Shown here one piece after another: positions 1-64,000 of a stretch of DNA of 64,000 bases. The stretch is from Bradyrhizobium hereditatis. GTDB lineage: Bacteria > Pseudomonadota > Alphaproteobacteria > Rhizobiales > Xanthobacteraceae. Made by a program: the position numbers and the translations under genes. Location: assembly GCF_020329435.1 (NCBI RefSeq), contig NZ_JAGKJK010000001.1, forward strand, positions 682,001 through 746,000. The letters are read 5' to 3'. The first letter of the stretch is position 1. Every line of letters starts with the position of its first letter. The notes below the pieces were generated by a model. The model saw only the letters and a program-made list of their open reading frames with translations. It was not told the origin of the DNA and did not search any database.

Positions 1-158
1 TGCTGGGGCGCGATGTCGTTCCGCAGCTTGATCACGATGCGGCCCTTGGTGGTGTCGATCACGATCGCATTCGCCTTGTCCAGGTTGGCGGGCAGCGGCT
101 GGGCGATGGCGGGAGCTACAAGGAACAGCGCGGCGAGAACGGCGAGAATTCGGATCAT
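1..158 (-). CDS. Secreted peptidyl-prolyl cis-trans isomerase (cyclophilin type), N-terminal part only
   Basis: Only about 52 N-terminal codons lie in the window; the gene runs off the left edge. The product starts with a hydrophobic signal peptide ending in PAIAQ, followed by a stretch containing VIDTTKGRIVIKL and then IAPQ. That is how periplasmic cyclophilins enter their first beta strands, so proline isomerisation of exported proteins is the likely role. The start at 158 is preferred over the in-frame ATG at 173 because GGAGC lies seven bases before it. coaD is 51 bp upstream on the same strand, a pairing I know from Bradyrhizobium. The catalytic region lies outside the window, so family membership rests on the N-terminus alone. 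Confidence 0.7.
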   Translation of the reverse strand, partial: MIRILAVLAALFLVAPAIAQPLPANLDKANAIVIDTTKGRIVIKLRNDIAPQ

Positions 159-209
159 GAAAGCTCCGGTCATGTGAAACAGGAAAGCGTCTGGTCGCGT
201 ACGCGCGCG

Positions 210-707
210 TCAGCCCGCGAATTTGGCCTTCAGGCTGACCGCAACCGATGGCGGCACGAAGGCGGAGAAATCGCCACCCATGCCGGCGATCTGGCGTACC
301 AGCGTGGCGGTGATCGGGCGGACCGCCGGCGAGGCCGGGACGAATACGGTATGCACCTCCGGCGCCATAGCCTCGTTCATGCCCGCAAGCTGCATTTCGT
401 AATCCATATCCGTTCCATCGCGCAGTCCACGAATCATGATGGTCGCGCCGACCTGCCGCGCCGCGGCTACAGTGAGGTTGTCGTACGTGATGCAGTCGAA
501 CGCGCAGCCGGCTTGTTGCGCAATCGGCTCACATACCGTCCGAACCATCTCGAGCCGTTCCTCGGTCGAAAATAGCGGCTTTTTGCCGGAATGGACGCCA
601 ATGGCGACGATCAGGCGGTCGCACAGCGTCACGGCGTGCCGCAGCACGTCCAGATGGCCGTTGGTAATGGGATCGAAGGAACCGGGATAGAGCGCGATAC
701 GGGACAT
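210..707 (-). CDS. coaD: Phosphopantetheine adenylyltransferase
   Basis: This enzyme transfers AMP from ATP to 4'-phosphopantetheine, the penultimate step of coenzyme A synthesis in the cytoplasm. The 165-residue protein opens with [12 protein letters not shown], the nucleotidyltransferase motif with its TNGH signature. It also has the [13 protein letters not shown] segment and a C-terminal [10 protein letters not shown] segment, where many homologues read ISST. Length and motif spacing are normal for the family. No strong ribosome site precedes the ATG. It is the first gene of a minus-strand pair with the truncated isomerase. No regulatory element is evident in the roughly 260 bp upstream. 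Confidence 0.97.
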
Positions 708-973
708 AGGTCCCGTCTACCCCGCCCGCGGCGGCCCGGCAAGCCGGACCGGTTCCCGACTGGTCCAATGGCCTGATCCGGGTCGGCCAATGAACGAGTT
801 CCCCGAGAACCTCCCGGCTTTGGGGAATGTTTCGTCGCGCCGGGCCGACGAAACAAAACTCAGCCGGAACGAAACCATTTTCCGCGTCCGCGAAGACAGG
901 CGGAAACTTGCGCTAACTACAAGTCCCCCAACGAAACGACGGGGCCGCCAAGGCCCACAACAGGGGACCGTCA

Positions 974-1231
974 ATGATCAAGGCTTTTTCCACAGTCGCC
1001 GCTGCCGCATTCATCGCTGCCGCGCTGACCGTACTGCCCGGCTTTGCCCCCCAGGTCGAAGCCAGCGTGCCGCAGGCGCTAGCCAAGGGCGACCGTCTGG
1101 ATATCCGTACCGTCGGCAAGGATTGCTCGCAGCAGGCCTGGCCGAATTTCGAAACCTCGTGTCTCCGCACCGCCGGCTCCAAGGCCGCGGTGAAGGAAGC
1201 CCGCCTGGTCACCGCTGACCGCACGCCGTAA
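974..1231 (+). CDS. Small exported protein of unknown function
   Basis: This 85-residue protein has a clear Sec-type signal peptide: a lysine at position 3, an alanine-rich core at 8-25 and a likely cleavage after VEA at residue 30. The mature part is about 55 residues, basic, and has exactly two cysteines (51 and 63) that could form a disulfide in the periplasm. An AGGGGA ribosome site sits seven bases before the ATG. I recall similar small exported proteins in Bradyrhizobium but know no function. It stands alone, between coaD (opposite strand) and the cyclase gene. Confidence 0.7.
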   Translation: MIKAFSTVAAAAFIAAALTVLPGFAPQVEASVPQALAKGDRLDIRTVGKDCSQQAWPNFETSCLRTAGSKAAVKEARLVTADRTP

Positions 1232-1274
1232 CGGCGCAGTTCTTCGTTCCGATCAAACTCCAAGGAACGCTCTG

Positions 1275-1307
1275 GTGGCGAGTAGGGATGCCCCCCCTGC
1301 TCGCCAC
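1275..1307. repeat. Hairpin repeat upstream of the cyclase gene
   Basis: The arms GTGGCGAGTAGGG and CCCTGCTCGCCAC pair with one mismatch. A related hairpin lies downstream of the cyclase gene at 4808-4844, and the two copies share most of about 38 bases. This one may also end transcription from the small gene before it. Confidence 0.6.
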
Positions 1308-1465
1308 TTGCTTTTCAGTCACTCGTTGGAGGTCCCCGGGATTACCGCTGGCAACTCGAGCCGGCGCGGCCTGACGGCTGTCTGCCGGTGGGCGATGCCA
1401 GGGATGGCGTGCTGTTGAAGGCTGCGGTACACTTCGCGTGCGACGAGTGACCATCCCTCTCTTGC

Positions 1466-1471
1466 GGGAGG
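1466..1471 (+). promoter_or_regulatory. Ribosome binding site that decides the start of the cyclase gene
   Basis: GGGAGG lies five bases before the GTG at 1477. It favours that start over the in-frame GTG at 1438, which has no such site. The resulting N-terminus (MDIANWLRRLGLHQYE) is where SAM-cyclase proteins of this type usually begin. Confidence 0.7.
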
Positions 1472-1476
1472 TCGAT

Positions 1477-4400
1477 GTGGACATAGCGAATTGGCTGCGC
1501 CGCCTCGGATTGCATCAGTACGAGAGCGTGTTTCGCGACAACGACGTAGACGCGGAAACCCTGCCCAGCTTGACGGCAGACGATCTACGCGAACTCGGCA
1601 TCACATCGGTTGGCCACCGCAAGAAGCTACTCTCGGCAATCGCCGCACTATCTCCAACACCTGGCAAGACCCCGGAGGACGATCGCGGCCTGCCGCCAGC
1701 CGAGGCCAGCGCTTCACGATCGTCGACTAAAGCGCGGCCCGCCGAGCGCCGTCACCTGACAGTGATGTTCGTCGACCTCGTCGGCTCGACCGCCCTGGCG
1801 GTGCGGCTTGATCCCGAGGACATGCGAGAGATCCTTGCTACCTATCATCGGACGGTTGCAGCGGAGGTGGCCCGTTTCGGGGGATATATCGCAAGATTAA
1901 TGGGAGACGGGGTCCTCGTCTATTTTGGTTGGCCCCAAGCGTATGAGGACGCGGCCGAACGCGCTGTTCGCGCCGGACTCGCAATCGTGGAAGCTGTGGA
2001 GAGCCTTCAGGAGCGAGTAAGCGGCGCCCTTGCCGTGCGCGTCGGAATCGCGACCGGGCTGGTCGTGGTTGGCGAATTCGTCGTGGAAGGAGCCACCCAG
2101 GAAGAAGACGTGGTCGGTATGACCCCCAACCTCGCCGCGCGCCTGGAGCAACTGGCTGAACCCGGTGCTGTGGTGATCTCCGAGAGCACGCGGCGCCTTC
2201 TTGGCGGCTGGTTCACAATCATTGATCTGGGACCGCAACAGCTCAAAGGGATCGAGGTCCCAGTACAGGCTTTCCGCGTTGTTGGCGAAGCGACGGCCGA
2301 GGGTCGGTTCGAGGCCCTGCGGCGGTCCAATATTGGCCCGCTGATCGGTCGCGACAACGAACTCGCCCTGCTTCTCGACCGATGGGAGATGGCAAAAGGC
2401 GGCGAAGGTCAGGTCGTGCTGCTGTCCGGCGAGGCCGGCATCGGCAAGTCGCGAATTGTGCTCGCGCTTCGTGAACGCCTGCGAAACGAACCTCGCTTCC
2501 GGATCGGGTATTATTGTTCGCCGCACCATGTGAACAGCGCGCTCTGGCCAGTTATCGCTCAGCTCCAGCGCGCGGCAGGGCATCTCCACGAGGACACTCC
2601 TTCATTGAAGCTGGAGAAGTTGGAGCGGCTTCTCGGCCAGGCTGGCCAGTTTGGCGAGGACGCGGCACCGCGGCTCGCCGAGGTGATGGGATTGTCGCTC
2701 GATGGCTATACGGCGCCGGCAGGAACGCCACAGGAGAAGAAGGCGCGGCTTTTCGGCATTTTGCTGGCGCAGATGGAGGGGCTTTCGCGCCAGCGGCCGA
2801 TGCTGATGGTGTTGGAAGACGCGCACTGGCTCGATCCGACCTCGGAGGAACTGTTCGAACGCGTGGTGGACAGGATCCGCGGTCTGCCAATACTTCTCGT
2901 CGCAACCTTGCGGCCCGACGTGCCAATGCCCTGGACCAATTTCCCGCACGTCACATTGCTGAGCCTCAACCGCCTCGGGCGGCCAGCATGCCGAACGCTG
3001 ATCCAAATGGCGGCGGGTGAACGGTCGCTGCCGCCAATCGTGATCGAAGCCATTCTCTCCCGCACGGAGGGCGTCCCGCTGTTCGTCGAGGAATTGACCA
3101 AAGCGGTTCTTGAAGCAGCGATCTGGAAGACGCCGGGCGGCGATGGCGACCTCGAGCTTGCCGGGCCTCTTCCACCCCTTGCTATCCCGGCGACGCTGCA
3201 GGACTCACTCATGGCTCGCCTCGATCGCCTGGCTCCGGCGCGCGAGGTGGCCCAAATCGCTGCCTGCATAGGCCGGGAGTTCGAGGAGGATGTCGTCGCC
3301 GCAATTGCCGGATATCCCCAACCGCAGCTGGCCGCGGCGCTCGGTCAATTGTGTCAGGCTGGACTCATCCAACGACGCGGGACTTTGCCGAGTCATGCGT
3401 ACAGCTTCAAGCACGCGCTCGTCCGCGACGCGGCCTACGCTACCTTGCTCAAATCGTCCCGTCAGCAACTCCATGCGCGCATCGCGCAGGCGATCGAGCA
3501 ATTGCGGCCAGAGATCGCAGCGAGCCAGCCAGAGATTGTCGCGCATCATTTCATTGAAGGCGGTCTGCCTGATCAGGGGGCAATCTATCTGCTGGCTGCC
3601 GGTCGGCTGGCAAAGGCGCGGCACGCCGCCAGAGAAGCGGTTTCCCAGCTTGAGACGTGCCTGCAGCTCACCGCCCGTCACCGGGACGACGCGGCGCCGA
3701 TCGATCGGCACACCGAGCGCGAGTGCCTCCTGATGCTGGGCGACCTGGCCGGCGTCGACGACGACCTGGACCGAGCGAACAACTATTACGAGCGCGCCAT
3801 GGCACTCGGCGAAACCGACGCTGACCGCGACCGTGCGCGCAACTGCATTCACCGCGCCCGACACACGGTGCGGGACGGCGCGCGGCTCGTCTTCTACGAG
3901 CACGGCAGCGGCGAGCCGGCGATCGTATTCGTTAATCCAATCGTATACGGGCTGGCGACCTTTGAACCCATTCTCGAGCAGCTCTGCCAGGAATTCCGGG
4001 TTATCACCGTCGATTGCCGGGGCGCCGGACGATCTGCCCCATTTGTGCGGCCATACGGCATTCTCCAACACATGGAGGATCTGCGGGTAATCATCCAGGC
4101 AGCCGACGCCGCTCCAATCGTTGGTGTTGGCATCTCGCGCGGCTCCAATCTGCTTATCCAGCTTGCCCACAAACACCCGGAACTCGTCGGAAAGATCATG
4201 ACGGTGGGCACGCCGTTGATCGGAGCGAACGGACGCCCGCTACTTAATCCGGAGTACATGGCGCTTCGTGATGAGATGGCGCTTCGTGAGGACGCTCATA
4301 GTCGGGGTGCCATTGAGGAATTGATTCGCATGCACAATCGCTACGTCTACAGCGAGCCAGAGTCCGACGAGTTGCGGCGGCTGGCCTTCGAGCGCGTCTC

Positions 4401-4701
4401 CAGGTTGCCAAACGAGACGATCCTCAGCTTCTTCGATCTGGATCCGGACTTAGACGTCGTACCGCTGCTTGAATCGATCGCCGTCCCGACGCTTGTCGCC
4501 CACGGTCGAGAAGACCAACTCATTTCCTACACCGCGAGCGAATTCATCGCCCCCCGCATTCCGGGCGCGGAGCTCTATATGTTTGAGGGCAAGGGGCATA
4601 ACCCGATGTTCTCGGCCACGGACGAATTTTGCGAAGTGCTCCGCAATTTCATTCGCACGGGACGCGCGGAAAGAACGTCTCGAGGATCGCTTGCGGCGTG
4701 A
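1477..4701 (+). CDS. SAM domain, class III nucleotide cyclase, AAA ATPase and alpha/beta hydrolase multidomain protein
   Basis: This 1074-residue soluble protein has, in order: a SAM domain (about 3-58); a class III adenylate/guanylate cyclase domain (about 93-265) with metal aspartates D100 (MFVDLVGST) and D144 (LMGDGV); an AAA/STAND-type ATPase with Walker A GEAGIGKS at 318-325; a helical TPR-like region; and a C-terminal alpha/beta hydrolase. The hydrolase has a complete-looking triad: S887 in GISRG, D1013 in HGRED and H1041 in GKGHN. The first four parts are common in rhizobial cyclases with ATPase/TPR tails. The hydrolase at the end suggests that ligand binding or hydrolysis is coupled to cyclic nucleotide output, which is inference. 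The start is GTG at 1477. The gene stands alone between two related hairpins. Confidence 0.88.
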   Translation: MDIANWLRRLGLHQYESVFRDNDVDAETLPSLTADDLRELGITSVGHRKKLLSAIAALSPTPGKTPEDDRGLPPAEASASRSSTKARPAERRHLTVMFVDLVGSTALAVRLDPEDMREILATYHRTVAAEVARFGGYIARLMGDGVLVYFGWPQAYEDAAERAVRAGLAIVEAVESLQERVSGALAVRVGIATGLVVVGEFVVEGATQEEDVVGMTPNLAARLEQLAEPGAVVISESTRRLLGGWFTIIDLGPQQLKGIEVPVQAFRVVGEATAEGRFEALRRSNIGPLIGRDNELALLLDRWEMAKGGEGQVVLLSGEAGIGKSRIVLALRERLRNEPRFRIGYYCSPHHVNSALWPVIAQLQRAAGHLHEDTPSLKLEKLERLLGQAGQFGEDAAPRLAEVMGLSLDGYTAPAGTPQEKKARLFGILLAQMEGLSRQRPMLMVLEDAHWLDPTSEELFERVVDRIRGLPILLVATLRPDVPMPWTNFPHVTLLSLNRLGRPACRTLIQMAAGERSLPPIVIEAILSRTEGVPLFVEELTKAVLEAAIWKTPGGDGDLELAGPLPPLAIPATLQDSLMARLDRLAPAREVAQIAACIGREFEEDVVAAIAGYPQPQLAAALGQLCQAGLIQRRGTLPSHAYSFKHALVRDAAYATLLKSSRQQLHARIAQAIEQLRPEIAASQPEIVAHHFIEGGLPDQGAIYLLAAGRLAKARHAAREAVSQLETCLQLTARHRDDAAPIDRHTERECLLMLGDLAGVDDDLDRANNYYERAMALGETDADRDRARNCIHRARHTVRDGARLVFYEHGSGEPAIVFVNPIVYGLATFEPILEQLCQEFRVITVDCRGAGRSAPFVRPYGILQHMEDLRVIIQAADAAPIVGVGISRGSNLLIQLAHKHPELVGKIMTVGTPLIGANGRPLLNPEYMALRDEMALREDAHSRGAIEELIRMHNRYVYSEPESDELRRLAFERVSRLPNETILSFFDLDPDLDVVPLLESIAVPTLVAHGREDQLISYTASEFIAPRIPGAELYMFEGKGHNPMFSATDEFCEVLRNFIRTGRAERTSRGSLAA

Positions 4702-4807
4702 AGCAAAGTGGGGCGTCGGCGTGGGCCAAGCGTTGGTTGAATCAAGCTTGGCCAGGAGAATTGATCCCAGGTGCCAATGGGTCTGGAGCCTGGTTTCCGG
4801 GCGACCG

Positions 4808-4844
4808 CCAGTGGCAAGTAGCGATGCCTCCTGCCCGCCACTGG
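4808..4844. repeat. Hairpin repeat downstream of the cyclase gene
   Basis: The arms CCAGTGGC and GCCACTGG enclose a sequence much like the hairpin at 1275-1307 (shared AGTAG-GATGCC and TGC-CGCCACT blocks). It lies between the convergent cyclase and GntR genes and could terminate both. Confidence 0.55.
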
Positions 4845-4908
4845 CGTTCCGATCACCGTGTCCCCGTCTCGCTAATACCTTGGCCGGCGCCAAATTCTTC
4901 TGCCTGCC

Positions 4909-5691
4909 TCAGGCGCGCGATTTCGTCTTGCCGAACGATCGCGTCGCGCGGCGGCTCGCCGCGCCTGCATTGCCGACGCGCTTCAATACCGAGGTCACGA
5001 CATAACGGCCGGCGGGATGGATGCTTTCCGATATCTCGAACAGGCGGCCGTTCGAATCCAGATATCGCCGGATGACCTCGAGCGCGGGCGATTCCGCTTC
5101 CGCTCCCAGCGCTTTGGCAAATTCGTTCGGCACCACGGTCGCCGCCACGGTTTGATGCACTTCGGAAGCGATTACGCCGTAGCTGTCGGCGATCATGTCG
5201 CAGACCAGGCGACGGTCCTTTCTGATGTTGCTGACCGCATCTGCATAGCTTTCCTCGACATAGCAATCGACCCAAGCCAGCGGCGGCGTTTTGGGCTTCG
5301 TCGATGCCCGAACATAGGCGACCCGCAACCAGCGCGAGCCCGGCTGGCAGCCGAAGCGCCGTGCCGCTTTGCGGTCCATCACGACAGTCTCGATGCTCCT
5401 GATATCGCGCTCCGTTGCCGCGGCGAGCGCGACGAGATCGCCGAGTGAGCCGAGCGTCTGCTGAAAACTCTGTTGCGGAGGTTCGCGCGTCTCGACCCGC
5501 GTGCCGGAGCCCTTCCGCCGCGACACTGCTCCAAGCTCGGTGAGACGGCGCATCGCCGCCCGCACGGTCTGCCGGCTGACATCGTAGCGCGCCGCAAGCT
5601 CGAGTTCGGTCGGGATCAAGCCGCCGACGGGGTACTCGCCGCGGTGGATCGCCTCCAAGAGATCGTGGGCGATGTCTTCGTAGATTGGCAT
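4909..5691 (-). CDS. GntR-family regulator with UTRA ligand domain
   Basis: This 260-residue DNA-binding regulator has an N-terminal winged helix (about 1-70; IPTELELAARYDVSRQTV is the recognition region). A UTRA-type effector domain (about 90-240) follows, which places it in the HutC subgroup. The open frame extends upstream past the ATG at 5691, but family alignment puts the start at MPIYEDIA. It is divergent from a PcaB-like lyase 117 bp away, so it probably controls that gene and itself in response to a small catabolite. An inverted repeat in the shared gap is a candidate operator. The C-terminus is a short basic tail of no known role. Confidence 0.87.
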   Translation of the reverse strand: MPIYEDIAHDLLEAIHRGEYPVGGLIPTELELAARYDVSRQTVRAAMRRLTELGAVSRRKGSGTRVETREPPQQSFQQTLGSLGDLVALAAATERDIRSIETVVMDRKAARRFGCQPGSRWLRVAYVRASTKPKTPPLAWVDCYVEESYADAVSNIRKDRRLVCDMIADSYGVIASEVHQTVAATVVPNEFAKALGAEAESPALEVIRRYLDSNGRLFEISESIHPAGRYVVTSVLKRVGNAGAASRRATRSFGKTKSRA

Positions 5692-5755
5692 GTCGAACGG
5701 TCTCTCGCGGGTTGGCGGCCCCCGTACCACGGCTTCACCGACCCAGCATCCGCTG

Positions 5756-5792
5756 TTGACAGCTTTGTACGTATTAATGATATGGCCGTACA
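5756..5792 (+). promoter_or_regulatory. Candidate promoter and GntR operator for the lyase gene
   Basis: TTGACA at 5756-5761 looks like a -35 box, with an AT-rich GATATG 17 bases on. The same stretch has an inverted repeat TGTACG-N15-CGTACA (5766-5771 and 5787-5792) around the probable -10 region. GTAC half-sites around an AT centre fit HutC-type GntR operators. Repression by the neighbouring regulator is inferred. Confidence 0.45.
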
Positions 5793-5808
5793 TACTTAGG
5801 GAGTGAAA

Positions 5809-7167
5809 ATGACCGCGGTGGCCAGCACCATATTCGACAGCGTTCTTTATCGCGACGTTTTCTCCACCCCGGCGATGCGGGCGGTGTTTTCCGACGACGC
5901 CCAGCTCAAGGCCTATGTGCAGGCCGAGGTGGCGCTCGCCGTGGCCCAAGGCGAAACCGGTGTCATTCCGCGCGAAGCGGCCGAGGCGATTGCGCGCCAG
6001 GCCCCGGCGATCGTGCTCGACAGAGCGCAGTTGAAGCGCGATACCGAGAATGTCGGCTATCCGATCGTCGGGCTGGTCCGCCAGCTCTCGCAAGAGCTCG
6101 GCGAATCCGGCGGCTATTTGCACTGGGGCGCAACCACCCAGGACATCATGGATACCGCGACCGTCCTGCAACTGCGCGACGCGGTTATCCTGATCGAAGC
6201 CCAGCTCGCCGAAGTCATGGGTACCCTCGCGGGGCTCGCCCGCCTCCACCGCGATACGCCAATGGCGGGGCGAACCCATCTTCAGCAGGCCCTGCCGATC
6301 ACGTTCGGCCACAAGGCGGCGATCTGGCTTTCGTCGCTGCAGCGCTCGGCCGATCGGCTCGCGCAAGCAAAACCGCGCGCGCTTCAGGCGCAGCTTGGCG
6401 GCGCGGCGGGCACGCTGGCTTCACTGGGCAATCGTGGACTGGATGTCCGCGCCGCTTACGCGCGCGCGCTCCACCTGGCCGAACCAGACATCACCTGGCA
6501 TGTCGCCCGCGACGGGCTCGTCGAGATGGTGCAGACGCTTGCGGTGATCTGCGGCGCGCTCGGCAAGATCGGCTATGATGTCATGATCCTGATGACGACC
6601 GAGATCGGCGAGGTGTTCGAGCCGTTCTCCTCGCACCGCGGCGCATCCTCGACCATGCCGCAGAAGCGCAATCCGATCTCATCGGAAATCCTGCTGGCGA
6701 ACGCGAAGGCCTCGCGCGACGCCGCTTCGCTGATGTTGGATGCCATGGTTCAAGACCTCGAGCGCGCCACGGGCCCCTGGCACTGCGAATGGCTCGCATT
6801 GCCCCAAGTCTGTCTGCTCACCGCGGGGTCGTTGGCGCAGGCACAATTCATGCTGTCCGGCCTGATCGTCGATCCCGCGGCGATGAAGAAAAACCTCGAT
6901 TCCACGCGCGGTCTGATCGTGGCCGAAGCGGTCATGATGGGGCTCGCGCCCGCGCTTGGCCGCCAGTCCGCTCATGATGAGGTCTACGCCGCTTGCCGCG
7001 ACGCGTTCGACCGCGGCGACGGATTGCTTGAGGCATTGCTGAGGCGTCCCGCGATCGCGTCAGCACTTCCGCGCGATCAGCTCGCCGCCTTGTGCGAACC
7101 ATCCAACTATCTCGGAACGGCCGCGGAGATGGTCGACCGCGTGCTCGCCCGTCAAACCAAACGATAA
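5809..7167 (+). CDS. PcaB-like lyase of the fumarase/aspartase superfamily
   Basis: The 452-residue protein carries the superfamily signature SSTMPQKRNP (about 280-289) with its catalytic serine loop, and the GRTHLQQALP substrate motif near 155. Overall it most resembles 3-carboxy-cis,cis-muconate cycloisomerase, the protocatechuate-branch enzyme. The other pca genes are absent here, so the true substrate may differ; an adenylosuccinate-lyase-like or other carboxylate lyase cannot be excluded. The ATG at 5809 is chosen because AGGGAG lies five bases upstream; a GTG at 5803 overlaps that site. The divergent GntR regulator suggests substrate-inducible expression. Confidence 0.78.
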   Translation: MTAVASTIFDSVLYRDVFSTPAMRAVFSDDAQLKAYVQAEVALAVAQGETGVIPREAAEAIARQAPAIVLDRAQLKRDTENVGYPIVGLVRQLSQELGESGGYLHWGATTQDIMDTATVLQLRDAVILIEAQLAEVMGTLAGLARLHRDTPMAGRTHLQQALPITFGHKAAIWLSSLQRSADRLAQAKPRALQAQLGGAAGTLASLGNRGLDVRAAYARALHLAEPDITWHVARDGLVEMVQTLAVICGALGKIGYDVMILMTTEIGEVFEPFSSHRGASSTMPQKRNPISSEILLANAKASRDAASLMLDAMVQDLERATGPWHCEWLALPQVCLLTAGSLAQAQFMLSGLIVDPAAMKKNLDSTRGLIVAEAVMMGLAPALGRQSAHDEVYAACRDAFDRGDGLLEALLRRPAIASALPRDQLAALCEPSNYLGTAAEMVDRVLARQTKR

Positions 7168-7391
7168 CAAACAATAGACACGTGGGAGGATCGACGTTCA
7201 CGACGACCCGCACTCTCGACCGCCGCGCCGTAGCGTCTCGGCTGGTTGCGAGCGTTAAAATTCGTCCCCAACGTGATTTGGCTTACACTAATTCGCGCAA
7301 GGTGATGGCTAGAGTCCAGGCTCCGGTGGGTGCCTGCGGCAGAGCGCTCGTCAGCGCCCCGGGATGCCTAGTGATCGGGAGGGACGCCGAC

Positions 7392-8300
7392 ATGGCCGTC
7401 AACTTCAACTTTCCCCGCGTGATCCGCTCCGCCGAACCAAGGCGGCTGGTGAGGTCCTCGGACGGGGACACGACCGTCATCGAGCAGCCGATCCGGATGG
7501 TCTCGTGCGACACCCCGGAGAAGTCTGGATACGCCGGCAAGCCAGAGGTCAGCCAGCCGAAGCTCGATAAGTGCCGCCAGCGCCTCCAGGGCGGGTTTTA
7601 CAACGCGCTGCCCCAACCGCTTCGCGACTATCTTGTCGCGAAACTCACCCACGATGCGGCGCAACGGCACATCGAGGCCGGGGAGCGCGCGAGCGAGGCG
7701 TTCGGCAAGCTCCTTGCAACCCGCCTCACCCGCCCCAATGGCACCACACGAAGCGTGGCAACGATCCCGACCGGCGAGATCATCGACTCCCACGGCCGCA
7801 TGCTCGCGTATATCGCTCCGTGGTTCACCGGATCGCAGTCCGATCCGGTGCCGCCGCCGAACGACCCCGAGCGGCGAACGCTTAACCTCGACATGATCGC
7901 CAAGGGCTGGGCCGCCTTCTTCCCGATCTACCCGTCGCTGCCGAAGAACAGCGACATGAACCTCGCGATCGCGGAGGCTCAGGCCGGGTGGGAGGGGAAC
8001 AAGGGGGCGTGGACGCTGCCCAGCGGCCGCAACCTCTTACTGGGCTACGAGTACCGCATGTGCATCAAGCTCGGGGAGGTGAAGAAGGATGCGGCGGGAA
8101 ACGTCGTGCCGGACCAGAACGTGAATCCGCGGGATCTCATCGACGAAGCGTTCCAGAGAAGCTGCGTGAACTTGCAGACAATGACGGAGGTGGACCTGTT
8201 CGGATTCCACGCCGTGCCGCCGTGGGCGCGATTGTGGTTCTGGTGGAAGGACCGCAAGCTGGCGCGGCAGCACCTCGGTCTTCCCGCGGTCAACGACTGA
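7392..8300 (+). CDS. Staphylococcal-nuclease-like protein with C-terminal extension
   Basis: The 302-residue protein has no signal peptide. Its first 210 residues follow the thermonuclease (SNase) pattern. R35, D40 and E43 occur in the block IRMVSCDTPE, R136 in DSHGRMLAYI, and then come an 'IAKGWA' helix and an EAQAGWEGNKGAW helix. These correspond to the catalytic Arg, Asp, Glu and second Arg of SNase, so the active site looks intact. The remaining 90 residues form an unassigned tail ending in a tryptophan-rich segment. A GGGAGGGA ribosome site precedes the ATG at 7392; longer upstream reading is unlikely. Most secreted SNases carry an export signal, so a cytoplasmic version is notable. Confidence 0.75.
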   Translation: MAVNFNFPRVIRSAEPRRLVRSSDGDTTVIEQPIRMVSCDTPEKSGYAGKPEVSQPKLDKCRQRLQGGFYNALPQPLRDYLVAKLTHDAAQRHIEAGERASEAFGKLLATRLTRPNGTTRSVATIPTGEIIDSHGRMLAYIAPWFTGSQSDPVPPPNDPERRTLNLDMIAKGWAAFFPIYPSLPKNSDMNLAIAEAQAGWEGNKGAWTLPSGRNLLLGYEYRMCIKLGEVKKDAAGNVVPDQNVNPRDLIDEAFQRSCVNLQTMTEVDLFGFHAVPPWARLWFWWKDRKLARQHLGLPAVND

Positions 8301-8465
8301 GCTGAGGCGCGTTCCTCAGAAATAGCTCAGCATAATCTTGCAATGTCCGCTTTTTGAACCCGAAGCGGAATGGGCTGTTGTTTGTTCTGCGCTGAGCACC
8401 TCACGGCAAACTGAGGCCCGCCAAAGGGCCTTTGTGTTAGTCTTGTCACTGGAGGTTCTGCGTGT

Positions 8466-10010
8466 GTGCGGTCCAGAAGCATGCCAAAGGAACCAAAAAA
8501 GCTTCGCCTCTTTACCGAGCATGGTTGGCTGATTGCGCTGGCCGTCGCGGTTGGCTTGGTGCTCGGCTTGGCCGGACCCACCTCTGCGCAGTTCTTTGAT
8601 TTCGGCGGATATCAGCAGCGGCCGCCACCGCACCGCGGTGGCGGCTGGTTTGGTAACGAACAACGCGGCGGCGGCTGGCTTGGTAACGACACGTTTGGGC
8701 CATACCAGCAGCAGTATGCGCCGCCGCCTCGTTGGAATGGCCGGCAAGCGCAACCGGTAGTGCGCGAGGATTTTTCCAAGGCGCCGCCGCCCGAGAAGCG
8801 CAACACGGAACCGGAGCGCCACATTCTTGTGCTCGGTGACGCCATGGCAGACTGGCTCGCCTATGGGCTTGAGAATGTCTATGACGATCAGCCCGAGATC
8901 GGTGTGATCCGCAAACACAAGACAGTCTCCGGCCTGATCAAGTATCAGCCGAAGGGCGATCCAGCCGATTGGGCCGCCGCCGCCAAAGGCATTCTGGCTA
9001 CCGAAAAAGCGGACGCTATTGTCGTCATGCTCGGGCTTGATGACCGCGCTGCAATCCGCGAGCCGGCAGCCGAAAAATCCGACAATAAGACAGGCGACAA
9101 GAAGGACGCCGACAAGAAAGACGCCAAGGCCAAACCGGATAGCAAGCCGTCGGACGCAAAACCGGCGGCGAAGCCGGACGGCGCAACCAAGGGGACGGAT
9201 GCCGAATTGTCGCCAGACGACAGTGATGCGCCGTCGGTCACTGGACCGGAGAAGAGCGCGCGTTCGCCGAACGGCCTCCACGAGTTTCGCGAGAAACGCT
9301 GGGTCGAACTCTACATGCAAAAGATCGAGGAGACGATCGGCGTACTCAAGTCCAAGGGTGTGCCAGTGCTGTGGGTGGGTCTGCCAGCGGTACGTGGCTC
9401 CAAGTCGACAGCCGACACGGCGTTTCTGAATACGCTCTATCGGGATGCGGCCGGCAAGACCGGCATCACCTTTCTCGATGTCTGGGACGGATTTGTCGAT
9501 GAAACCGGGCGCTTTTTGCAGCAAGGCCCCGATTTCGAAGGGCAAATCCGCCGGCTGCGCTCCTCCGATGGCGTGTACTTCACCAAGGCCGGAGCGCTTA
9601 AGCTCGCGCATTATGCCGAGCGCGAAATCAACCGGTTGTTGGCTGCGCGTTCCGCGCCGATTGTGCTGCCCACCGAACCGGCAACGCCCGACGCCAGTGC
9701 GCGGCCAGATCAGCCGGCGCCGCGTCCGCTGGCCGGGCCGATCGTTCCCTTGACGGCCCCCTCTGTCGGCACGGATCAATTGCAGGGCGGTCCGGGGTCG
9801 CGGCCGGTAACGATGGATGCGCAAGCAGCTCGGTTCTTGATCACAGGTGAGCCCTTGTCGGCGCCAGCCGGTCGAGCCGACGATTTTGCCTGGCCGCGGC
9901 GAGAAATCGGACGCGAACGGGCCCAGGGCGAGACGCCAATGGCATCACGATTGCTCGACGCCAATGCGCGGGCGCCGGCGGCATCGCCAAAGCCAAAAAA
10001 GCAACGCTAA
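8466..10010 (+). CDS. DUF459 SGNH-hydrolase-like envelope protein
   Basis: The 514-residue protein has an N-terminal hydrophobic anchor or signal (about 20-42). A Gly/Pro/Gln-rich linker follows, then an SGNH-like domain (about 115-400) of the DUF459 type, and a proline-rich basic tail. A Lys/Asp/Ala-rich low-complexity insert sits near 195-265. Block I reads VLGDAMADW, so alanine replaces the usual nucleophile serine. The late block reads DGVYFTKAG, where active enzymes have histidine. Catalysis is therefore doubtful, and a binding or structural role in the periplasm is possible. The GTG start follows GGAGG by ten bases; ATG 8481 is too far from it. The 3' end overlaps the convergent CapA-like gene by 4 bp. 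Confidence 0.75.
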   Translation: MRSRSMPKEPKKLRLFTEHGWLIALAVAVGLVLGLAGPTSAQFFDFGGYQQRPPPHRGGGWFGNEQRGGGWLGNDTFGPYQQQYAPPPRWNGRQAQPVVREDFSKAPPPEKRNTEPERHILVLGDAMADWLAYGLENVYDDQPEIGVIRKHKTVSGLIKYQPKGDPADWAAAAKGILATEKADAIVVMLGLDDRAAIREPAAEKSDNKTGDKKDADKKDAKAKPDSKPSDAKPAAKPDGATKGTDAELSPDDSDAPSVTGPEKSARSPNGLHEFREKRWVELYMQKIEETIGVLKSKGVPVLWVGLPAVRGSKSTADTAFLNTLYRDAAGKTGITFLDVWDGFVDETGRFLQQGPDFEGQIRRLRSSDGVYFTKAGALKLAHYAEREINRLLAARSAPIVLPTEPATPDASARPDQPAPRPLAGPIVPLTAPSVGTDQLQGGPGSRPVTMDAQAARFLITGEPLSAPAGRADDFAWPRREIGRERAQGETPMASRLLDANARAPAASPKPKKQR

Positions 10011-11143
10011 AGTGAGACCACGACGAGTTGCCGTTCGGCGTCAAAGATGACCCTAGTTCCGAACTGCTGACATTCTCGATCGAGGCTTTGCTGGATCCAT
10101 TCCATGTCTCGCCACGATGGAATGGACAGACGAAAGTTCTTGATCTGCAGGGGCACCAGTTTGAGCGCATGGAGGCATCCGCTGGTCGGATCCAGGTCGG
10201 CGAAATACATCAGCACGAGATCGTCACGGTAACGCTCGTAACCGGGGATCCCTTCATAGTCGTTCAGAAAATCACCGCAGCCATAGAGAATGAGACGATC
10301 TCGATAGATTTCGATCGCTCTGGGATGATGCGAAGAATGCCCGTGAACGATCGACACCCCTGCCTTGTCGATGAGGGTCCGGGCCAGAACTTTCTGCTCA
10401 TGGGGAATGTGATATCCCCAATTGGATCCCCAATGGATCGAAACGACGACGAGATCGCCCGGCCTCCTCTGCGACATGACCTGGTGGGCGATCTCCGACG
10501 CACTCGCCTCGGAGAGGTCGGGCAGCAGGTTGACGCCTGGAGCGTCTGCTGTCGCAGCCCATTCGAGCGGGACGCCGCTCGATGTTGATCCGAACGAAAA
10601 GATCAGGAGACGCGCTCTGGCAAGGTTAAGCACCGCGGGTGCGAGCGCTTCGCGATCGTTGCGTCCTGCACCCGTCGCTTTGACGTTGAGTTTCTGCAGG
10701 GTCGTCAGCGTCTCAAGCAGGCCGGCGCGGCCCCAGTCGAGCACATGGTTGTTGGACAATACACAGCAGTCGATCTTGGCGGCCACGAGACATTCGGCAT
10801 TCTCGGGGCTCATGCGATAGTTGATGCCTTTGTTTGCGCGGTCGCCGCTGCGGGTGACAGCCGTTTCGAGATTGATGATCCGCGCGTCAGGCTGCATGCG
10901 CTCCAATTGATCCAATGCGGCGCCCCAAACGTAGGATGCCCCGTTACGTCGCGGAATGGAGCCGTTTGCCTGTTCGGCGAGCAGCACGTAGCCTTCCGCC
11001 GATCGCATGTAATCTTCGTAAATCTCGGGGCTGCAGGGGTGCGCCAGCACCTGGTCGATACCACGGCCGCACATCACATCTCCGCAGAGAAAGAGCCGCA
11101 CTGATTCTCTGGGCGCAGCGGGCAATCGTCTTTCCTCGGGCAT
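10007..11143 (-). CDS. CapA-family (poly-gamma-glutamate synthesis type) metallophosphatase-like protein
   Basis: The 378-residue protein shows the CapA pattern: a first strand FLCGDVMCGRG, an INLETAVT block, SNNHVLDWG, an HWG segment and a late VHGHSSHHP/YGCGDFLND region. CapA proteins carry a calcineurin-like fold and take part in capsule or gamma-polyglutamate export or turnover in Gram-positives. In Proteobacteria their role is largely unknown. No signal peptide is visible. The ATG at 11143 has GGAG eight bases upstream and is preferred to the GTG at 11149. It follows the metallo-beta-lactamase gene by 22 bp, so the two are probably co-transcribed. No capsule genes are nearby. Confidence 0.85.
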   Translation of the reverse strand: MPEERRLPAAPRESVRLFLCGDVMCGRGIDQVLAHPCSPEIYEDYMRSAEGYVLLAEQANGSIPRRNGASYVWGAALDQLERMQPDARIINLETAVTRSGDRANKGINYRMSPENAECLVAAKIDCCVLSNNHVLDWGRAGLLETLTTLQKLNVKATGAGRNDREALAPAVLNLARARLLIFSFGSTSSGVPLEWAATADAPGVNLLPDLSEASASEIAHQVMSQRRPGDLVVVSIHWGSNWGYHIPHEQKVLARTLIDKAGVSIVHGHSSHHPRAIEIYRDRLILYGCGDFLNDYEGIPGYERYRDDLVLMYFADLDPTSGCLHALKLVPLQIKNFRLSIPSWRDMEWIQQSLDRECQQFGTRVIFDAERQLVVVSL

Positions 11144-11165
11144 GAACACTGCTCCGGAATCCGCG

Positions 11166-12173
11166 TCAGGCGGAAGATCCTCGGAATGCCGCCATCACCT
11201 CGGCCAGCATCCGCTCCTGCTCTCCCGAATAGCGCGGAGAAAAGTGAAACGGCTCGACGCGGTGCACATTTGCCTCCCGCGCAATTTCTCCCGCAGCTGT
11301 TGTTGTAAGGTGGCCTCGCCCCCTCGCCAATTCGGCGTCCGCCGCGGCAAATGCGGCCTCAATGAAGAGGATGTCCGCATTCTGAACGAGCGCCACGATG
11401 GCGGCCCGATTGGACGGCGTGTCGGCTACATCGGTAACATAAGCGATTTTCTGACCGGCGGCGACCGTCAAGAGATCGCGCAGGCTGCCAAGTGGCACAA
11501 GACGACCATCTGATGTCGCCGGTCCGTCGATATGGACCAGATGATCGTCCGCGCGACGCTCGACAACGGCCTGCTTGAGCGAGCGCAACCACGGGCCAAC
11601 GGGAAGTCCACGCTCCGACAGTCGGTTCTTCCAGATGTTCACATGCGCCGCTTCCTGCAGGGCAAAGGCAAGGCAGGGCGTTCCGTGTTCAAGGATCGCG
11701 GCCGAGACGCGATGGGTCGGCTCGTCGCAGAGTACGCCGGCAGAGGTTTTCTGTGAGGCTAATGGCTCCGCGGCAAAGGCCTTCCTCAGGCGGAACCGTG
11801 TCGTAGGCATGGAATTCGGCGTTTCGAATTCACTCACAACGAAAACAAGATCGCAAGGATAGGCTTCGACCAGATTCCATCGATAGGCCTGAAGCTTGTG
11901 AAACACGCGCTCCGCGAAGCCGGGCGGACCGTAGAGCTGCACCGTTTTCTCGCGCCCGACCAGCAAACGGAGCAGATGGTCGAAGCCGACGAAATGGTCG
12001 ATATGCGCATGCGAGACGAAGATCTGGTCGACACGTCGTATCTTCCGCGCTGACAGAGAAGCGATTTCTCCGACGTCGAACAGCAGACTGTGCTTTTCGA
12101 ACATCGTCTCCACATAGATCGTCGGGTCGCCATAGCGACCATTGACGAGGCTCGGATGGAAGATCGGTCGCAT
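11166..12173 (-). CDS. RNase Z-like metallo-beta-lactamase-fold hydrolase
   Basis: The 335-residue protein has the zinc motif HAHIDH (H55, H57, D59, H60), a downstream EHGTPCLAF histidine, a YVTDVADT aspartate and an HFSPRYSG histidine near the C-terminus. This set and order fit the RNase Z/ElaC branch of the metallo-beta-lactamase fold. It is longer than many tRNase Z proteins and differs in its middle part. It could therefore be tRNA 3'-end nuclease or a phosphodiesterase with another substrate. It is the first gene of a pair with the CapA-like protein. There is no signal peptide, so it acts in the cytoplasm. Confidence 0.82.
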   Translation of the reverse strand: MRPIFHPSLVNGRYGDPTIYVETMFEKHSLLFDVGEIASLSARKIRRVDQIFVSHAHIDHFVGFDHLLRLLVGREKTVQLYGPPGFAERVFHKLQAYRWNLVEAYPCDLVFVVSEFETPNSMPTTRFRLRKAFAAEPLASQKTSAGVLCDEPTHRVSAAILEHGTPCLAFALQEAAHVNIWKNRLSERGLPVGPWLRSLKQAVVERRADDHLVHIDGPATSDGRLVPLGSLRDLLTVAAGQKIAYVTDVADTPSNRAAIVALVQNADILFIEAAFAAADAELARGRGHLTTTAAGEIAREANVHRVEPFHFSPRYSGEQERMLAEVMAAFRGSSA

Positions 12174-12505
12174 CGCAAGCTACTCTGCCGCAACGGGTTT
12201 TCCACGCATCTCAGGCGCGTCATACTAGCTTCATCGCACAAGACCCTTTGTATACCGCGGCTGATTTTGGCCAATGTCCGATGAACTTCCCGGATGTAAT
12301 CAGAGTTATTGGATTCTGCACCGGGCAAGGTCGAGCCAAACTGCCGCAATCGGATCGCGCCCGCGCCTAGCACCGTCAAGGCCACTCGGAGCGAGTGTGG
12401 TGAACATAGTTCCGCGCCGCACCGCGACCAGAGTTGAGATCGGCGAGCCGGATCTGGAAGAACTCGTCAAGCCCGAGCCGATGTCTCAGCCTGATGGAGA
12501 GAGCC
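12174..12505. other. Intergenic gap between divergent genes, nothing recognised
   Basis: These 332 bases separate the RNase Z-like gene (minus) from the YbhB-like gene (plus). Both promoters should be here, but I found no clear -35/-10 pair, palindrome or small gene. Confidence 0.5.
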
Positions 12506-12955
12506 ATGAAGCTCGTTTCAAACGCCTTCGCCGACGGGGCAGCAATTCCTCGGCGTTTCACCTGCGATGGAGAAAACCTGTCGCCGCCTTTGCAATGGTC
12601 CGGCGCGCCAGCCGAAACGCAAAGTTTTGTTCTGCTCTGCGATGATCCCGATGCGCCCGGTGGAACGTGGCATCATTGGGCGGTTTACGATATTCCCCCA
12701 GTGCTAACGGAGCTCACGGACGGGGCCGCGCAAAACACGAACTTGAAGCAGGCAGCCAACGATTTTCGGAAGGTCGGCTATGGCGGCCCGTGTCCACCAC
12801 ATGGCCATGGACGTCATCACTATCACTTCCGGTTGCTCGCCCTCTCGACGGACCATCTTCCGGCAACGGCCGGAGCGTCCTGTCGTGATATTGAGCGAGA
12901 GGCGCGCAAGCACGCGATCACAGAAGCGATCCTCGTTGGCTGGTATGAGAGATAG
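12506..12955 (+). CDS. YbhB/YbcL (PEBP, Raf-kinase-inhibitor-like) family protein
   Basis: The 149-residue protein has the phosphatidylethanolamine-binding fold signatures: FTCDGENLSPPLQW, LLCDDPDAP, WHHWAVYDIP and GPCPPHGHGRHHYHF. This is close to the full ligand-pocket set of bacterial YbhB proteins, and the length is normal. The bacterial function is uncertain; small-anion or lipid-headgroup binding is assumed for the fold. The ATG at 12506 is preceded by GGAGAGAG. It has no signal peptide, so it is cytoplasmic. It is convergent with gyrA, with a palindromic repeat between. Confidence 0.93.
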   Translation: MKLVSNAFADGAAIPRRFTCDGENLSPPLQWSGAPAETQSFVLLCDDPDAPGGTWHHWAVYDIPPVLTELTDGAAQNTNLKQAANDFRKVGYGGPCPPHGHGRHHYHFRLLALSTDHLPATAGASCRDIEREARKHAITEAILVGWYER

Positions 12956-12961
12956 CGTCGT

Positions 12962-13037
12962 AGTCCGGATGAGCGAAGCGAGATCCGGGGACAGTCTTTC
13001 CGCGGATGAAGTTTCCCGGATGTCGCTCCGCTCATCA
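12962..13037. repeat. Imperfect palindromic repeat between convergent genes
   Basis: The arm GATGAGCGAAGCGAGATCCG (12968 onward) pairs with CGGATGTCGCTCCGCTCATC near the right end, matching at about 20 of 22 positions when extended. It fills the gap between the YbhB-like gene and gyrA and could act as a two-way terminator. Confidence 0.7.
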
Positions 13038-13050
13038 CTCCAGGCCGGCC

Positions 13051-15777
<2,727 letters not shown>

Positions 15778-15980
15778 AGGGGAAATCCAGTCAGTTCTCA
15801 GTCAGGAATCATATAGCGCATCGTGGGTCCGATCACCACCCCGTAACGATCGGGATGAGCTGTTTTTCCGCTCGTTTTTTCATGGACTTACGGCATTGCA
15901 AGAAAGTCTTCCAAGCGTTCTTGAAACGGCCGGTTCCGGGCCGGAAAATGCCGGCAGGAAGGTGTCTTCCTACCCCAGTT

Positions 15981-16379
15981 TCAAGGGCCGAAAACCACCG
16001 CATGCATGATCCGTCCCGGCAGGAAAGTGAACGCGCCGGCGATGATCAGCGCGCCGAAGAAGATCGATGTCATCGCCTTCTTGTGGCCGCTGACATTGTG
16101 CCGCCGCGCATACAGGACCGCGAGCACCAGCATGACCGGCACGAAGATCGACAGGAGATGGATCGGGCTGAATGGCCCGACCATGCGGATCTCGTGGATC
16201 CAGAGCGAGCTGATTGCCACCGCCGCCATCAGCACCACCCAGATCCAGCCGATGGTCCGGTGCGGCAGCGTCCCCTTCGGGGCCACGAACTGCACGACGC
16301 CGAGCGCGAAGGCCGCCATTGCGGCGAAGGCGTGTAGCGGGATCGTTCCGGGGGCCTCCAGCAGCGGTGCGAGGCTCAT
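15981..16379 (-). CDS. DUF2306-type four-helix membrane protein
   Basis: The 132-residue protein has four predicted membrane helices with short loops. Histidines occur at the membrane boundary (LHAF, PHRTIGW, WIHEIR, HLLS, GHKKAM), which is the pattern of the DUF2306 predicted membrane proteins. Conserved histidines could bind haem or metal, but no function is established. It lies 200 bp downstream of the gyrA start region and 240 bp from ssb, with no sign of an operon. The AT-rich stretch upstream (16425-16460) probably holds its promoter. Confidence 0.78.
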   Translation of the reverse strand: MSLAPLLEAPGTIPLHAFAAMAAFALGVVQFVAPKGTLPHRTIGWIWVVLMAAVAISSLWIHEIRMVGPFSPIHLLSIFVPVMLVLAVLYARRHNVSGHKKAMTSIFFGALIIAGAFTFLPGRIMHAVVFGP

Positions 16380-16619
16380 GGCGCGCGCTCCAGATCGGTT
16401 TGGCGTTCGAGGCTGGGCGCAGTTTACGTAAAATAGCTCATGTAAAAATTAATAGCAGCAAGCGGCCGCGCGGTGCGGATCACAGCACGGCTGTCGCGGG
16501 CACTGCAGCCAAATGCGGATGGTTCTCGCGGCGGCACATTGATCGCTGAAGCAGGCGCAAAACACTGCCTCTCGCGAGCGAATTCCTGCAAGCCAAATGC
16601 GCCAGTCGTGCGCCCTGCG

Positions 16620-17105
16620 CTAGAACGGGATGTCGTCGTCCATGTCGCTATTGCGGCTGCCAGCCGCTACAGCGCGCCGCGGCGCCGAGCTAACCGGGCC
16701 GCTGGAGCCGAAATCGTCCGCATCGTCGGAGCCGAAGCCGCCGCCCCCGCCGCCACGGCCGTCGAGCATGGTCAGGTTCGAGTTGAAGCCCTGCAACACG
16801 ACTTCGGTCGAGTATTTGTCGACGCCGCTCTGGTCGGTCCATTTGCGCGTCTGCAACTGGCCCTCGATGTAAACCTTGGCGCCCTTCTTCAGATACTGCT
16901 CGGCGACCTTACAGAGGCCCTCGTTGAAGATCACGACGCGGTGCCACTCGGTCTTTTCCTTGCGCTCGCCGGTGGCCTTGTCGCGCCAGGTTTCCGACGT
17001 CGCGACGCTCAGGTTGGCGATCGGTCGCCCGTCCTGTGTGCGCCGGATTTCAGGATCCTTGCCGAGGTTGCCGACCAGAATCACCTTGTTCACGCTTCCC
17101 GCCAT
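16620..17105 (-). CDS. ssb: Single-stranded DNA-binding protein
   Basis: The 161-residue SSB has an N-terminal OB fold ([17 protein letters not shown], then WHRVVIF). A glycine-rich linker follows and the acidic tip DMDDDIPF, which recruits repair and replication partners. It binds single-stranded DNA as a tetramer. The ATG at 17105 has GGAGAG six bases upstream; the open frame further upstream is not part of the protein. A LexA-type box 197 bp upstream suggests SOS control. In many alphaproteobacteria ssb and uvrA are adjacent and divergent. Here two outer-membrane protein genes lie between them. Confidence 0.97.
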
Positions 17106-17301
17106 CGCCGCTCTCCACTCGATATTGCCGGCAAAAATCCTGGTCCGGCCGCTCCGTCTGCAATTCTTGACCTGTCGCTTGTCTGACTTCCGCGTCCGCT
17201 TCCGGACTTCCGAATTGACCCTATACGCTCGCAGGCCGCACTGACCTCGCGATCCCTTCGCAAATCGGCGGTTATCCACATATAGCATCACGAGGCCATA
17301 T

Positions 17302-17316
17302 GTTCCAGCTTTGTTC
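17302..17316. promoter_or_regulatory. LexA (SOS) box upstream of ssb
   Basis: GTTC-CAGCTTT-GTTC is an exact match to the alphaproteobacterial LexA box GTTC-N7-GTTC. It lies 197 bp upstream of the ssb start, in the roughly 500 bp gap between ssb and the first barrel gene. The rest of that gap holds only the conserved block described at 17488. Confidence 0.75.
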
Positions 17317-17487
17317 CATCGCGCCTCGCTCACGCCGCCTCATCGGGTCACGCAACCAAAAGGCGAGTCGCTGGTACTGGAGAGGAATCGGACAGCCATG
17401 CTGACGGACCTTACGGTTCCCGTCGAGTTCCAGTTATCCTAAACAAATCATTACGTTGGTTCCATACACTTGGTTCTGCAGTGTGAC

Positions 17488-17524
17488 TTTTGGGAGACGC
17501 TATTTTGGCGCGAGTCACGGTATA
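17488..17524 (+). promoter_or_regulatory. 37-bp block shared by the two tandem barrel genes (copy A)
   Basis: This block begins TTTTGGGAGAC and ends CG-TATA. It matches the block at 18504-18540 without gaps at about 26 of 37 positions, including all 11 leading bases. It lies 85 bp before the first barrel gene. A shared promoter or untranslated-leader control element is likely. Confidence 0.5.
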
Positions 17525-17608
17525 GACATGATCCAACGGCGCGGGCGCTCGCGTCATTTTTGGAACGCTTCGGGACCAGCGAGAAGCGGACAATATCTGG
17601 AGATGGAC

Positions 17609-18358
17609 ATGAAGAAGGTTTGGTTAGCTTCGGTTGCCCTCATCGCGTTCGCTGCGCCTGCTGCGGCTGCCGACCTTGCTGCGCGCCCCTACACCAAGGC
17701 GCCGCCGCCCGCGGTCGCCACCCTGTACGACTGGAGCGGCTTCTACATCGGCGGCAATGGCGGCTGGGGTACGAGCCGCAAGTGTTGGGACTTCGTCACG
17801 CCGGCCGGCGCCTTCGTCGGGGCCGAAGGTTGTCATGACGCAGACGGCGGCACCGCTGGCGGTCAGATCGGCTATCGCTGGCAGGCCGGCACCTGGGTGT
17901 TCGGTGTTGAAGGCCAGGGCAACTGGGCCGACTTCCAGGGCAGCAATGTGAGCCTGCTTTTCCCCGCCGCCAGGAACGAGTCGCGAATCGACGCATTCGG
18001 CCTCATCACGGGCCAGGTCGGTTACGCGGCCAACAACGTTCTGTTCTACGTCAAGGGCGGTGCGGCCGTTACGGCGGATCGTTTCCGCGTCTTTGATGTC
18101 CCCACCGGCGTGCTGGTTGCCACGACCGGTGATGACACCCGCTGGGGCGCCAGCGTCGGCGCGGGCATCGAATTCGGCTTCGCACCCAACTGGTCGGCCG
18201 GCGTCGAGTACAATCACCTGTTCATGCAGGACCGCACCCACACCTTCGTCACACCGGCTGGCGTCTTCAGCGGCACCGACAACATCAGCCAGGATGTGGA
18301 TCTCGTCACCGTCCGCGTGAACTACCGATGGGGTGGCCCGACCATCGCGAGATACTGA
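17609..18358 (+). CDS. Omp25/31-family outer-membrane beta-barrel protein (first of a tandem pair)
   Basis: The 249-residue precursor has a signal peptide ending in APAAAADL, then the rhizobial hallmark AARPYTKAP and YDWSGFYIGGNGGWG. Alternating beta strands, such as [16 protein letters not shown] and [15 protein letters not shown], make up an eight-stranded barrel. Proteins of this family are abundant structural or adhesion barrels of Brucella and rhizobia. The ATG at 17609 has GGAG six bases upstream; the ATG at 17603 overlaps that site. It has two cysteines in its first surface loop (CWDF and GCHD) that its neighbour lacks. A strong terminator follows. Confidence 0.9.
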   Translation: MKKVWLASVALIAFAAPAAAADLAARPYTKAPPPAVATLYDWSGFYIGGNGGWGTSRKCWDFVTPAGAFVGAEGCHDADGGTAGGQIGYRWQAGTWVFGVEGQGNWADFQGSNVSLLFPAARNESRIDAFGLITGQVGYAANNVLFYVKGGAAVTADRFRVFDVPTGVLVATTGDDTRWGASVGAGIEFGFAPNWSAGVEYNHLFMQDRTHTFVTPAGVFSGTDNISQDVDLVTVRVNYRWGGPTIARY

Positions 18359-18385
18359 TCGCTGCGACAGCATACGGGAATACGG

Positions 18386-18413
18386 AAAGGCCGGCGTGAC
18401 GCCGGCCTTTTTG
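18386..18413 (+). terminator. Rho-independent terminator after the first barrel gene
   Basis: AAA precedes an 8-bp perfect stem, GGCCGGCG/CGCCGGCC, with a TGA loop, followed by TTTTTG. Confidence 0.9.
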
Positions 18414-18452
18414 TTTGGTTGTACCGGGAACTTATTTGGTTGTACCGGGAAC
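18414..18452 (+). repeat. Two 18-bp perfect direct repeats
   Basis: TTTGGTTGTACCGGGAAC occurs at 18414-18431 and 18435-18452, a 21-bp period with TTA between. It lies directly after the terminator, in the leader of the second barrel gene. It may be a double regulator site or a slippage duplication. Confidence 0.85.
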
Positions 18453-18472
18453 CGTGAATGCCCGCGACGGTT
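18448..18472 (+). promoter_or_regulatory. Possible EcfG-type (general stress) promoter of the second barrel gene
   Basis: GGAAC at 18448-18452 is followed after 17 bases by GTT (18470-18472), the GGAAC-N16/18-GTT pattern of the alphaproteobacterial stress sigma factor. The base before GTT is G rather than the usual C. Several such matches are expected by chance in 64 kb. Confidence 0.3.
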
Positions 18473-18503
18473 GCAAAATACCTATATTTGCCGCCGATGT
18501 GGT

Positions 18504-18540
18504 TTTTGGGAGACAGGATTCCGGCGACGGTTTCGCTATA
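18504..18540 (+). promoter_or_regulatory. 37-bp block shared by the two tandem barrel genes (copy B)
   Basis: This is the second copy of the TTTTGGGAGAC ... CG-TATA block, 64 bp before the second barrel gene. The constant internal spacing and different distance to the start codon point to a DNA or RNA control element rather than coding constraint. Confidence 0.5.
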
Positions 18541-18604
18541 TGGGCTAGCCAACCTCAAATTGACCACTCCCGCAGTTGCGTTGGAAATGCCGAAAGGAAG
18601 AAAC

Positions 18605-19336
18605 GTGAAGAAGATTTTGCTGATGACGACCGGTCTGATCGCGCTCGGGATGGCGCCCGCGATCGCCGCCGATCTTGCCGCACGGCCCTATACCAAAGCG
18701 CCGATCGCGGTTGCAGCGTACAACTGGAGCGGCTTCTACGCCGGCATTAACGGCGGCTGGGGATCGAGCCGCCAGAGTTGGTACGACGCGGGCTTCTCGC
18801 TGGGCAGCCATGACGCAACTGGCGGCACCGTCGGTGGTCAGATCGGCTATCGCTGGCAGGCTGGTACGTGGGTGTTCGGCGTTGAAGCGCAGGGCAACTG
18901 GGCTGACTTCCACGGCAGCAATGTGATCCCGCTTGTTGTTCCGTCGATTACCAATGACACTCGTGTCGATGCCTTCGGCCTGTTCACCGGTCAGGTCGGC
19001 TACGCTGCGAACAACGTCCTGTTCTACGTCAAGGGCGGCGCCGCCGTGACCTCCAATCGCTACCGTATGCTCGCGAGTGCCACCGGTGCCCAGATCGCCA
19101 ACGGCGTCGATGATACCCGCTGGGGTGGCGTGGTCGGCGTCGGCCTGGAGTATGGCTTCGCCCCGAATTGGTCGGCCGGCATCGAATACAATCACATGTT
19201 CATGCAGGACAAGACCTATAACTTCGTGACCAACGGCGTCGTCTTCCCGGCTGGCCTACTGCTGGCCAACGGCCGCATCAGTCAGGACGTTGATATCGTT
19301 ACCGCTCGCATCAACTATAAGTTTGGCGGATACTGA
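18605..19336 (+). CDS. Omp25/31-family outer-membrane beta-barrel protein (second of a tandem pair)
   Basis: The 243-residue precursor is a clear paralogue of the preceding barrel. It shares the signal-peptide end and AARPYTKAP, then [29 protein letters not shown] and [18 protein letters not shown]. The differences are concentrated in the predicted surface loops, and the cysteines of the first copy are missing. The likely start is GTG at 18605 after AGGAAG; the in-frame ATG at 18587 would add six residues. Gene duplication followed by loop divergence is the simple explanation. Its own terminator follows, so the two barrels are separate transcripts. Confidence 0.9.
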
Positions 19337-19362
19337 TCTCCGCATTGGAGTTCCAACATGAG

Positions 19363-19392
19363 AAAAGGCCGGTCTTGCGCCGGCCTTTTTTT
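19363..19392 (+). terminator. Rho-independent terminator after the second barrel gene
   Basis: AAAA precedes the stem GGCCGG/CCGGCC with a seven-base loop, followed by seven T. Confidence 0.9.
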
Positions 19393-19489
19393 GCGCGGTC
19401 TCGGTCCGAGCTGCTGACGACTGCTGCCAAAATATCCTCGCGCAAACAATCCGTTGATGACTCGCACGCGACACTGGAAATTCCCTGTC

Positions 19490-19504
19490 GTTCTTCCTAT
19501 GTTC
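19490..19504. promoter_or_regulatory. LexA (SOS) box upstream of uvrA
   Basis: GTTC-TTCCTAT-GTTC matches GTTC-N7-GTTC exactly, 91 bp before the uvrA start. The bases just after it (GTTCCGGCTTTC) resemble the ssb box sequence GTTCCAGCTTTG. Confidence 0.8.
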
Positions 19505-19594
19505 CGGCTTTCAATCATCGGCGCCTGATCCGGTTCTTTGCCGGCAATGCGCCGCCTAACGCGGCGCGTTCCTCGCGTGCCTGGAAATGCCGAT

Positions 19595-22576
<2,982 letters not shown>

Positions 22577-22658
22577 GCTCACGACCCCCGATAGAGCGTG
22601 GGGCGATTAGCGAAGCGTAAAACCGCCGCTCCTCTTTGTGATCAACCCCGCCGGCTTG

Positions 22659-22985
22659 CTACACCGTCCAATAATGCGGATGCGGGCGCGAGCGGTCGCC
22701 CCAGTCGAAGGCTTCTTCATCAAGTTCGGACGGGCCGGCGCGCAGGTCCTCCGCCGTCACGTCGGTCTGGAAGGCCTGACGTGCTGGGTCAAACCGAAGC
22801 GCGTCCCACCGGATCGGACAATGATGGTGGCTGCCGAGCAGCCCTCCGGTCTTGATCACGGCGTAGGCTACCGTTCCACTGGCCTTGTCGAGCATCAGGC
22901 GTTCGATGAAGCCGAGCTTTGTGCCGTCGCGACCGTAGACGCTTACATGCTCGACGCGATCACTGGGCACCAGGGTATGAGGCAT
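22659..22985 (-). CDS. PRC-barrel domain protein
   Basis: This 108-residue cytoplasmic protein has a PRC-barrel core (about 8-75: VYGRDGTKLGFIERLMLDKASG). That is the fold shared by RimM, photosynthetic reaction-centre H subunits and small stress-type proteins. Its C-terminal third is acidic, then ends in HPHYWTV. An excellent ribosome site (AGGGAGGT) precedes the ATG. Nothing in the context defines its partner; it stands alone between uvrA (convergent) and the propeller gene. Confidence 0.85.
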   Translation of the reverse strand: MPHTLVPSDRVEHVSVYGRDGTKLGFIERLMLDKASGTVAYAVIKTGGLLGSHHHCPIRWDALRFDPARQAFQTDVTAEDLRAGPSELDEEAFDWGDRSRPHPHYWTV

Positions 22986-23124
22986 GGTTGACCTCCCTGT
23001 CTTCTCTGTTCTCCCGGCATTCTAGCACAAACGAGGCGGCATGCGGGGCGTCCAGTCGCCGCGGCCCTACCGACAGCTCCTTGCTTGATGTTTTTTTGCA
23101 ATGCCGAATGCCCTTGCCACGCCT

Positions 23125-24057
23125 TTACCGCCGCAAAAACGTCCCGAACGCGCGCGGTCCGTCGCCGACCTTGATCTCTCCGGTCACCTTCAGCTCGGCC
23201 ACATCGATGATGCTGATCGAGTTGCTCTCCCAGTTCGCCACCACGATCTGCCTGCCGTCCGCCGTCGCCGCGATCCCCTCCGGATAGTCGCCGACACGGA
23301 TGCGCTTGACCGGCGCCAGGCTCGCGAGATCGAACACGCTGACGGTGCCCTCATACTGGTCGGCGACGAAGCCGCGGCCTTGCGCGAGCGCAACCGCATA
23401 GGGGCGCAAACCCGTCTTCACGCGCCCGATCTCTTTGTTATCGGCAATGTCGATCACGGAGACGTCGTTCGATCCGACATTGGCGGTGTAGGCGCGCCGT
23501 CCCTCTGCATCTATGGTGATGCCAAACGGCCGCGTCCCGACCTTGATCGTGGCCCGCCGCTCGCGCGTTGCGGTATCGATGACGGAGACACTGTCGGCAT
23601 CGCGGTCCGCCGAGAGCAAGAGCCGCCCGTCCGGTGTTACGGCAAGCCCCGACGGCGATGCGCCGACCGCGATATCGGCGATCACGCGCAGCTCTTTCGG
23701 ATCGATCACCCGCACCGCCGCGGCGTACCAGTCGGCGACATAGACCGCGGCGCCATCCGGCGCCACTGCAACGCCGAGCGGACCACCGCCGACGTTGACC
23801 TTGCCGACGACCTGGCGTGCGGCAGCATCGATCACGGTAAGCGCCTTGGCGTCGGGGCTCGTCACATAGGCGAAGCGTCCGTCCGGCGTGACGGCGACGC
23901 CTGCCGGCTTGCCGCCAATCGCGATGGTCGCCACCGGCCGCGATGTCGCGAGATCAACGACGGTGAGATTTTCGCTGAGCTGATTGGTGACGAACGCCTC
24001 CTCGGCGCTCGCTGCGCCGATGCTGGCGACGAGCGCCGCCAGAACAAGGCCCCGCAC
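23125..24057 (-). CDS. Periplasmic YVTN-type beta-propeller protein
   Basis: The 310-residue precursor has a signal peptide (MRGLVLAALVASIGAASA). About seven 40-residue repeats follow with the pattern 'VxVIDxAxxxxxxxIxVGxxPxGxAxxPDGxxxYVxN'. The length and repeat type match the propeller proteins linked to PQQ-dependent alcohol catabolism, although no PQQ dehydrogenase gene is in the window. The GTG at 24057 is chosen because it follows GGAAG and lies two bases past the stop of the upstream gene; a longer reading into that gene has no signal peptide at its front. The two genes are therefore translationally coupled. Confidence 0.85.
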   Translation of the reverse strand: MRGLVLAALVASIGAASAEEAFVTNQLSENLTVVDLATSRPVATIAIGGKPAGVAVTPDGRFAYVTSPDAKALTVIDAAARQVVGKVNVGGGPLGVAVAPDGAAVYVADWYAAAVRVIDPKELRVIADIAVGASPSGLAVTPDGRLLLSADRDADSVSVIDTATRERRATIKVGTRPFGITIDAEGRRAYTANVGSNDVSVIDIADNKEIGRVKTGLRPYAVALAQGRGFVADQYEGTVSVFDLASLAPVKRIRVGDYPEGIAATADGRQIVVANWESNSISIIDVAELKVTGEIKVGDGPRAFGTFLRR

Positions 24058-24059
24058 GA

Positions 24060-24602
24060 TCAGCTTCCGCTTTCGACCTTCTTCTTCAGCGCCTCGAGGC
24101 CCGCGCGATAAAGCCCACTCACCGCCTTCACGGCAGCCTCGTCGTTCAGCTCCGGCGGCGGATCGTTGTTGGGAAAACCGCGATAGAACGCACCGGCCCA
24201 CTCCAGGCTGCTCCCCTTGCCGTCAGCGCTGGGCGTGACCGTCAGGGTGGACGAATAGTTGGTGACCGGCAGCACCTTCACGTCCACGGCGGTGATCCGA
24301 TACGAATAGGTCATCTTCTCGGCGTCGTATTTATAGAGCTCCTCGTCAACCGTCGCGCCGGTCGCCAGCGTCAACCGCCGCGTGGCCTCGATCGCGTTGC
24401 CCTTGTCGCCTTCCGTCTTGCTGACCGGCGGCAACCAGCTCAGGTCCTGAAAATTGCCGATCACAGCCCACACCTTCGCCGGCGGCGCGTTGATCTCGAT
24501 CGATTCCCGCACCTTCTGGCGGGTCGGTCCATGCGCCCAGGCTGCCCCCACTACGGCCATGGCCGCTAGCACGGCCGCAGCTTTCGCGATCGTTGCTCTC
24601 AT
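24060..24602 (-). CDS. Secreted SRPBCC (MxaD-like) protein
   Basis: The 180-residue precursor has a signal peptide ending in AAWAH. It is followed by an SRPBCC/START-type fold: VRESIEINAPPAKVWAVIG opening strand-helix, WLPPV, then a long C-terminal helix. This is the pattern of MxaD-like proteins of methylotrophs, which are periplasmic helpers of PQQ methanol dehydrogenase. The ATG at 24602 has GGGGAA just upstream. Its stop lies two bases before the propeller start. The pair could assist periplasmic alcohol oxidation, but no dehydrogenase is adjacent, so this stays inference. Confidence 0.82.
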   Translation of the reverse strand: MRATIAKAAAVLAAMAVVGAAWAHGPTRQKVRESIEINAPPAKVWAVIGNFQDLSWLPPVSKTEGDKGNAIEATRRLTLATGATVDEELYKYDAEKMTYSYRITAVDVKVLPVTNYSSTLTVTPSADGKGSSLEWAGAFYRGFPNNDPPPELNDEAAVKAVSGLYRAGLEALKKKVESGS

Positions 24603-24747
24603 GCGTTTCCCCATTGTCTTGCCCGCCGGCGCGGGCTGCGGTTATCCATGCGCATTCTCGCAGCAATCAAGGCCGGTTCGTGGCATCGGCCAGAAGCGAG
24701 CCTGTTTCGAAACCGCTGGTACGGCAGGTTAATACCATGTTCCGTCC

Positions 24748-25521
24748 TCACTCTGCGATTGCCGCGTCCACAAATCCCTTCGGGTCCTCGCAAAACTCCC
24801 GCATGAGCTTGTAGTGGTCGGTGTCCTTCACCGTCACCGGCTCCAGCCCGTACTTCGTCAGCCGCAGCAGCGTGGCGTTCGGGTAGGCCATCAGCATCGG
24901 TGAGTGCGTCGCCATGATGACCTGGCAATGGCCGATATTTTCCATCCGCCGCATCAGCTTCAGGAATTCGATCTGGCGCGAGGGCGACAGCGCCGATTCC
25001 GGTTCGTCGAAGATAAAGATGCCCTGCTTCTGGCAGCGCTCGTTGAAGAAGCGCAAAAAGCCTTCTCCGTGCGAGTGCGAGAGGAAGTCCGGTGGTGGCG
25101 GCCTGAACGGGTCGTTCAGCGCCGCCTTGTCCAGATATCTGGCAACCGAGAAGAAGCTCTCCGCGCGAAAGAACCATCCGTTCGTGATCCTGGGCAGCCA
25201 GCTCGCGCGCAGTGCCGACGAGAGGCTGCCGCCCATTTTCTCCACCGCCTCCGAATGGTCGACCGGCATATAGCCCTTGCCGCCGCCCGCTTCGTCATAA
25301 CCCGCAAGCGCGGCAATGCCTTCCAGCAGCGTCGATTTGCCCGTGCCGTTCTCACCGACGATGATGGTGATGGCGCGGTCAAAGCTGAGGTCGAAATCGT
25401 CGCGCAGCAACGGCAGGCAGAACGGATAGGCCTCGCGATCGGTGATACGTGAAGGTTCGAGCCAGACGCGTTTGAGATAAGGCGCAGGCAGGTTGATCGG
25501 CCGATTACGTTTCAGAGCCAT
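24748..25521 (-). CDS. Small AAA/ABC-type ATPase (COG3910-like), copy 1
   Basis: The 257-residue soluble ATPase has Walker A GENGTGKST (56-64), an ABC-like SHGEGF signature, Walker B IFIFDEPES with a catalytic glutamate, and a switch histidine in MATHSP. It lacks membrane or DNA-binding domains. It resembles free-standing Rad50/OLD-like predicted ATPases whose role is unknown. The second copy lies 19 bp upstream on the same strand and is almost the same protein, so this is a recent tandem duplication. Copy 1 has extra residues at 140-150 (NDPFRPPPPDF) that copy 2 lacks. Confidence 0.88.
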   Translation of the reverse strand: MALKRNRPINLPAPYLKRVWLEPSRITDREAYPFCLPLLRDDFDLSFDRAITIIVGENGTGKSTLLEGIAALAGYDEAGGGKGYMPVDHSEAVEKMGGSLSSALRASWLPRITNGWFFRAESFFSVARYLDKAALNDPFRPPPPDFLSHSHGEGFLRFFNERCQKQGIFIFDEPESALSPSRQIEFLKLMRRMENIGHCQVIMATHSPMLMAYPNATLLRLTKYGLEPVTVKDTDHYKLMREFCEDPKGFVDAAIAE

Positions 25522-25540
25522 GTTCGCTTCCCGCCGGGCC

Positions 25541-26299
25541 TTAATCCACTATTCCGGCTTCTACGAACCCGTGCGGATCCTCGCAAAACTCTCGCATGAC
25601 CTTATAGTGGTCGGTGTCCTTCACCGTCACCGGCTCCAGCCCGTATTTCGTCAGCCGCAGCAGGGTCGCATTCGGATAGGCCATCAGCATCGGTGAGTGG
25701 GTGGCCATGATGATCTGACAGTGGCCGATATTCTCCATCCGGCGCATCAGCTTCAGGAACTCGATCTGGCGCCCAGGCGACAGCGCCGATTCTGGTTCAT
25801 CGAAGATGAAGACCCCTTGGCGCTGGCAGCGCTCCTCGAAGAAGCGCAGAAAGCCCTCGCCATGCGAATGCGAGAGGAAATCGGCATAGAGGCTGCCGAC
25901 GGCGTCGAGGTAGCGCGCGACCGAAAAGAAGCTCTCGGCCCGAAAGAACCAACCACCGCCGACAATCTTCGGCAGCCAGCTCGCGCGAAGCGCATGCGAA
26001 AGCTGCCCGCCCATCTTCTCCAGTGCATCGGAATGGTCGACCGGCATATAGCCCTTGGCGCCGCCGGCTTCATCAAATCCCGCGAGCGCGGCGATACCTT
26101 CCAGCAACGTCGATTTTCCGGTGCCGTTCTCGCCGACGATGATGGTGATGGCACGGTCGAAGCGCAGTGAAAATTCGTCGTGCAGGAACGGCAGGCAGAA
26201 CGGATAGGCCTCGCGGTCGGCGATCCGCGAAGGTTCAAGCCAGATCCGTTTGAGGTATGGCGCTGGCAGGTTGATCGGCTTGTTGCGTCTGGAAGCCAT
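25541..26299 (-). CDS. Small AAA/ABC-type ATPase (COG3910-like), copy 2
   Basis: The 252-residue paralogue of the next gene has the same Walker A (56-64), SHGEGF, Walker B FIFDEPES and MATHSP. Long stretches, for example around PNATLLRLTKYGLEPVTVKD, are the same in both. The two differ mainly in the middle (about 105-150). Both copies keep all ATPase motifs, so neither looks decayed. Side-by-side copies could work as a heterodimer, since ABC-like ATPases pair head to tail. It is the first gene of the pair and is divergent from a WYL-like gene 78 bp away. Confidence 0.88.
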   Translation of the reverse strand: MASRRNKPINLPAPYLKRIWLEPSRIADREAYPFCLPFLHDEFSLRFDRAITIIVGENGTGKSTLLEGIAALAGFDEAGGAKGYMPVDHSDALEKMGGQLSHALRASWLPKIVGGGWFFRAESFFSVARYLDAVGSLYADFLSHSHGEGFLRFFEERCQRQGVFIFDEPESALSPGRQIEFLKLMRRMENIGHCQIIMATHSPMLMAYPNATLLRLTKYGLEPVTVKDTDHYKVMREFCEDPHGFVEAGIVD

Positions 26300-26377
26300 T
26301 GGGTTTGGGTTTCAAGGAAACAAAGTCGTTCGTTATGGTTATACAGGGAATACCATACAATCCTAGATGGCACCCCC

Positions 26378-26701
26378 ATGCCGAGTAGCACCTATATCTT
26401 CTTGCGCAACGCCATCCTTAGCGCGCAGCAGGTCGTCTGCTTTTATGATGGCCGTCGCCGCGAAGTCTGTCCACACATCATCGGCACCAACAGGAACGGC
26501 GAAGAGGTCGTGCTGGCCTGGCAGTTCGCTGGCGAGAGCTCGGGCCCGTTGCCGCAATGGCGCTGCCTGAAGCTGGCGGGCGTTACCAAGGTACATACGC
26601 GCGAGGGCTGCTGGCACGAGGGCCACTCGCACCGCACGACGCAGACCTGCGTCAGCAATATCGATCTCGACATCAACGTTCATGTTCGGAAGCGGCGGTG
26701 A
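26378..26701 (+). CDS. Small protein resembling a free-standing WYL-like domain
   Basis: The 107-residue protein has an initial 'LRNAILSAQQVVCFYDGRR' helix-strand segment. PHIIG, WQFAG, then WRCLKLAGV follow. By eye this resembles the small SH3-like WYL core without its usual winged helix. WYL domains sense nucleic-acid or nucleotide ligands in regulators. The ending is His/Cys-rich (GCWHEGHSHRTTQTC), which could bind metal. The ATG at 26378 lacks a good ribosome site. It is divergent from the ATPase pair. Family assignment is tentative. Confidence 0.5.
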   Translation: MPSSTYIFLRNAILSAQQVVCFYDGRRREVCPHIIGTNRNGEEVVLAWQFAGESSGPLPQWRCLKLAGVTKVHTREGCWHEGHSHRTTQTCVSNIDLDINVHVRKRR

Positions 26702-26706
26702 CGTGC

Positions 26707-26787
26707 CGTCATTGCGAGCGTAGCGAAGCAATCCATTGTCACCTCATGCGCGGAAAGATGGATTGCTTCGCTGCGCTCGCAATGACG
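26707..26787. repeat. Palindromic repeat, 'GAGCG-AGCGAAGCAATCCA' type, copy 1
   Basis: CGTCATTGCGAGCG at the left pairs with CGCTCGCAATGACG at the right, and AGCGAAGCAATCCAT with ATGGATTGCTTCGCT, forming a long stem with a variable centre. Other copies lie at 39249, 60306 and 61609. Confidence 0.9.
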
Positions 26788-27156
26788 TGGATGGGTCGCA
26801 TCGTGCTGAATACTCGCATGCACGATACAACCAAACCTGATCCAACAAACACGATCGTCTCATCTCTCGCGCATTTCGAGAACGCAGTCTCCACCACACG
26901 TCGCCGCACCGCTGTCGAAATAGCAACCTGCCCGCGCCAATGCGCGGACGCGCTTCGGTCCAATTTTTGCCGGCATAGATGTCGTATGGTTAATCCTGCG
27001 AACGACGTTCACACATCCGCACAAACGTCGATTGCAGACGACTCTTTGGGGCGCGTTCGCGCCCACTTCCAGAACGTTACGTCACCATGCCGGTGCAATC
27101 GGTCCGTGATGGGCCTGCAGGGGGTTATGCGAGTGTTCAACTACAGGGGACAAATT
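26788..27156. other. Gap before the third barrel gene, no gene recognised
   Basis: These 369 bases include an AT-richer stretch with the promoter region of the third barrel gene. They do not contain the 37-bp block of the other two barrels. One frame stays open, but nothing in it resembles a protein. Confidence 0.5.
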
Positions 27157-27810
27157 ATGAAACGACTACTTCTAGCTGGTGTGGCCCTTTCGGTCGCGAC
27201 TGCGGCCTCGGCCGCCGACCTTCGGGCGCGGCCCTACCCCAAGGCCCCGCCGGCGGCGGTGGTTGCAGCGTACAATTGGTCCGGCTTCTACATCGGCGCG
27301 ATGGGCGGCTATGGCTGGGAGAGCGAAGCAGGAAGCGGCGGCTTCGGCGGCGGCACCATCGGCTACAACTGGCAATTCCCGGGCAGCCAGTTCGTCTTCG
27401 GTATCGAAGTCGATGCCGCCGGCGCCAGCATCAAGGACAGCGTCACCGAGGATCTCGGTGGACTTCTGGTCACGACGGAAACCAAGATCAACTCATTCGG
27501 CAGCGTGACCGGCCGCGCCGGCTTTGCACTGGATGCGGCCCTCCTCTACGCCAAGGGCGGCTATGCCTGGGCCAACAACAAGGCCTCGATTTCGGCGCTC
27601 GGCACGACGTTCTCGGACAGCCAGTCGCACTCGGGCTACACCATCGGCGGCGGCCTCGAATATTTGTTCGCTCCGAACTGGTCGGCCAAGGGCGAATACA
27701 TGTTCACCAGCCTGGGCAGCGAGACCTACAATCTGGGCGGCTTCCCGCTGGATTCCGGCACCATCGACTTCCACACCATCAAGGTTGGCGTGAACTATCA
27801 CTTCAGGTGA
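27157..27810 (+). CDS. Omp25/31-family outer-membrane beta-barrel protein (third paralogue)
   Basis: The 217-residue precursor has a signal peptide ending in AASAADL, followed by RARPYPKAP and YNWSGFYIGAMGGYG. Barrel strands follow, ending VGVNYHFR with the aromatic residue near the C-terminus that BAM recognises. It is shorter than the tandem pair at 17.6-19.3 kb and more distant from them, so it is an older paralogue. AGGGGA precedes the ATG by six bases. Its upstream region lacks the block shared by the other two, so regulation probably differs. It is convergent with the PPC-domain gene. Confidence 0.9.
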   Translation: MKRLLLAGVALSVATAASAADLRARPYPKAPPAAVVAAYNWSGFYIGAMGGYGWESEAGSGGFGGGTIGYNWQFPGSQFVFGIEVDAAGASIKDSVTEDLGGLLVTTETKINSFGSVTGRAGFALDAALLYAKGGYAWANNKASISALGTTFSDSQSHSGYTIGGGLEYLFAPNWSAKGEYMFTSLGSETYNLGGFPLDSGTIDFHTIKVGVNYHFR

Positions 27811-27852
27811 GACACGCTGGGACCCGCAGGGGCTCGCCCTATTCGACAAACT

Positions 27853-27954
27853 GTGGTCACCCGCGAAAGCGGGTGACCACGTATTCCAGAAGCGCCTGTG
27901 ATTGAATCGATAGGCCGCGGCGTACTGGGTGCCCCGCCTTCGCGGGGCACGACA
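27853..27954. repeat. Two-hairpin palindromic repeat, 'CCCGCGAAAGCGGG' type, copy 1
   Basis: The left hairpin GTGGTCACCCGCGAAAGCGGGTGACCAC and the right one GTGCCCCGCCTTCGCGGGGCAC enclose a spacer with GGCGTACTGG. Related copies lie at 50577 and 60409. It fills the gap between convergent genes. Confidence 0.85.
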
Positions 27955-27973
27955 ATGCGTCGCGAGAAGCCAG

Positions 27974-28831
27974 TCACAACACCTCCAGCACCAGCTCCAT
28001 CGTCATCAGCACCGGATTGTCGCCGCGCATCAGACGGCCCTCGGCGATACCGCCGAGATAATCGACAAGCGCGACATCGATCTCCGCATGCAACATGCCG
28101 TCAGCGCCGGGGGCGATCAGGCCGTCCCTGATCGCAAGCTCGGTCGCGAACGGCACGACGGTTCGGCCATCAGTGAAATGAGCGCCAATGGTGGAGCCGA
28201 CGCCGCCGTGAATGCGTGCGCGCAGGATTCCATGTTGCCGGCAGAACGTCTCCAGCGCCGCAGCAAAATCCTGATTCGGCCGCAGCCGCATTGCAAAGGC
28301 GCGGCTGTCGGCCTTCACGTCGGTGCCGATACGCGCGACCGGGCCGAACAATTTGAAATTGGTCTCAGGATCGGGCGCCGCCGTAAACATCGCGCCGTCA
28401 ATGCCGAACGCTTCCACCGCAAACGATTCGGCGACGATGCTCTCCTCGGGCAGGATATGGCCACCGTGCAGATGGCCGTCGCTCTCGATCCACAGCCCAT
28501 GGCAATGAAAGAATGGTGCGCCGTCGCGCTCACCGAGCGTCATCGCACCACACTTCAGCCGCGTGATGCCTGCCGGTCGAAAAGTATCGCTATAGAACGC
28601 CGCGTTCGCGCCCGTCTTCGACAGCGCCGGCATCACATAGGCAAAGGGCCCGAGCGCCCCTCCTCGCATGCTCAGCACGCCGCCGGAAAATCCGGCTTCG
28701 GCAAATCCGCGGCGTGCGGCGTCCAAGAGCGGCAGACCCGACTGCAGCGTGAATGAAAACGCGCGTCCCCGCGCCTCGACCCATTGGATGCGTTCGGGCG
28801 CGGGCGGCCCGGGCTGCGCGACGCTGCGCAT
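27974..28831 (-). CDS. Tandem PPC/DUF296-domain protein
   Basis: The 285-residue protein seems to hold two PPC (DUF296) domains. The first (about 15-150) has the histidine cluster typical of metal-binding PPC proteins (PFFHCHGLW, then HLHGGHI). The second (about 165-285) is less conserved but repeats the pattern (RARIHGGVGS). Single PPC domains occur in plant AT-hook factors and bacterial trimers of unknown role. It starts 4 bp after the stop of an acyl-CoA synthetase, so the two are co-translated. A metal-dependent role in the same acyl or aromatic acid route is possible but unproven. Confidence 0.75.
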   Translation of the reverse strand: MRSVAQPGPPAPERIQWVEARGRAFSFTLQSGLPLLDAARRGFAEAGFSGGVLSMRGGALGPFAYVMPALSKTGANAAFYSDTFRPAGITRLKCGAMTLGERDGAPFFHCHGLWIESDGHLHGGHILPEESIVAESFAVEAFGIDGAMFTAAPDPETNFKLFGPVARIGTDVKADSRAFAMRLRPNQDFAAALETFCRQHGILRARIHGGVGSTIGAHFTDGRTVVPFATELAIRDGLIAPGADGMLHAEIDVALVDYLGGIAEGRLMRGDNPVLMTMELVLEVL

Positions 28832-28835
28832 CGGC

Positions 28836-30473
28836 TCAGCTACCAGTTTTGGAAATGAGCTCAAGCAGCCCTCGCGCTTCCAGTTCGTCGCGGACCAGCC
28901 GCTTCGGAATCTTGCCATAGCCGGACTTCGGCAGCGCCTCCCAGAAGAAGAAGCGCTTCGGCATCTTGTAACGCGGCACCTTCGGCGCCAGGAACGCGGC
29001 CAGCTCGGCCTCGCTCACAGGGCCTGCGCCCTCGCGCGCGACGCAGACGGCAACGCCGACCTCGCCCCAGAATGGGTCGGGCACACCGAGCACGGCGACC
29101 TCGCCGATCGCGGGATGGGTGAGAATTTTCTCCTCGACCTCGCGAGGATGGATGTTGGAGCCGCCGGAGATGTACATGTCGGAGGCACGGCCGGTGATGT
29201 AGACGAAACCCTCCTCGTCCATATGGCCGAGATCGCCGGTCCGAAACCAGCCGTCGCGAAACGCCTTCGCGTTGGCTTCCGGGTTATCGTAGTAGCCGGC
29301 GAACACGGCAGGTCCGATCACGCAGATCTCGCCGGTCTCAAATGGCTTGAGCTCGCGCCCGTCGTCACCCTGGATCGACACCTGCATGCCGGTGCGCTCA
29401 AAGCCGCAGGTGCCGATGCGCGCCTGCGGACCGTCCTCGGCATCGTGCAGAATGGCCGGCATCACCGTGATATTGCCGGTGACCTCGCCTAGCCCGAAAT
29501 ACTGCACCAGCACCTTGCCGAGCTTGCCCAGTGCGGCCTTCTGGTCCTCGCGGTACATCGGCGCGCCGGCGTAGATCACGAAGCGCAGAGAGGAATGGTC
29601 GTATTGATCGACCGCGGGATGCTCGACCATCATCTTCAGGATGGTCGGCACGGTGAAAAGATTGCTGACGCGATGCGTTTCGATCAACCGGAAGGCCTCG
29701 GCGATATCGAACTTCTCCGTCGGCAGTAGGATGGTCGGCACACCGCGCGCGGCCTGCACGAGCTGGTGCACGCCGGCGCCATGCGAGAGCGGCGCAACCA
29801 CCAGCGAGGCATCCGTCTCGGTCGTGCCGGGCATCAGGTCGGCGAGGTGGTTGGTGACGACGAAAGCCATCTGGCCATGGGTCAGCACCGCCGCCTTGGA
29901 GCGACCGGTGGTGCCGGAGGTGAAGAAGAACCAGCAGGGATCGTCGTAATCGACCGCCGCATTCTCGACACGTGCGCCGGCCTGCGCGGCGATCACCTCG
30001 CTCACCGCCCCCTCGCCAAGGGTGCCCTCGCCGATCCGCCAGATGAATTCGAGCGCGGGATTGGCCGCCGCCGTGGCATGGTCCGGGAAATCGCCATGGC
30101 ACAAAAAAGCCTTGGCGCCGGAGGCGCTGGCGAGATAGGCGACCTCGTCCGGCATCAAACGGAAGTTGGTCGGCACCCAGACCGCGCCGAGCCGGAAGGC
30201 CGCGAACATCGACCAGAACATCTCGTCGCAATTTTTCGAATGAACCAGGATGCGATCGCCCTTCACTACTCCACGCGCAGCAAGGCCGGCTGCCAGCGCC
30301 GACACGGCAGCATCGATCTCACGCCAGGTCCAGGATTTGTCGCCCCAGATGAAGCCAACGCGGTCGCCATGGCGGCGGGCATTCTGGGTCAGCATATGCG
30401 CCAGGTTCATCACCCGGCGCGACATCCGCGCCAGGCCGCCGCGCGGAACGGGAATAGTCACGGTTTCAGTCAC
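28836..30473 (-). CDS. AMP-dependent acyl-CoA synthetase (ANL superfamily)
   Basis: This 545-residue enzyme activates a carboxylic acid with ATP and joins it to CoA. The P-loop-like motif reads FTSGTTGRSKAAVLTHG, the A5 region YFGLGEVTG, the A7/A8 block GWFRTGDLGHMDEEG, and the A10 catalytic lysine lies in SGYGKIPKR. The substrate cannot be read from the sequence; long-chain or aromatic acids are both possible. The start is GTG at 30473 with no clear ribosome site, and an internal start at MSRRVMNLAH is plausible. Coupling to a double-PPC protein is the informative context. Confidence 0.92.
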   Translation of the reverse strand: MTETVTIPVPRGGLARMSRRVMNLAHMLTQNARRHGDRVGFIWGDKSWTWREIDAAVSALAAGLAARGVVKGDRILVHSKNCDEMFWSMFAAFRLGAVWVPTNFRLMPDEVAYLASASGAKAFLCHGDFPDHATAAANPALEFIWRIGEGTLGEGAVSEVIAAQAGARVENAAVDYDDPCWFFFTSGTTGRSKAAVLTHGQMAFVVTNHLADLMPGTTETDASLVVAPLSHGAGVHQLVQAARGVPTILLPTEKFDIAEAFRLIETHRVSNLFTVPTILKMMVEHPAVDQYDHSSLRFVIYAGAPMYREDQKAALGKLGKVLVQYFGLGEVTGNITVMPAILHDAEDGPQARIGTCGFERTGMQVSIQGDDGRELKPFETGEICVIGPAVFAGYYDNPEANAKAFRDGWFRTGDLGHMDEEGFVYITGRASDMYISGGSNIHPREVEEKILTHPAIGEVAVLGVPDPFWGEVGVAVCVAREGAGPVSEAELAAFLAPKVPRYKMPKRFFFWEALPKSGYGKIPKRLVRDELEARGLLELISKTGS

Positions 30474-30657
30474 GGGAAGCCAACCATCACACTTGGAAAA
30501 CAGACATCGAACAACGATAGCAGAAAGCGCCGCGCCTGCTCAAATCTGCCACCCGGCGTGCACGCCGTGATAGTCTCGCAGCCGGCGTGCAGGTCCAGCA
30601 CGATTTAACCCGCCAATCCCATAAGCCCCCGCGCAAAAGCGATTCAAAGGAGGCAAA

Positions 30658-31182
30658 ATGATTATCCGTCGAGAGTTGATATTGTCGGGCGCAGCCGCCA
30701 TCCTGGCTGCGATCCTGCCAGAGCATGCGCACGCAGCGGATGATCCCACCGCTATCCTCACCGCGATCTATGCGAGGGTGATCAAGGGCAAGGGTGACGG
30801 CGGCGGAACGTTCGTGATTGACACGAAAGCTGCCCGAACAAAGTACCTGTCGAATTCATTGGCCACGCTCTGGGCCAAGGCGGACGCCCGCACGCGCAAG
30901 GGCGATGGCGGGCCGATAGGCTTCGATCCCGTCACCAATTCTCAGGATCCGGACGTGAAGTCGTACAAGATCGTGGCCGAAAAGCAGGCAGCCGACAAAG
31001 CGACCATGGCCGTTACGATTGAGGCTCACCAAAGCGCCGCGCGCACCAACGCGGCGGACAAGACCATCCGCTACGATTTCGTGCTCGAAGCCGGTCAATG
31101 GAAGATCGACGACATCAAGGGCGCCGTCGATGGCAGGCCGTGGTCGGTTCGCGCCCTGCTCGTCGAGTCATTCAAGCACTAG
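30658..31182 (+). CDS. Exported DUF3828-type protein, probably Tat-dependent
   Basis: The 174-residue precursor starts MIIRRELILSGAAAIL and is cleaved near HAHA. The twin arginine followed by E-L-I suggests Tat export, and tatABC is in this window. The mature domain (DPTAILTAIYARVI at the front, then VLEAGQWKIDDIKG) fits DUF3828, a small periplasmic domain with the NTF2-like look of its relatives. Ribosome site AAAGGAGG precedes the ATG. A long hairpin shared with the convergent SPW gene ends it. No function is known. Confidence 0.75.
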   Translation: MIIRRELILSGAAAILAAILPEHAHAADDPTAILTAIYARVIKGKGDGGGTFVIDTKAARTKYLSNSLATLWAKADARTRKGDGGPIGFDPVTNSQDPDVKSYKIVAEKQAADKATMAVTIEAHQSAARTNAADKTIRYDFVLEAGQWKIDDIKGAVDGRPWSVRALLVESFKH

Positions 31183-31188
31183 GTACTT

Positions 31189-31228
31189 GGAGAGCCCGCC
31201 GGTCATAAACGTGACCAGCGGGCTCTCC
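31189..31228. terminator. Bidirectional terminator between convergent genes
   Basis: A perfect 11-bp outer stem (GGAGAGCCCGC/GCGGGCTCTCC) encloses a second stem (GGTCA/TGACC). It lies 6 bp after the DUF3828 stop and 4 bp after the SPW stop, and has no long T run. Confidence 0.7.
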
Positions 31229-31232
31229 GGAA

Positions 31233-31634
31233 TTACTGCGGATGATTGGCGAGCTCCTGGTCGCTCAAGCGCCAATCCTGCCAAAGCTGAAGCGCACCCA
31301 GAAAGGCGACGATCCCACCGAGCACGATATGCCAGGCTCGCAGCATCTCGTCGCCGGAGTAGCCGAAGATGAATGGCGAAGCGACCAGCCAGAGGCCGAG
31401 CGCGATCTCCCCCACCTCCTCCCAGCGCTGCAGTGCGACATACTCGAGCTGGGCCAGTCCGAAGACCAGCATGCCGATCACGAACGTGTTGAGGATCATG
31501 GTGCTCCGCTCGGCGTCCATGACGTCGTGGCTGGAGAAGGGAAACCACGGCGATACCACGATCAGCACGCCTAGCAGCATGCCGAGCCAGTCCTCCCATG
31601 TGCGGTGCTTTCTGAAGAAACCAAAGCCGTACAT
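31233..31634 (-). CDS. SPW-repeat membrane protein
   Basis: The 133-residue inner-membrane protein has four helices arranged as two similar pairs. The tell-tale VSPWF and ASPFIFGY motifs occur at equivalent places, typical of SPW-repeat proteins. The N-terminus is basic and cytoplasmic (FFRKHRTWEDW). GGGGAGG precedes the ATG. The family is widespread, but its task is unknown. It stands alone among small envelope genes. Confidence 0.85.
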   Translation of the reverse strand: MYGFGFFRKHRTWEDWLGMLLGVLIVVSPWFPFSSHDVMDAERSTMILNTFVIGMLVFGLAQLEYVALQRWEEVGEIALGLWLVASPFIFGYSGDEMLRAWHIVLGGIVAFLGALQLWQDWRLSDQELANHPQ

Positions 31635-31812
31635 TGTAGACCTCCCCTTGAAAAAAGAGGCATACGTCGGCGGCCGCGATCACAGCATTTTCAATGTCGA
31701 GCCAGACCAGGCCGCCTTAGCGGCGTATGTCATTACAAAGACTTAGGAACCCTGCCCCCTGTTGCAAGGCCCGCCGCCAAGAGATCGCGGGTAGAGAAAT
31801 CCGCGTGGCACC

Positions 31813-32757
31813 CTATTGCGCCGCACCAAGCCGCTGCAGGGCGTCACGCGCGATGCGCAAGCCCGGACTGAGTTCCAGCGCCTTGCGGAAATCGGCAATC
31901 GCGCCGGCCTTGTCGCCGGCCTGCATCCTTCCCAGGCCACGGTTGTTCCAGGAATAGGCGTCGGCCGGATCGTATTGCAGCGCCTTGTCGTAATCTGCGA
32001 TGCCTCCCTTGGTGTCATCCCGATAGAGCCGGATCATGCCGCGGTTGCGATAGCCTCGCGCATCGGTCGGCGCGAGCCGGATCACCTCGCTGTAGTCGGC
32101 CGCGGCGCGGCCAAGCTGCTCGCTGTCGCGATAGACGTTGCCGCGATTGATATAGGCCAGCACGTCCGGCTTCAATTTGATCTGCATCGTGTAGTCAGCG
32201 ATGGCCCGCGCCATGTCGCGTTTACGGTGATAGGCGTAGCCGCGATTGCCATAGGCGATCGCAAGCGATGGATTATGTTTGATGGCGGCGCTGAAATCGG
32301 CAATGGCGCGATCGAGATCGCCCTTGCTGCGCCAGGCATCGCCGCGGTTGTTGTAGGCCAGGGCAAAACCCGGATCGAGCCGAATGGCTTCATCGTAGTC
32401 GGCGATCGCGGAATCGAGATCGCCCTTGAAGCCAAAGACGCGGCCGCGGTTGGTCAGCGCACAGGCCGAGGTCGGATCAAGACGGATCGATTCGTTGAGA
32501 TCGGAAAGCGCGGCATCGAGCTGCCGCTTCTCGGTCAGGCCATGACCGCGGAAGCAATAGGCAGCAGCCAACCGGGTGACGCTTTCAGGTTTGGCATCGA
32601 TGACGGCGCCGCACGCAGTCACCCTCTCATCCGGCGCTGTGGTCACGCTGATGCAAGTTTGCCAGCTGGCATCTCCCTCGGCCGATGCGATGGGCAGTTG
32701 TGCGAGCAGGGTAGCGGTGCTTAACAACGCAGCGGTCAGGCAGGTCAGAACACGCAT
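31813..32757 (-). CDS. Exported tetratricopeptide-repeat protein
   Basis: The 314-residue precursor has a signal peptide (MRVLTCLTAALL to PIASA). About seven TPR units follow, each close to 'AYNNRGDAWRSKGDLDRAIADF', from about 65 to 300. TPR superhelices bind partner peptides in the periplasm, but no partner is evident. A spaced ribosome-site-like GGGG favours the ATG at 32757; the ATG at 32766 would add three residues. Cysteines in the pre-TPR part (TCIS, TACG) may pair. It is divergent from a small acetyltransferase. Confidence 0.85.
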   Translation of the reverse strand: MRVLTCLTAALLSTATLLAQLPIASAEGDASWQTCISVTTAPDERVTACGAVIDAKPESVTRLAAAYCFRGHGLTEKRQLDAALSDLNESIRLDPTSACALTNRGRVFGFKGDLDSAIADYDEAIRLDPGFALAYNNRGDAWRSKGDLDRAIADFSAAIKHNPSLAIAYGNRGYAYHRKRDMARAIADYTMQIKLKPDVLAYINRGNVYRDSEQLGRAAADYSEVIRLAPTDARGYRNRGMIRLYRDDTKGGIADYDKALQYDPADAYSWNNRGLGRMQAGDKAGAIADFRKALELSPGLRIARDALQRLGAAQ

Positions 32758-32858
32758 GTCAGCCATCCCCGGACGATTCGGTTCCCCCTTCGTCGCCGGT
32801 TTGCATCACTGGGTTCATGTCCCTAAATGAAAGGGTGAATCATTCGGGAAATCGCTGC

Positions 32859-33131
32859 ATGGCTGCCGTCCGCGACAACAAGGCTCAAAATCGGTTCGAA
32901 CTCGACGTCGAGGGCGCCGTGGCGTTTGCGAACTATCGCGTTACGCCCTCCGCGGTCATCATCACCCACACCGAGACGCCCCGCGCGCTACGCGGTCGCG
33001 GCATCGCTTCTGAACTGATCAGGGGCGCGCTCGAACTGATCCGCGCCGATCGACGCAAGGTTATCGCCGGCTGCGGATTCGTCGTGGACTACTTACGCCG
33101 AAACCCGGAATTTGCCGACCTGACGGCGTGA
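32859..33131 (+). CDS. Small GNAT-like acetyltransferase (YjdJ type)
   Basis: The 90-residue protein holds a minimal GNAT fold. The acetyl-CoA loop reads RGRGIA (45-50), a helix follows (SELIRGALELIRADR), and the ending CGFVVDYLRRNPEF is typical of the YjdJ branch. The target is unknown. The ATG at 32859 after GGGAA gives the usual family start; an ATG at 32817 lacks a ribosome site. A terminator shared with DUF3597 follows. Confidence 0.88.
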   Translation: MAAVRDNKAQNRFELDVEGAVAFANYRVTPSAVIITHTETPRALRGRGIASELIRGALELIRADRRKVIAGCGFVVDYLRRNPEFADLTA

Positions 33132-33152
33132 GCCGGCGCGACGTTCCAAGCC

Positions 33153-33187
33153 AAATAAAAAGAAGGCCCGCGTCACCGCGAGCCTTC
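33153..33187 (-). terminator. Rho-independent terminator of the DUF3597 gene
   Basis: On the minus strand GAAGGCTCGCG-GTGA-CGCGGGCCTTC is followed by TTTTTATTT. The stem also lies 31 bp after the plus-strand acetyltransferase gene and may stop that too. Confidence 0.85.
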
Positions 33188-33211
33188 AAATGTGCGAGCA
33201 GAGCAACAACG

Positions 33212-33598
33212 TTAGTGCTTGATATCCGGCGGCAGCTTGCCGCCATTGGCGGCCAGCTTGGCCATGACCTGTTTGTGCAGCCAGATGTTCATGCTCGCGG
33301 AATCATTGGTATCGCCGGTATAGCCAAGCTCCTTCGCGAGATCCTTGCGCGCACCCAAGCTGGAATCGATGTCGAGCGCCTTCATCAGGTCGACGATCGA
33401 GGTGCGCCACGCCAGCTTTTCGCCCTTGGCCGCGACGGCCTTGTCCAGGATCGGCGCGACGTCGACAGTCGCGGCGGCTGGTGCAGCAGCGGCAGCCCCG
33501 CCCGACGATTCGGCAGCTGCGGCCGTCCCGCCGCCGGCCGGCGCAGCATCCGCCTTGCTGCCGAAGATCGCGCTCATGATTTTTCCGAAAATGCTCAT
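33212..33598 (-). CDS. DUF3597-family protein
   Basis: The 128-residue protein has an N-terminal amphipathic helix (MSIFGKIMSAIFG). An Ala/Gly-rich linker (18-45) follows, then a conserved C-terminal domain (VDLMKALDIDSSLGARKDLAKELGY, ending LPPDIKH). This is the DUF3597 layout, and the C-terminal part has the look of LysM-neighbour domains. No function is known. GGGAGCG precedes the ATG. Its own terminator is strong, so it is monocistronic. Confidence 0.88.
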   Translation of the reverse strand: MSIFGKIMSAIFGSKADAAPAGGGTAAAAESSGGAAAAAPAAATVDVAPILDKAVAAKGEKLAWRTSIVDLMKALDIDSSLGARKDLAKELGYTGDTNDSASMNIWLHKQVMAKLAANGGKLPPDIKH

Positions 33599-33904
33599 CG
33601 TTCGCTCCCAATGACTTGAGATGGGTTTTGAGTCCTGGCAGGCACTGTGTGACCCGCAGCACCACGGTCCGGATCAACTACAAGTGTAGCCAGCCGGACG
33701 ACACTTGCCAATGAAACCTTCACCTAAGCGTGAGTGTGTTTGTCGCTATTGTTTGTCGCTGTTTGGGGGTACGTTGTCGGAACAGTTCGCGACATGGCCA
33801 GTTACCCTGTCTTCGCGTCTGGCCCGATCGTGATCGTTTTATGAAAGGTCGCATTTTGCGTCTTTCGGTAGGCGCGCAATGCGGCCGCGAGGGAGACAGC
33901 GACC
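33599..33904. other. Gap between divergent genes with a possible EcfG-type promoter
   Basis: These 306 bases hold the promoters of the DUF3597 and DUF2189 genes. GGAAC at 33779-33783 is followed after 17 bases by GTT (33801-33803), about 100 bp before the DUF2189 start. This could be a stress promoter but may be chance. No small gene is visible. Confidence 0.35.
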
Positions 33905-34810
33905 ATGGCCAACTATCACGGCAATGTCACATCGATGGCGCGGAGCGGAGCGGACACCGCCGCAGCGCCGATCATCCGAACCATCGGCTTCACCGAACTC
34001 GGCCGCGCACTGCGCCGCGGCTGGGAAGATTTCAAGGCCGTGCCAACCCACGCGATCCTTCTGTGCGTAATCTATCCCGTGCTCGGACTGATGCTGGCAC
34101 GCGCCGTCCTCGGCTATTCCGTCATACCGCTGCTGTTTCCGCTGGCCGCTGGCTTTGCCCTGATCGGTCCGTTTGCTGCAGTCGGCCTCTATGAGATGAG
34201 CCGACGCCGCGAGCGTGGCGAACAGGCAACCGCCTCGGACGCGCTTGAGGTGCTGCGTGCGCCGTCCTTCGGCGCGATGCTCGGGCTCGGCGTGCTGCTG
34301 CTGGCGCTCTTCGTAACCTGGGTGGCTACCGCGCAGGCGATCTATATCGCCGCGTTCGGTTATGAGGGCGCCACCGGCATTTCCGATTTCGCGACACGCG
34401 TGCTGACCACGACGCAGGGCTGGTGGCTGATCGTGGTTGGTTGCGGCGTCGGCTTCTTGTTTGCTCTCGTCGCGCTTTGCATCAGCGTCGTCTCCTTCCC
34501 ACTGATGCTCGACCGGCATGCGGGCGCCGGCGAGGCGATGGTAACTTCGCTGCGCGCGGTCGCACGCAATCCCGTACCGATGACAGTCTGGGGACTGATC
34601 GTTGCGGTGCTGCTCGTCGCAGGAACGCTGCCCTTCTTCCTCGGCCTTGCCATCGTCATTCCCCTGCTCGGACATGCCACCTGGCATCTTTACCGGGAGA
34701 CGGTTGAGCCGGAACTTAATCCGCAGCCGCTTCCGCCCCGCGCGCATCGCGAGCGCAAGCCCGCTGCCGATTTCCCGGCCAATCTGTTCCCCTGGCGGCA
34801 AAAAGGATAG
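33905..34810 (+). CDS. DUF2189-type polytopic membrane protein
   Basis: The 301-residue inner-membrane protein has about six helices between 45 and 265. The opening IRTIGFTELGRALRRGWEDFKAVP and the internal GPFAAVGLYEMSRRRERGE loop are hallmarks of DUF2189. The C-terminus is basic and cytoplasmic. Members occur across Alphaproteobacteria next to unrelated genes and have no assigned role. GAGGGAGA precedes the ATG. A hairpin follows at 34842. Confidence 0.88.
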   Translation: MANYHGNVTSMARSGADTAAAPIIRTIGFTELGRALRRGWEDFKAVPTHAILLCVIYPVLGLMLARAVLGYSVIPLLFPLAAGFALIGPFAAVGLYEMSRRRERGEQATASDALEVLRAPSFGAMLGLGVLLLALFVTWVATAQAIYIAAFGYEGATGISDFATRVLTTTQGWWLIVVGCGVGFLFALVALCISVVSFPLMLDRHAGAGEAMVTSLRAVARNPVPMTVWGLIVAVLLVAGTLPFFLGLAIVIPLLGHATWHLYRETVEPELNPQPLPPRAHRERKPAADFPANLFPWRQKG

Positions 34811-34841
34811 CGATAGCCGCAGGGAACCCTGATCGCTCGAA

Positions 34842-34866
34842 CCGCCGGTCGAATTCCGACCGGCGG
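34842..34866 (+). terminator. Hairpin after the DUF2189 gene, weak terminator candidate
   Basis: The perfect 10-bp stem CCGCCGGTCG/CGACCGGCGG with an AATTC loop has no T run behind it. Confidence 0.4.
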
Positions 34867-35021
34867 GTGGCCATTCACCGCTAACGATGAATTGAGCATG
34901 TTCAATGGAATGACCCGGGCGATAACAACCTAAGCCTTGTTTTGGCCGATCTTGCTTCGAACATACGGCGTGGCGTGAACACTAATATGGATCACGCATT
35001 GATCGTGGAGCGAACGGCACG

Positions 35022-35837
35022 ATGATCTCTCGTCTATCCTTGCGCGCCCTCACGTTGAGCACCCTGTTGCTGAGTTCTGCCGCGCCTGCGCTCGCCGCGC
35101 CCTGCGGCACCGGCCCCTTCGAGACCTGGCTGGAGGATTTCAAGAAGGAAGCCGCCGCCAAGGGAATATCGGCGTCCGCGATCCAGACGGGCCTGACCGG
35201 CGTCACCCTCGACAAGAGCGTGCTGGCCCGCGACCAATCGCAAAAGGTCTTCACCCAAAGCTTTGAGGAATTCTCCGGCCGCATGGTGCCGCCCCGGCTG
35301 ACACGCGGCTCCAACATGCTCAAGCAATATGGATCCGTGCTCGGCCGCATCGAACAGGCTTATGGTGTTCCCGGCGAAGTGCTGGTGGCTATCTGGGGCC
35401 TGGAAACCGATTACGGCGTCAACATCGGAAAATTCGCGACGCTGCGCTCGCTGGCGACGCTGGCCTATGACTGCCGCCGCTCCGACATGTTCAAGGCCGA
35501 GTTGATGGACGCACTACGCATCGTCGAGCGCGGCGATATCGCACCACAGGATATGCGCGGGGCATGGGCCGGCGAAATCGGCCAGACGCAGTTCATGCCC
35601 TCATCCTACGTGAAGTTCGCGGTCGATTTTGACGGCAACGGCCGCCGCGATCTCCTGCGCAGCCCACCGGACGTGCTGGCCTCGACCGCCAACTTCCTCG
35701 CAAACCACGGCTGGCAACGCGGCAAGGAGTGGGAGCCCGGCAGCGCCAATTTCGCTGCGATCAAGGAATGGAATAAGAGCGACGTTTACGCCAGGACGAT
35801 CGCCTATTTCGCCACGCAGCTTTCGCGAGCCCCTTAA
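35022..35837 (+). CDS. Lytic murein transglycosylase (MltB/SLT_2 type)
   Basis: The 271-residue periplasmic enzyme cleaves the MurNAc-GlcNAc bond of peptidoglycan with formation of 1,6-anhydro ends. A signal peptide ends at ALAAP. The catalytic glutamate is E128 in AIWGLETDYGV. Further family motifs are GEIGQTQFMPSSY and DFDGNGRRDLL. It lacks a lipobox, so it is soluble rather than membrane-anchored, and lacks the C-terminal peptidoglycan-binding domain of larger homologues. It stands alone. Confidence 0.93.
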   Translation: MISRLSLRALTLSTLLLSSAAPALAAPCGTGPFETWLEDFKKEAAAKGISASAIQTGLTGVTLDKSVLARDQSQKVFTQSFEEFSGRMVPPRLTRGSNMLKQYGSVLGRIEQAYGVPGEVLVAIWGLETDYGVNIGKFATLRSLATLAYDCRRSDMFKAELMDALRIVERGDIAPQDMRGAWAGEIGQTQFMPSSYVKFAVDFDGNGRRDLLRSPPDVLASTANFLANHGWQRGKEWEPGSANFAAIKEWNKSDVYARTIAYFATQLSRAP

Positions 35838-36366
35838 GCTAAACGCAGCCGTTCTCTCGCCTCGTGGACCACTTCGGGTGCAAATTGCTTTGCGCCCGCC
35901 TGGAACAGCGACGCAGTAGCGCCTACGCAGGTAGCGATCAGTACGAGCTGCTCTTTGTAAAAATGAACAGATATTCATTATTGCTTGGTTCAGTGCATGC
36001 GATTCGTGCATAAGAAAATTCCAAAACACCACGTCCTGAAGCACGTTTTGACCTCTCATCCCGCACACGCGGACTTGAGTGGAACCGTCCTGAGGCGCGA
36101 GGCCAATACGCCTACGGTTCATCCGAAGATTACGATAACTCCGTAAATTTACGGCACTATTTTCATCGGCTGGGCCTTCAACCGGACGTGACTGCCGATT
36201 AAGGGGGTGACTGCGCCAAAACATTAAGCGCCCCTTACCACCGTCATGCGTTTTAGGATTAGCTGCATCGCAACATCGGAACTTCTGCACCGCAAAATCT
36301 AAGCTATATTCATTTCAACGATGAGGCCTTCTCCAAAGGCTGAATCGTAACTACAAGGAGACTACC
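35838..36366. other. 529-bp gap, no gene recognised
   Basis: The composition is AT-richer than the surroundings, especially near 35950-36010 and 36120-36180. The right end carries a TATATT at 36305-36310 that may be the -10 box of the DUF1127 gene. No convincing reading frame, structured RNA or repeat was found. Confidence 0.5.
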
Positions 36367-36519
36367 ATGTTGCTCTCGCTCATCCGCATGATCCAGGCGT
36401 TCCGGGATTATCAGCGCAATGTCAGCGAACTGTCCCAGCTTAGCGATCGCGAACTCGCCGACATCGGCCTCGATCGGTCCGACATTCCGCGCGTTGCTGC
36501 TGGAACCTATAACGGCTGA
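36367..36519 (+). CDS. DUF1127-family small protein
   Basis: The 50-residue protein opens MLLSLIRMIQAF, continues with a helical RDYQRNVSELSQLSDRELADIGLDRSDI and ends VAAGTYNG. The 'LSDRELADIGLxRxDI' core is the DUF1127 (YjiS-like) signature. Such arginine-rich micro-proteins in Alphaproteobacteria affect phosphate, RNA or stress physiology, depending on species. AAGGAG lies six bases before the ATG, and a strong hairpin follows the gene, so it has its own short transcript. Confidence 0.9.
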   Translation: MLLSLIRMIQAFRDYQRNVSELSQLSDRELADIGLDRSDIPRVAAGTYNG

Positions 36520-36543
36520 TCCTCATCAGCCGCCTGACGAACG

Positions 36544-36573
36544 GATAACGCCCGCCCTGCTGCGGGCGTTATC
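36544..36573 (+). terminator. Terminator hairpin of the DUF1127 gene
   Basis: A perfect 12-bp stem, GATAACGCCCGC/GCGGGCGTTATC, with a six-base loop is followed by the moderately T-rich GTTTGGATTTTG. Confidence 0.8.
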
Positions 36574-36702
36574 GTTTGGATTTTGACGCGTCTTCTTCAC
36601 GCGAACCGGTGCCCCACCCACGGATCAAGTCCGGGGGCATGCGTCGCTTGAAAACGCTATGATAGGTGCGCTTGGCACGAAAACGCGCTAAACGCTGCGC
36701 GC

Positions 36703-38136
36703 ATGATTTCCGCTAACTCCCAAACTGATACTGTCCATGTAATCGGCGGCGGCCTCGCCGGCTCGGAAGCCGCCTGGCAGGTTGCCAATGCGGGTATTCG
36801 CGTCGTCCTGCACGAGATGCGACCGCTACGGATGACCGAAGCGCATCGCACCGAGGGCTTGGCCGAACTCGTCTGCTCCAACTCGTTCCGCTCCGACGAT
36901 GCTGCCAACAACGCCGTAGGCCTGCTGCATGCCGAGATGCGCCGGCTGGGCTCGCTGATCATGCGTTCTGCCGACGCCAACCAAGTCCCCGCCGGCGGGG
37001 CGCTGGCGGTCGACCGCGACGGGTTTTCCGCTGATGTCACCAAGGCGCTCAGCGATCATCCCCTGATCGAGATCGACCGCACCGAGATCGCCGGCCTGCC
37101 GCCAGCCGAATGGGGCAATGTGATCGTCGCGACAGGTCCCCTCACCTCGGCGCCGCTGGCCGAGGCGATCCGCGAATTAACGGACGAGAACGCGCTCGCC
37201 TTCTTCGATGCGATCGCGCCGATCGTTTACAAGGATTCCATCGACATGTCGGTGGCGTGGTTTCAGTCGCGCTACGACAAGGTAGGACCCGGCGGCACCG
37301 GCGCCGACTACATCAACTGCCCGATGACGAAGGAGCAGTACGACGCCTTCGTCGCGGCGCTGCTCGCCGGTGACAAGGTCAACTTCAAGGAGTGGGAGAC
37401 CAATACGCCGTATTTCGATGGCTGCCTGCCCGTCGAGGTGATGGCCGAGCGCGGCCACGAGACATTGCGACACGGACCGATGAAGCCGGTCGGGTTGACC
37501 AATCCGCACAATCCGACGGTCAAGCCCTACGCGATCGTGCAGCTACGCCAGGACAACAAGCTCGGCACGCTCTACAACATGGTCGGCTTCCAGACCAAGC
37601 TGAACTACGGCGCGCAACAGCGCGTCTTCCGTACCATCCCCGGGCTTGAGAACGCCGAATTCGCCCGGCTCGGAGGCCTGCATCGCAACACCTTCCTGAA
37701 CTCGCCAAAGCTGCTGGACAGCCAGTTACGCTTGCGTGCGCAGCCGCGGCTGCGCTTTGCCGGCCAGATGACCGGCTGCGAGGGTTATGTGGAATCCGCC
37801 AGCATCGGCCTGATCGCCGGCCTCTATGCCGCAGCGAACGCACGGGCGCAGTCGCTTGAGCCGCCGCCTGCGACAACGGCGTTGGGATCGCTGCTCGGCC
37901 ATATCACCGGAGGCCACATCGAGACCATCGAGGCCGGAACGCGCTCGTTCCAGCCGATGAATATCAATTTCGGCCTGTTTCCGCCGCTTGCCAGTGTGCC
38001 GACCAAAAAGGCTGATGGCACGCGGCTGCGCGGCAACGAGAAGTCCGTCGCCAAGAAGCAGGCGCTCAGCGCTCGCGCGCTTGTCGATCTCGATCGCTGG
38101 ATCGCCGATCACCTGCGCGTAGCGGCGGCGGCGTAA
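36703..38136 (+). CDS. trmFO: Folate-dependent tRNA (uracil-54) methyltransferase
   Basis: This 477-residue flavoenzyme uses methylene-tetrahydrofolate to make ribothymidine 54 in tRNA. The FAD motif is GGGLAGSEA (about 15-23). Further signatures are [21 protein letters not shown] and [19 protein letters not shown], which holds a conserved cysteine. Length and motifs are standard for the family. No clear ribosome site precedes the ATG. A kinase-like gene begins 4 bp after its stop, which suggests co-translation. Confidence 0.97.
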
Positions 38137-38140
38137 TCCC

Positions 38141-39238
38141 ATGGGCCTTCCGAAAGACGACGCCGCCACGCTCTCGGCGAGATGGATCGAAGGCGTGCTG
38201 TTGAAGCGTGACGTGTTCTCGACTGTCGAGCGCGGCCGCTTCCGCGATGAATCCGGCGAGGTCGACGCCGTGCTGCGCCGCCTCGATCAGGTGCCGATCT
38301 GGTCCTATCCGCTCGCCCGACACCTGTTCGCCCGCGAACGCCGCGCGCTGGCATTGGCCCGCGAGCTCAACGTCGGACCGAAATTGCTATGGGCCGGACG
38401 GCGGGCGCTGGTGCGCGGCTTCGTTGATGGCGTCGCGCTGCATCTGGCAAAACCCCATGGCGACATCGCCTATTTCCGTTCTGCCAAGCTCGCGCTGCGC
38501 AAGCTGCATCGCGCCGGCATCTGCCACAACGATCTCGCCAAGGAGCAGAACTGGCTGGTGGGACGCGACGGACGCGCCTATCTGACCGACTTCCAACTGG
38601 CCGCCTGCTTTTCGAGCCGCAGCCGGCTATTCCGGATCGCGGCTTACGAGGATCTGCGGCATATGCTGAAGCACAAGCGCAGCTATGCGCCGCAGGCTTT
38701 GACGCCAATGGAACGCAAGATCCTGGCCCGCAAATCCGTTGTCGCCAGCCTCTGGCTCAAGACCGGCAAAAAGGTCTATCAGGCCATCACCCGCGGCCTG
38801 TTCAACTTCACGGACCGCGAAGGCGGCGGCCGGCGACTGGTCAACGATGCGCCCGTCCTGGCCGAACTGATCAGGAAAAATCCTGACGTACGCGACACCT
38901 CCATTGTCGCATTCGCCGACCGCCGTACCGGCGTCGGGCTGTACGCCTTCGTGGAGGCCGACGATGTCGCGCTGGAAAAGCAACTGCGCAGCGAACTCGC
39001 GTCGGCCAAGGGCGTCAGGCCGCCCGAGCATATCCAGGTGGTGCACGCCCTGCCGCGCGACGCTGCCGGCAAACCGCGCACGGAGATCCTGCAGCTTGTG
39101 GCAATGAACCAAGTCGATCTGATCGAGCCGCTGATCACGAGCGATCTCGACCGCGCGTTTCTGAAGGACATTTTAGAGAGCCGCAAGAATTTGCGGGATC
39201 GGTTCAATTTCGAGAGCAGCGAGTTGAATTCGCGGTAG
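38141..39238 (+). CDS. Kinase-like protein fused to a domain resembling the C-terminal part of acyl-CoA synthetases
   Basis: The 365-residue protein has a kinase-like N-terminal half. HNDLAKEQN (H129, N130, D131, with the Asn further on) resembles a catalytic loop and LTDFQLA (D150) a metal-binding loop, but no clear glycine loop is visible. The RIO/WaaP-type minimal kinases are the nearest by pattern. Its last third (about 230-320) reads like the mobile C-terminal subdomain of ANL enzymes, including PRDAAGKPRTEI with the lysine at the A10 position. No adenylation core is present. It starts 4 bp after trmFO. Substrate and partner are unknown; the second domain is my reading by eye. Confidence 0.65.
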   Translation: MGLPKDDAATLSARWIEGVLLKRDVFSTVERGRFRDESGEVDAVLRRLDQVPIWSYPLARHLFARERRALALARELNVGPKLLWAGRRALVRGFVDGVALHLAKPHGDIAYFRSAKLALRKLHRAGICHNDLAKEQNWLVGRDGRAYLTDFQLAACFSSRSRLFRIAAYEDLRHMLKHKRSYAPQALTPMERKILARKSVVASLWLKTGKKVYQAITRGLFNFTDREGGGRRLVNDAPVLAELIRKNPDVRDTSIVAFADRRTGVGLYAFVEADDVALEKQLRSELASAKGVRPPEHIQVVHALPRDAAGKPRTEILQLVAMNQVDLIEPLITSDLDRAFLKDILESRKNLRDRFNFESSELNSR

Positions 39239-39248
39239 GTGCTTGCTG

Positions 39249-39360
39249 CGTCATTGCGAGCGCCGCGAAGCAATCCATATGTCCCCGAGTCGAGCCGCGG
39301 ATTGCTTCGCGGAGCCTGTCATCCGGCGGCGCTTCGCGCCGACCGGGTGCTCGCGATGAC
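39249..39360. repeat. Palindromic repeat, 'GAGCG-AGCGAAGCAATCCA' type, copy 2, with an inner insert
   Basis: The left arm CGTCATTGCGAGCG-CGCGAAGCAATCCAT is intact. The right arm starts GGATTGCTTCGCGG, is interrupted by about 40 bases with their own hairpin (GGCGCTTCGCGCC), and resumes as CTCGCGATGAC. It fills the gap between convergent genes. Confidence 0.8.
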
Positions 39361-39374
39361 CTCGTGGGGCGGAC

Positions 39375-40238
39375 CTACCCGCCAAACTCCCGCGTTCGCG
39401 ACGCGCGCCACAGCGTCCACAGGATCCGCAACCGCGACGTCGTGTGCAGCACAAACGGGTCGGCGTCGGCACGCGACATGCGCGTCAGCTCACGGCGGAT
39501 CAGCGCCAGCGGAAGAAATATCGGCCGCACCTGCGACGGCACATGCGCGAGCAGTTCGAACGCCGTGCCGAGATGTTTCCGGGCCTCCCCAATCAACTGG
39601 TCGATCGCAGCACGCACGTTCGGCGTCTGCTTGCCCGAAAAGACCTGTTCCATCCCGCTGCCGTGCTGCTGCAACAATTGCAGCGGCAGGAATAGCTGGC
39701 GCCGCGCGGCATCGAGCGGCAGCGTTGCGATCACCTGCGCCATGCCCTGGGCGAGGCCGGCATGGCGGGCGAGATGGTCGATCGCCGCGGACGGTGGCGC
39801 CGCGATCCGCGCGCCGAGCGAGAACAGTGCCGCGGCGGTGTCGGTCACGTAGCCTTCGAGCGCCGCCATCGACGGCATCGGGTCGTTATAGAGGTCGAAC
39901 TGATGCTCCTCGATCAGCCGCGACAGCGGCGCGACCGGCAGGTGAAATTCGCTGATCGTGTGCAACAGTTCGGCTGCAACCGGATTGCCCTCGACGCCGC
40001 CATGGCCGGCGCCTTCCAGCATATCGGTCCACCATTGCAGCCGCATTTCGCCGGGCAGCGGCTGGGTGACGTGCTCGCGCACGCGTGAGATCTCGACATT
40101 GAAGGCGTAGATCGACAATAGCGCGCGGCGCTGGATCGCCGGCAGGAACAGGGTCGAGGCGTAGCGGACAAAATCGTGCGTGCGTACGAGATCGGCGCAG
40201 AACGCCGCTGAATCCTTCGACGTCGCGGTCCCGCTCAT
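39375..40238 (-). CDS. Phytoene/squalene synthase-like protein (NDUFAF6 type)
   Basis: The 287-residue all-helical protein has the phytoene/squalene-synthase fold: the start CADLVRTHDFVRYAST, then LLSIYAFNVEISRVRE and later LAQGMAQVIATLP. The first Asp-rich metal motif of true synthases is replaced by EISRVRE, so prenyl-transfer activity is unlikely. This branch is that of mitochondrial NDUFAF6, a complex I assembly factor. It overlaps the preceding Mth938-like gene by 4 bp (ATGA). That neighbour is related to NDUFAF3, another complex I factor, which supports an assembly role. Confidence 0.8.
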   Translation of the reverse strand: MSGTATSKDSAAFCADLVRTHDFVRYASTLFLPAIQRRALLSIYAFNVEISRVREHVTQPLPGEMRLQWWTDMLEGAGHGGVEGNPVAAELLHTISEFHLPVAPLSRLIEEHQFDLYNDPMPSMAALEGYVTDTAAALFSLGARIAAPPSAAIDHLARHAGLAQGMAQVIATLPLDAARRQLFLPLQLLQQHGSGMEQVFSGKQTPNVRAAIDQLIGEARKHLGTAFELLAHVPSQVRPIFLPLALIRRELTRMSRADADPFVLHTTSRLRILWTLWRASRTREFGG

Positions 40239-40618
40239 GGCACCGCGATCAATGCCGCGGCAACGCGCCGGCGCTCGCCCAGCATGATGTTGTAGGTGCG
40301 GATCGCAGGCCCGGTTTGCATCGCATCGAGCACCACGCGCACGGCGCGGAGCGCCTCTCTGAGGCCGCGCGGCGGCACCCAGATCTCGGTGCCGGTACCG
40401 ACGATCAAGGTATCGATAGCGTTGGCAGCCTTGAACACTTGCGCCAGGGAATATTCGTCGATCTCAGCAGGTTTCGTCACCGGCCAGGCCCAGATGCCGT
40501 CGGGCAGGCACAGCAACGAGCCGCGATGCGACATGTCGGCGAAGGCGAAGCCGCCCTTGCCGTAGGCTTCGATCGGCGCCGACCTCGGAAGATGCGGGGC
40601 GTCCGAGGAACTAGCCAT
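40235..40618 (-). CDS. Mth938-like (AAMDC/NDUFAF3-type) protein
   Basis: The 127-residue protein has the Mth938 fold pattern: IEAYGKGGFAFADM, then DTLIVGTGTEIWVPPRGLREALRA, then a C-terminal TYNIMLGERRRVAAALIAVP. Human NDUFAF3 of this family assembles respiratory complex I. It lies 6 bp downstream of secF and overlaps the NDUFAF6-like gene, so it belongs to the yajC-secD-secF operon. This arrangement is one I know from other Alphaproteobacteria. A bacterial function has not been shown to my knowledge. Confidence 0.88.
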   Translation of the reverse strand: MASSSDAPHLPRSAPIEAYGKGGFAFADMSHRGSLLCLPDGIWAWPVTKPAEIDEYSLAQVFKAANAIDTLIVGTGTEIWVPPRGLREALRAVRVVLDAMQTGPAIRTYNIMLGERRRVAAALIAVP

Positions 40619-40624
40619 AGTTAA

Positions 40625-41626
40625 CTACTTCTTCGCAGGCGTATCCGGCGCGTCGCGGTGCTCGCCAACACCGAGATAGATTAGGATCGGCGCGGCGATG
40701 AAGATCGAAGTGTAGGTACCAACCAGCACCACGCCGAACATCATGACTGCCGTGAAGCTGTGGATCGCGTGGCCGCCGAACAAAAGCAGCGCGAACAACG
40801 CCAGCGTCACCGTGACGTGGGTAATGATCGAACGCGACAGTGTCGAATTGATGGATTCGTTGAGAAGCTGCGGCATCGGCATTTTCTTGTAGCGCCGCAG
40901 CATTTCTCGAATGCGGTCGTAGATCACGACCGTGTCGTTCAGGGAGTAGCCGAGAATGGTGAGCAGCGCCGCGATACTGGTGAGGTCGAAATCGACCTGG
41001 GAGATCGACATGAAGCCGATCGTCAGCACGATGTCGTGGACGTTTGCGATCATGGCGCCCAATGCGAACTGCCATTCGAATCGGAACCAGAGATAGATCA
41101 GGATGCCAAAGATCGCGAGCATCAGTCCGATCATGCCGTAGGCCAGGAGCTCGCCGGAAACGCGTGGTCCGACCACCTCGACGCGGCGGTATTCGACGCT
41201 GTCGCCGAGCGCGCCGCGAACCTTCGTCACCGCTTCCTGCTGCGCCTTGTCGCCACCCGGCTGTTCGGCAACGCGGATCAGAACGTCGGCGGGGCCACCA
41301 AACTGCTGAAGCTGGACTTCGCCAAGACCCAGCGTGCTCAGCTTGGCGCGCATCGCGCCGATGTCGGCGGCGCCGGACTTGGACTGCACTTCCAGCAGGG
41401 TGCCGCCCCTGAAGTCGATGCCGAAATTCAGGCCATGGGTGAAGAACAGAATGATCGCAACGATCGAAAGCGCCGCCGAGATCGGAAAGCTGATGCGGCG
41501 GAAGCGCGTGAAATCGAAATGCGTGTCGTCAGGCACGATGCGCAGCGGCGGCAGCAGATCGAAGATCGCGACCACTGTGAGCACGGCAATCAGAACGCCA
41601 AGCCCGATGAGAACGTATTGTGTCAA
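40625..41626 (-). CDS. secF: Protein translocase subunit SecF
   Basis: The 333-residue inner-membrane protein works with SecD to drive late steps of protein export with the proton gradient. Six helices flank a periplasmic loop. GIDFRGGTLLEV after the first helix and the VIYDRIREMLRRY loop are family signatures. The start is TTG, with GGAG a few bases upstream. It follows secD by 16 bp. The C-terminal tail is basic and short. Confidence 0.97.
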   Translation of the reverse strand: MTQYVLIGLGVLIAVLTVVAIFDLLPPLRIVPDDTHFDFTRFRRISFPISAALSIVAIILFFTHGLNFGIDFRGGTLLEVQSKSGAADIGAMRAKLSTLGLGEVQLQQFGGPADVLIRVAEQPGGDKAQQEAVTKVRGALGDSVEYRRVEVVGPRVSGELLAYGMIGLMLAIFGILIYLWFRFEWQFALGAMIANVHDIVLTIGFMSISQVDFDLTSIAALLTILGYSLNDTVVIYDRIREMLRRYKKMPMPQLLNESINSTLSRSIITHVTVTLALFALLLFGGHAIHSFTAVMMFGVVLVGTYTSIFIAAPILIYLGVGEHRDAPDTPAKK

Positions 41627-41642
41627 AGCCGGCTCCGCATAC

Positions 41643-43244
41643 TCAGATTGGCACGGTCTTCGGCCGCTTCCATCGTACCCAGCCGGCGACGATCAGGCTG
41701 GTCAGCGTAAATGCGGTGAACACTGTGGTTATGATGCCGATGCCGAGCGTGACGGCGAAGCCGCGAACCGGCCCGGTGCCGATATAGAACAGCACGGCGG
41801 CGGCAATGAAGGTAGTGATGTTGGAGTCCAGAATGGTTGCCAGCGCGCGCGTGAACCCGGCGTCGATCGCCGAAATTGCGTTGCGGCCATGGCGGAGCTC
41901 CTCGCGGATGCGCTCGTAGATCAGCACGTTGGAATCGACGGCGATGCCGACCGTCAACACGATGCCGGCGATGCCGGGCAGCGTTAGCGTGGCATTGAGC
42001 AGCGACAACAGGCCAAAGATCATCGCGATGTTGATGGCGACCGCGATGTTGGCGAATACGCCGAACAGGCGGTAGGTCACCAGCATGAATACGATGACCA
42101 TGATCGAGCCGACATAGGCGGCAAGCTGCCCCTTCTCGATCGAGTCCTGACCGAGCCCCGGACCGACGGTGCGTTCTTCAACCACGGTCAGCGGCGCCGG
42201 CAGCGCACCAGCCCGCAGCAGGATCGCGAGATCGTTGGCTTGCTGGACCGTGAAGTTGCCGGAAATCTGCCCGGAGCCGCCGGTGATCGGCTCGCGGATC
42301 ACGGGTGCGGAAATCACTTCATTGTCGAGCACGATCGCAAAGGGCAGGCCTACGTTTTCCGAGGTCGCCTGGGCAAATTTGCGCGCGCCAGAGGTATTGA
42401 AACGGAAGCTGACGATCGGCTCGTTCGTGCGCTGATCGAAGCCCGGCTGGGCATCAATCAGATCGCCACCGGACACCAGCACCTGCCGCTTGATGACATA
42501 GGGGACCTTGGGCGAGGTCGAGCTCATCAGCACTTCGGATTCCGCCGGCACGCGCCCCCCTTGCGCCTGGTCCGGCGACACCGAAGTGTCGACCATGCGG
42601 AATTCCATCTTCGCGGTCTTACCGAGCAGTTCCTTCAGGTGCGTCGGATCCTGCAGGCCCGGCACCTGGACCAGAATGCGGTCAGTACCCTGACGCTGGA
42701 TGATCGGCTCGACAGTGCCGAGCTCGTTGACGCGCTTCTCGACAATCTGGATCGATTGCTCGATGGTCTTCCGCATGCGGTCGAGCATCGCAGCCTGCGG
42801 GATCGTGATCCGGATCAGCCCTCCGCCCGCATCGGTCACCTCGAGATCACGCTGCCCGGTACCCCCCAAAAGCCCGCCGATCGGTTGCGACAGCTCGCGC
42901 AACTTGGACAGGCCGGTCGCCTGATCGGCCTCGCGGCTGATGCGGACTTCGACCGCATCGTTGCGGACAGCGAGGCCGGTATAGGCAACCTTGGCGTCGC
43001 GCAACACGCGACGGGCTTCATCGCGCACCTGATCGAGCTTTTCCTTCTTTACGTAATTGGCGTCGACTTCGAGCAGCAGGTACGAACCGCCCTGCAAGTC
43101 GAGGCCGAGCACGATGTGACGTTGCGCCCACACCGGCCAGGTCTTCACCCGCTCCTGAGAAAAGAAGTTCGGAACCGCGAACAGGCAGACGATCAGCGCG
43201 GTCAGAATGATCGCCAGCGCCTTCCACCGCGAGAAATACAGCAT
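41643..43244 (-). CDS. secD: Protein translocase subunit SecD
   Basis: The 533-residue inner-membrane partner of SecF has one N-terminal helix, a large periplasmic region and five C-terminal helices. Signatures are LGLDLQGGSYLLLEVD near residue 50, the P1 head, and VLIYERIREELRHG in the membrane part. It helps pull exported proteins into the periplasm. It lies between yajC (54 bp) and secF (16 bp), the usual operon order. Confidence 0.98.
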   Translation of the reverse strand: MLYFSRWKALAIILTALIVCLFAVPNFFSQERVKTWPVWAQRHIVLGLDLQGGSYLLLEVDANYVKKEKLDQVRDEARRVLRDAKVAYTGLAVRNDAVEVRISREADQATGLSKLRELSQPIGGLLGGTGQRDLEVTDAGGGLIRITIPQAAMLDRMRKTIEQSIQIVEKRVNELGTVEPIIQRQGTDRILVQVPGLQDPTHLKELLGKTAKMEFRMVDTSVSPDQAQGGRVPAESEVLMSSTSPKVPYVIKRQVLVSGGDLIDAQPGFDQRTNEPIVSFRFNTSGARKFAQATSENVGLPFAIVLDNEVISAPVIREPITGGSGQISGNFTVQQANDLAILLRAGALPAPLTVVEERTVGPGLGQDSIEKGQLAAYVGSIMVIVFMLVTYRLFGVFANIAVAINIAMIFGLLSLLNATLTLPGIAGIVLTVGIAVDSNVLIYERIREELRHGRNAISAIDAGFTRALATILDSNITTFIAAAVLFYIGTGPVRGFAVTLGIGIITTVFTAFTLTSLIVAGWVRWKRPKTVPI

Positions 43245-43298
43245 CGAGTAGACCCGTCACATCCAGGAAAATGCGCCGCGACGAGCAGCGCGCAAAAC

Positions 43299-43661
43299 TC
43301 AGCTCGCGGACGACTCGTCCTTGGCCTCACTCTTTTCCTTGGCCGGTTCGCCCTTGGCGCGGACGCCCGAAATCATCTGCCGCATCTGCCGCACACGGAC
43401 GCCGTCCGAGATTTCGAATTCGATCTGGTCGTCATCGACCACCTTGGTCACCTTGCCGACCAGGCCGCCGGAGGTCACCACGGTGTCGCCGCGGCGGATG
43501 TTTTTGACTAGTTCCTGATGATCCCTGATCTTCTTCTGCTGGGGGCGTAGAATCAGGAAGTACATGATCACGAAGATCAACGCGAACGGCAGCAGCGACA
43601 TCAGCATGCTGTTCGCATCGCCGCCGGCTGCAGCCTGGGCGTACGCAGGGGTAATCAGCAT
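43299..43661 (-). CDS. yajC: Preprotein translocase subunit YajC
   Basis: The 120-residue accessory subunit of the SecDF complex has one membrane helix (about 18-40; LLPFALIFVIMYFLILRPQQKK). The cytoplasmic part with RRGDTVVTSGGLVGKV is typical. The N-terminus MLITPAYAQ may act as a reverse or leader segment, as in other rhizobia. The ATG at 43661 is chosen on that basis; longer reading upstream is not supported. It heads the yajC-secD-secF operon. Confidence 0.96.
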   Translation of the reverse strand: MLITPAYAQAAAGGDANSMLMSLLPFALIFVIMYFLILRPQQKKIRDHQELVKNIRRGDTVVTSGGLVGKVTKVVDDDQIEFEISDGVRVRQMRQMISGVRAKGEPAKEKSEAKDESSAS

Positions 43662-43855
43662 TCGAACAATCCTCGTGAGACGGAAAAGAACCGGCCACGC
43701 CTGGGCATAGCGGCCTGGGCATGTCGCCGGTCCGGGCAAATTCGCGCGGACTATAGCGGCGGCGGGCCCAATTGCAACGTTGGCCGTCCCCTCATTTAGG
43801 CCGCTTGCGAGACCTTCCAAGGCCCGTTAAGGCTGCCCGGTCAGGAACTCCGGAA

Positions 43856-44827
43856 ATGTCGAAAAAATCCAAGAAAACAGCGTCCCGCGCCGCCCCCAAA
43901 GCCGCCTCCCGAGCAGCAGCGAAATCCGCGACAAAACGTCCGGAGAACACGTTTGACGGCGCCACCGCCGAGCGGATCGCAAGCGCGCTGGAAGCCATCG
44001 TCGGCCACCTTTCCGCGGCCGCTCCGGCGGCCACAAGCCCCGAGCAGTTCGGCGCTGCCGACGCCTTCGTTTGGCACCCGGACGGCCGCCTCTCGCCGGT
44101 GCCGCGCGTCAGCCGCGTCGAGCTCGGCCTGCTCAAGGGGATCGACCGGATGCGGGACATTCTGATCGAAAACACCGAACGCTTTGCCGACGGCCTGCCT
44201 GCCAACAACGCGCTGCTCTGGGGCGCGCGCGGCATGGGCAAGTCGTCCCTGGTGAAGGCTACGCACGCTAGCATCAACATGGAGCGCAAGCCGGCCGACC
44301 GCCTCAAGCTGATCGAGATTCATCGCGAGGACATCGAGAGCCTGCCTGGCCTGATGGATCTGTTACGCAGCTCCGACTTCCGCTTCATCGTGTTCTGTGA
44401 CGATCTCTCGTTCGACGGCAATGATGCCTCCTACAAATCGCTGAAGGCGGTGCTGGAAGGCGGCATCGAGGGTCGCCCCGACAACGTCATCCTCTACGCC
44501 ACTTCGAACCGGCGGCACTTGCTGGCGCGCGAAATGATCGAGAACGAACGCTCGACCGCCATCAATCCGGGCGAGGCCGTTGAGGAGAAGGTGTCGCTGT
44601 CCGACCGCTTCGGCCTGTGGCTCGGCTTCCACCGCTGCAGCCAGGACGAGTACCTCGCGATGGTGCGCGGCTATTGCGGCCATTTCGGCATCAAGATCGA
44701 TGACGAAGAGCTGGAGCGCGAGGCGCTGGAATGGTCGACGACGCGCGGCTCCCGCTCGGGCCGCGTCGCCTGGCAGTTCACGCAGGAGCTTGCGGGACGG
44801 CTCGGGGTGAGGCTGGCGGGGAAGTAG
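43856..44827 (+). CDS. DUF815-family AAA ATPase
   Basis: The 323-residue cytoplasmic ATPase has a lysine/alanine-rich N-terminal tail (1-30). Walker A is GARGMGKS (123-130), Walker B lies in FIVFCDDLSFD, and the arginine-containing ATSNRRHL segment follows. This is the DUF815 group of DnaA/AAA-like proteins. No function is proven. It is divergent from yajC, with 195 bp between. In related genomes, as I recall, it keeps this place beside yajC. Confidence 0.9.
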   Translation: MSKKSKKTASRAAPKAASRAAAKSATKRPENTFDGATAERIASALEAIVGHLSAAAPAATSPEQFGAADAFVWHPDGRLSPVPRVSRVELGLLKGIDRMRDILIENTERFADGLPANNALLWGARGMGKSSLVKATHASINMERKPADRLKLIEIHREDIESLPGLMDLLRSSDFRFIVFCDDLSFDGNDASYKSLKAVLEGGIEGRPDNVILYATSNRRHLLAREMIENERSTAINPGEAVEEKVSLSDRFGLWLGFHRCSQDEYLAMVRGYCGHFGIKIDDEELEREALEWSTTRGSRSGRVAWQFTQELAGRLGVRLAGK

Positions 44828-44865
44828 GCGGGCCTGTTTGGCACTGCGGCCGTAACGAACTCGGT

Positions 44866-44956
44866 CGTCATACGCGGGCTCGACCCGCGTAGCCATCAAT
44901 CTTCGAAAGAGCGGTTTCTTCCGGGATGGATTGCCGGGTCAAGCCCGGCAATGACG
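44866..44956. repeat. Two-hairpin palindromic repeat, 'CGCGGGCTCGACCCGCG' type
   Basis: The left hairpin ACGCGGGCTCGACCCGCGT and right hairpin TTGCCGGGTCAAGCCCGGCAA lie between CGTCAT and ATGACG ends. It fills the gap between the convergent DUF815 and LysM genes. Confidence 0.85.
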
Positions 44957-44962
44957 AGCGGC

Positions 44963-46336
44963 TCACGCCCCGTTCAGGAATTGCAGCGGGTCAACCGGCG
45001 ATGATCCCTTGCGAATTTCGAAGTGGAGCTGCGGCGACCCCACCTCACCCGATTGACCCGACTTGGCAATGATCTGGCCGCGCTTGATGGTATCGCCGCG
45101 TTTCACCAGCAGTTCACTCGCATGGGCATATGCGGTGACGTAACCGTTGGAGTGCCGCACCAGAATCAGATTGCCGTAACCCTTGAGCTCGTTACCGGAA
45201 TAGGCGACCACGCCGTCTTCCGCCGCTTTCACCGGCGTGCCTTCCGGCACCGCAACGTTGATGCCGTCATTCGACTTGCCGTTGGTCTTGGCGCCATAGC
45301 TCGTGATCACCTTGCCGCGCACCGGCCAGCGGAAGGTCGGCAGCGCGCCGGTAGCTTCGCTGGGCTTGACCGAAGCGGCTTCCGCGGCGGGCTTTTCTTC
45401 CACGATATTGGTCGTGGCAGAGGCGAGCCGCGCGCTCTGCGGCGGGCCCCCGGCCGCAGCCATCTTGGCGGCCGGCGCAGCAACCGGCGCGGCAGGCTGG
45501 GCCGGCGCTGCGGCGACCGGCTGCACCACCGGAGCAGCGGCCGCGGCCGACTTCGAACCGGGCACCGTGAGCTTCATGCCGAGGCTGAGCTTGGCGGACT
45601 GATCGAGATTGTTGGCCTTGGCGAGTTCGGCAACCGAGACCTGGTTGCGGCGCGCGATACTCATCAGCGTGTCGCCGCGATTGACGACATGGACGCTCGG
45701 CGCTGCGGCGCCGACGGCGACCGGCTTGCTGGCTGCCGGAGCGGGCGCCGGTGCCGGCGCCGCCGCAGTCTGCCGCGGAATGATCAGTTGCTGACCGGGC
45801 GACAGCGTGCGCGGGCCCTTGTAACCGTTGGCCTGCAGGATCGCAGCGGCCGAAACGTTGTAGCGCTTCGCCAGAACGTCGAGGGTGTCGCTGGTGCCGA
45901 CGATGATCGTGGTGCCGCCCTGCGCGGCCGGACGCGCTGCAGCGACCGAGCGCGGCGGTACCGTGGCGGTGGTCTCGATCGGCGATTGAGTAGGCGGCGC
46001 ATAGGAGGAAATCCCGCGCCCTCCTCCGGACACCCCGCCCGAGCTGGCGGGATAAGCGGGCGGCGCAGCGACCGCGGGCGGCGGTAACGACTGGGATTGG
46101 AATTGCGGCGCCTGGCTCTGCGGACGGGCGTATTGCGGCAGCTCGCGGCGTTCGGCGGCGGGAGCGCGCACCGAACCGGTGGCTTCGGGCTGGGAGGCAA
46201 AGGGATTGGAGAACGAGCTATCGGAAAAGCGCGTCTGCATATCGGCGCTGCAGCCGGCAAAGCCCACCGACATCAGCGCCAGCACCGCGACCTGCGGCAC
46301 CCGACGCGAGCGAAGCAACTCGGCGACACGGGACAT
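44963..46336 (-). CDS. LysM/M23 lipoprotein, NlpD-like amidase activator
   Basis: The 457-residue lipoprotein has a lipobox-like FAG-C29, a long Pro/Ala/Gln linker and two LysM domains (about 141-190 and 212-258). A second Ala/Pro linker follows, then an M23 domain (about 340-455). Two metal ligands of active M23 enzymes seem lost: SNDGINVAV lacks the first His, and QLHFEIR has Gln for His. This is the pattern of NlpD/EnvC, which activate cell-wall amidases at division. It is followed by a convergent repeat and preceded by pcm, the same order as in other Alphaproteobacteria. Confidence 0.88.
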   Translation of the reverse strand: MSRVAELLRSRRVPQVAVLALMSVGFAGCSADMQTRFSDSSFSNPFASQPEATGSVRAPAAERRELPQYARPQSQAPQFQSQSLPPPAVAAPPAYPASSGGVSGGGRGISSYAPPTQSPIETTATVPPRSVAAARPAAQGGTTIIVGTSDTLDVLAKRYNVSAAAILQANGYKGPRTLSPGQQLIIPRQTAAAPAPAPAPAASKPVAVGAAAPSVHVVNRGDTLMSIARRNQVSVAELAKANNLDQSAKLSLGMKLTVPGSKSAAAAAPVVQPVAAAPAQPAAPVAAPAAKMAAAGGPPQSARLASATTNIVEEKPAAEAASVKPSEATGALPTFRWPVRGKVITSYGAKTNGKSNDGINVAVPEGTPVKAAEDGVVAYSGNELKGYGNLILVRHSNGYVTAYAHASELLVKRGDTIKRGQIIAKSGQSGEVGSPQLHFEIRKGSSPVDPLQFLNGA

Positions 46337-46445
46337 GGTTACTCACTCGTACGCAACAAAATACTGTTTTGAGTAAACACGCACCGAGTAAATTAACGCT
46401 TAACCCTTGGAATAAGATGTTGGCGGGAACCGCCAATCCGGAATT

Positions 46446-47090
46446 CTACAGCTCGCGCGCAATGCCCCGCAGGGCCGGGACGAAGCGGACATCGACCAGT
46501 TCCTTGCGCTCGAAACCGCTCTCGGTTCTGACGACACGGACCAGAGTCTGGGTGCCGTGATGCGGGCCGACGGGGGCGATCAGGATGCCGCCGGGTTGCA
46601 ACCGTTGCAGCAGATTGTCCGGGATTTGCTCCATCGCGGCGGTGACGATGATGCGGTCGAAATCGCCGGCTCCGGCTGGTACGTCGAAGCCATCTCCGAG
46701 CATCACCTCGATGTTGTAGTAGCCAAGCTTTTCAAGCCTGGCGCGAGCAGCGTCCGCGAGCGTCCGGTAGCGCTCGATCGTCAGCACATGGGCGCAGAGT
46801 CGCGACAACACCGCGGCCTGATAGCCGGAGCCGGTGCCGATCTCCAGCACCTTGTGGTTCTTCTGAAGCTGCAACTGCTCGGTCATGTACGCGACCACAA
46901 AGGGCTGGCTGATGGTCTGCCCGCAGGCGATGCCGAGCGCACTGTCGCGGTAGGCGTGGCCGCGATCGCCAGGCGCCACGAAGGCTTCGCGCGGCACCTC
47001 CTCCATCGTACGCAGCACAGCCAAGTCGCTGATCCCCCGCCGCCGCAGGGTGAGCTGAAACATCATCTTCTCGGGCGGTTCTTGCGACAT
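46446..47090 (-). CDS. pcm: Protein-L-isoaspartate O-methyltransferase
   Basis: This 214-residue repair enzyme methylates isoaspartyl residues of aged proteins with S-adenosylmethionine. The start [14 protein letters not shown], the VPREAFV segment, the SAM loop [16 protein letters not shown] and [11 protein letters not shown] are family marks. It lies upstream of the NlpD-like gene on the same strand. A receiver protein on the other strand separates it from surE, with which pcm is often paired. Confidence 0.96.
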
Positions 47091-47348
47091 TGCGGTCTCG
47101 CGGCGGGTTCTGCCGCCAGTCGGATGCTTCGGCTCGCCAAGATGTAATAGCGTACGCCATCTTAAGGAAGAATTTCCTGAAGGTTCAGGTTCCTACCTTC
47201 GGGAACCACAAGCCGTAGCCCGGCGTTGGGGGCCGGCAAGTCCGTCGCGAGAGGTGCCTGCCTCAAAGGCCGTGGCCTGTTCATGTCGACATTGCACCCA
47301 GGCACGTTTTTTGCGAACCTCAGTGCTCGGAAGGGCAAGGAATCCATC

Positions 47349-47726
47349 ATGGTAGCGACACGGCCGGCGGGCTGTTCTGTTTTCCTCGTTGAAGACGAGG
47401 TCATGATCCGCATGATGGTCGCCGACATGCTGGAAGAGCTGGGCCACAGCGTAGCTGCCGAGGCGGGGGAAATCGGCGAAGCGGTCAAGCTGGTGCAGTC
47501 GACCGAGTTCGATCTCGCCATTCTCGACGTCAACGTCAACGGCAAGGTGATCACGCCGGTCGCCGAGCTGATCACGGCGCGCAACCTTCCGTTTATCTTT
47601 GCAACCGGCTACGGCTCATCCGGCCTGCCCCAGGAATACCGCGACCGCCCTGCCCTGCAGAAGCCATTCCAGCTGGAGACGCTGGCCCAGGTCATCAGCG
47701 CTACGCTCAAGAACGCGCCGGCTTAA
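47349..47726 (+). CDS. Single-domain response regulator
   Basis: The 125-residue protein is a receiver domain with no output domain. The acidic pair is E15/D16 (LVEDEV), the phospho-acceptor D60 (LAILDVNVNG), then T86 (ATGYG) and K105 (QKPF). Such proteins act as phosphate shuttles or regulate partners by contact. No histidine kinase is nearby. The ATG at 47349 follows AAGGAA; an ATG at 47283 would add 22 residues. It interrupts the minus-strand pcm-surE block. Confidence 0.87.
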   Translation: MVATRPAGCSVFLVEDEVMIRMMVADMLEELGHSVAAEAGEIGEAVKLVQSTEFDLAILDVNVNGKVITPVAELITARNLPFIFATGYGSSGLPQEYRDRPALQKPFQLETLAQVISATLKNAPA

Positions 47727-47734
47727 CGAAGATC

Positions 47735-47857
47735 GTGTCCCGGACGCGGTGCAGCGTGAAACGCTGCTCCGCAGAGCCGGGACCCACTCTTTCCCATGCA
47801 CCATAGGCCCCGGCTCAGCAGCGCATCACTCCGTGCTGCGCTGCGTCCGGGGCACGA
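47735..47857. repeat. Palindromic repeat, 'CCCGGACGC-GCAGCG' type
   Basis: GTCCCGGACGCGGTGCAGCG at the left is complementary in large part to CGCTGCGTCCGGGGCACGA at the right, with a central CGCAGAGCCGGGAC. It fills the 132 bp between the convergent response regulator and surE. Confidence 0.75.
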
Positions 47858-47858
47858 G

Positions 47859-48626
47859 CTATCTCAATGTCGTCATGAGCTCTTCTGAAAACGCCTCGTC
47901 GGTACGATCCAACCGCAGCGGCGTCACCGACACGTAGCGAGCCGCTAGCGCAGCGAGATCGGTGCCTTCGGCTGGCGTATCCATTACTGCCGCCCGCTCA
48001 AAACCGATCCAGAAATAGGGATTGCCGCGGCCGTCGTGGCGCTTGTCCACCTTGAGGAAGCCGAGATTGCGCTTGCCCTGTCGCGTGACGCGGACACCCT
48101 TGACCTGATCGGGCGTGCAAGCCGGGAAATTGACGTTGATCACCGTGTTTTTCGGCACCCCGGCATCGATCACCTTGCGCAGGATATCGGGCCCGAATTT
48201 CAGTGCGGTGTCCCACAGCGGCGCGTGGCGGGTCTCGACGGAAAATTCCTGGCTCAGTGCAAATGACGGGATGCCCAGGATCGTGCCCTCGAGGGCGCCA
48301 GCGATGGTGCCGGAATAGACGACGTCCTCGGCGACGTTGCGGCCCTTATTGACGCCGGACAGCACGAGATCGGGCATCTTCTCGCCGAGGATGTAGCGCG
48401 AGCCCATGATCACGCAATCGGTCGGCGTGCCCCGCACCGCGAAATGGCGCGGACCGACCTCGCGCAGGCGCAGCGGATCGTTCAACGACAACGAGTGCGA
48501 AACGCCGGACTGATCGAGCTCCGGGGCGACGACCCAGACATCGTCGGACAGCGCGCGAGCGATCTCCTCGACGATCTTCAGGCCCGGCGCATGGATGCCG
48601 TCGTCGTTGGTGCAGAGAATTCGCAT
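47859..48626 (-). CDS. surE: 5'-nucleotidase SurE
   Basis: The 255-residue metal-dependent phosphatase acts on nucleoside 5'-monophosphates. NDDG at 7-10, then a [20 protein letters not shown] region with the metal-binding Asn, and the N-terminal [14 protein letters not shown] are hallmarks. In many genomes surE neighbours pcm, as here, and is tied to stationary-phase survival. It is the next minus-strand gene after serS and a small unassigned gene. Confidence 0.97.
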
Positions 48627-48720
48627 CCGTCAAAGTGCCTTTCATTCGAGATCGCTCGGCCTTGCCGCCCGCGCGCCGTCTTATCCGGCTATCGCCGTCG
48701 AGGCAAACCGGCCGATTTGC

Positions 48721-49179
48721 TCATGTTTTCTTCATCCAGACGCGCCAGGGGCGCGCGAATCTGGCGCCAACATCAATTTTCATCTGCAGGTCCGGCGACG
48801 CCTGTTCCGCTTGCGGCAGCGGCGGATTCGGATCCGCCGGTGGGGCCGATGCAATTTGCGGAGGCTCAATGGAAGCCGGCCGCTCCAGCTTCGGCGGCGG
48901 AGTCGCGACGACGGGATCGATCGCCGGAACCGCCGCAGCCGCCGGCTCCGAGCCTGCCTCCGGCCGCTTGTGGCGCGTGCGTGCAACCGCCAGCCCCTTG
49001 TCGAAATCGGCGACGTTGAGCCACTCCTTGGCATGCATCCGCGCGATCAGATCGTCGTCCCACAGACGTGACACCTCGATATCGAAGGCGCCCATCAGCC
49101 TTTGATCGATCAACTGCATCCCATGGCCAGTGACCGCCCATTGCCTCCCGATCCAAAGGATGTCGCGATGCAATGCCAT
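48721..49179 (-). CDS. Unassigned protein between serS and surE
   Basis: The 152-residue protein has a compact front (about 1-75: ILWIGRQWAVTGHGMQLIDQRL, then a WDDD and a KEWLNVADF segment). A Pro/Ala-rich linker (about 80-130) follows, and the protein ends in RFARPWRVWMKKT. The front is tryptophan- and charge-rich with no signal peptide or membrane helix. I know of no family name. It starts 12 bp after serS ends, so it is probably on the same transcript. A weak ribosome site precedes its ATG. Confidence 0.6.
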   Translation of the reverse strand: MALHRDILWIGRQWAVTGHGMQLIDQRLMGAFDIEVSRLWDDDLIARMHAKEWLNVADFDKGLAVARTRHKRPEAGSEPAAAAVPAIDPVVATPPPKLERPASIEPPQIASAPPADPNPPLPQAEQASPDLQMKIDVGARFARPWRVWMKKT

Positions 49180-49191
49180 TTTTGCTTTGCG

Positions 49192-50529
<1,338 letters not shown>

Positions 50530-50576
50530 TCAGTCCTGAATCGTGCCGAAAAAGGCGCGATCCCAGTACCACACTG

Positions 50577-50676
50577 GTCATCACCCGCGAAAGCGGGTGA
50601 TCCAGTATTCCAGAGCAGCAGCCATCAATCGAGAGGCCTCGGCGTACTGGATTCCCCGCTTTCGCGGGGAATGACG
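50577..50676. repeat. Two-hairpin palindromic repeat, 'CCCGCGAAAGCGGG' type, copy 2
   Basis: GTCATCACCCGCGAAAGCGGGTGAT at the left and ATTCCCCGCTTTCGCGGGGAATGAC at the right enclose CCAGTATTCCAG and GGCGTACTGG. It lies between the tandem tatC and serS genes. Confidence 0.9.
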
Positions 50677-50700
50677 GCCAATCGGAGAGCAGAATGGTGC

Positions 50701-51522
50701 CTATTCCGCCGGATTGGCTTCCGGCGGCGGGCTGGCGGAGGGCGGCGTAGTGGACGCCTGCGTGGCGCTCGCCTTCTTTTCCACCATGCGGACGGCGACA
50801 ATCGCGCCCTCGTAGAGCGCCATCAGCGGGATCGCGAGCGAGGCCTGACTGATGACGTCGGGCGGCGTCAGAACGGCGGCGATGACGAAGGCGATCACGA
50901 TAAAATAGCGCCGCTTCTCGCGAAGCTGCTGGGAGGTAATGATGCCGATCCGCCCCAGCAGCGTCAGGATGACCGGTAGTTGGAACGCGACGCCGAAGGC
51001 GAAGATCAGCGACATCATCAGCGACAGGTATTCGCCGACCTTGGGCAATAGCTGGATCTGCGCGCTCTCGTCGCCGCCCATCTGCTGCATGCCGAGCGAG
51101 AACCGCACCAGCATCGGCATCACGACGAAATAGACCAGGAGCGAGCCGAGCCCGAAGAAGAAGGGCGTTGCGATCAGATAAGGCAGGAACGCGTTGCGCT
51201 CGTGCTTGTAGAGGCCCGGCGCCACGAACTTGTAGATCTGCGTCGCCACGATCGGGAATGAGATGAAGGCGGCGCCGAACAGCGCGAGCTTTAACTGCGT
51301 GAGGAAATATTCGAGCAGCGCCGTGTAGATGAATTTCGAATTCTCGGCGCCCGCGATCCAGACGAACGGCCAGACCAGCACGTTGTAGATCTGCTTGGCG
51401 AAGAAGAAACAGAAGATGAAAGCAATGCCGAAGCCGAGCAGCGCCTTGATCAGCCGCGAGCGCAGCTCGATCAAATGATCCATCAATGGCGCCTTGCTGG
51501 CCTCTATATCTTCGATGGTCAT
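50701..51522 (-). CDS. tatC: Sec-independent protein translocase subunit TatC
   Basis: The 273-residue polytopic receptor of the twin-arginine pathway has six membrane helices. The N-terminal [13 protein letters not shown] and the [17 protein letters not shown] segment are the signal-peptide-binding marks. It overlaps tatB by 4 bp (ATGA). The C-terminal tail is Pro/Ala-rich and carries no motif. At least one possible Tat substrate, the DUF3828 protein, lies in this window. Confidence 0.98.
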
Positions 51523-52040
51523 GACGCTTTGGCGTCCTTGAGAATGTCAGGCGCCGGTGGTGCGACGTCCTGCTGGACCGGGGCCTGAACTTCACGCGTA
51601 ATCGCAAGCGGCTCGGAGGCTGCCGGATGGGCCTCGGCTTCGACGAAGGTCTCCGGCGTCGGAGCAGCCGGCGTCGTCGGGGTGACGGGTTCGCCGACCG
51701 CAGACGCGACCTGCGCGTCGTTGACTTCCGGAATGGCGGGCTTGTCGGGCCCGCTGATCTGCAGGGCGTTGTCGACGTCCTTCTGCAGGGAGGTCATGAG
51801 GTTGCCAGGGGACAGCGCCGTCGCGGTGTCCTTGACCTCGTCAAAACTCTTCTTGAGGTCGGCCATTTCGGCCTCGCGCATGGCTTCCTGGAACTGGCCC
51901 TGGAATTCGGCGGCCATCTTGCGCGCCTTGCCCATCCATTGCCCGACCATGCGCAGCACGCCCGGCAGTTCTTTCGGGCCGATGGCAATCAGCGCGACAA
52001 CCGCGATGACGACCAGTTCACTCCACCCGATATCGAACAT
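51519..52040 (-). CDS. tatB: Sec-independent protein translocase subunit TatB
   Basis: The 173-residue subunit has one N-terminal membrane helix ([22 protein letters not shown], with the glutamate typical of TatB). An amphipathic helix and a long Pro/Ala tail follow. It forms the receptor complex with TatC. The ATG at 52040 is chosen on the family start; upstream reading is not supported. It overlaps tatC by 4 bp. Confidence 0.97.
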
Positions 52041-52162
52041 GAATTCTTCCGCTCGCGCGAGACGTCCGCGCCCCAAGCCATCATAGCCAAGAATTGGAGC
52101 AGCAGCCCGCGCCTTTTCTCAACCGGCGTCTTTCAACCGACGCCCGGCTCAAGCTGCCTGGT

Positions 52163-52405
52163 TCAGACAGCCTTGCTGCCGACATCCGTCCGCGCTGCGG
52201 TCGGCGCTGGCGCGGTATTGTGGTCGATGGCCTTCATCGGCTCGGCGGGCTTCTCAGGCGCCTTCTCGTCGTCCTGCATGCCCTTCTTGAAGGCCTTGAT
52301 GCCGTTTGCGACATCGCCCATCAGATCCGATATCTTGCCGCGGCCGAACAGCAGCAGGACCACTGCGATCACGACGATCCAGTGCCAAATGCTAAGCGAA
52401 CCCAT
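52163..52405 (-). CDS. tatA: Sec-independent protein translocase subunit TatA
   Basis: The 80-residue pore-forming subunit has one membrane helix (about 5-22; [19 protein letters not shown]), with the FG motif at the hinge. An amphipathic helix ([19 protein letters not shown]) and an acidic tail follow. It lies 122 bp upstream of tatB. Its order in tatA-tatB-tatC is standard. Confidence 0.97.
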
Positions 52406-52573
52406 CCTGCAACTCCTCCAAAAGAGATGGCCGGCTTCCGGCCTAAGCTTGGGCGGAAGGTAGGCCTGAGAGGTGTCAAAAACAAGGACCCCGCCGCGGC
52501 AAATCGCTGTCGCGGCTACGTAATATGGCTATCATTAACCCCGCCTGAGCGTATGGCCGGCGGGACCTCGGAA

Positions 52574-53305
52574 CTAGTTTCCGCTGCCTTCTTCAGGCTC
52601 GGCGGCCGGTGCGAGCAGCAGTTCCAGATTATCTCCAGCCTCCAGCGGATCCTCGTCCTCGCGCAGCGCGACGTCATCGGACGGCGTCGGAACGCTGAAG
52701 CCGGAGGGTAGCCGCGAATCCAGTAGCCCCGTACCCTTCAGCTCCTCCAGGCCCGGCAGGTCGCTCAGCGCTTCCAGGCTAAATTGGGAGAGGAACGCTT
52801 CCGTGGTGCCGAAGGTCAGCGGCCGGCCCGGTGTCTTGCGGCGGCCGCGTGGGCGGATCCAGCCGGTTTCAAGCAGCACGTCCAGCGTTCCCTTTGATGT
52901 GACCACGCCGCGGATCTCCTCGATCTCGGCCCGCGTCACCGGCTGGTGATAGGCGATGATCGCAAGCACCTCGATCGCCGCCCGCGACAGGCGCCGCGTC
53001 TCCGTGCTTTCGCGCGTCATCAGCCACGACAGGTCGCCGGCCGTACGGAAGGTCCATTTGTTGGCGACACGCACCAGATTGACGCCGCGCGGGGCATATT
53101 CCGCCTGCAGCTGTGCCAGTGCTGCCTTGACGTCGACCCCGTCGGGCATGCGCTTGGCGAGCGCTGCCTGATCGATCGGTTCGGCGGAAGCAAACAACAG
53201 CGCTTCGAGAAGCCGCAATTCCTCGGGCCGCGCGGCCTGATCGGTATTCTGGTCGATGGGATGATCCTCGGCATCTTCCATGCGTTTTTCCGCCAGGCTT
53301 GCCAT
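52574..53305 (-). CDS. scpB: Segregation and condensation protein B
   Basis: The 243-residue partner of ScpA and SMC in chromosome compaction has two winged-helix domains. LLEALLFASAEPI near 30, then LSRAAIEVLAIIAYHQPVTRAEIEEIRGV and WIRPRGRRKTPGRPLTFGTTEAFL, are diagnostic. The tail is acidic. The ATG at 53305 has AAGGAGA seven bases upstream and is preferred to the GTG at 53323, which abuts the scpA stop. Confidence 0.96.
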   Translation of the reverse strand: MASLAEKRMEDAEDHPIDQNTDQAARPEELRLLEALLFASAEPIDQAALAKRMPDGVDVKAALAQLQAEYAPRGVNLVRVANKWTFRTAGDLSWLMTRESTETRRLSRAAIEVLAIIAYHQPVTRAEIEEIRGVVTSKGTLDVLLETGWIRPRGRRKTPGRPLTFGTTEAFLSQFSLEALSDLPGLEELKGTGLLDSRLPSGFSVPTPSDDVALREDEDPLEAGDNLELLLAPAAEPEEGSGN

Positions 53306-53323
53306 GGCTAGGTCTCCTTCCAC

Positions 53324-54151
53324 TTACTCGACCGTCAGATCCGGCGCGGGCACCGCTGCCTGCGGCGGGCGCTTACGAAAATACAGCGGCGCGAACGCCT
53401 CTTTCTGGTTCAGCTCCATCTCACCTTCCCGCACCAGTTCGAGGGCTGCGGCAAAGCTCGATGCGAACACCGTCGCCCGCTGAGAGGGATCGACCACGTA
53501 GGTCAGCAGGTAATCGTCGAGGCAGCTCCACTCCTCAGACTCGGCCATGCCGACGAGGCGCTCCAGCGAGGCGCGCGCTTCGGCGAGCGACCACACCGTG
53601 CGCTTGGCAAGATGCACGGTCGCCAGCACGCGCTGCTGACGCTGCGCGGCATAGGCGGTGAGCAGGTCGAACAGTGTGGCCGTGAATTTGGGGTGCTTGA
53701 TCTCGGCGATCGTTTCAGGATTGCCGCGCGGGAAAATATCGCGCTGGAACTGCGGCCGGTTCATCAGGCGGTTGGCGGCCTCGCGGATCGCCTCGAGCCG
53801 GCGCAGCCGATTGGCAAGCGCTGTCGCCATTTCCTCGGCGCTCGGCCCGTCGGGCGTTGCCGGCTCGGGCAGCAGCAGCCGCGATTTCAGGAACGCGAGC
53901 CAGGCCGCCATCACGAGGTAGTCGGCCGCAAGCTCGAGGCGGATTTTTCGCGCCGCCTCGATGAAGTTCAGATACTGGTCGGCCAGCGCCAGGATCGAAA
54001 TCTTGGCGAGGTCGACCTTCTGCTGCCGCGCCAACGTGAGCAGCAGGTCGAGCGGGCCCTCATAGCCCTCGACGTCGACGACCAGCGCCGGCTCGCCTTC
54101 GGTGATCTCGGCGGGCCGTCCGGTCTCAAACGATAGAATCTCAGCCGTCAT
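53324..54151 (-). CDS. scpA: Segregation and condensation protein A
   Basis: The 275-residue kleisin bridges the SMC heads with ScpB. It begins with a variable tail; YEGPLDLLLTLARQQKVDLAKIS is the family start motif. The C-terminal winged helix is at about 190-255. It overlaps nagZ by 4 bp (ATGA) and precedes scpB by 18 bp, so the three are one transcript. Confidence 0.96.
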   Translation of the reverse strand: MTAEILSFETGRPAEITEGEPALVVDVEGYEGPLDLLLTLARQQKVDLAKISILALADQYLNFIEAARKIRLELAADYLVMAAWLAFLKSRLLLPEPATPDGPSAEEMATALANRLRRLEAIREAANRLMNRPQFQRDIFPRGNPETIAEIKHPKFTATLFDLLTAYAAQRQQRVLATVHLAKRTVWSLAEARASLERLVGMAESEEWSCLDDYLLTYVVDPSQRATVFASSFAAALELVREGEMELNQKEAFAPLYFRKRPPQAAVPAPDLTVE

Positions 54152-55170
54152 GCCGTTCCTACCCGATCCATCAACGCTTCAAGTTCAGCCCGCCCCGCCT
54201 GCCGGTCGAACGGCTCGGGCTGCTTTCGCAAGGCCAGCGCCCGCCTGGCGCGTTCCAAAGCCTCGCCCGTCAGCTCCGGCGTCTCGCGCGCCACATCGCG
54301 CATCTCGTCGAGCTTGCCGTTGCAATGCAGGACCATGTCACAGCCGGCATTGACGATGGCGCGGGTCCGCTCGGCGATCGATCCCGCCAGGGCGTTCATC
54401 GACACGTCGTCACTCATCAACAAGCCCTGGAACCCAATTACGCCGCGAATCACCTGACGGATGATTGTCGCAGATGTCGTCGCGGGTTGGACCGGGTCAA
54501 TCGCGCTAAACACAACATGTGCGGTCATGGCCATCGGCAGGTCCGCGAGCGGTTGAAAGGCGGCAAAATCGGTCTGTTCCAGCTCTTCCCGCGGGGTATC
54601 AACGGTCGGGAGGCGGAAATGGCTATCTGCCGTGGCACGGCCGTGGCCGGGAATGTGCTTCAGGATGGGCAGCACGCCGCCCTGCTCCAGCCCCCCGGTG
54701 ACCGCCCGGGCGACCGACGCGACCTTTGCCGGTTCGGTTCCATAGGCCCGGTTGCCGATCACGGCGTCCGCGCCGGCCACCGGCACGTCCGCCAGCGGCA
54801 GGCAGTCGACGGTGATCCCGAGGTCGATCAGGTCGGCCGCAATAAGGCGCGAACTGAGCCACGCCGCTCTTAGCCCCAGCGCCTTGTCGAGATCATAGAG
54901 CGCGCCGAAGGTGGCGCCGGCCGGATAGACCGGCCAGTGCGGCGGCCCGAGCCGCGCCACCCGCCCGCCTTCCTGGTCAATCAGGACCGGCGCATCCGCC
55001 TCACCGACGAGACTTCGAAATTCATCAACAAGATCAGATACTTGATCCTTCGTCTCGATATTGCGTTTGAACAGGATCAAGCCCCATGGCAGCTCGCCAC
55101 GGATGAACTCGCGTTCCGTGGCCGTCAGTTCCAGTCCCGATACGCCTGTAATGAATGCGCGGCTTGTCAT
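54148..55170 (-). CDS. nagZ: Beta-N-acetylhexosaminidase NagZ
   Basis: This 340-residue cytoplasmic glycosidase removes GlcNAc from anhydro-muropeptides in peptidoglycan recycling. The histidine loop is KHIPGHGR (171-178) and the nucleophile lies in MSDDVSM near 254. There is no signal peptide. It stands next to scpA and the SPOR protein, a cell-envelope and division context. Such enzymes in other bacteria feed AmpR/AmpC induction; no ampC is in this window. Confidence 0.96.
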   Translation of the reverse strand: MTSRAFITGVSGLELTATEREFIRGELPWGLILFKRNIETKDQVSDLVDEFRSLVGEADAPVLIDQEGGRVARLGPPHWPVYPAGATFGALYDLDKALGLRAAWLSSRLIAADLIDLGITVDCLPLADVPVAGADAVIGNRAYGTEPAKVASVARAVTGGLEQGGVLPILKHIPGHGRATADSHFRLPTVDTPREELEQTDFAAFQPLADLPMAMTAHVVFSAIDPVQPATTSATIIRQVIRGVIGFQGLLMSDDVSMNALAGSIAERTRAIVNAGCDMVLHCNGKLDEMRDVARETPELTGEALERARRALALRKQPEPFDRQAGRAELEALMDRVGTA

Positions 55171-55217
55171 GGGGGCCGATTAGGCCCCCCGCAGCCCCCG
55201 GGTCAAGGAAACCGCCG

Positions 55218-56720
55218 TTAATTCCTTTGGACGAAGCACTGTCCGCCGGCGGATTTCAGGCTGTTGCAGACCTGCGCCGCCTCTTCGGACGAGCCGAACG
55301 GGCCGGCGAAGGCGCGGTAATAGACGCCCTTCTCGCCAAGATCGACGCGTTTCACCATCGACGATTGCGCCCCCAGCACGCTCGGGTACTTGCCCTGCAG
55401 CGCGCGATAGGCCGCCTGCGCGTCGGCTTCACTCTTCTGCGAGGAGACCTGAACCAGATAACCACCACCTGACGGAGTGGCTGGCTGAGTCGGATTGGTC
55501 GCGGCCATCCGGGTCGGTGATGGCGACGGCGCGGGATCAGCCTGCGGTGCGATCGACATCGGCCCGTTGGCGCTGGCATTGGCCGAGGCGGGGTTACGCG
55601 ACGGCGAGGCGGCGGGCGACGGGGATGGGGCCGCCGGCGGAGGGACAGCGGCGGCGCTTCGCGTCATTGGCTTCGGCGGCGGCGCGGTCGCGCCAGCCGG
55701 AATGCCGCCATTGTCCGCGGGATCACCCTTGACCGCGAGCGTCTTGATCCGGCGCGGCTCGTTGTTCGGCATCGTGCCATTCGCACCTGATGCAGGCGCT
55801 GGACCGGTCGGAGAGACGCTCGCGACCGGCGGCGGGCTGCTGTTCTGATTGAGCGGCGGAAACACCACGCGCGGTCCGCCGGACCTCGCATTGACATCGA
55901 CCGGCGTCTCTTCGCGCGACACCAGTTTTTCACCACCATCGCCGGGCACCATACGGTCAGGCGTTTTGGCAGCACCTCCGTCTGATGGCGCGGGCATCAC
56001 CTTGGTCGGGCTGTTGTCGGCCCTGATGATCGGCGGCTCACCACTGCGCGGCGAACCGACATAGGTGCGGTAGGCAAAGGCGGCGCCCGTCCCGACTACG
56101 GCCAGCGCCAGCACCGCAGCGACCGTTATCAGCCCGCTCGAGCGCTTCTTCGGCTCGGGCTCTTCCTCATAGTCATCGCCCTGGTAGGCATAGGGATCGT
56201 TCGGATAGGCCGGATCGCGCTGATAGTCCTGCTCGCCGTTTTCGAGCCGGCCATACAGCGCATCGTCGTAACGCGACGGATCCTGCTGCTGTGGCTCGTC
56301 GGCATATTGTTGTGGAGCCTCGTGTTGCTGCGAAGCGTCGTCGTAATAGTCCTGAGCGGGCGCCTGCTTGGCCGAATAGCGATGCAAGGGATGCACCGGC
56401 TGCGGCTGGTAATCCCGCTCGTTGTCGTAATCTTCCGGCAGCGGTGATGGCAGCGGCGGCGGCGGAGTGGTTTCCTGACGCGCCCGCTGCATCCAGCTCG
56501 GCGGGCTCGGCGGCGTGTCGATATCTTCTGCGGGCGGATCATATTGCGGCGGACGTAGATTGGCCCGCGACTGCAGCGGGTGCGGCGCAGGTTTGGCAGG
56601 CGCGCTCCCGAATTGATCGGTTTGCCCGATCAGCCGAGCGAGTTCGGCAAGCGGATCGTTCTCGCCGCGAGCCTGGTCGGCAGCGGAGGGAAAATGTTGG
56701 TTCTGATATCGATCAGCCAT
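55218..56720 (-). CDS. Membrane-anchored SPOR-domain protein
   Basis: The 500-residue protein has a cytoplasmic Gln/Tyr/Asp-rich N-terminal part (1-190), one membrane helix (about 196-218) and a long Pro/Ala/Ser periplasmic stretch. A C-terminal SPOR domain (about 420-500; GGYLVQVSSQKSEADAQAAYR) follows. SPOR domains bind stretches of peptidoglycan freed of stem peptides at the division site. The place between argS and nagZ is that of known alphaproteobacterial SPOR proteins. The ATG at 56720 has a weak ribosome site. Confidence 0.92.
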   Translation of the reverse strand: MADRYQNQHFPSAADQARGENDPLAELARLIGQTDQFGSAPAKPAPHPLQSRANLRPPQYDPPAEDIDTPPSPPSWMQRARQETTPPPPLPSPLPEDYDNERDYQPQPVHPLHRYSAKQAPAQDYYDDASQQHEAPQQYADEPQQQDPSRYDDALYGRLENGEQDYQRDPAYPNDPYAYQGDDYEEEPEPKKRSSGLITVAAVLALAVVGTGAAFAYRTYVGSPRSGEPPIIRADNSPTKVMPAPSDGGAAKTPDRMVPGDGGEKLVSREETPVDVNARSGGPRVVFPPLNQNSSPPPVASVSPTGPAPASGANGTMPNNEPRRIKTLAVKGDPADNGGIPAGATAPPPKPMTRSAAAVPPPAAPSPSPAASPSRNPASANASANGPMSIAPQADPAPSPSPTRMAATNPTQPATPSGGGYLVQVSSQKSEADAQAAYRALQGKYPSVLGAQSSMVKRVDLGEKGVYYRAFAGPFGSSEEAAQVCNSLKSAGGQCFVQRN

Positions 56721-56836
56721 CGTGATGATGCATCCCCTACGGGACAGCGCCAACCCGCCATGTCAAATGATCCATGACGAGCGGCCCCTGCCAGATACCC
56801 CCACGAACCCCCATCCGTGAAGGCCTACGCCCCTGC

Positions 56837-58630
56837 CTACCGCATCTCGGTCGGAGCGTGGACGCCGAGAACGGCTAAGCCCGATGCCAGAACCGAGACG
56901 ACGCCCTGTACCATCGCCAGTCGCGCCCTCGTGATTTCTGCATCATTAGTCATAATGAAGCGTAAATAGGGCAAATCCCGCCCTTTAGTCCACAACGCAT
57001 GAAATTCACTGGCCAAATCATATAGATAAAAAGCGATTCGGTGTGGCTCATGCGCGACCGCCGCCGCCTCGATCATTCTGGGATAGAGCGCCAATCGCTT
57101 CAAAAGGTCCACTTCGGCCGGATCTGTCAGCCGCTCGACCGGGGCCGAACCCAGCCAATCGCGTCTCACAGCATCGTCCTCCGGCAGACCGGGGACCACC
57201 TCGCGGGCATTTTTGAAAATTGAATGACCGCGGGCGTGCCCGTACTGCACGTAGAAGACGGGATTGTCCTTCGACTGTTCGAGCACCTTCGCAAGGTCGA
57301 AATCGAGCACGGCGTCGTTCTTGCGAAACAGCATCATGAACCGCACCGCATCGGACCCGACTTCGTCGACCACTTCGCGCAGCGTGACGAAATCGCCGGA
57401 GCGCTTCGACATCCGCACCTGTTCGCCGGCGCGCAACAGACGCACGAGCTGCACGACCTTGATGTCGAGCGCGGCCTTGCCATCGCTGACGCCCTTCACC
57501 GCCGCCTGCATGCGCTTGATGTAGCCGCCATGATCGGCGCCAAACACGTCGATCATATCGAGAAAGCCGCGATCGACCTTGTTCTTGTGATAGGCGATGT
57601 CAGACGCGAAATAGGTATATGAGCCGTCCGACTTGATCAGCGGACGATCGACGTCGTCGCCATAGGCTGTGGCGCGGAACAGCGTCTGGATGCGGTCCTC
57701 GTAGTCCTCGACCGGCTTGCCTTTTGGCGGCGGCAGGCGCCCTTCGTAGATGTCGCCCTTGGCGCGCAGGAAATCGATAGTCTCGGTGACTTTGTTATTG
57801 CCAGTCTCGACCAGCGACCGCTCCGAGAAGAACACGTCATGCTTGATGTTGAGCGCGGCGAGATCGCCCTTGATCATGTCCATCATCATGGCGATCGCCT
57901 TGGCGCGCACGATCGGCAGCCACGCCGTATCCGGCATCGCCTTCAGTTTGTCGCCATGCTCGGCAGCGAGCGCCTGCCCGACCGGAACGAGATAGTCGCC
58001 GGGGTAAAGCCCTTCCGGAATCTCGCCGATGATCTCGCCAAGCGCTTCGAGGTAGCGCAGGAATGCCGAGCGCGCGAGCACGTCGACCTGCGCGCCGGCA
58101 TCGTTGATGTAATATTCGCGCGTGACGTCGAAGCCTGCGAATTGCAACAGACCGCACAGCGCATCGCCGAATACGGCGCCCCGGCAGTGGCCGACATGCA
58201 TCGGCCCGGTCGGATTGGCCGAGACATATTCGACATTGACCTTTCCGCCGTGGCCGACCGCGCCTTTGCCGTAGGACACGCCTTCGCGCAGCACGGTGCG
58301 CAGCTCGTCGGCCCAGACCTCAGGCTTCAGGGTGAGATTGATGAAGCCGGGTCCGGCGACCTCGACGGAGGCGACCAGATCGTCAGCGCGCAACTTTTCC
58401 GCGATTTTTTCGGCAAGGTCGCGCGGCTTGATCTTGGCGTCCTTGGCCAGCACCATCGCGGCATTGGTCGCCATGTCGCCATGGCTCGCATCGCGCGGCG
58501 GCTCGACCACGACGCGGGAGAAATCGGTGCCGGCGGGCCATTGGCCGTCGGCCGCGAGCGCGGCGCAGATCGCCTGCACGCGCGCCAGCGCGTCGGCAAA
58601 CAGGTGTTGGGAAGCTGGCTTGTCGGACAT
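56837..58630 (-). CDS. argS: Arginyl-tRNA synthetase
   Basis: The 597-residue class I synthetase charges tRNA-Arg. The ATP motif is [12 protein letters not shown] (HVGH version), and the second motif is [13 protein letters not shown] (MSKRS). The N-terminal additional domain and the C-terminal anticodon-binding helices, ending in [17 protein letters not shown], are normal. It lies 8 bp downstream of dgt and is probably translated with it. Confidence 0.98.
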
Positions 58631-58638
58631 GCCGCCGC

Positions 58639-59847
58639 CTAACGCAAATCCGGGGTCGAGTCAAAAAGCCTTTGGTGCTCCATCAGGGCGAAACGGTCGG
58701 TCATTCCGGCGATGAAATTGCCGATCCGGCGCGCCCGCTCCCCCTCGCTCTCGCGTTCGGTACCCTCGACCCATTCGGGCGGCAGGTCTCCCGGGGAGGC
58801 CTGGTAGCGCGCGAACAGGTCGAACAGGATGCCTTCCGCCTCGCCCATCACCCGCATGACGCGGTGGTGGCGGTACATGTGCTGTTTCAGGAACGCCTTG
58901 ATCGCCGCCTCCTCCTCCGCAACCGCGGGCGGAAAGGCGACCAGCGGCTGATGGTGGTGGCGGATGTCATGGGCTGATTGCGGCTTCGCTGCGGCGAGGC
59001 GCCTGTTCGCCTCCGACATGACGGCGCCGATCATGTAGGAGATCAGCTCGCGCACCAGTTCCGCGCCGCGCCTGGCGTCGTCGAGCTTGGGATAGCGCCG
59101 GTCGATCTCGGCGATGATCGCGTCGGTGAGCGGCATCACCTTGAGATCGTCGACGCTGAAGAGGTCGGCGCGCAGGCCGTCGTCGATGTCATGGGCGTCG
59201 TATGCGATATCGTCGGCGAAGGCGGCGACCTGCGCCTCGAGCGAAGCGTAGCTCCACAGCTCCAGATCGAATTTTGCGTTGAAGTCGGCAATGCCGACGG
59301 GAATCCCGCTATCGCGATAGGGTCCGGCCGCAGCCCCGCTCCGCTCCGTGAGAGGACCGTTGTGCTTGACGATGCCTTCGAGCGATTCCCAGGTCAGATT
59401 CAGCCCGTCGAATTCGGGATAGCGGTGCTCCAGCGAGGTCACCACCCGCAGGGCCTGCGCGTTGTGGTCGAAGCCGCCATGGGCTTTCAAGCATTTGTCG
59501 AGCGCCCGTTCGCCGGCATGTCCAAACGGTGGGTGACCGAGGTCATGGGCCAGCGCCAGCGTTTCGGTGAGGTCCTCGTCGAGGCCGAGCTGGCGGGCCA
59601 GCGCGCGGGCGATCTGCGCCACTTCAAGCGAATGTGTAAGCCGCGTGCGGTAATGGTCGCCCTCGTGGAACACGAACACCTGCGTCTTGTGCTTGAGGCG
59701 GCGGAAGGCGGTGGAATGGATCACCCGGTCGCAATCGCGCCGGAACGGGCTGCGGGTCCGGCTCGGCGGCTCCGAAAACAGCCGGCCGCGGCTGGAATCA
59801 GGGTCGCAGCCATAAGGCGCACGGGGGGCAGCCATTCCGACCGGCAC
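58639..59847 (-). CDS. dgt: Deoxyguanosinetriphosphate triphosphohydrolase-like protein
   Basis: The 402-residue HD-domain enzyme of the dGTPase type removes triphosphate from dNTPs. The motifs are [31 protein letters not shown] with the first His, [15 protein letters not shown] (the HD pair), and a later [12 protein letters not shown]. The start is GTG at 59847 after AAGGA; ATG 59835 is the alternative. It is divergent from the Fe-S carrier gene, with 105 bp between, an arrangement seen in related bacteria. Confidence 0.95.
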
Positions 59848-59952
59848 GATTTTTTAGTCCTTATCCATTTGATTCCGCGACATTACGCACTTAACTATGT
59901 CTAACGCGCCATACCAAATGAATTGGGTATGACGGGGCCGGAGACGATTGTC

Positions 59953-60282
59953 ATGACTGCTGCCATCACCGTCAGCGAGCGGGCCGCCCGCCGCATCGGC
60001 GAAATCCTCAAGGGCGAAGGCGACGGCGCCATGTTGCGCATCTCGGTCGAGGGCGGCGGCTGCTCCGGCTTCCAGTACAAATTCGATGTCGACCACGCCA
60101 AGGCCGAAGACGACCTCGTGATCGCGCGCGAGGGCGCGGTGGTCCTGGTCGATCCGGCTTCGGTGCCGTTCCTCGCCGGCTCCGAAGTCGATTTCGTCGA
60201 CGATCTGATCGGCGCGTCGTTCCGCGTGGTCAATCCGAACGCGACCGCCTCGTGTGGTTGCGGGACGAGCTTTTCGATCTGA
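59953..60282 (+). CDS. erpA: A-type iron-sulfur cluster carrier (ErpA/IscA-like)
   Basis: The 109-residue carrier delivers Fe-S clusters to apo-proteins. The three ligands are C37 (GGGCSGF), C101 and C103 (SCGCG). The fold-start AITVSERAARRI is typical. The ATG at 59953 follows GGAGA; upstream TTG/ATG starts at 59923 and 59929 would lengthen the front by 8-10 residues. Whether it is ErpA or another A-type protein cannot be told from sequence alone. Two repeats follow it. Confidence 0.93.
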   Translation: MTAAITVSERAARRIGEILKGEGDGAMLRISVEGGGCSGFQYKFDVDHAKAEDDLVIAREGAVVLVDPASVPFLAGSEVDFVDDLIGASFRVVNPNATASCGCGTSFSI

Positions 60283-60305
60283 GACGATACGCAACGGCCC
60301 ATCCT

Positions 60306-60382
60306 CGTCATTGCGAGCGCAGCGAAGCAATCCACGCCTCAGCTCGGGCTAGATGGATTGCTTCGCTGCGCTCGCAATGACG
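60306..60382. repeat. Palindromic repeat, 'GAGCG-AGCGAAGCAATCCA' type, copy 3
   Basis: CGTCATTGCGAGCGCAGCG pairs with CGCTGCGCTCGCAATGACG, and AAGCAATCCA with TGGATTGCTT. The arms are nearly perfect. Confidence 0.92.
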
Positions 60383-60408
60383 CTGAAATAGCGACGCAAC
60401 ATTCGACT

Positions 60409-60507
60409 GTCATCCCCCGCGCAGGCGGGGGATCCGGTACGCCGCGGCTTATCGATCCTGTCACTGAAGTCTCTGAAATACTGGGTCACCCGCCTTCGCG
60501 GGTGACG
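60409..60507. repeat. Two-hairpin palindromic repeat, 'CCCGCGCAGGCGGG' type, copy 3
   Basis: GTCATCCCCCGCGCAGGCGGGGGAT at the left and GTCACCCGCCTTCGCGGGTGAC at the right enclose GTACGCCGCGGC and TACTGG. With the preceding repeat it fills most of the 313-bp gap between the convergent Fe-S carrier and LysR genes. Confidence 0.85.
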
Positions 60508-60595
60508 ACCATGGAGTATGAGTTCGCGATCTCGCGACATGTTTTGCCCGAGGCTTGCATCGTCCTGCCCGTCGCGCCAATTGGTTTCGCCCATT

Positions 60596-61501
60596 CTACG
60601 CCTCGCGCGCGTAGCGCGGCAGATCGGCTTTCAACATTGCCAGAACATCATCCCGCACCGGATCGCGTGTGCCGCGGGTGAAGGCCGCTGCGAGCGGCAG
60701 CTTGTTCATGTCGGAGGCTGCGAGGCGGATGAAGCGAACGCCGCGCGTGGCCATGCGCGACGTCCAGCGCGGCACGATGGCAACGCCGAGACCGGCGGAA
60801 ACGAGGTTGACGATGGTCTGCTTCTCGTCGGCGATCTGCGCGACGTGCGCCTCGCGTCCCGCCTCGGCGAACAGTTTCATGGTGAGGTCGTGGCTGTGCG
60901 GGCGCGAGCGACGTTCGGGTACGATCAGCGGCTCGTTTTCGAGATCGGCAATGGTCACGCGCTTGCGCTGTGACAACGGATGACGCTCGGCCACCGCGAC
61001 GACGGCGGTCTCGTGCAGCAGAAACAGAAACTCCAGCCGCTTGTCGGGCCGCTGCGGCGGCCGCACGAAGGCGAGATCGAGCCGGCCGGACAACAGCCGC
61101 GGCAAGAGGCGCACGGTCTTGTCCTCGACCAGTTGCACGGTGACATCGGGCTGGCGCTTCCGAAAATCGTGCAACAGGTGCGGCAACAGCCCCGCGGCGG
61201 CGCTGTCGATGGCGCCGACACGGATGATCGCCGCCCGCTTCCGTCCGCGCGTGCGGAATTGGCCGGCCAGCGCGTCGGCCTGCGCGAGCAGCGCCCGCGC
61301 TTCCTTTAGCAGCACCGCGCCGTCCTCGGTCAGCGCGACGCTGCGCGTCGTGCGCGTCATCAGCCGCGTGCCGAGATCATCTTCCAGCAACCGGATGAAG
61401 CGGCCCAGCGCCGACGGCAGCATGTCAAGCCGCTGCGCAGCCCGGCCAAAATGCAACTCTTCTGCCGCCGCCACGAAGCAGCGTAGGTGATGAAGATCCA
61501 T
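60596..61501 (-). CDS. LysR-family transcriptional regulator
   Basis: The 301-residue regulator has an N-terminal winged helix (1-60; [27 protein letters not shown]) and a two-lobe effector domain (90-295). It is divergent from a tartrate/D-malate-type dehydrogenase, the classic LysR arrangement, so it probably controls that gene in response to a dicarboxylate. A dyad (61520-61540) just upstream of its start is a candidate binding site. Its C-terminus is ordinary. Confidence 0.94.
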
Positions 61502-61519
61502 CGTTCCTCCCGAACGGGA

Positions 61520-61540
61520 TTATATCAATTTTTTGTATAA
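61520..61540. promoter_or_regulatory. Candidate LysR binding dyad (T-N11-A type)
   Basis: TTATA-TCAATTTTTTG-TATAA is an AT-rich inverted repeat 19 bp before the LysR start. Its T-N11-A geometry fits LysR-family sites and suggests autorepression plus control of the divergent dehydrogenase. Confidence 0.5.
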
Positions 61541-61608
61541 ACGCGAGACGGTTGCCGATGGGCGGCGGCAGCCGCAGGATGGCCGGAGAGTAAGGCCCGC
61601 TGGGCCCC

Positions 61609-61686
61609 CGTCATTGCGAGCGCAGCGAAGCAATCCACCTCTCCACTTGCGGCGCCATGGATTGCTTCGCTGCGCTCGCAATGACG
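61609..61686. repeat. Palindromic repeat, 'GAGCG-AGCGAAGCAATCCA' type, copy 4
   Basis: The arms are those of the copies at 26707 and 60306. Unlike most copies it sits between divergent genes, only 35 bp before the dehydrogenase start. Confidence 0.92.
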
Positions 61687-61720
61687 GGGATAGAGCGTCG
61701 GCCCATCCAAGGAGATTTCG

Positions 61721-62794
61721 ATGCGTGAATATTCGATCGCGGCCATCCCAGCCGATGGTATCGGCCCTGAGGTTATCGCCGCCGGCGTGCAGACGCTCGA
61801 AGCTCTTCAGAAGCGCCTCGGCGATGTGAAGTTCAACGTCGAAACCTTCGATTGGGGTTCCGACTATTACCGCAAGCACGGCGTGATGATGCCGGCGGAC
61901 GGCCTCGCCACGCTGAAGAAATTCGACGCGATCTATTTCGGCGCGGTCGGCGCGCCTGATGTCCCCGATCATATCACGCTGTGGGGCCTGCGCCTGCCGA
62001 TCTGCCAGGGCTTTGATCAATACGCCAATGTGCGCCCGACACGTATCCTGCCCGGCATCATCTCGCCGCTGCGCCATGCCGGCCCCGACGACCTCGACTG
62101 GGTGATCGTGCGGGAGAACTCCGAAGGCGAATATGCCGGCTGCGGCGGGCGGGTGCATCGCGGGCTGCCGGAGGAAGTCGGCACTGAAGTCGCCGTCTTC
62201 ACCCGCGTCGGCGTCCAGCGCATCATGCGCTATGCGTTCCGCCTCGCGCAGTCGCGGCCGCGCAAGCTGCTCACCGTCGTGACCAAGTCCAACGCACAGC
62301 GGCATGGCATGGTGATGTGGGACGAGATCGCCGAGGAGGTCTCCAAAGAGTTCCCTGACGTCACCTGGGACAAGATGCTGGTCGATGCGATGACGGTGCG
62401 GATGACGCTGAAGCCACAGAGCCTCGACACCATCGTCGCGACCAACCTGCACGCCGATATCCTGTCCGACCTCGCCGGCGCGCTGGCCGGCAGCCTCGGC
62501 GTGGCTCCCACCGCGAACATCGATCCCGAGCGGCGCTTTCCCTCGATGTTCGAGCCGATCCACGGTTCGGCGTTCGATATCACCGGAAAGGGCATCGCCA
62601 ATCCGGTCGCCAGCTTCTGGACGGCGTCGCAGATGCTCGATCATCTCGGGGAGGCCGAGGCATCGGCGCGACTGATGCGCGCCGTGGAGAAGGTCACGGG
62701 CGCCGGCATCACCACGCCTGACGTCGGCGGCACGGCAACAACCAAGGATGTCACCCAGGCCGTCGTGGACGCGATCCATAGTTCCAACGTGTGA
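61721..62794 (+). CDS. Tartrate dehydrogenase/decarboxylase or D-malate dehydrogenase
   Basis: The 357-residue enzyme is of the isocitrate/isopropylmalate dehydrogenase family. The start IAAIPADGIGPEV, the PDHITLWGLRLPICQGFDQYANVRP substrate loop, RENSEGEYAGCGGRVH and the Mg/NAD region FEPIHGSAFDITGKGIANP closely follow tartrate and D-malate dehydrogenases. These oxidise and decarboxylate 2-hydroxydicarboxylates with NAD. AAGGAG precedes the ATG by six bases. The LysR gene is divergent and a Bug-type binding protein follows, so uptake and use of a dicarboxylate is likely. Confidence 0.92.
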   Translation: MREYSIAAIPADGIGPEVIAAGVQTLEALQKRLGDVKFNVETFDWGSDYYRKHGVMMPADGLATLKKFDAIYFGAVGAPDVPDHITLWGLRLPICQGFDQYANVRPTRILPGIISPLRHAGPDDLDWVIVRENSEGEYAGCGGRVHRGLPEEVGTEVAVFTRVGVQRIMRYAFRLAQSRPRKLLTVVTKSNAQRHGMVMWDEIAEEVSKEFPDVTWDKMLVDAMTVRMTLKPQSLDTIVATNLHADILSDLAGALAGSLGVAPTANIDPERRFPSMFEPIHGSAFDITGKGIANPVASFWTASQMLDHLGEAEASARLMRAVEKVTGAGITTPDVGGTATTKDVTQAVVDAIHSSNV

Positions 62795-62875
62795 CAGGGT
62801 CGCTGGTATGGTGGATAAGTCGTGAGGCAAAAATGCCCGCGACATTGATCACAACAAGAACTCAGGGAGACGCCA

Positions 62876-63862
62876 ATGCACATGCCAATGCACATCAAGA
62901 AGACCGGCATTCTTGCGCTCGCGTTCGCGATGGTCAGTTCCGCAGGCCTCGCGCAAAACTATCCAAGCCGGCCGATCACGTTGCTGGTCCCCTTCGCTGC
63001 CGGCGGCGCGACCGACACGGTGGCGCGGGTGACGGCGCAGTCGATGTCGAAAATCCTGGGACAGACGATCATCATCGAAAACGCAACCGGCGCCGGCGGC
63101 ACGATCGCGGCCACGCGGGCATCCCGCGCCGAACCGGATGGCTACACACTGCTGATCCACCACATCGGCATCTCCACGGCGGCGACGCTGTACCGCAAGC
63201 TGCCCTACGACACCAAGACCGCGTTTGCGCCGATCGGCCTTGTCACTAACGCGCCGATGACGATCATCGGCCGTCCGGACTTGCCGCCGAACACGCTCGC
63301 AGAGCTGATCACCTACATGAAAGCCAATGGCGACAAGATGACTTTCGGCAATGCGGGCCTGGGCGCCGCCTCGCATCTCTGCGGCATGCTGTTCATGACG
63401 GCGGTCGGCAAGGAGATCCTCACTGTGCCTTACAAGGGCAATGCGCCCGTGATGAACGATCTGATCGCCAAGCAGATCGACCTCTCCTGCGACCAGACCA
63501 CCAACACGACAGCGCCGATCGCGTCAAAACTGATCAAGAGCTACGCCATCACGACGAAAACCCGGCTTGGCTCGATGCCCGATCTGCCGACCGCCGACGA
63601 AGCCGGCCTGAAGGGTTTTGAAGTCGGCGCCTGGCACGGCATCTATGCGCCGAAGGGCACGCCCGACGACATCGTCCAGAAGCTCGCCAAGACGCTGCAG
63701 GAAGCGCTGCGCGACCCTGACCTGGTGAAGCGGTTCAATGATATCAACACCGAACCCGTACCGCAGAACGAAGCGACGCCGGAAGCGCTGAAGGCAAAAC
63801 TGATCAGCGAGGTCGATCGCTGGGCACCGATCATCAAGGCAGCCGGACAGTTTGCGGATTGA
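62876..63862 (+). CDS. Tripartite tricarboxylate transporter substrate-binding protein (Bug type)
   Basis: The 328-residue periplasmic binding protein has a signal peptide ending in GLAQ. NYPSRPITLLVPFAAGGATDTVAR is the Bug-family start, and PYKGNAPVMNDLIAKQIDL the middle signature. Such proteins capture carboxylates for TctAB-type membrane parts, or act as sensors when orphan. No TctA/B genes are seen before the window ends. The ATG at 62876 has AGGGAGA five bases upstream. It lies 81 bp after the dehydrogenase, probably in one operon. Confidence 0.93.
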   Translation: MHMPMHIKKTGILALAFAMVSSAGLAQNYPSRPITLLVPFAAGGATDTVARVTAQSMSKILGQTIIIENATGAGGTIAATRASRAEPDGYTLLIHHIGISTAATLYRKLPYDTKTAFAPIGLVTNAPMTIIGRPDLPPNTLAELITYMKANGDKMTFGNAGLGAASHLCGMLFMTAVGKEILTVPYKGNAPVMNDLIAKQIDLSCDQTTNTTAPIASKLIKSYAITTKTRLGSMPDLPTADEAGLKGFEVGAWHGIYAPKGTPDDIVQKLAKTLQEALRDPDLVKRFNDINTEPVPQNEATPEALKAKLISEVDRWAPIIKAAGQFAD

Positions 63863-63970
63863 GCGCTATCCGCCACGACGTCAGTTATCCGAGGCATGAT
63901 TGCTGCAAGGAACTTTCGGTCCTGTACGGCGTCATAAGTGAGGCGGCCAAGGCTTGGCACGGGAGGTGCC

Positions 63971-64000
63971 ATGTCGAAGTTCTGCGTTACAGTAATCGCT
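63971..64000 (+). CDS. Start of a gene cut by the window end
   Basis: GGGAGGTGCC precedes an ATG at 63971 and ten codons (MSKFCVTVIA) stay open to the edge. The excellent ribosome site makes a real gene likely. The product cannot be named. Confidence 0.5.
   Translation, partial: MSKFCVTVIA

Follow-up and report, generated by a model that had tools for sequence, protein, structure and literature searches.

The window, a stretch of 64,000 nucleotides from Bradyrhizobium hereditatis, encodes a protein in which a kinase-like half is followed by a domain that resembles the mobile C-terminal domain, or lid, of AMP-forming acetyl-CoA synthetases. The gene occupies positions 38141-39238 of the plus strand, on which all window features named below lie; it starts with ATG and specifies 365 amino acids. 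The reading that we prefer, with somewhat better than even confidence, is that of an atypical phosphotransferase that has captured a non-adenylating acetyl-CoA synthetase lid as a regulatory or docking module. Such a two-domain protein would have originated in probably one fusion. Its N-terminal half would be a phosphotransferase of atypical kinase fold in which the catalytic Asp, the Asn that binds metal and the Asp of the DFx motif are preserved, with Arg in place of the β3 Lys and without a glycine loop, and its C-terminal half would be the mobile C-domain of the synthetase with the adenylation domain missing. The lid, which would lie beside the C-lobe of the kinase, probably has a regulatory or docking role, its ligand being CoA, an acyl carrier or another protein.

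Family membership and distribution

By its profile score, the protein is a full-length member of a catalogued, uncharacterised family, NF006620/PRK09188, named 'serine/threonine protein kinase'; residues 1-359 were covered by the model, and the whole protein scored 602.2 bits against a curated cut-off of 490. The family itself is therefore not new, but its name omits the C-domain that the members carry. The identifiers of NF006620 and of NF008910, the related kinase-only model described below, were named in no paper found, and a search for kinase-ANL lid fusions returned no relevant paper, as judged by title and start of abstract. The papers found did not describe kinase input through an ANL lid, and none was found that links trmFO, the upstream neighbor of the gene, to a kinase.

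Among 250 stretches of named genomes that encode relatives, the best 80 were 83-93% identical, and 76 of these 80 were titled Bradyrhizobium. One record titled Frankia sp. RB7 (L132, JAUEPE010000002.1) contained a Bradyrhizobium-type locus, inclusive of the trmFO adjacency, and is probably a mislabelled or contaminated assembly. Since ordinary synthetase lids also match NF006620, a threshold of E ≤ 0.001 gave matches to this model in all but three of the 297 genomes sampled from the window's order and in 9 of 14 control genomes, none of the controls being over the cut-off; presence of the fusion in this order was counted only at E ≤ 1e-120. At that level, it was found in 18 of the 297 genomes, comprising all 14 genomes sampled from the window's family, two of nine from family f16 and two of six from family f19.

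A sample of the class yielded matches in four of 387 genomes at E ≤ 1e-20, which were the window's genome, one genome of the same genus, genome G707 with a fused protein (L191), and genome G919 with a kinase-only one (L192). A scan of the phylum with the kinase-only model gave matches at E ≤ 1e-15 in 26 of 397 genomes; fused proteins were found in the window's family (14) and in family f56 (2), kinase-only proteins in f88 (4) and f109 (3), and three matches were weak. Unfused kinases are, in other words, present in other lineages (f88, f109 and G919). The order around f56 had the kinase profile in 11 of 121 genomes, and the polypeptide continued into the lid in all 11 proteins. The corresponding figure was 7 of 274 genomes for the class around genome G422, four of them strong and three reaching only 2.9e-22 to 5.0e-26, and one of four for the order around G707, where the other three genomes (one of them 78% complete) gave no match. 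No plasmid-borne copy was found at E 1e-5 among 72,556 plasmid records, and a PHROGs search returned one match only, with an E-value of 0.5.

An atypical kinase homologue

The kinase half spans residues 19-230 (38195-38830). It is homologous to NF008910/PRK12274, a 219-aa model without a lid (E 2.4e-54), although the window protein obtained 184 bits against the model's 372. On its own, the window protein also fell below the gathering threshold of the Pfam Pkinase family (21.3 against 31.7). Eleven fused and six kinase-only relatives, 17 in all, were combined into a profile designated A2, from which L177 and L187 were omitted as near-copies and L184-L186 for their distance; when compared with solved structures, it matched StkP (2.3e-8), Rio2 (1.3e-6) and a Bud32-type protein (0.003). 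Judged by these profiles, the N-terminal half is a kinase homologue, as originally predicted, and an atypical one.

The HNDL-N and DFQ loops named in the original prediction are indeed present. Residues that are invariant in all 17 sequences of A2 include, in the N-terminal part, Lys22 of an LKxD motif (38204-38206), Arg46 (38276-38278), Glu66 and Arg92. Within HNDLAKEQNWL (residues 129-139; 38525-38557), the equivalent of the catalytic loop, they are His129-Asn130-Asp131, Ala133-Lys134 and Asn137-Trp138-Leu139; these are followed by DFQ (residues 150-152; 38588-38596) in place of DFG, and by Glu170, Asp171, Arg173, His174, Lys177 and Lys179 of an EDLRHLLKHK-type stretch. The Asp of HxD (Asp131), the metal-binding Asn (Asn137) and the Asp of DFx (Asp150) are thus present throughout. 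It is to be noted that Asn137 is located at D+6; in ordinary kinases, the catalytic Asn is found at D+5. The glycine loop had been reported as not obvious, and no GxGxxG was found in the window protein sequence. The β3 Lys is absent as well, since the alignment places Arg46 at the position expected for the Lys of VAIK. We infer that the kinase half would be catalytically active, because the catalytic residues are kept, although Arg46 argues against it.

The C-terminal boundary of this half was drawn at the conserved D-x-EG. Residues 215-230, ending in TDREGGG, were considered as the A7/A8 motifs of an ANL enzyme, a candidate that was rejected; they belong to the kinase half because kinase-only relatives end in the same D-x-EG, even though the acyl-CoA synthetase model NF006572 aligns through them, starting from residue 204 (E 2.1e-7). 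Because of the latter alignment, the fusion protein may contain a remnant of the A8/hinge; the solved-structure alignment of the lid profile A3 (see below) begins after the hinge, and the residues up to 230 are common to kinase-only relatives.

Structure prediction was usable over the C-domain only. The AlphaFold model of the full-length protein, computed from an alignment that included 45 close relatives, had a mean pLDDT of 48; when the kinase half was modeled by itself and with no alignment, the result was poor and mostly helical, with a mean of 53. Neither of the results by which the original prediction would have fallen was obtained, since profiles speak for a kinase-like N-terminal half, and profile, tree and predicted fold for an ANL-like C-terminal part.

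Comparison with known minimal or atypical kinases revealed both likeness and difference. WaaP/KdkA (PF06293, PRK01723) is also a minimal kinase with weak similarity, and some distant relatives of the fusion family adjoin LPS or lipid genes; however, PF06293 remained below its gathering threshold of 21.3, both in the window protein (11.2) and in the best of seven relatives (16.3), and WaaP/KdkA was not among the best solved-structure matches of A2. RIO2 and Bud32 share the A2 profile similarity quoted above, but the RIO family PF01163 was unmatched in the window protein and scored 20.0 against a gathering threshold of 22 in the best relative (L170), and the fusion has DFQ instead of the usual motif of these kinases. 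The possibility of a defence-system kinase was rejected; PADLOC matches were weak and located around the catalytic loop, the best E-values for the three proteins scanned being 2.7e-5, 6.0e-5 and 1.8e-5.

The acetyl-CoA synthetase lid

The acetyl-CoA synthetase-derived C-domain and a family-specific tail together make up residues 231-365 (38831-39235). In the window protein, PF13193 (AMP-binding_C) matched residues 243-311 (38867-39073) with an E-value of 0.0016 and a score of 19.8, which is below the gathering threshold of 24.5. In five other fused relatives, the scores of L191 (71.5), L172 (43.3) and L174 (33.3) were above this threshold, L170 scored 19.2, and L182 showed no match at E ≤ 0.1. 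Despite the sub-gathering scores of the window protein, the assignment of the two halves is well supported by the relatives.

The nature of the lid was confirmed by profile, predicted fold and phylogeny. The divergent fused lids collected numbered 20, that of the window and 19 others; a profile (A3) built from 11 of them matched the C-domain of acetyl-CoA synthetase (4u5y_D) best among solved structures, with an E-value of 8.8e-17, and the first 16 matches listed were all acetyl-CoA synthetases. The lid of L191, which is the least altered, matched 4u5y_D at 2.6e-25, PF13193 at 1.1e-19 and the AcsA model TIGR02188 at 9.8e-25. Across residues 231-350, the 10-residue blocks of the AlphaFold model had pLDDT values of 52-86, and a Foldseek search with this model retrieved 14 matches at E ≤ 0.001 (top E 2e-4), all of them acetyl-CoA synthetases, the matches being partial (95-120 columns, rmsd 5-7, TM-score 0.16-0.23 over the whole query). 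Of these 20 lids, 14 entered a tree computed over 106 columns, together with 30 of the genome's 42 other PF13193 matches. In this tree, the 14 fused lids formed one clade (UFBoot 100), which was sister to the genome's own AcsA (L005, which carries ACAS_N) with a support of 91. On this combined evidence from profile, fold and tree, the lid is derived specifically from acetyl-CoA synthetase (PDB 4u5y_D, 1pg3), in agreement with the predicted ANL-like character of the C-terminal third. Since the fused lids form one clade, a single fusion event fits, and the joining of kinase and lid apparently took place once; it is of old date and has been maintained by selection.

The fusion nonetheless differs from acetyl-CoA synthetase in three respects, namely the missing adenylation domain, the A10 lysine, which has mostly been lost, and the tail. 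The adenylation domain PF00501 gave no match in the fusion protein up to E 1, nor at its genomic place, which substantiated the prediction that the adenylation core is missing. The A10-like region, PRDAAGKPRTEI, was located where it had been predicted (residues 305-316; 39053-39088). Its Lys311 is Lys in 41 of 45 Bradyrhizobium-type sequences (the window's and 44 of the 80 loci), and is replaced by Arg in two, Gln in one and His in one; within the genus, this amounts to 91% conservation, compared with a mean column identity of 88%. Outside the genus, only one of 19 fused relatives (L173) has Lys, the others having Arg, Ser, Met, Ala, Glu or Thr, apart from two without the hairpin. In these two, L219 and L222, the A10 hairpin of the lid was lost (LPSAEVAELIAMN and LPRADVLELIAMN, respectively), and the hairpin therefore seems dispensable. 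The tail, RxNLxDR, is shared by 10 of 11 aligned fused members, L191 being the exception and F-type variants at the N position being left aside, and it was not found in the genome's own AcsA in the lid alignment. Considering that there is no adenylation domain and that the A10 lysine has been lost in most lineages, the lid is probably not adenylating, although the window protein itself retains the lysine. The original prediction of a mobile lid taken from an adenylating enzyme thus stands as regards homology, and probably not as regards a working adenylation lid.

The lid is under purifying selection equal to that of the kinase half, the median NG86 dN/dS being 0.11 and 0.13, respectively (33 sequences, 528 pairs). 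Because the constraint is the same as in the kinase half, the lid has some job. Together with the full-length family score and the relatives found, this constraint indicates that the gene is no chance finding.

The genome's own ANL enzymes were also surveyed by profile, which revealed 55 AMP-binding matches and 43 PF13193 lid matches. Lids of adenylating enzymes are normally accompanied by an adenylation domain, and here an AMP-binding match preceded 41 of the 43 lids; the two exceptions were the fusion and a match on contig C35 (130947-131123, minus strand; E 1.8e-4) in a 157-aa frame, which could be a gene remnant or a second stand-alone lid. Conversely, 14 of the 55 AMP-binding matches lacked a PF13193 lid at a distance of up to 700 bp, and no ACAS_N protein was among them. 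Eight of the 14 belong to frames that are 606-734 aa long, and another two are at contig ends; these are probably either truncated or equipped with a C-domain from a different family. Contigs C10, C12, C32 and C57 have open frames of 1700-3655 aa in which AMP-binding and lid matches recur, which suggests at least one large non-ribosomal peptide synthetase cluster.

Gene neighborhood, alternatives and possible function

Neighboring genes were called with a simple open reading frame script, by which small genes may be missed. Those quoted with a Pfam E-value were profile-checked, and the names LpxD-like, MsbA, acyl carrier protein, ketoacyl synthase, peroxiredoxin, RluA-type, thioredoxin and PAP2 (beside L191) were assigned by eye. 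The gene upstream of the fusion (36703-38136) ends 4 nt before its ATG; its product matched PF01134 (E 4.5e-99), and we take the gene to be trmFO, as did the original prediction. The close coupling to trmFO had been thought to add interest, and trmFO was indeed found near the gene in 87 of 100 loci, all of them in the window's order. In all 83 loci of the window's family, trmFO immediately precedes the fusion gene in the same orientation (extrapolated gap -60 to 30 nt), 80 of these loci belonging to one genus or very near it; in all four loci of f16 and f19, it was nearby on the same strand. Beyond the order the coupling did not hold, trmFO being absent from 13 of 13 loci of other lineages in stretches of 10.7-19 kb.

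Other lineages have other neighbors. In the f56 loci (L182, L183 and L214-L222), an aldehyde dehydrogenase gene precedes the fusion gene co-directionally in 11 of 11 cases, 54 to 1766 bp away. A pseudouridine synthase is encoded 3' of the fusion gene by the opposite strand in 8 of 11 (PF00849 in L215), and a peroxiredoxin was found nearby in 10 of 11. The L191 fusion, with its least altered lid (8781-9881, minus strand), adjoins LpxB (PF02684, 2.1e-80) and what appears to be a lipid A cluster (9956-16081), the rest of which was named by eye; this is a single case, since one of the four genomes of that order carries the kinase. In L176, the kinase-only gene and a DUF2867 gene have 4 bp in common (8357-8863 and 8860-9522, minus strand), which makes the DUF2867 protein a candidate partner of the unfused kinase form; this kinase gene is also divergent from the gene of a VTT/PAP2/LssY protein. 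Among very distant relatives, L225 lies near a heptosyltransferase and L224 adjoins a glycerol-3-phosphate acyltransferase, and three distant relatives matched the Kdo-kinase model at 3e-7 to 6e-6. No partner gene common to all the lineages examined was found, trmFO included.

Several other explanations were weighed against that of an atypical phosphotransferase with a captured lid. That the resemblance to ANL enzymes arose by chance, the C-domain being unrelated, might be argued from the sub-gathering PF13193 score of the window protein and the lack of a match in L182, but it is refuted by relatives such as L191, as well as by the A3 profile, Foldseek and the tree, and its probability is practically negligible. 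Another proposal is that the lid acts in trans, completing an acyl-CoA synthetase that has no C-domain of its own. In keeping with this, the fusion is one of the two lids without a preceding AMP-binding match, and 14 AMP-binding matches have no lid close by; however, ten of the latter are probably accounted for by frame length or contig ends, as described above, and the fused family conserves the A10 lysine poorly. The original prediction had suggested looking for synthetases that lack their own C-terminal part; the survey revealed no lid-less acetyl-CoA synthetase in the genome, whose two ACAS_N proteins each come with a lid, and complementation of a lid-less synthetase was rejected. The proposal is highly improbable. 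The acyl-switch explanation, in which a Pat-type acetyltransferase acetylates Lys311 as it does in acetyl-CoA synthetase and thereby controls the kinase, draws on the Lys in 41 of the 45 Bradyrhizobium-type sequences and on the isolated C-domain of Salmonella acetyl-CoA synthetase, which was acetylated by Streptomyces Pat without its N-domain (PMC4053389). The same paper reports that the Streptomyces C-domain was not acetylated, and a lysine-bearing lid thus need not be a substrate; moreover, Lys311 is conserved hardly above the column average, and Lys occurs in one of 19 fused relatives outside the genus. We regard this switch as improbable; it would come into question for Bradyrhizobium only.

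A more serious alternative is that the protein is a dead pseudokinase that acts as a scaffold, with the lid as a second interaction module. The Arg at the β3 Lys position and the DFQ in place of DFG, both in 17 of 17 sequences, and the lack of a glycine loop are all consistent with it, but His129, Asp131, Asn137 and Asp150 are equally invariant and form the pattern of a working active site. Furthermore, the invariant Lys22 could substitute for the β3 Lys; in WNK kinases, a different Lys replaces it. We consider a pseudokinase unlikely. Alternatively, the protein could be a RIO/Bud32-like kinase or ATPase with a role in RNA modification, its partners being TrmFO in the window's order and the pseudouridine synthase in f56; this would accord with the two gene neighborhoods, the Rio2 and Bud32-type matches of A2, and a match to the NCBIfam Bud32 model (5.7e-5). 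Nevertheless, with 80 of the 83 trmFO loci in one genus or very close to it, the adjacency is nearly one observation, the 13 loci of other lineages have no trmFO, the pseudouridine synthase of f56 is not co-directional, and the lid is left unexplained, all of which makes this connection decidedly unlikely.

For the preferred phosphotransferase, a lipid or LPS-type small molecule is weakly favored over a protein as the substrate, on account of some of the neighbors and the acyl-ACP precedent of WaaP, an LPS kinase for which acyl-ACP is required for solubility and kinase function (PMC6147952); we hold this tentatively, at clearly less than even confidence. Against a lipid substrate, the neighbors in Bradyrhizobium and f56 are not lipid genes, and, against an LPS kinase, the best solved-structure matches of A2 are protein kinases. 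The lipid A of Bradyrhizobium is largely phosphate-free, for which reason an LPS kinase is disfavored in this genus.

A further reading, to which we assign a small chance, is that the lid was captured once as the sensor of the kinase, either binding CoA, acyl-CoA or an acyl carrier, or being acetylated at Lys311 in Bradyrhizobium, such that phosphorylation would track the acetyl-CoA state. If true, Lys311 would be acetylated by the machinery that turns off acetyl-CoA synthetase. As for the family in general, a protein that is annotated just as a 'serine/threonine protein kinase' gains testable features, and the strong constraint on a lid carried by a kinase without an adenylation domain suggests that the lid is reusable as a module.
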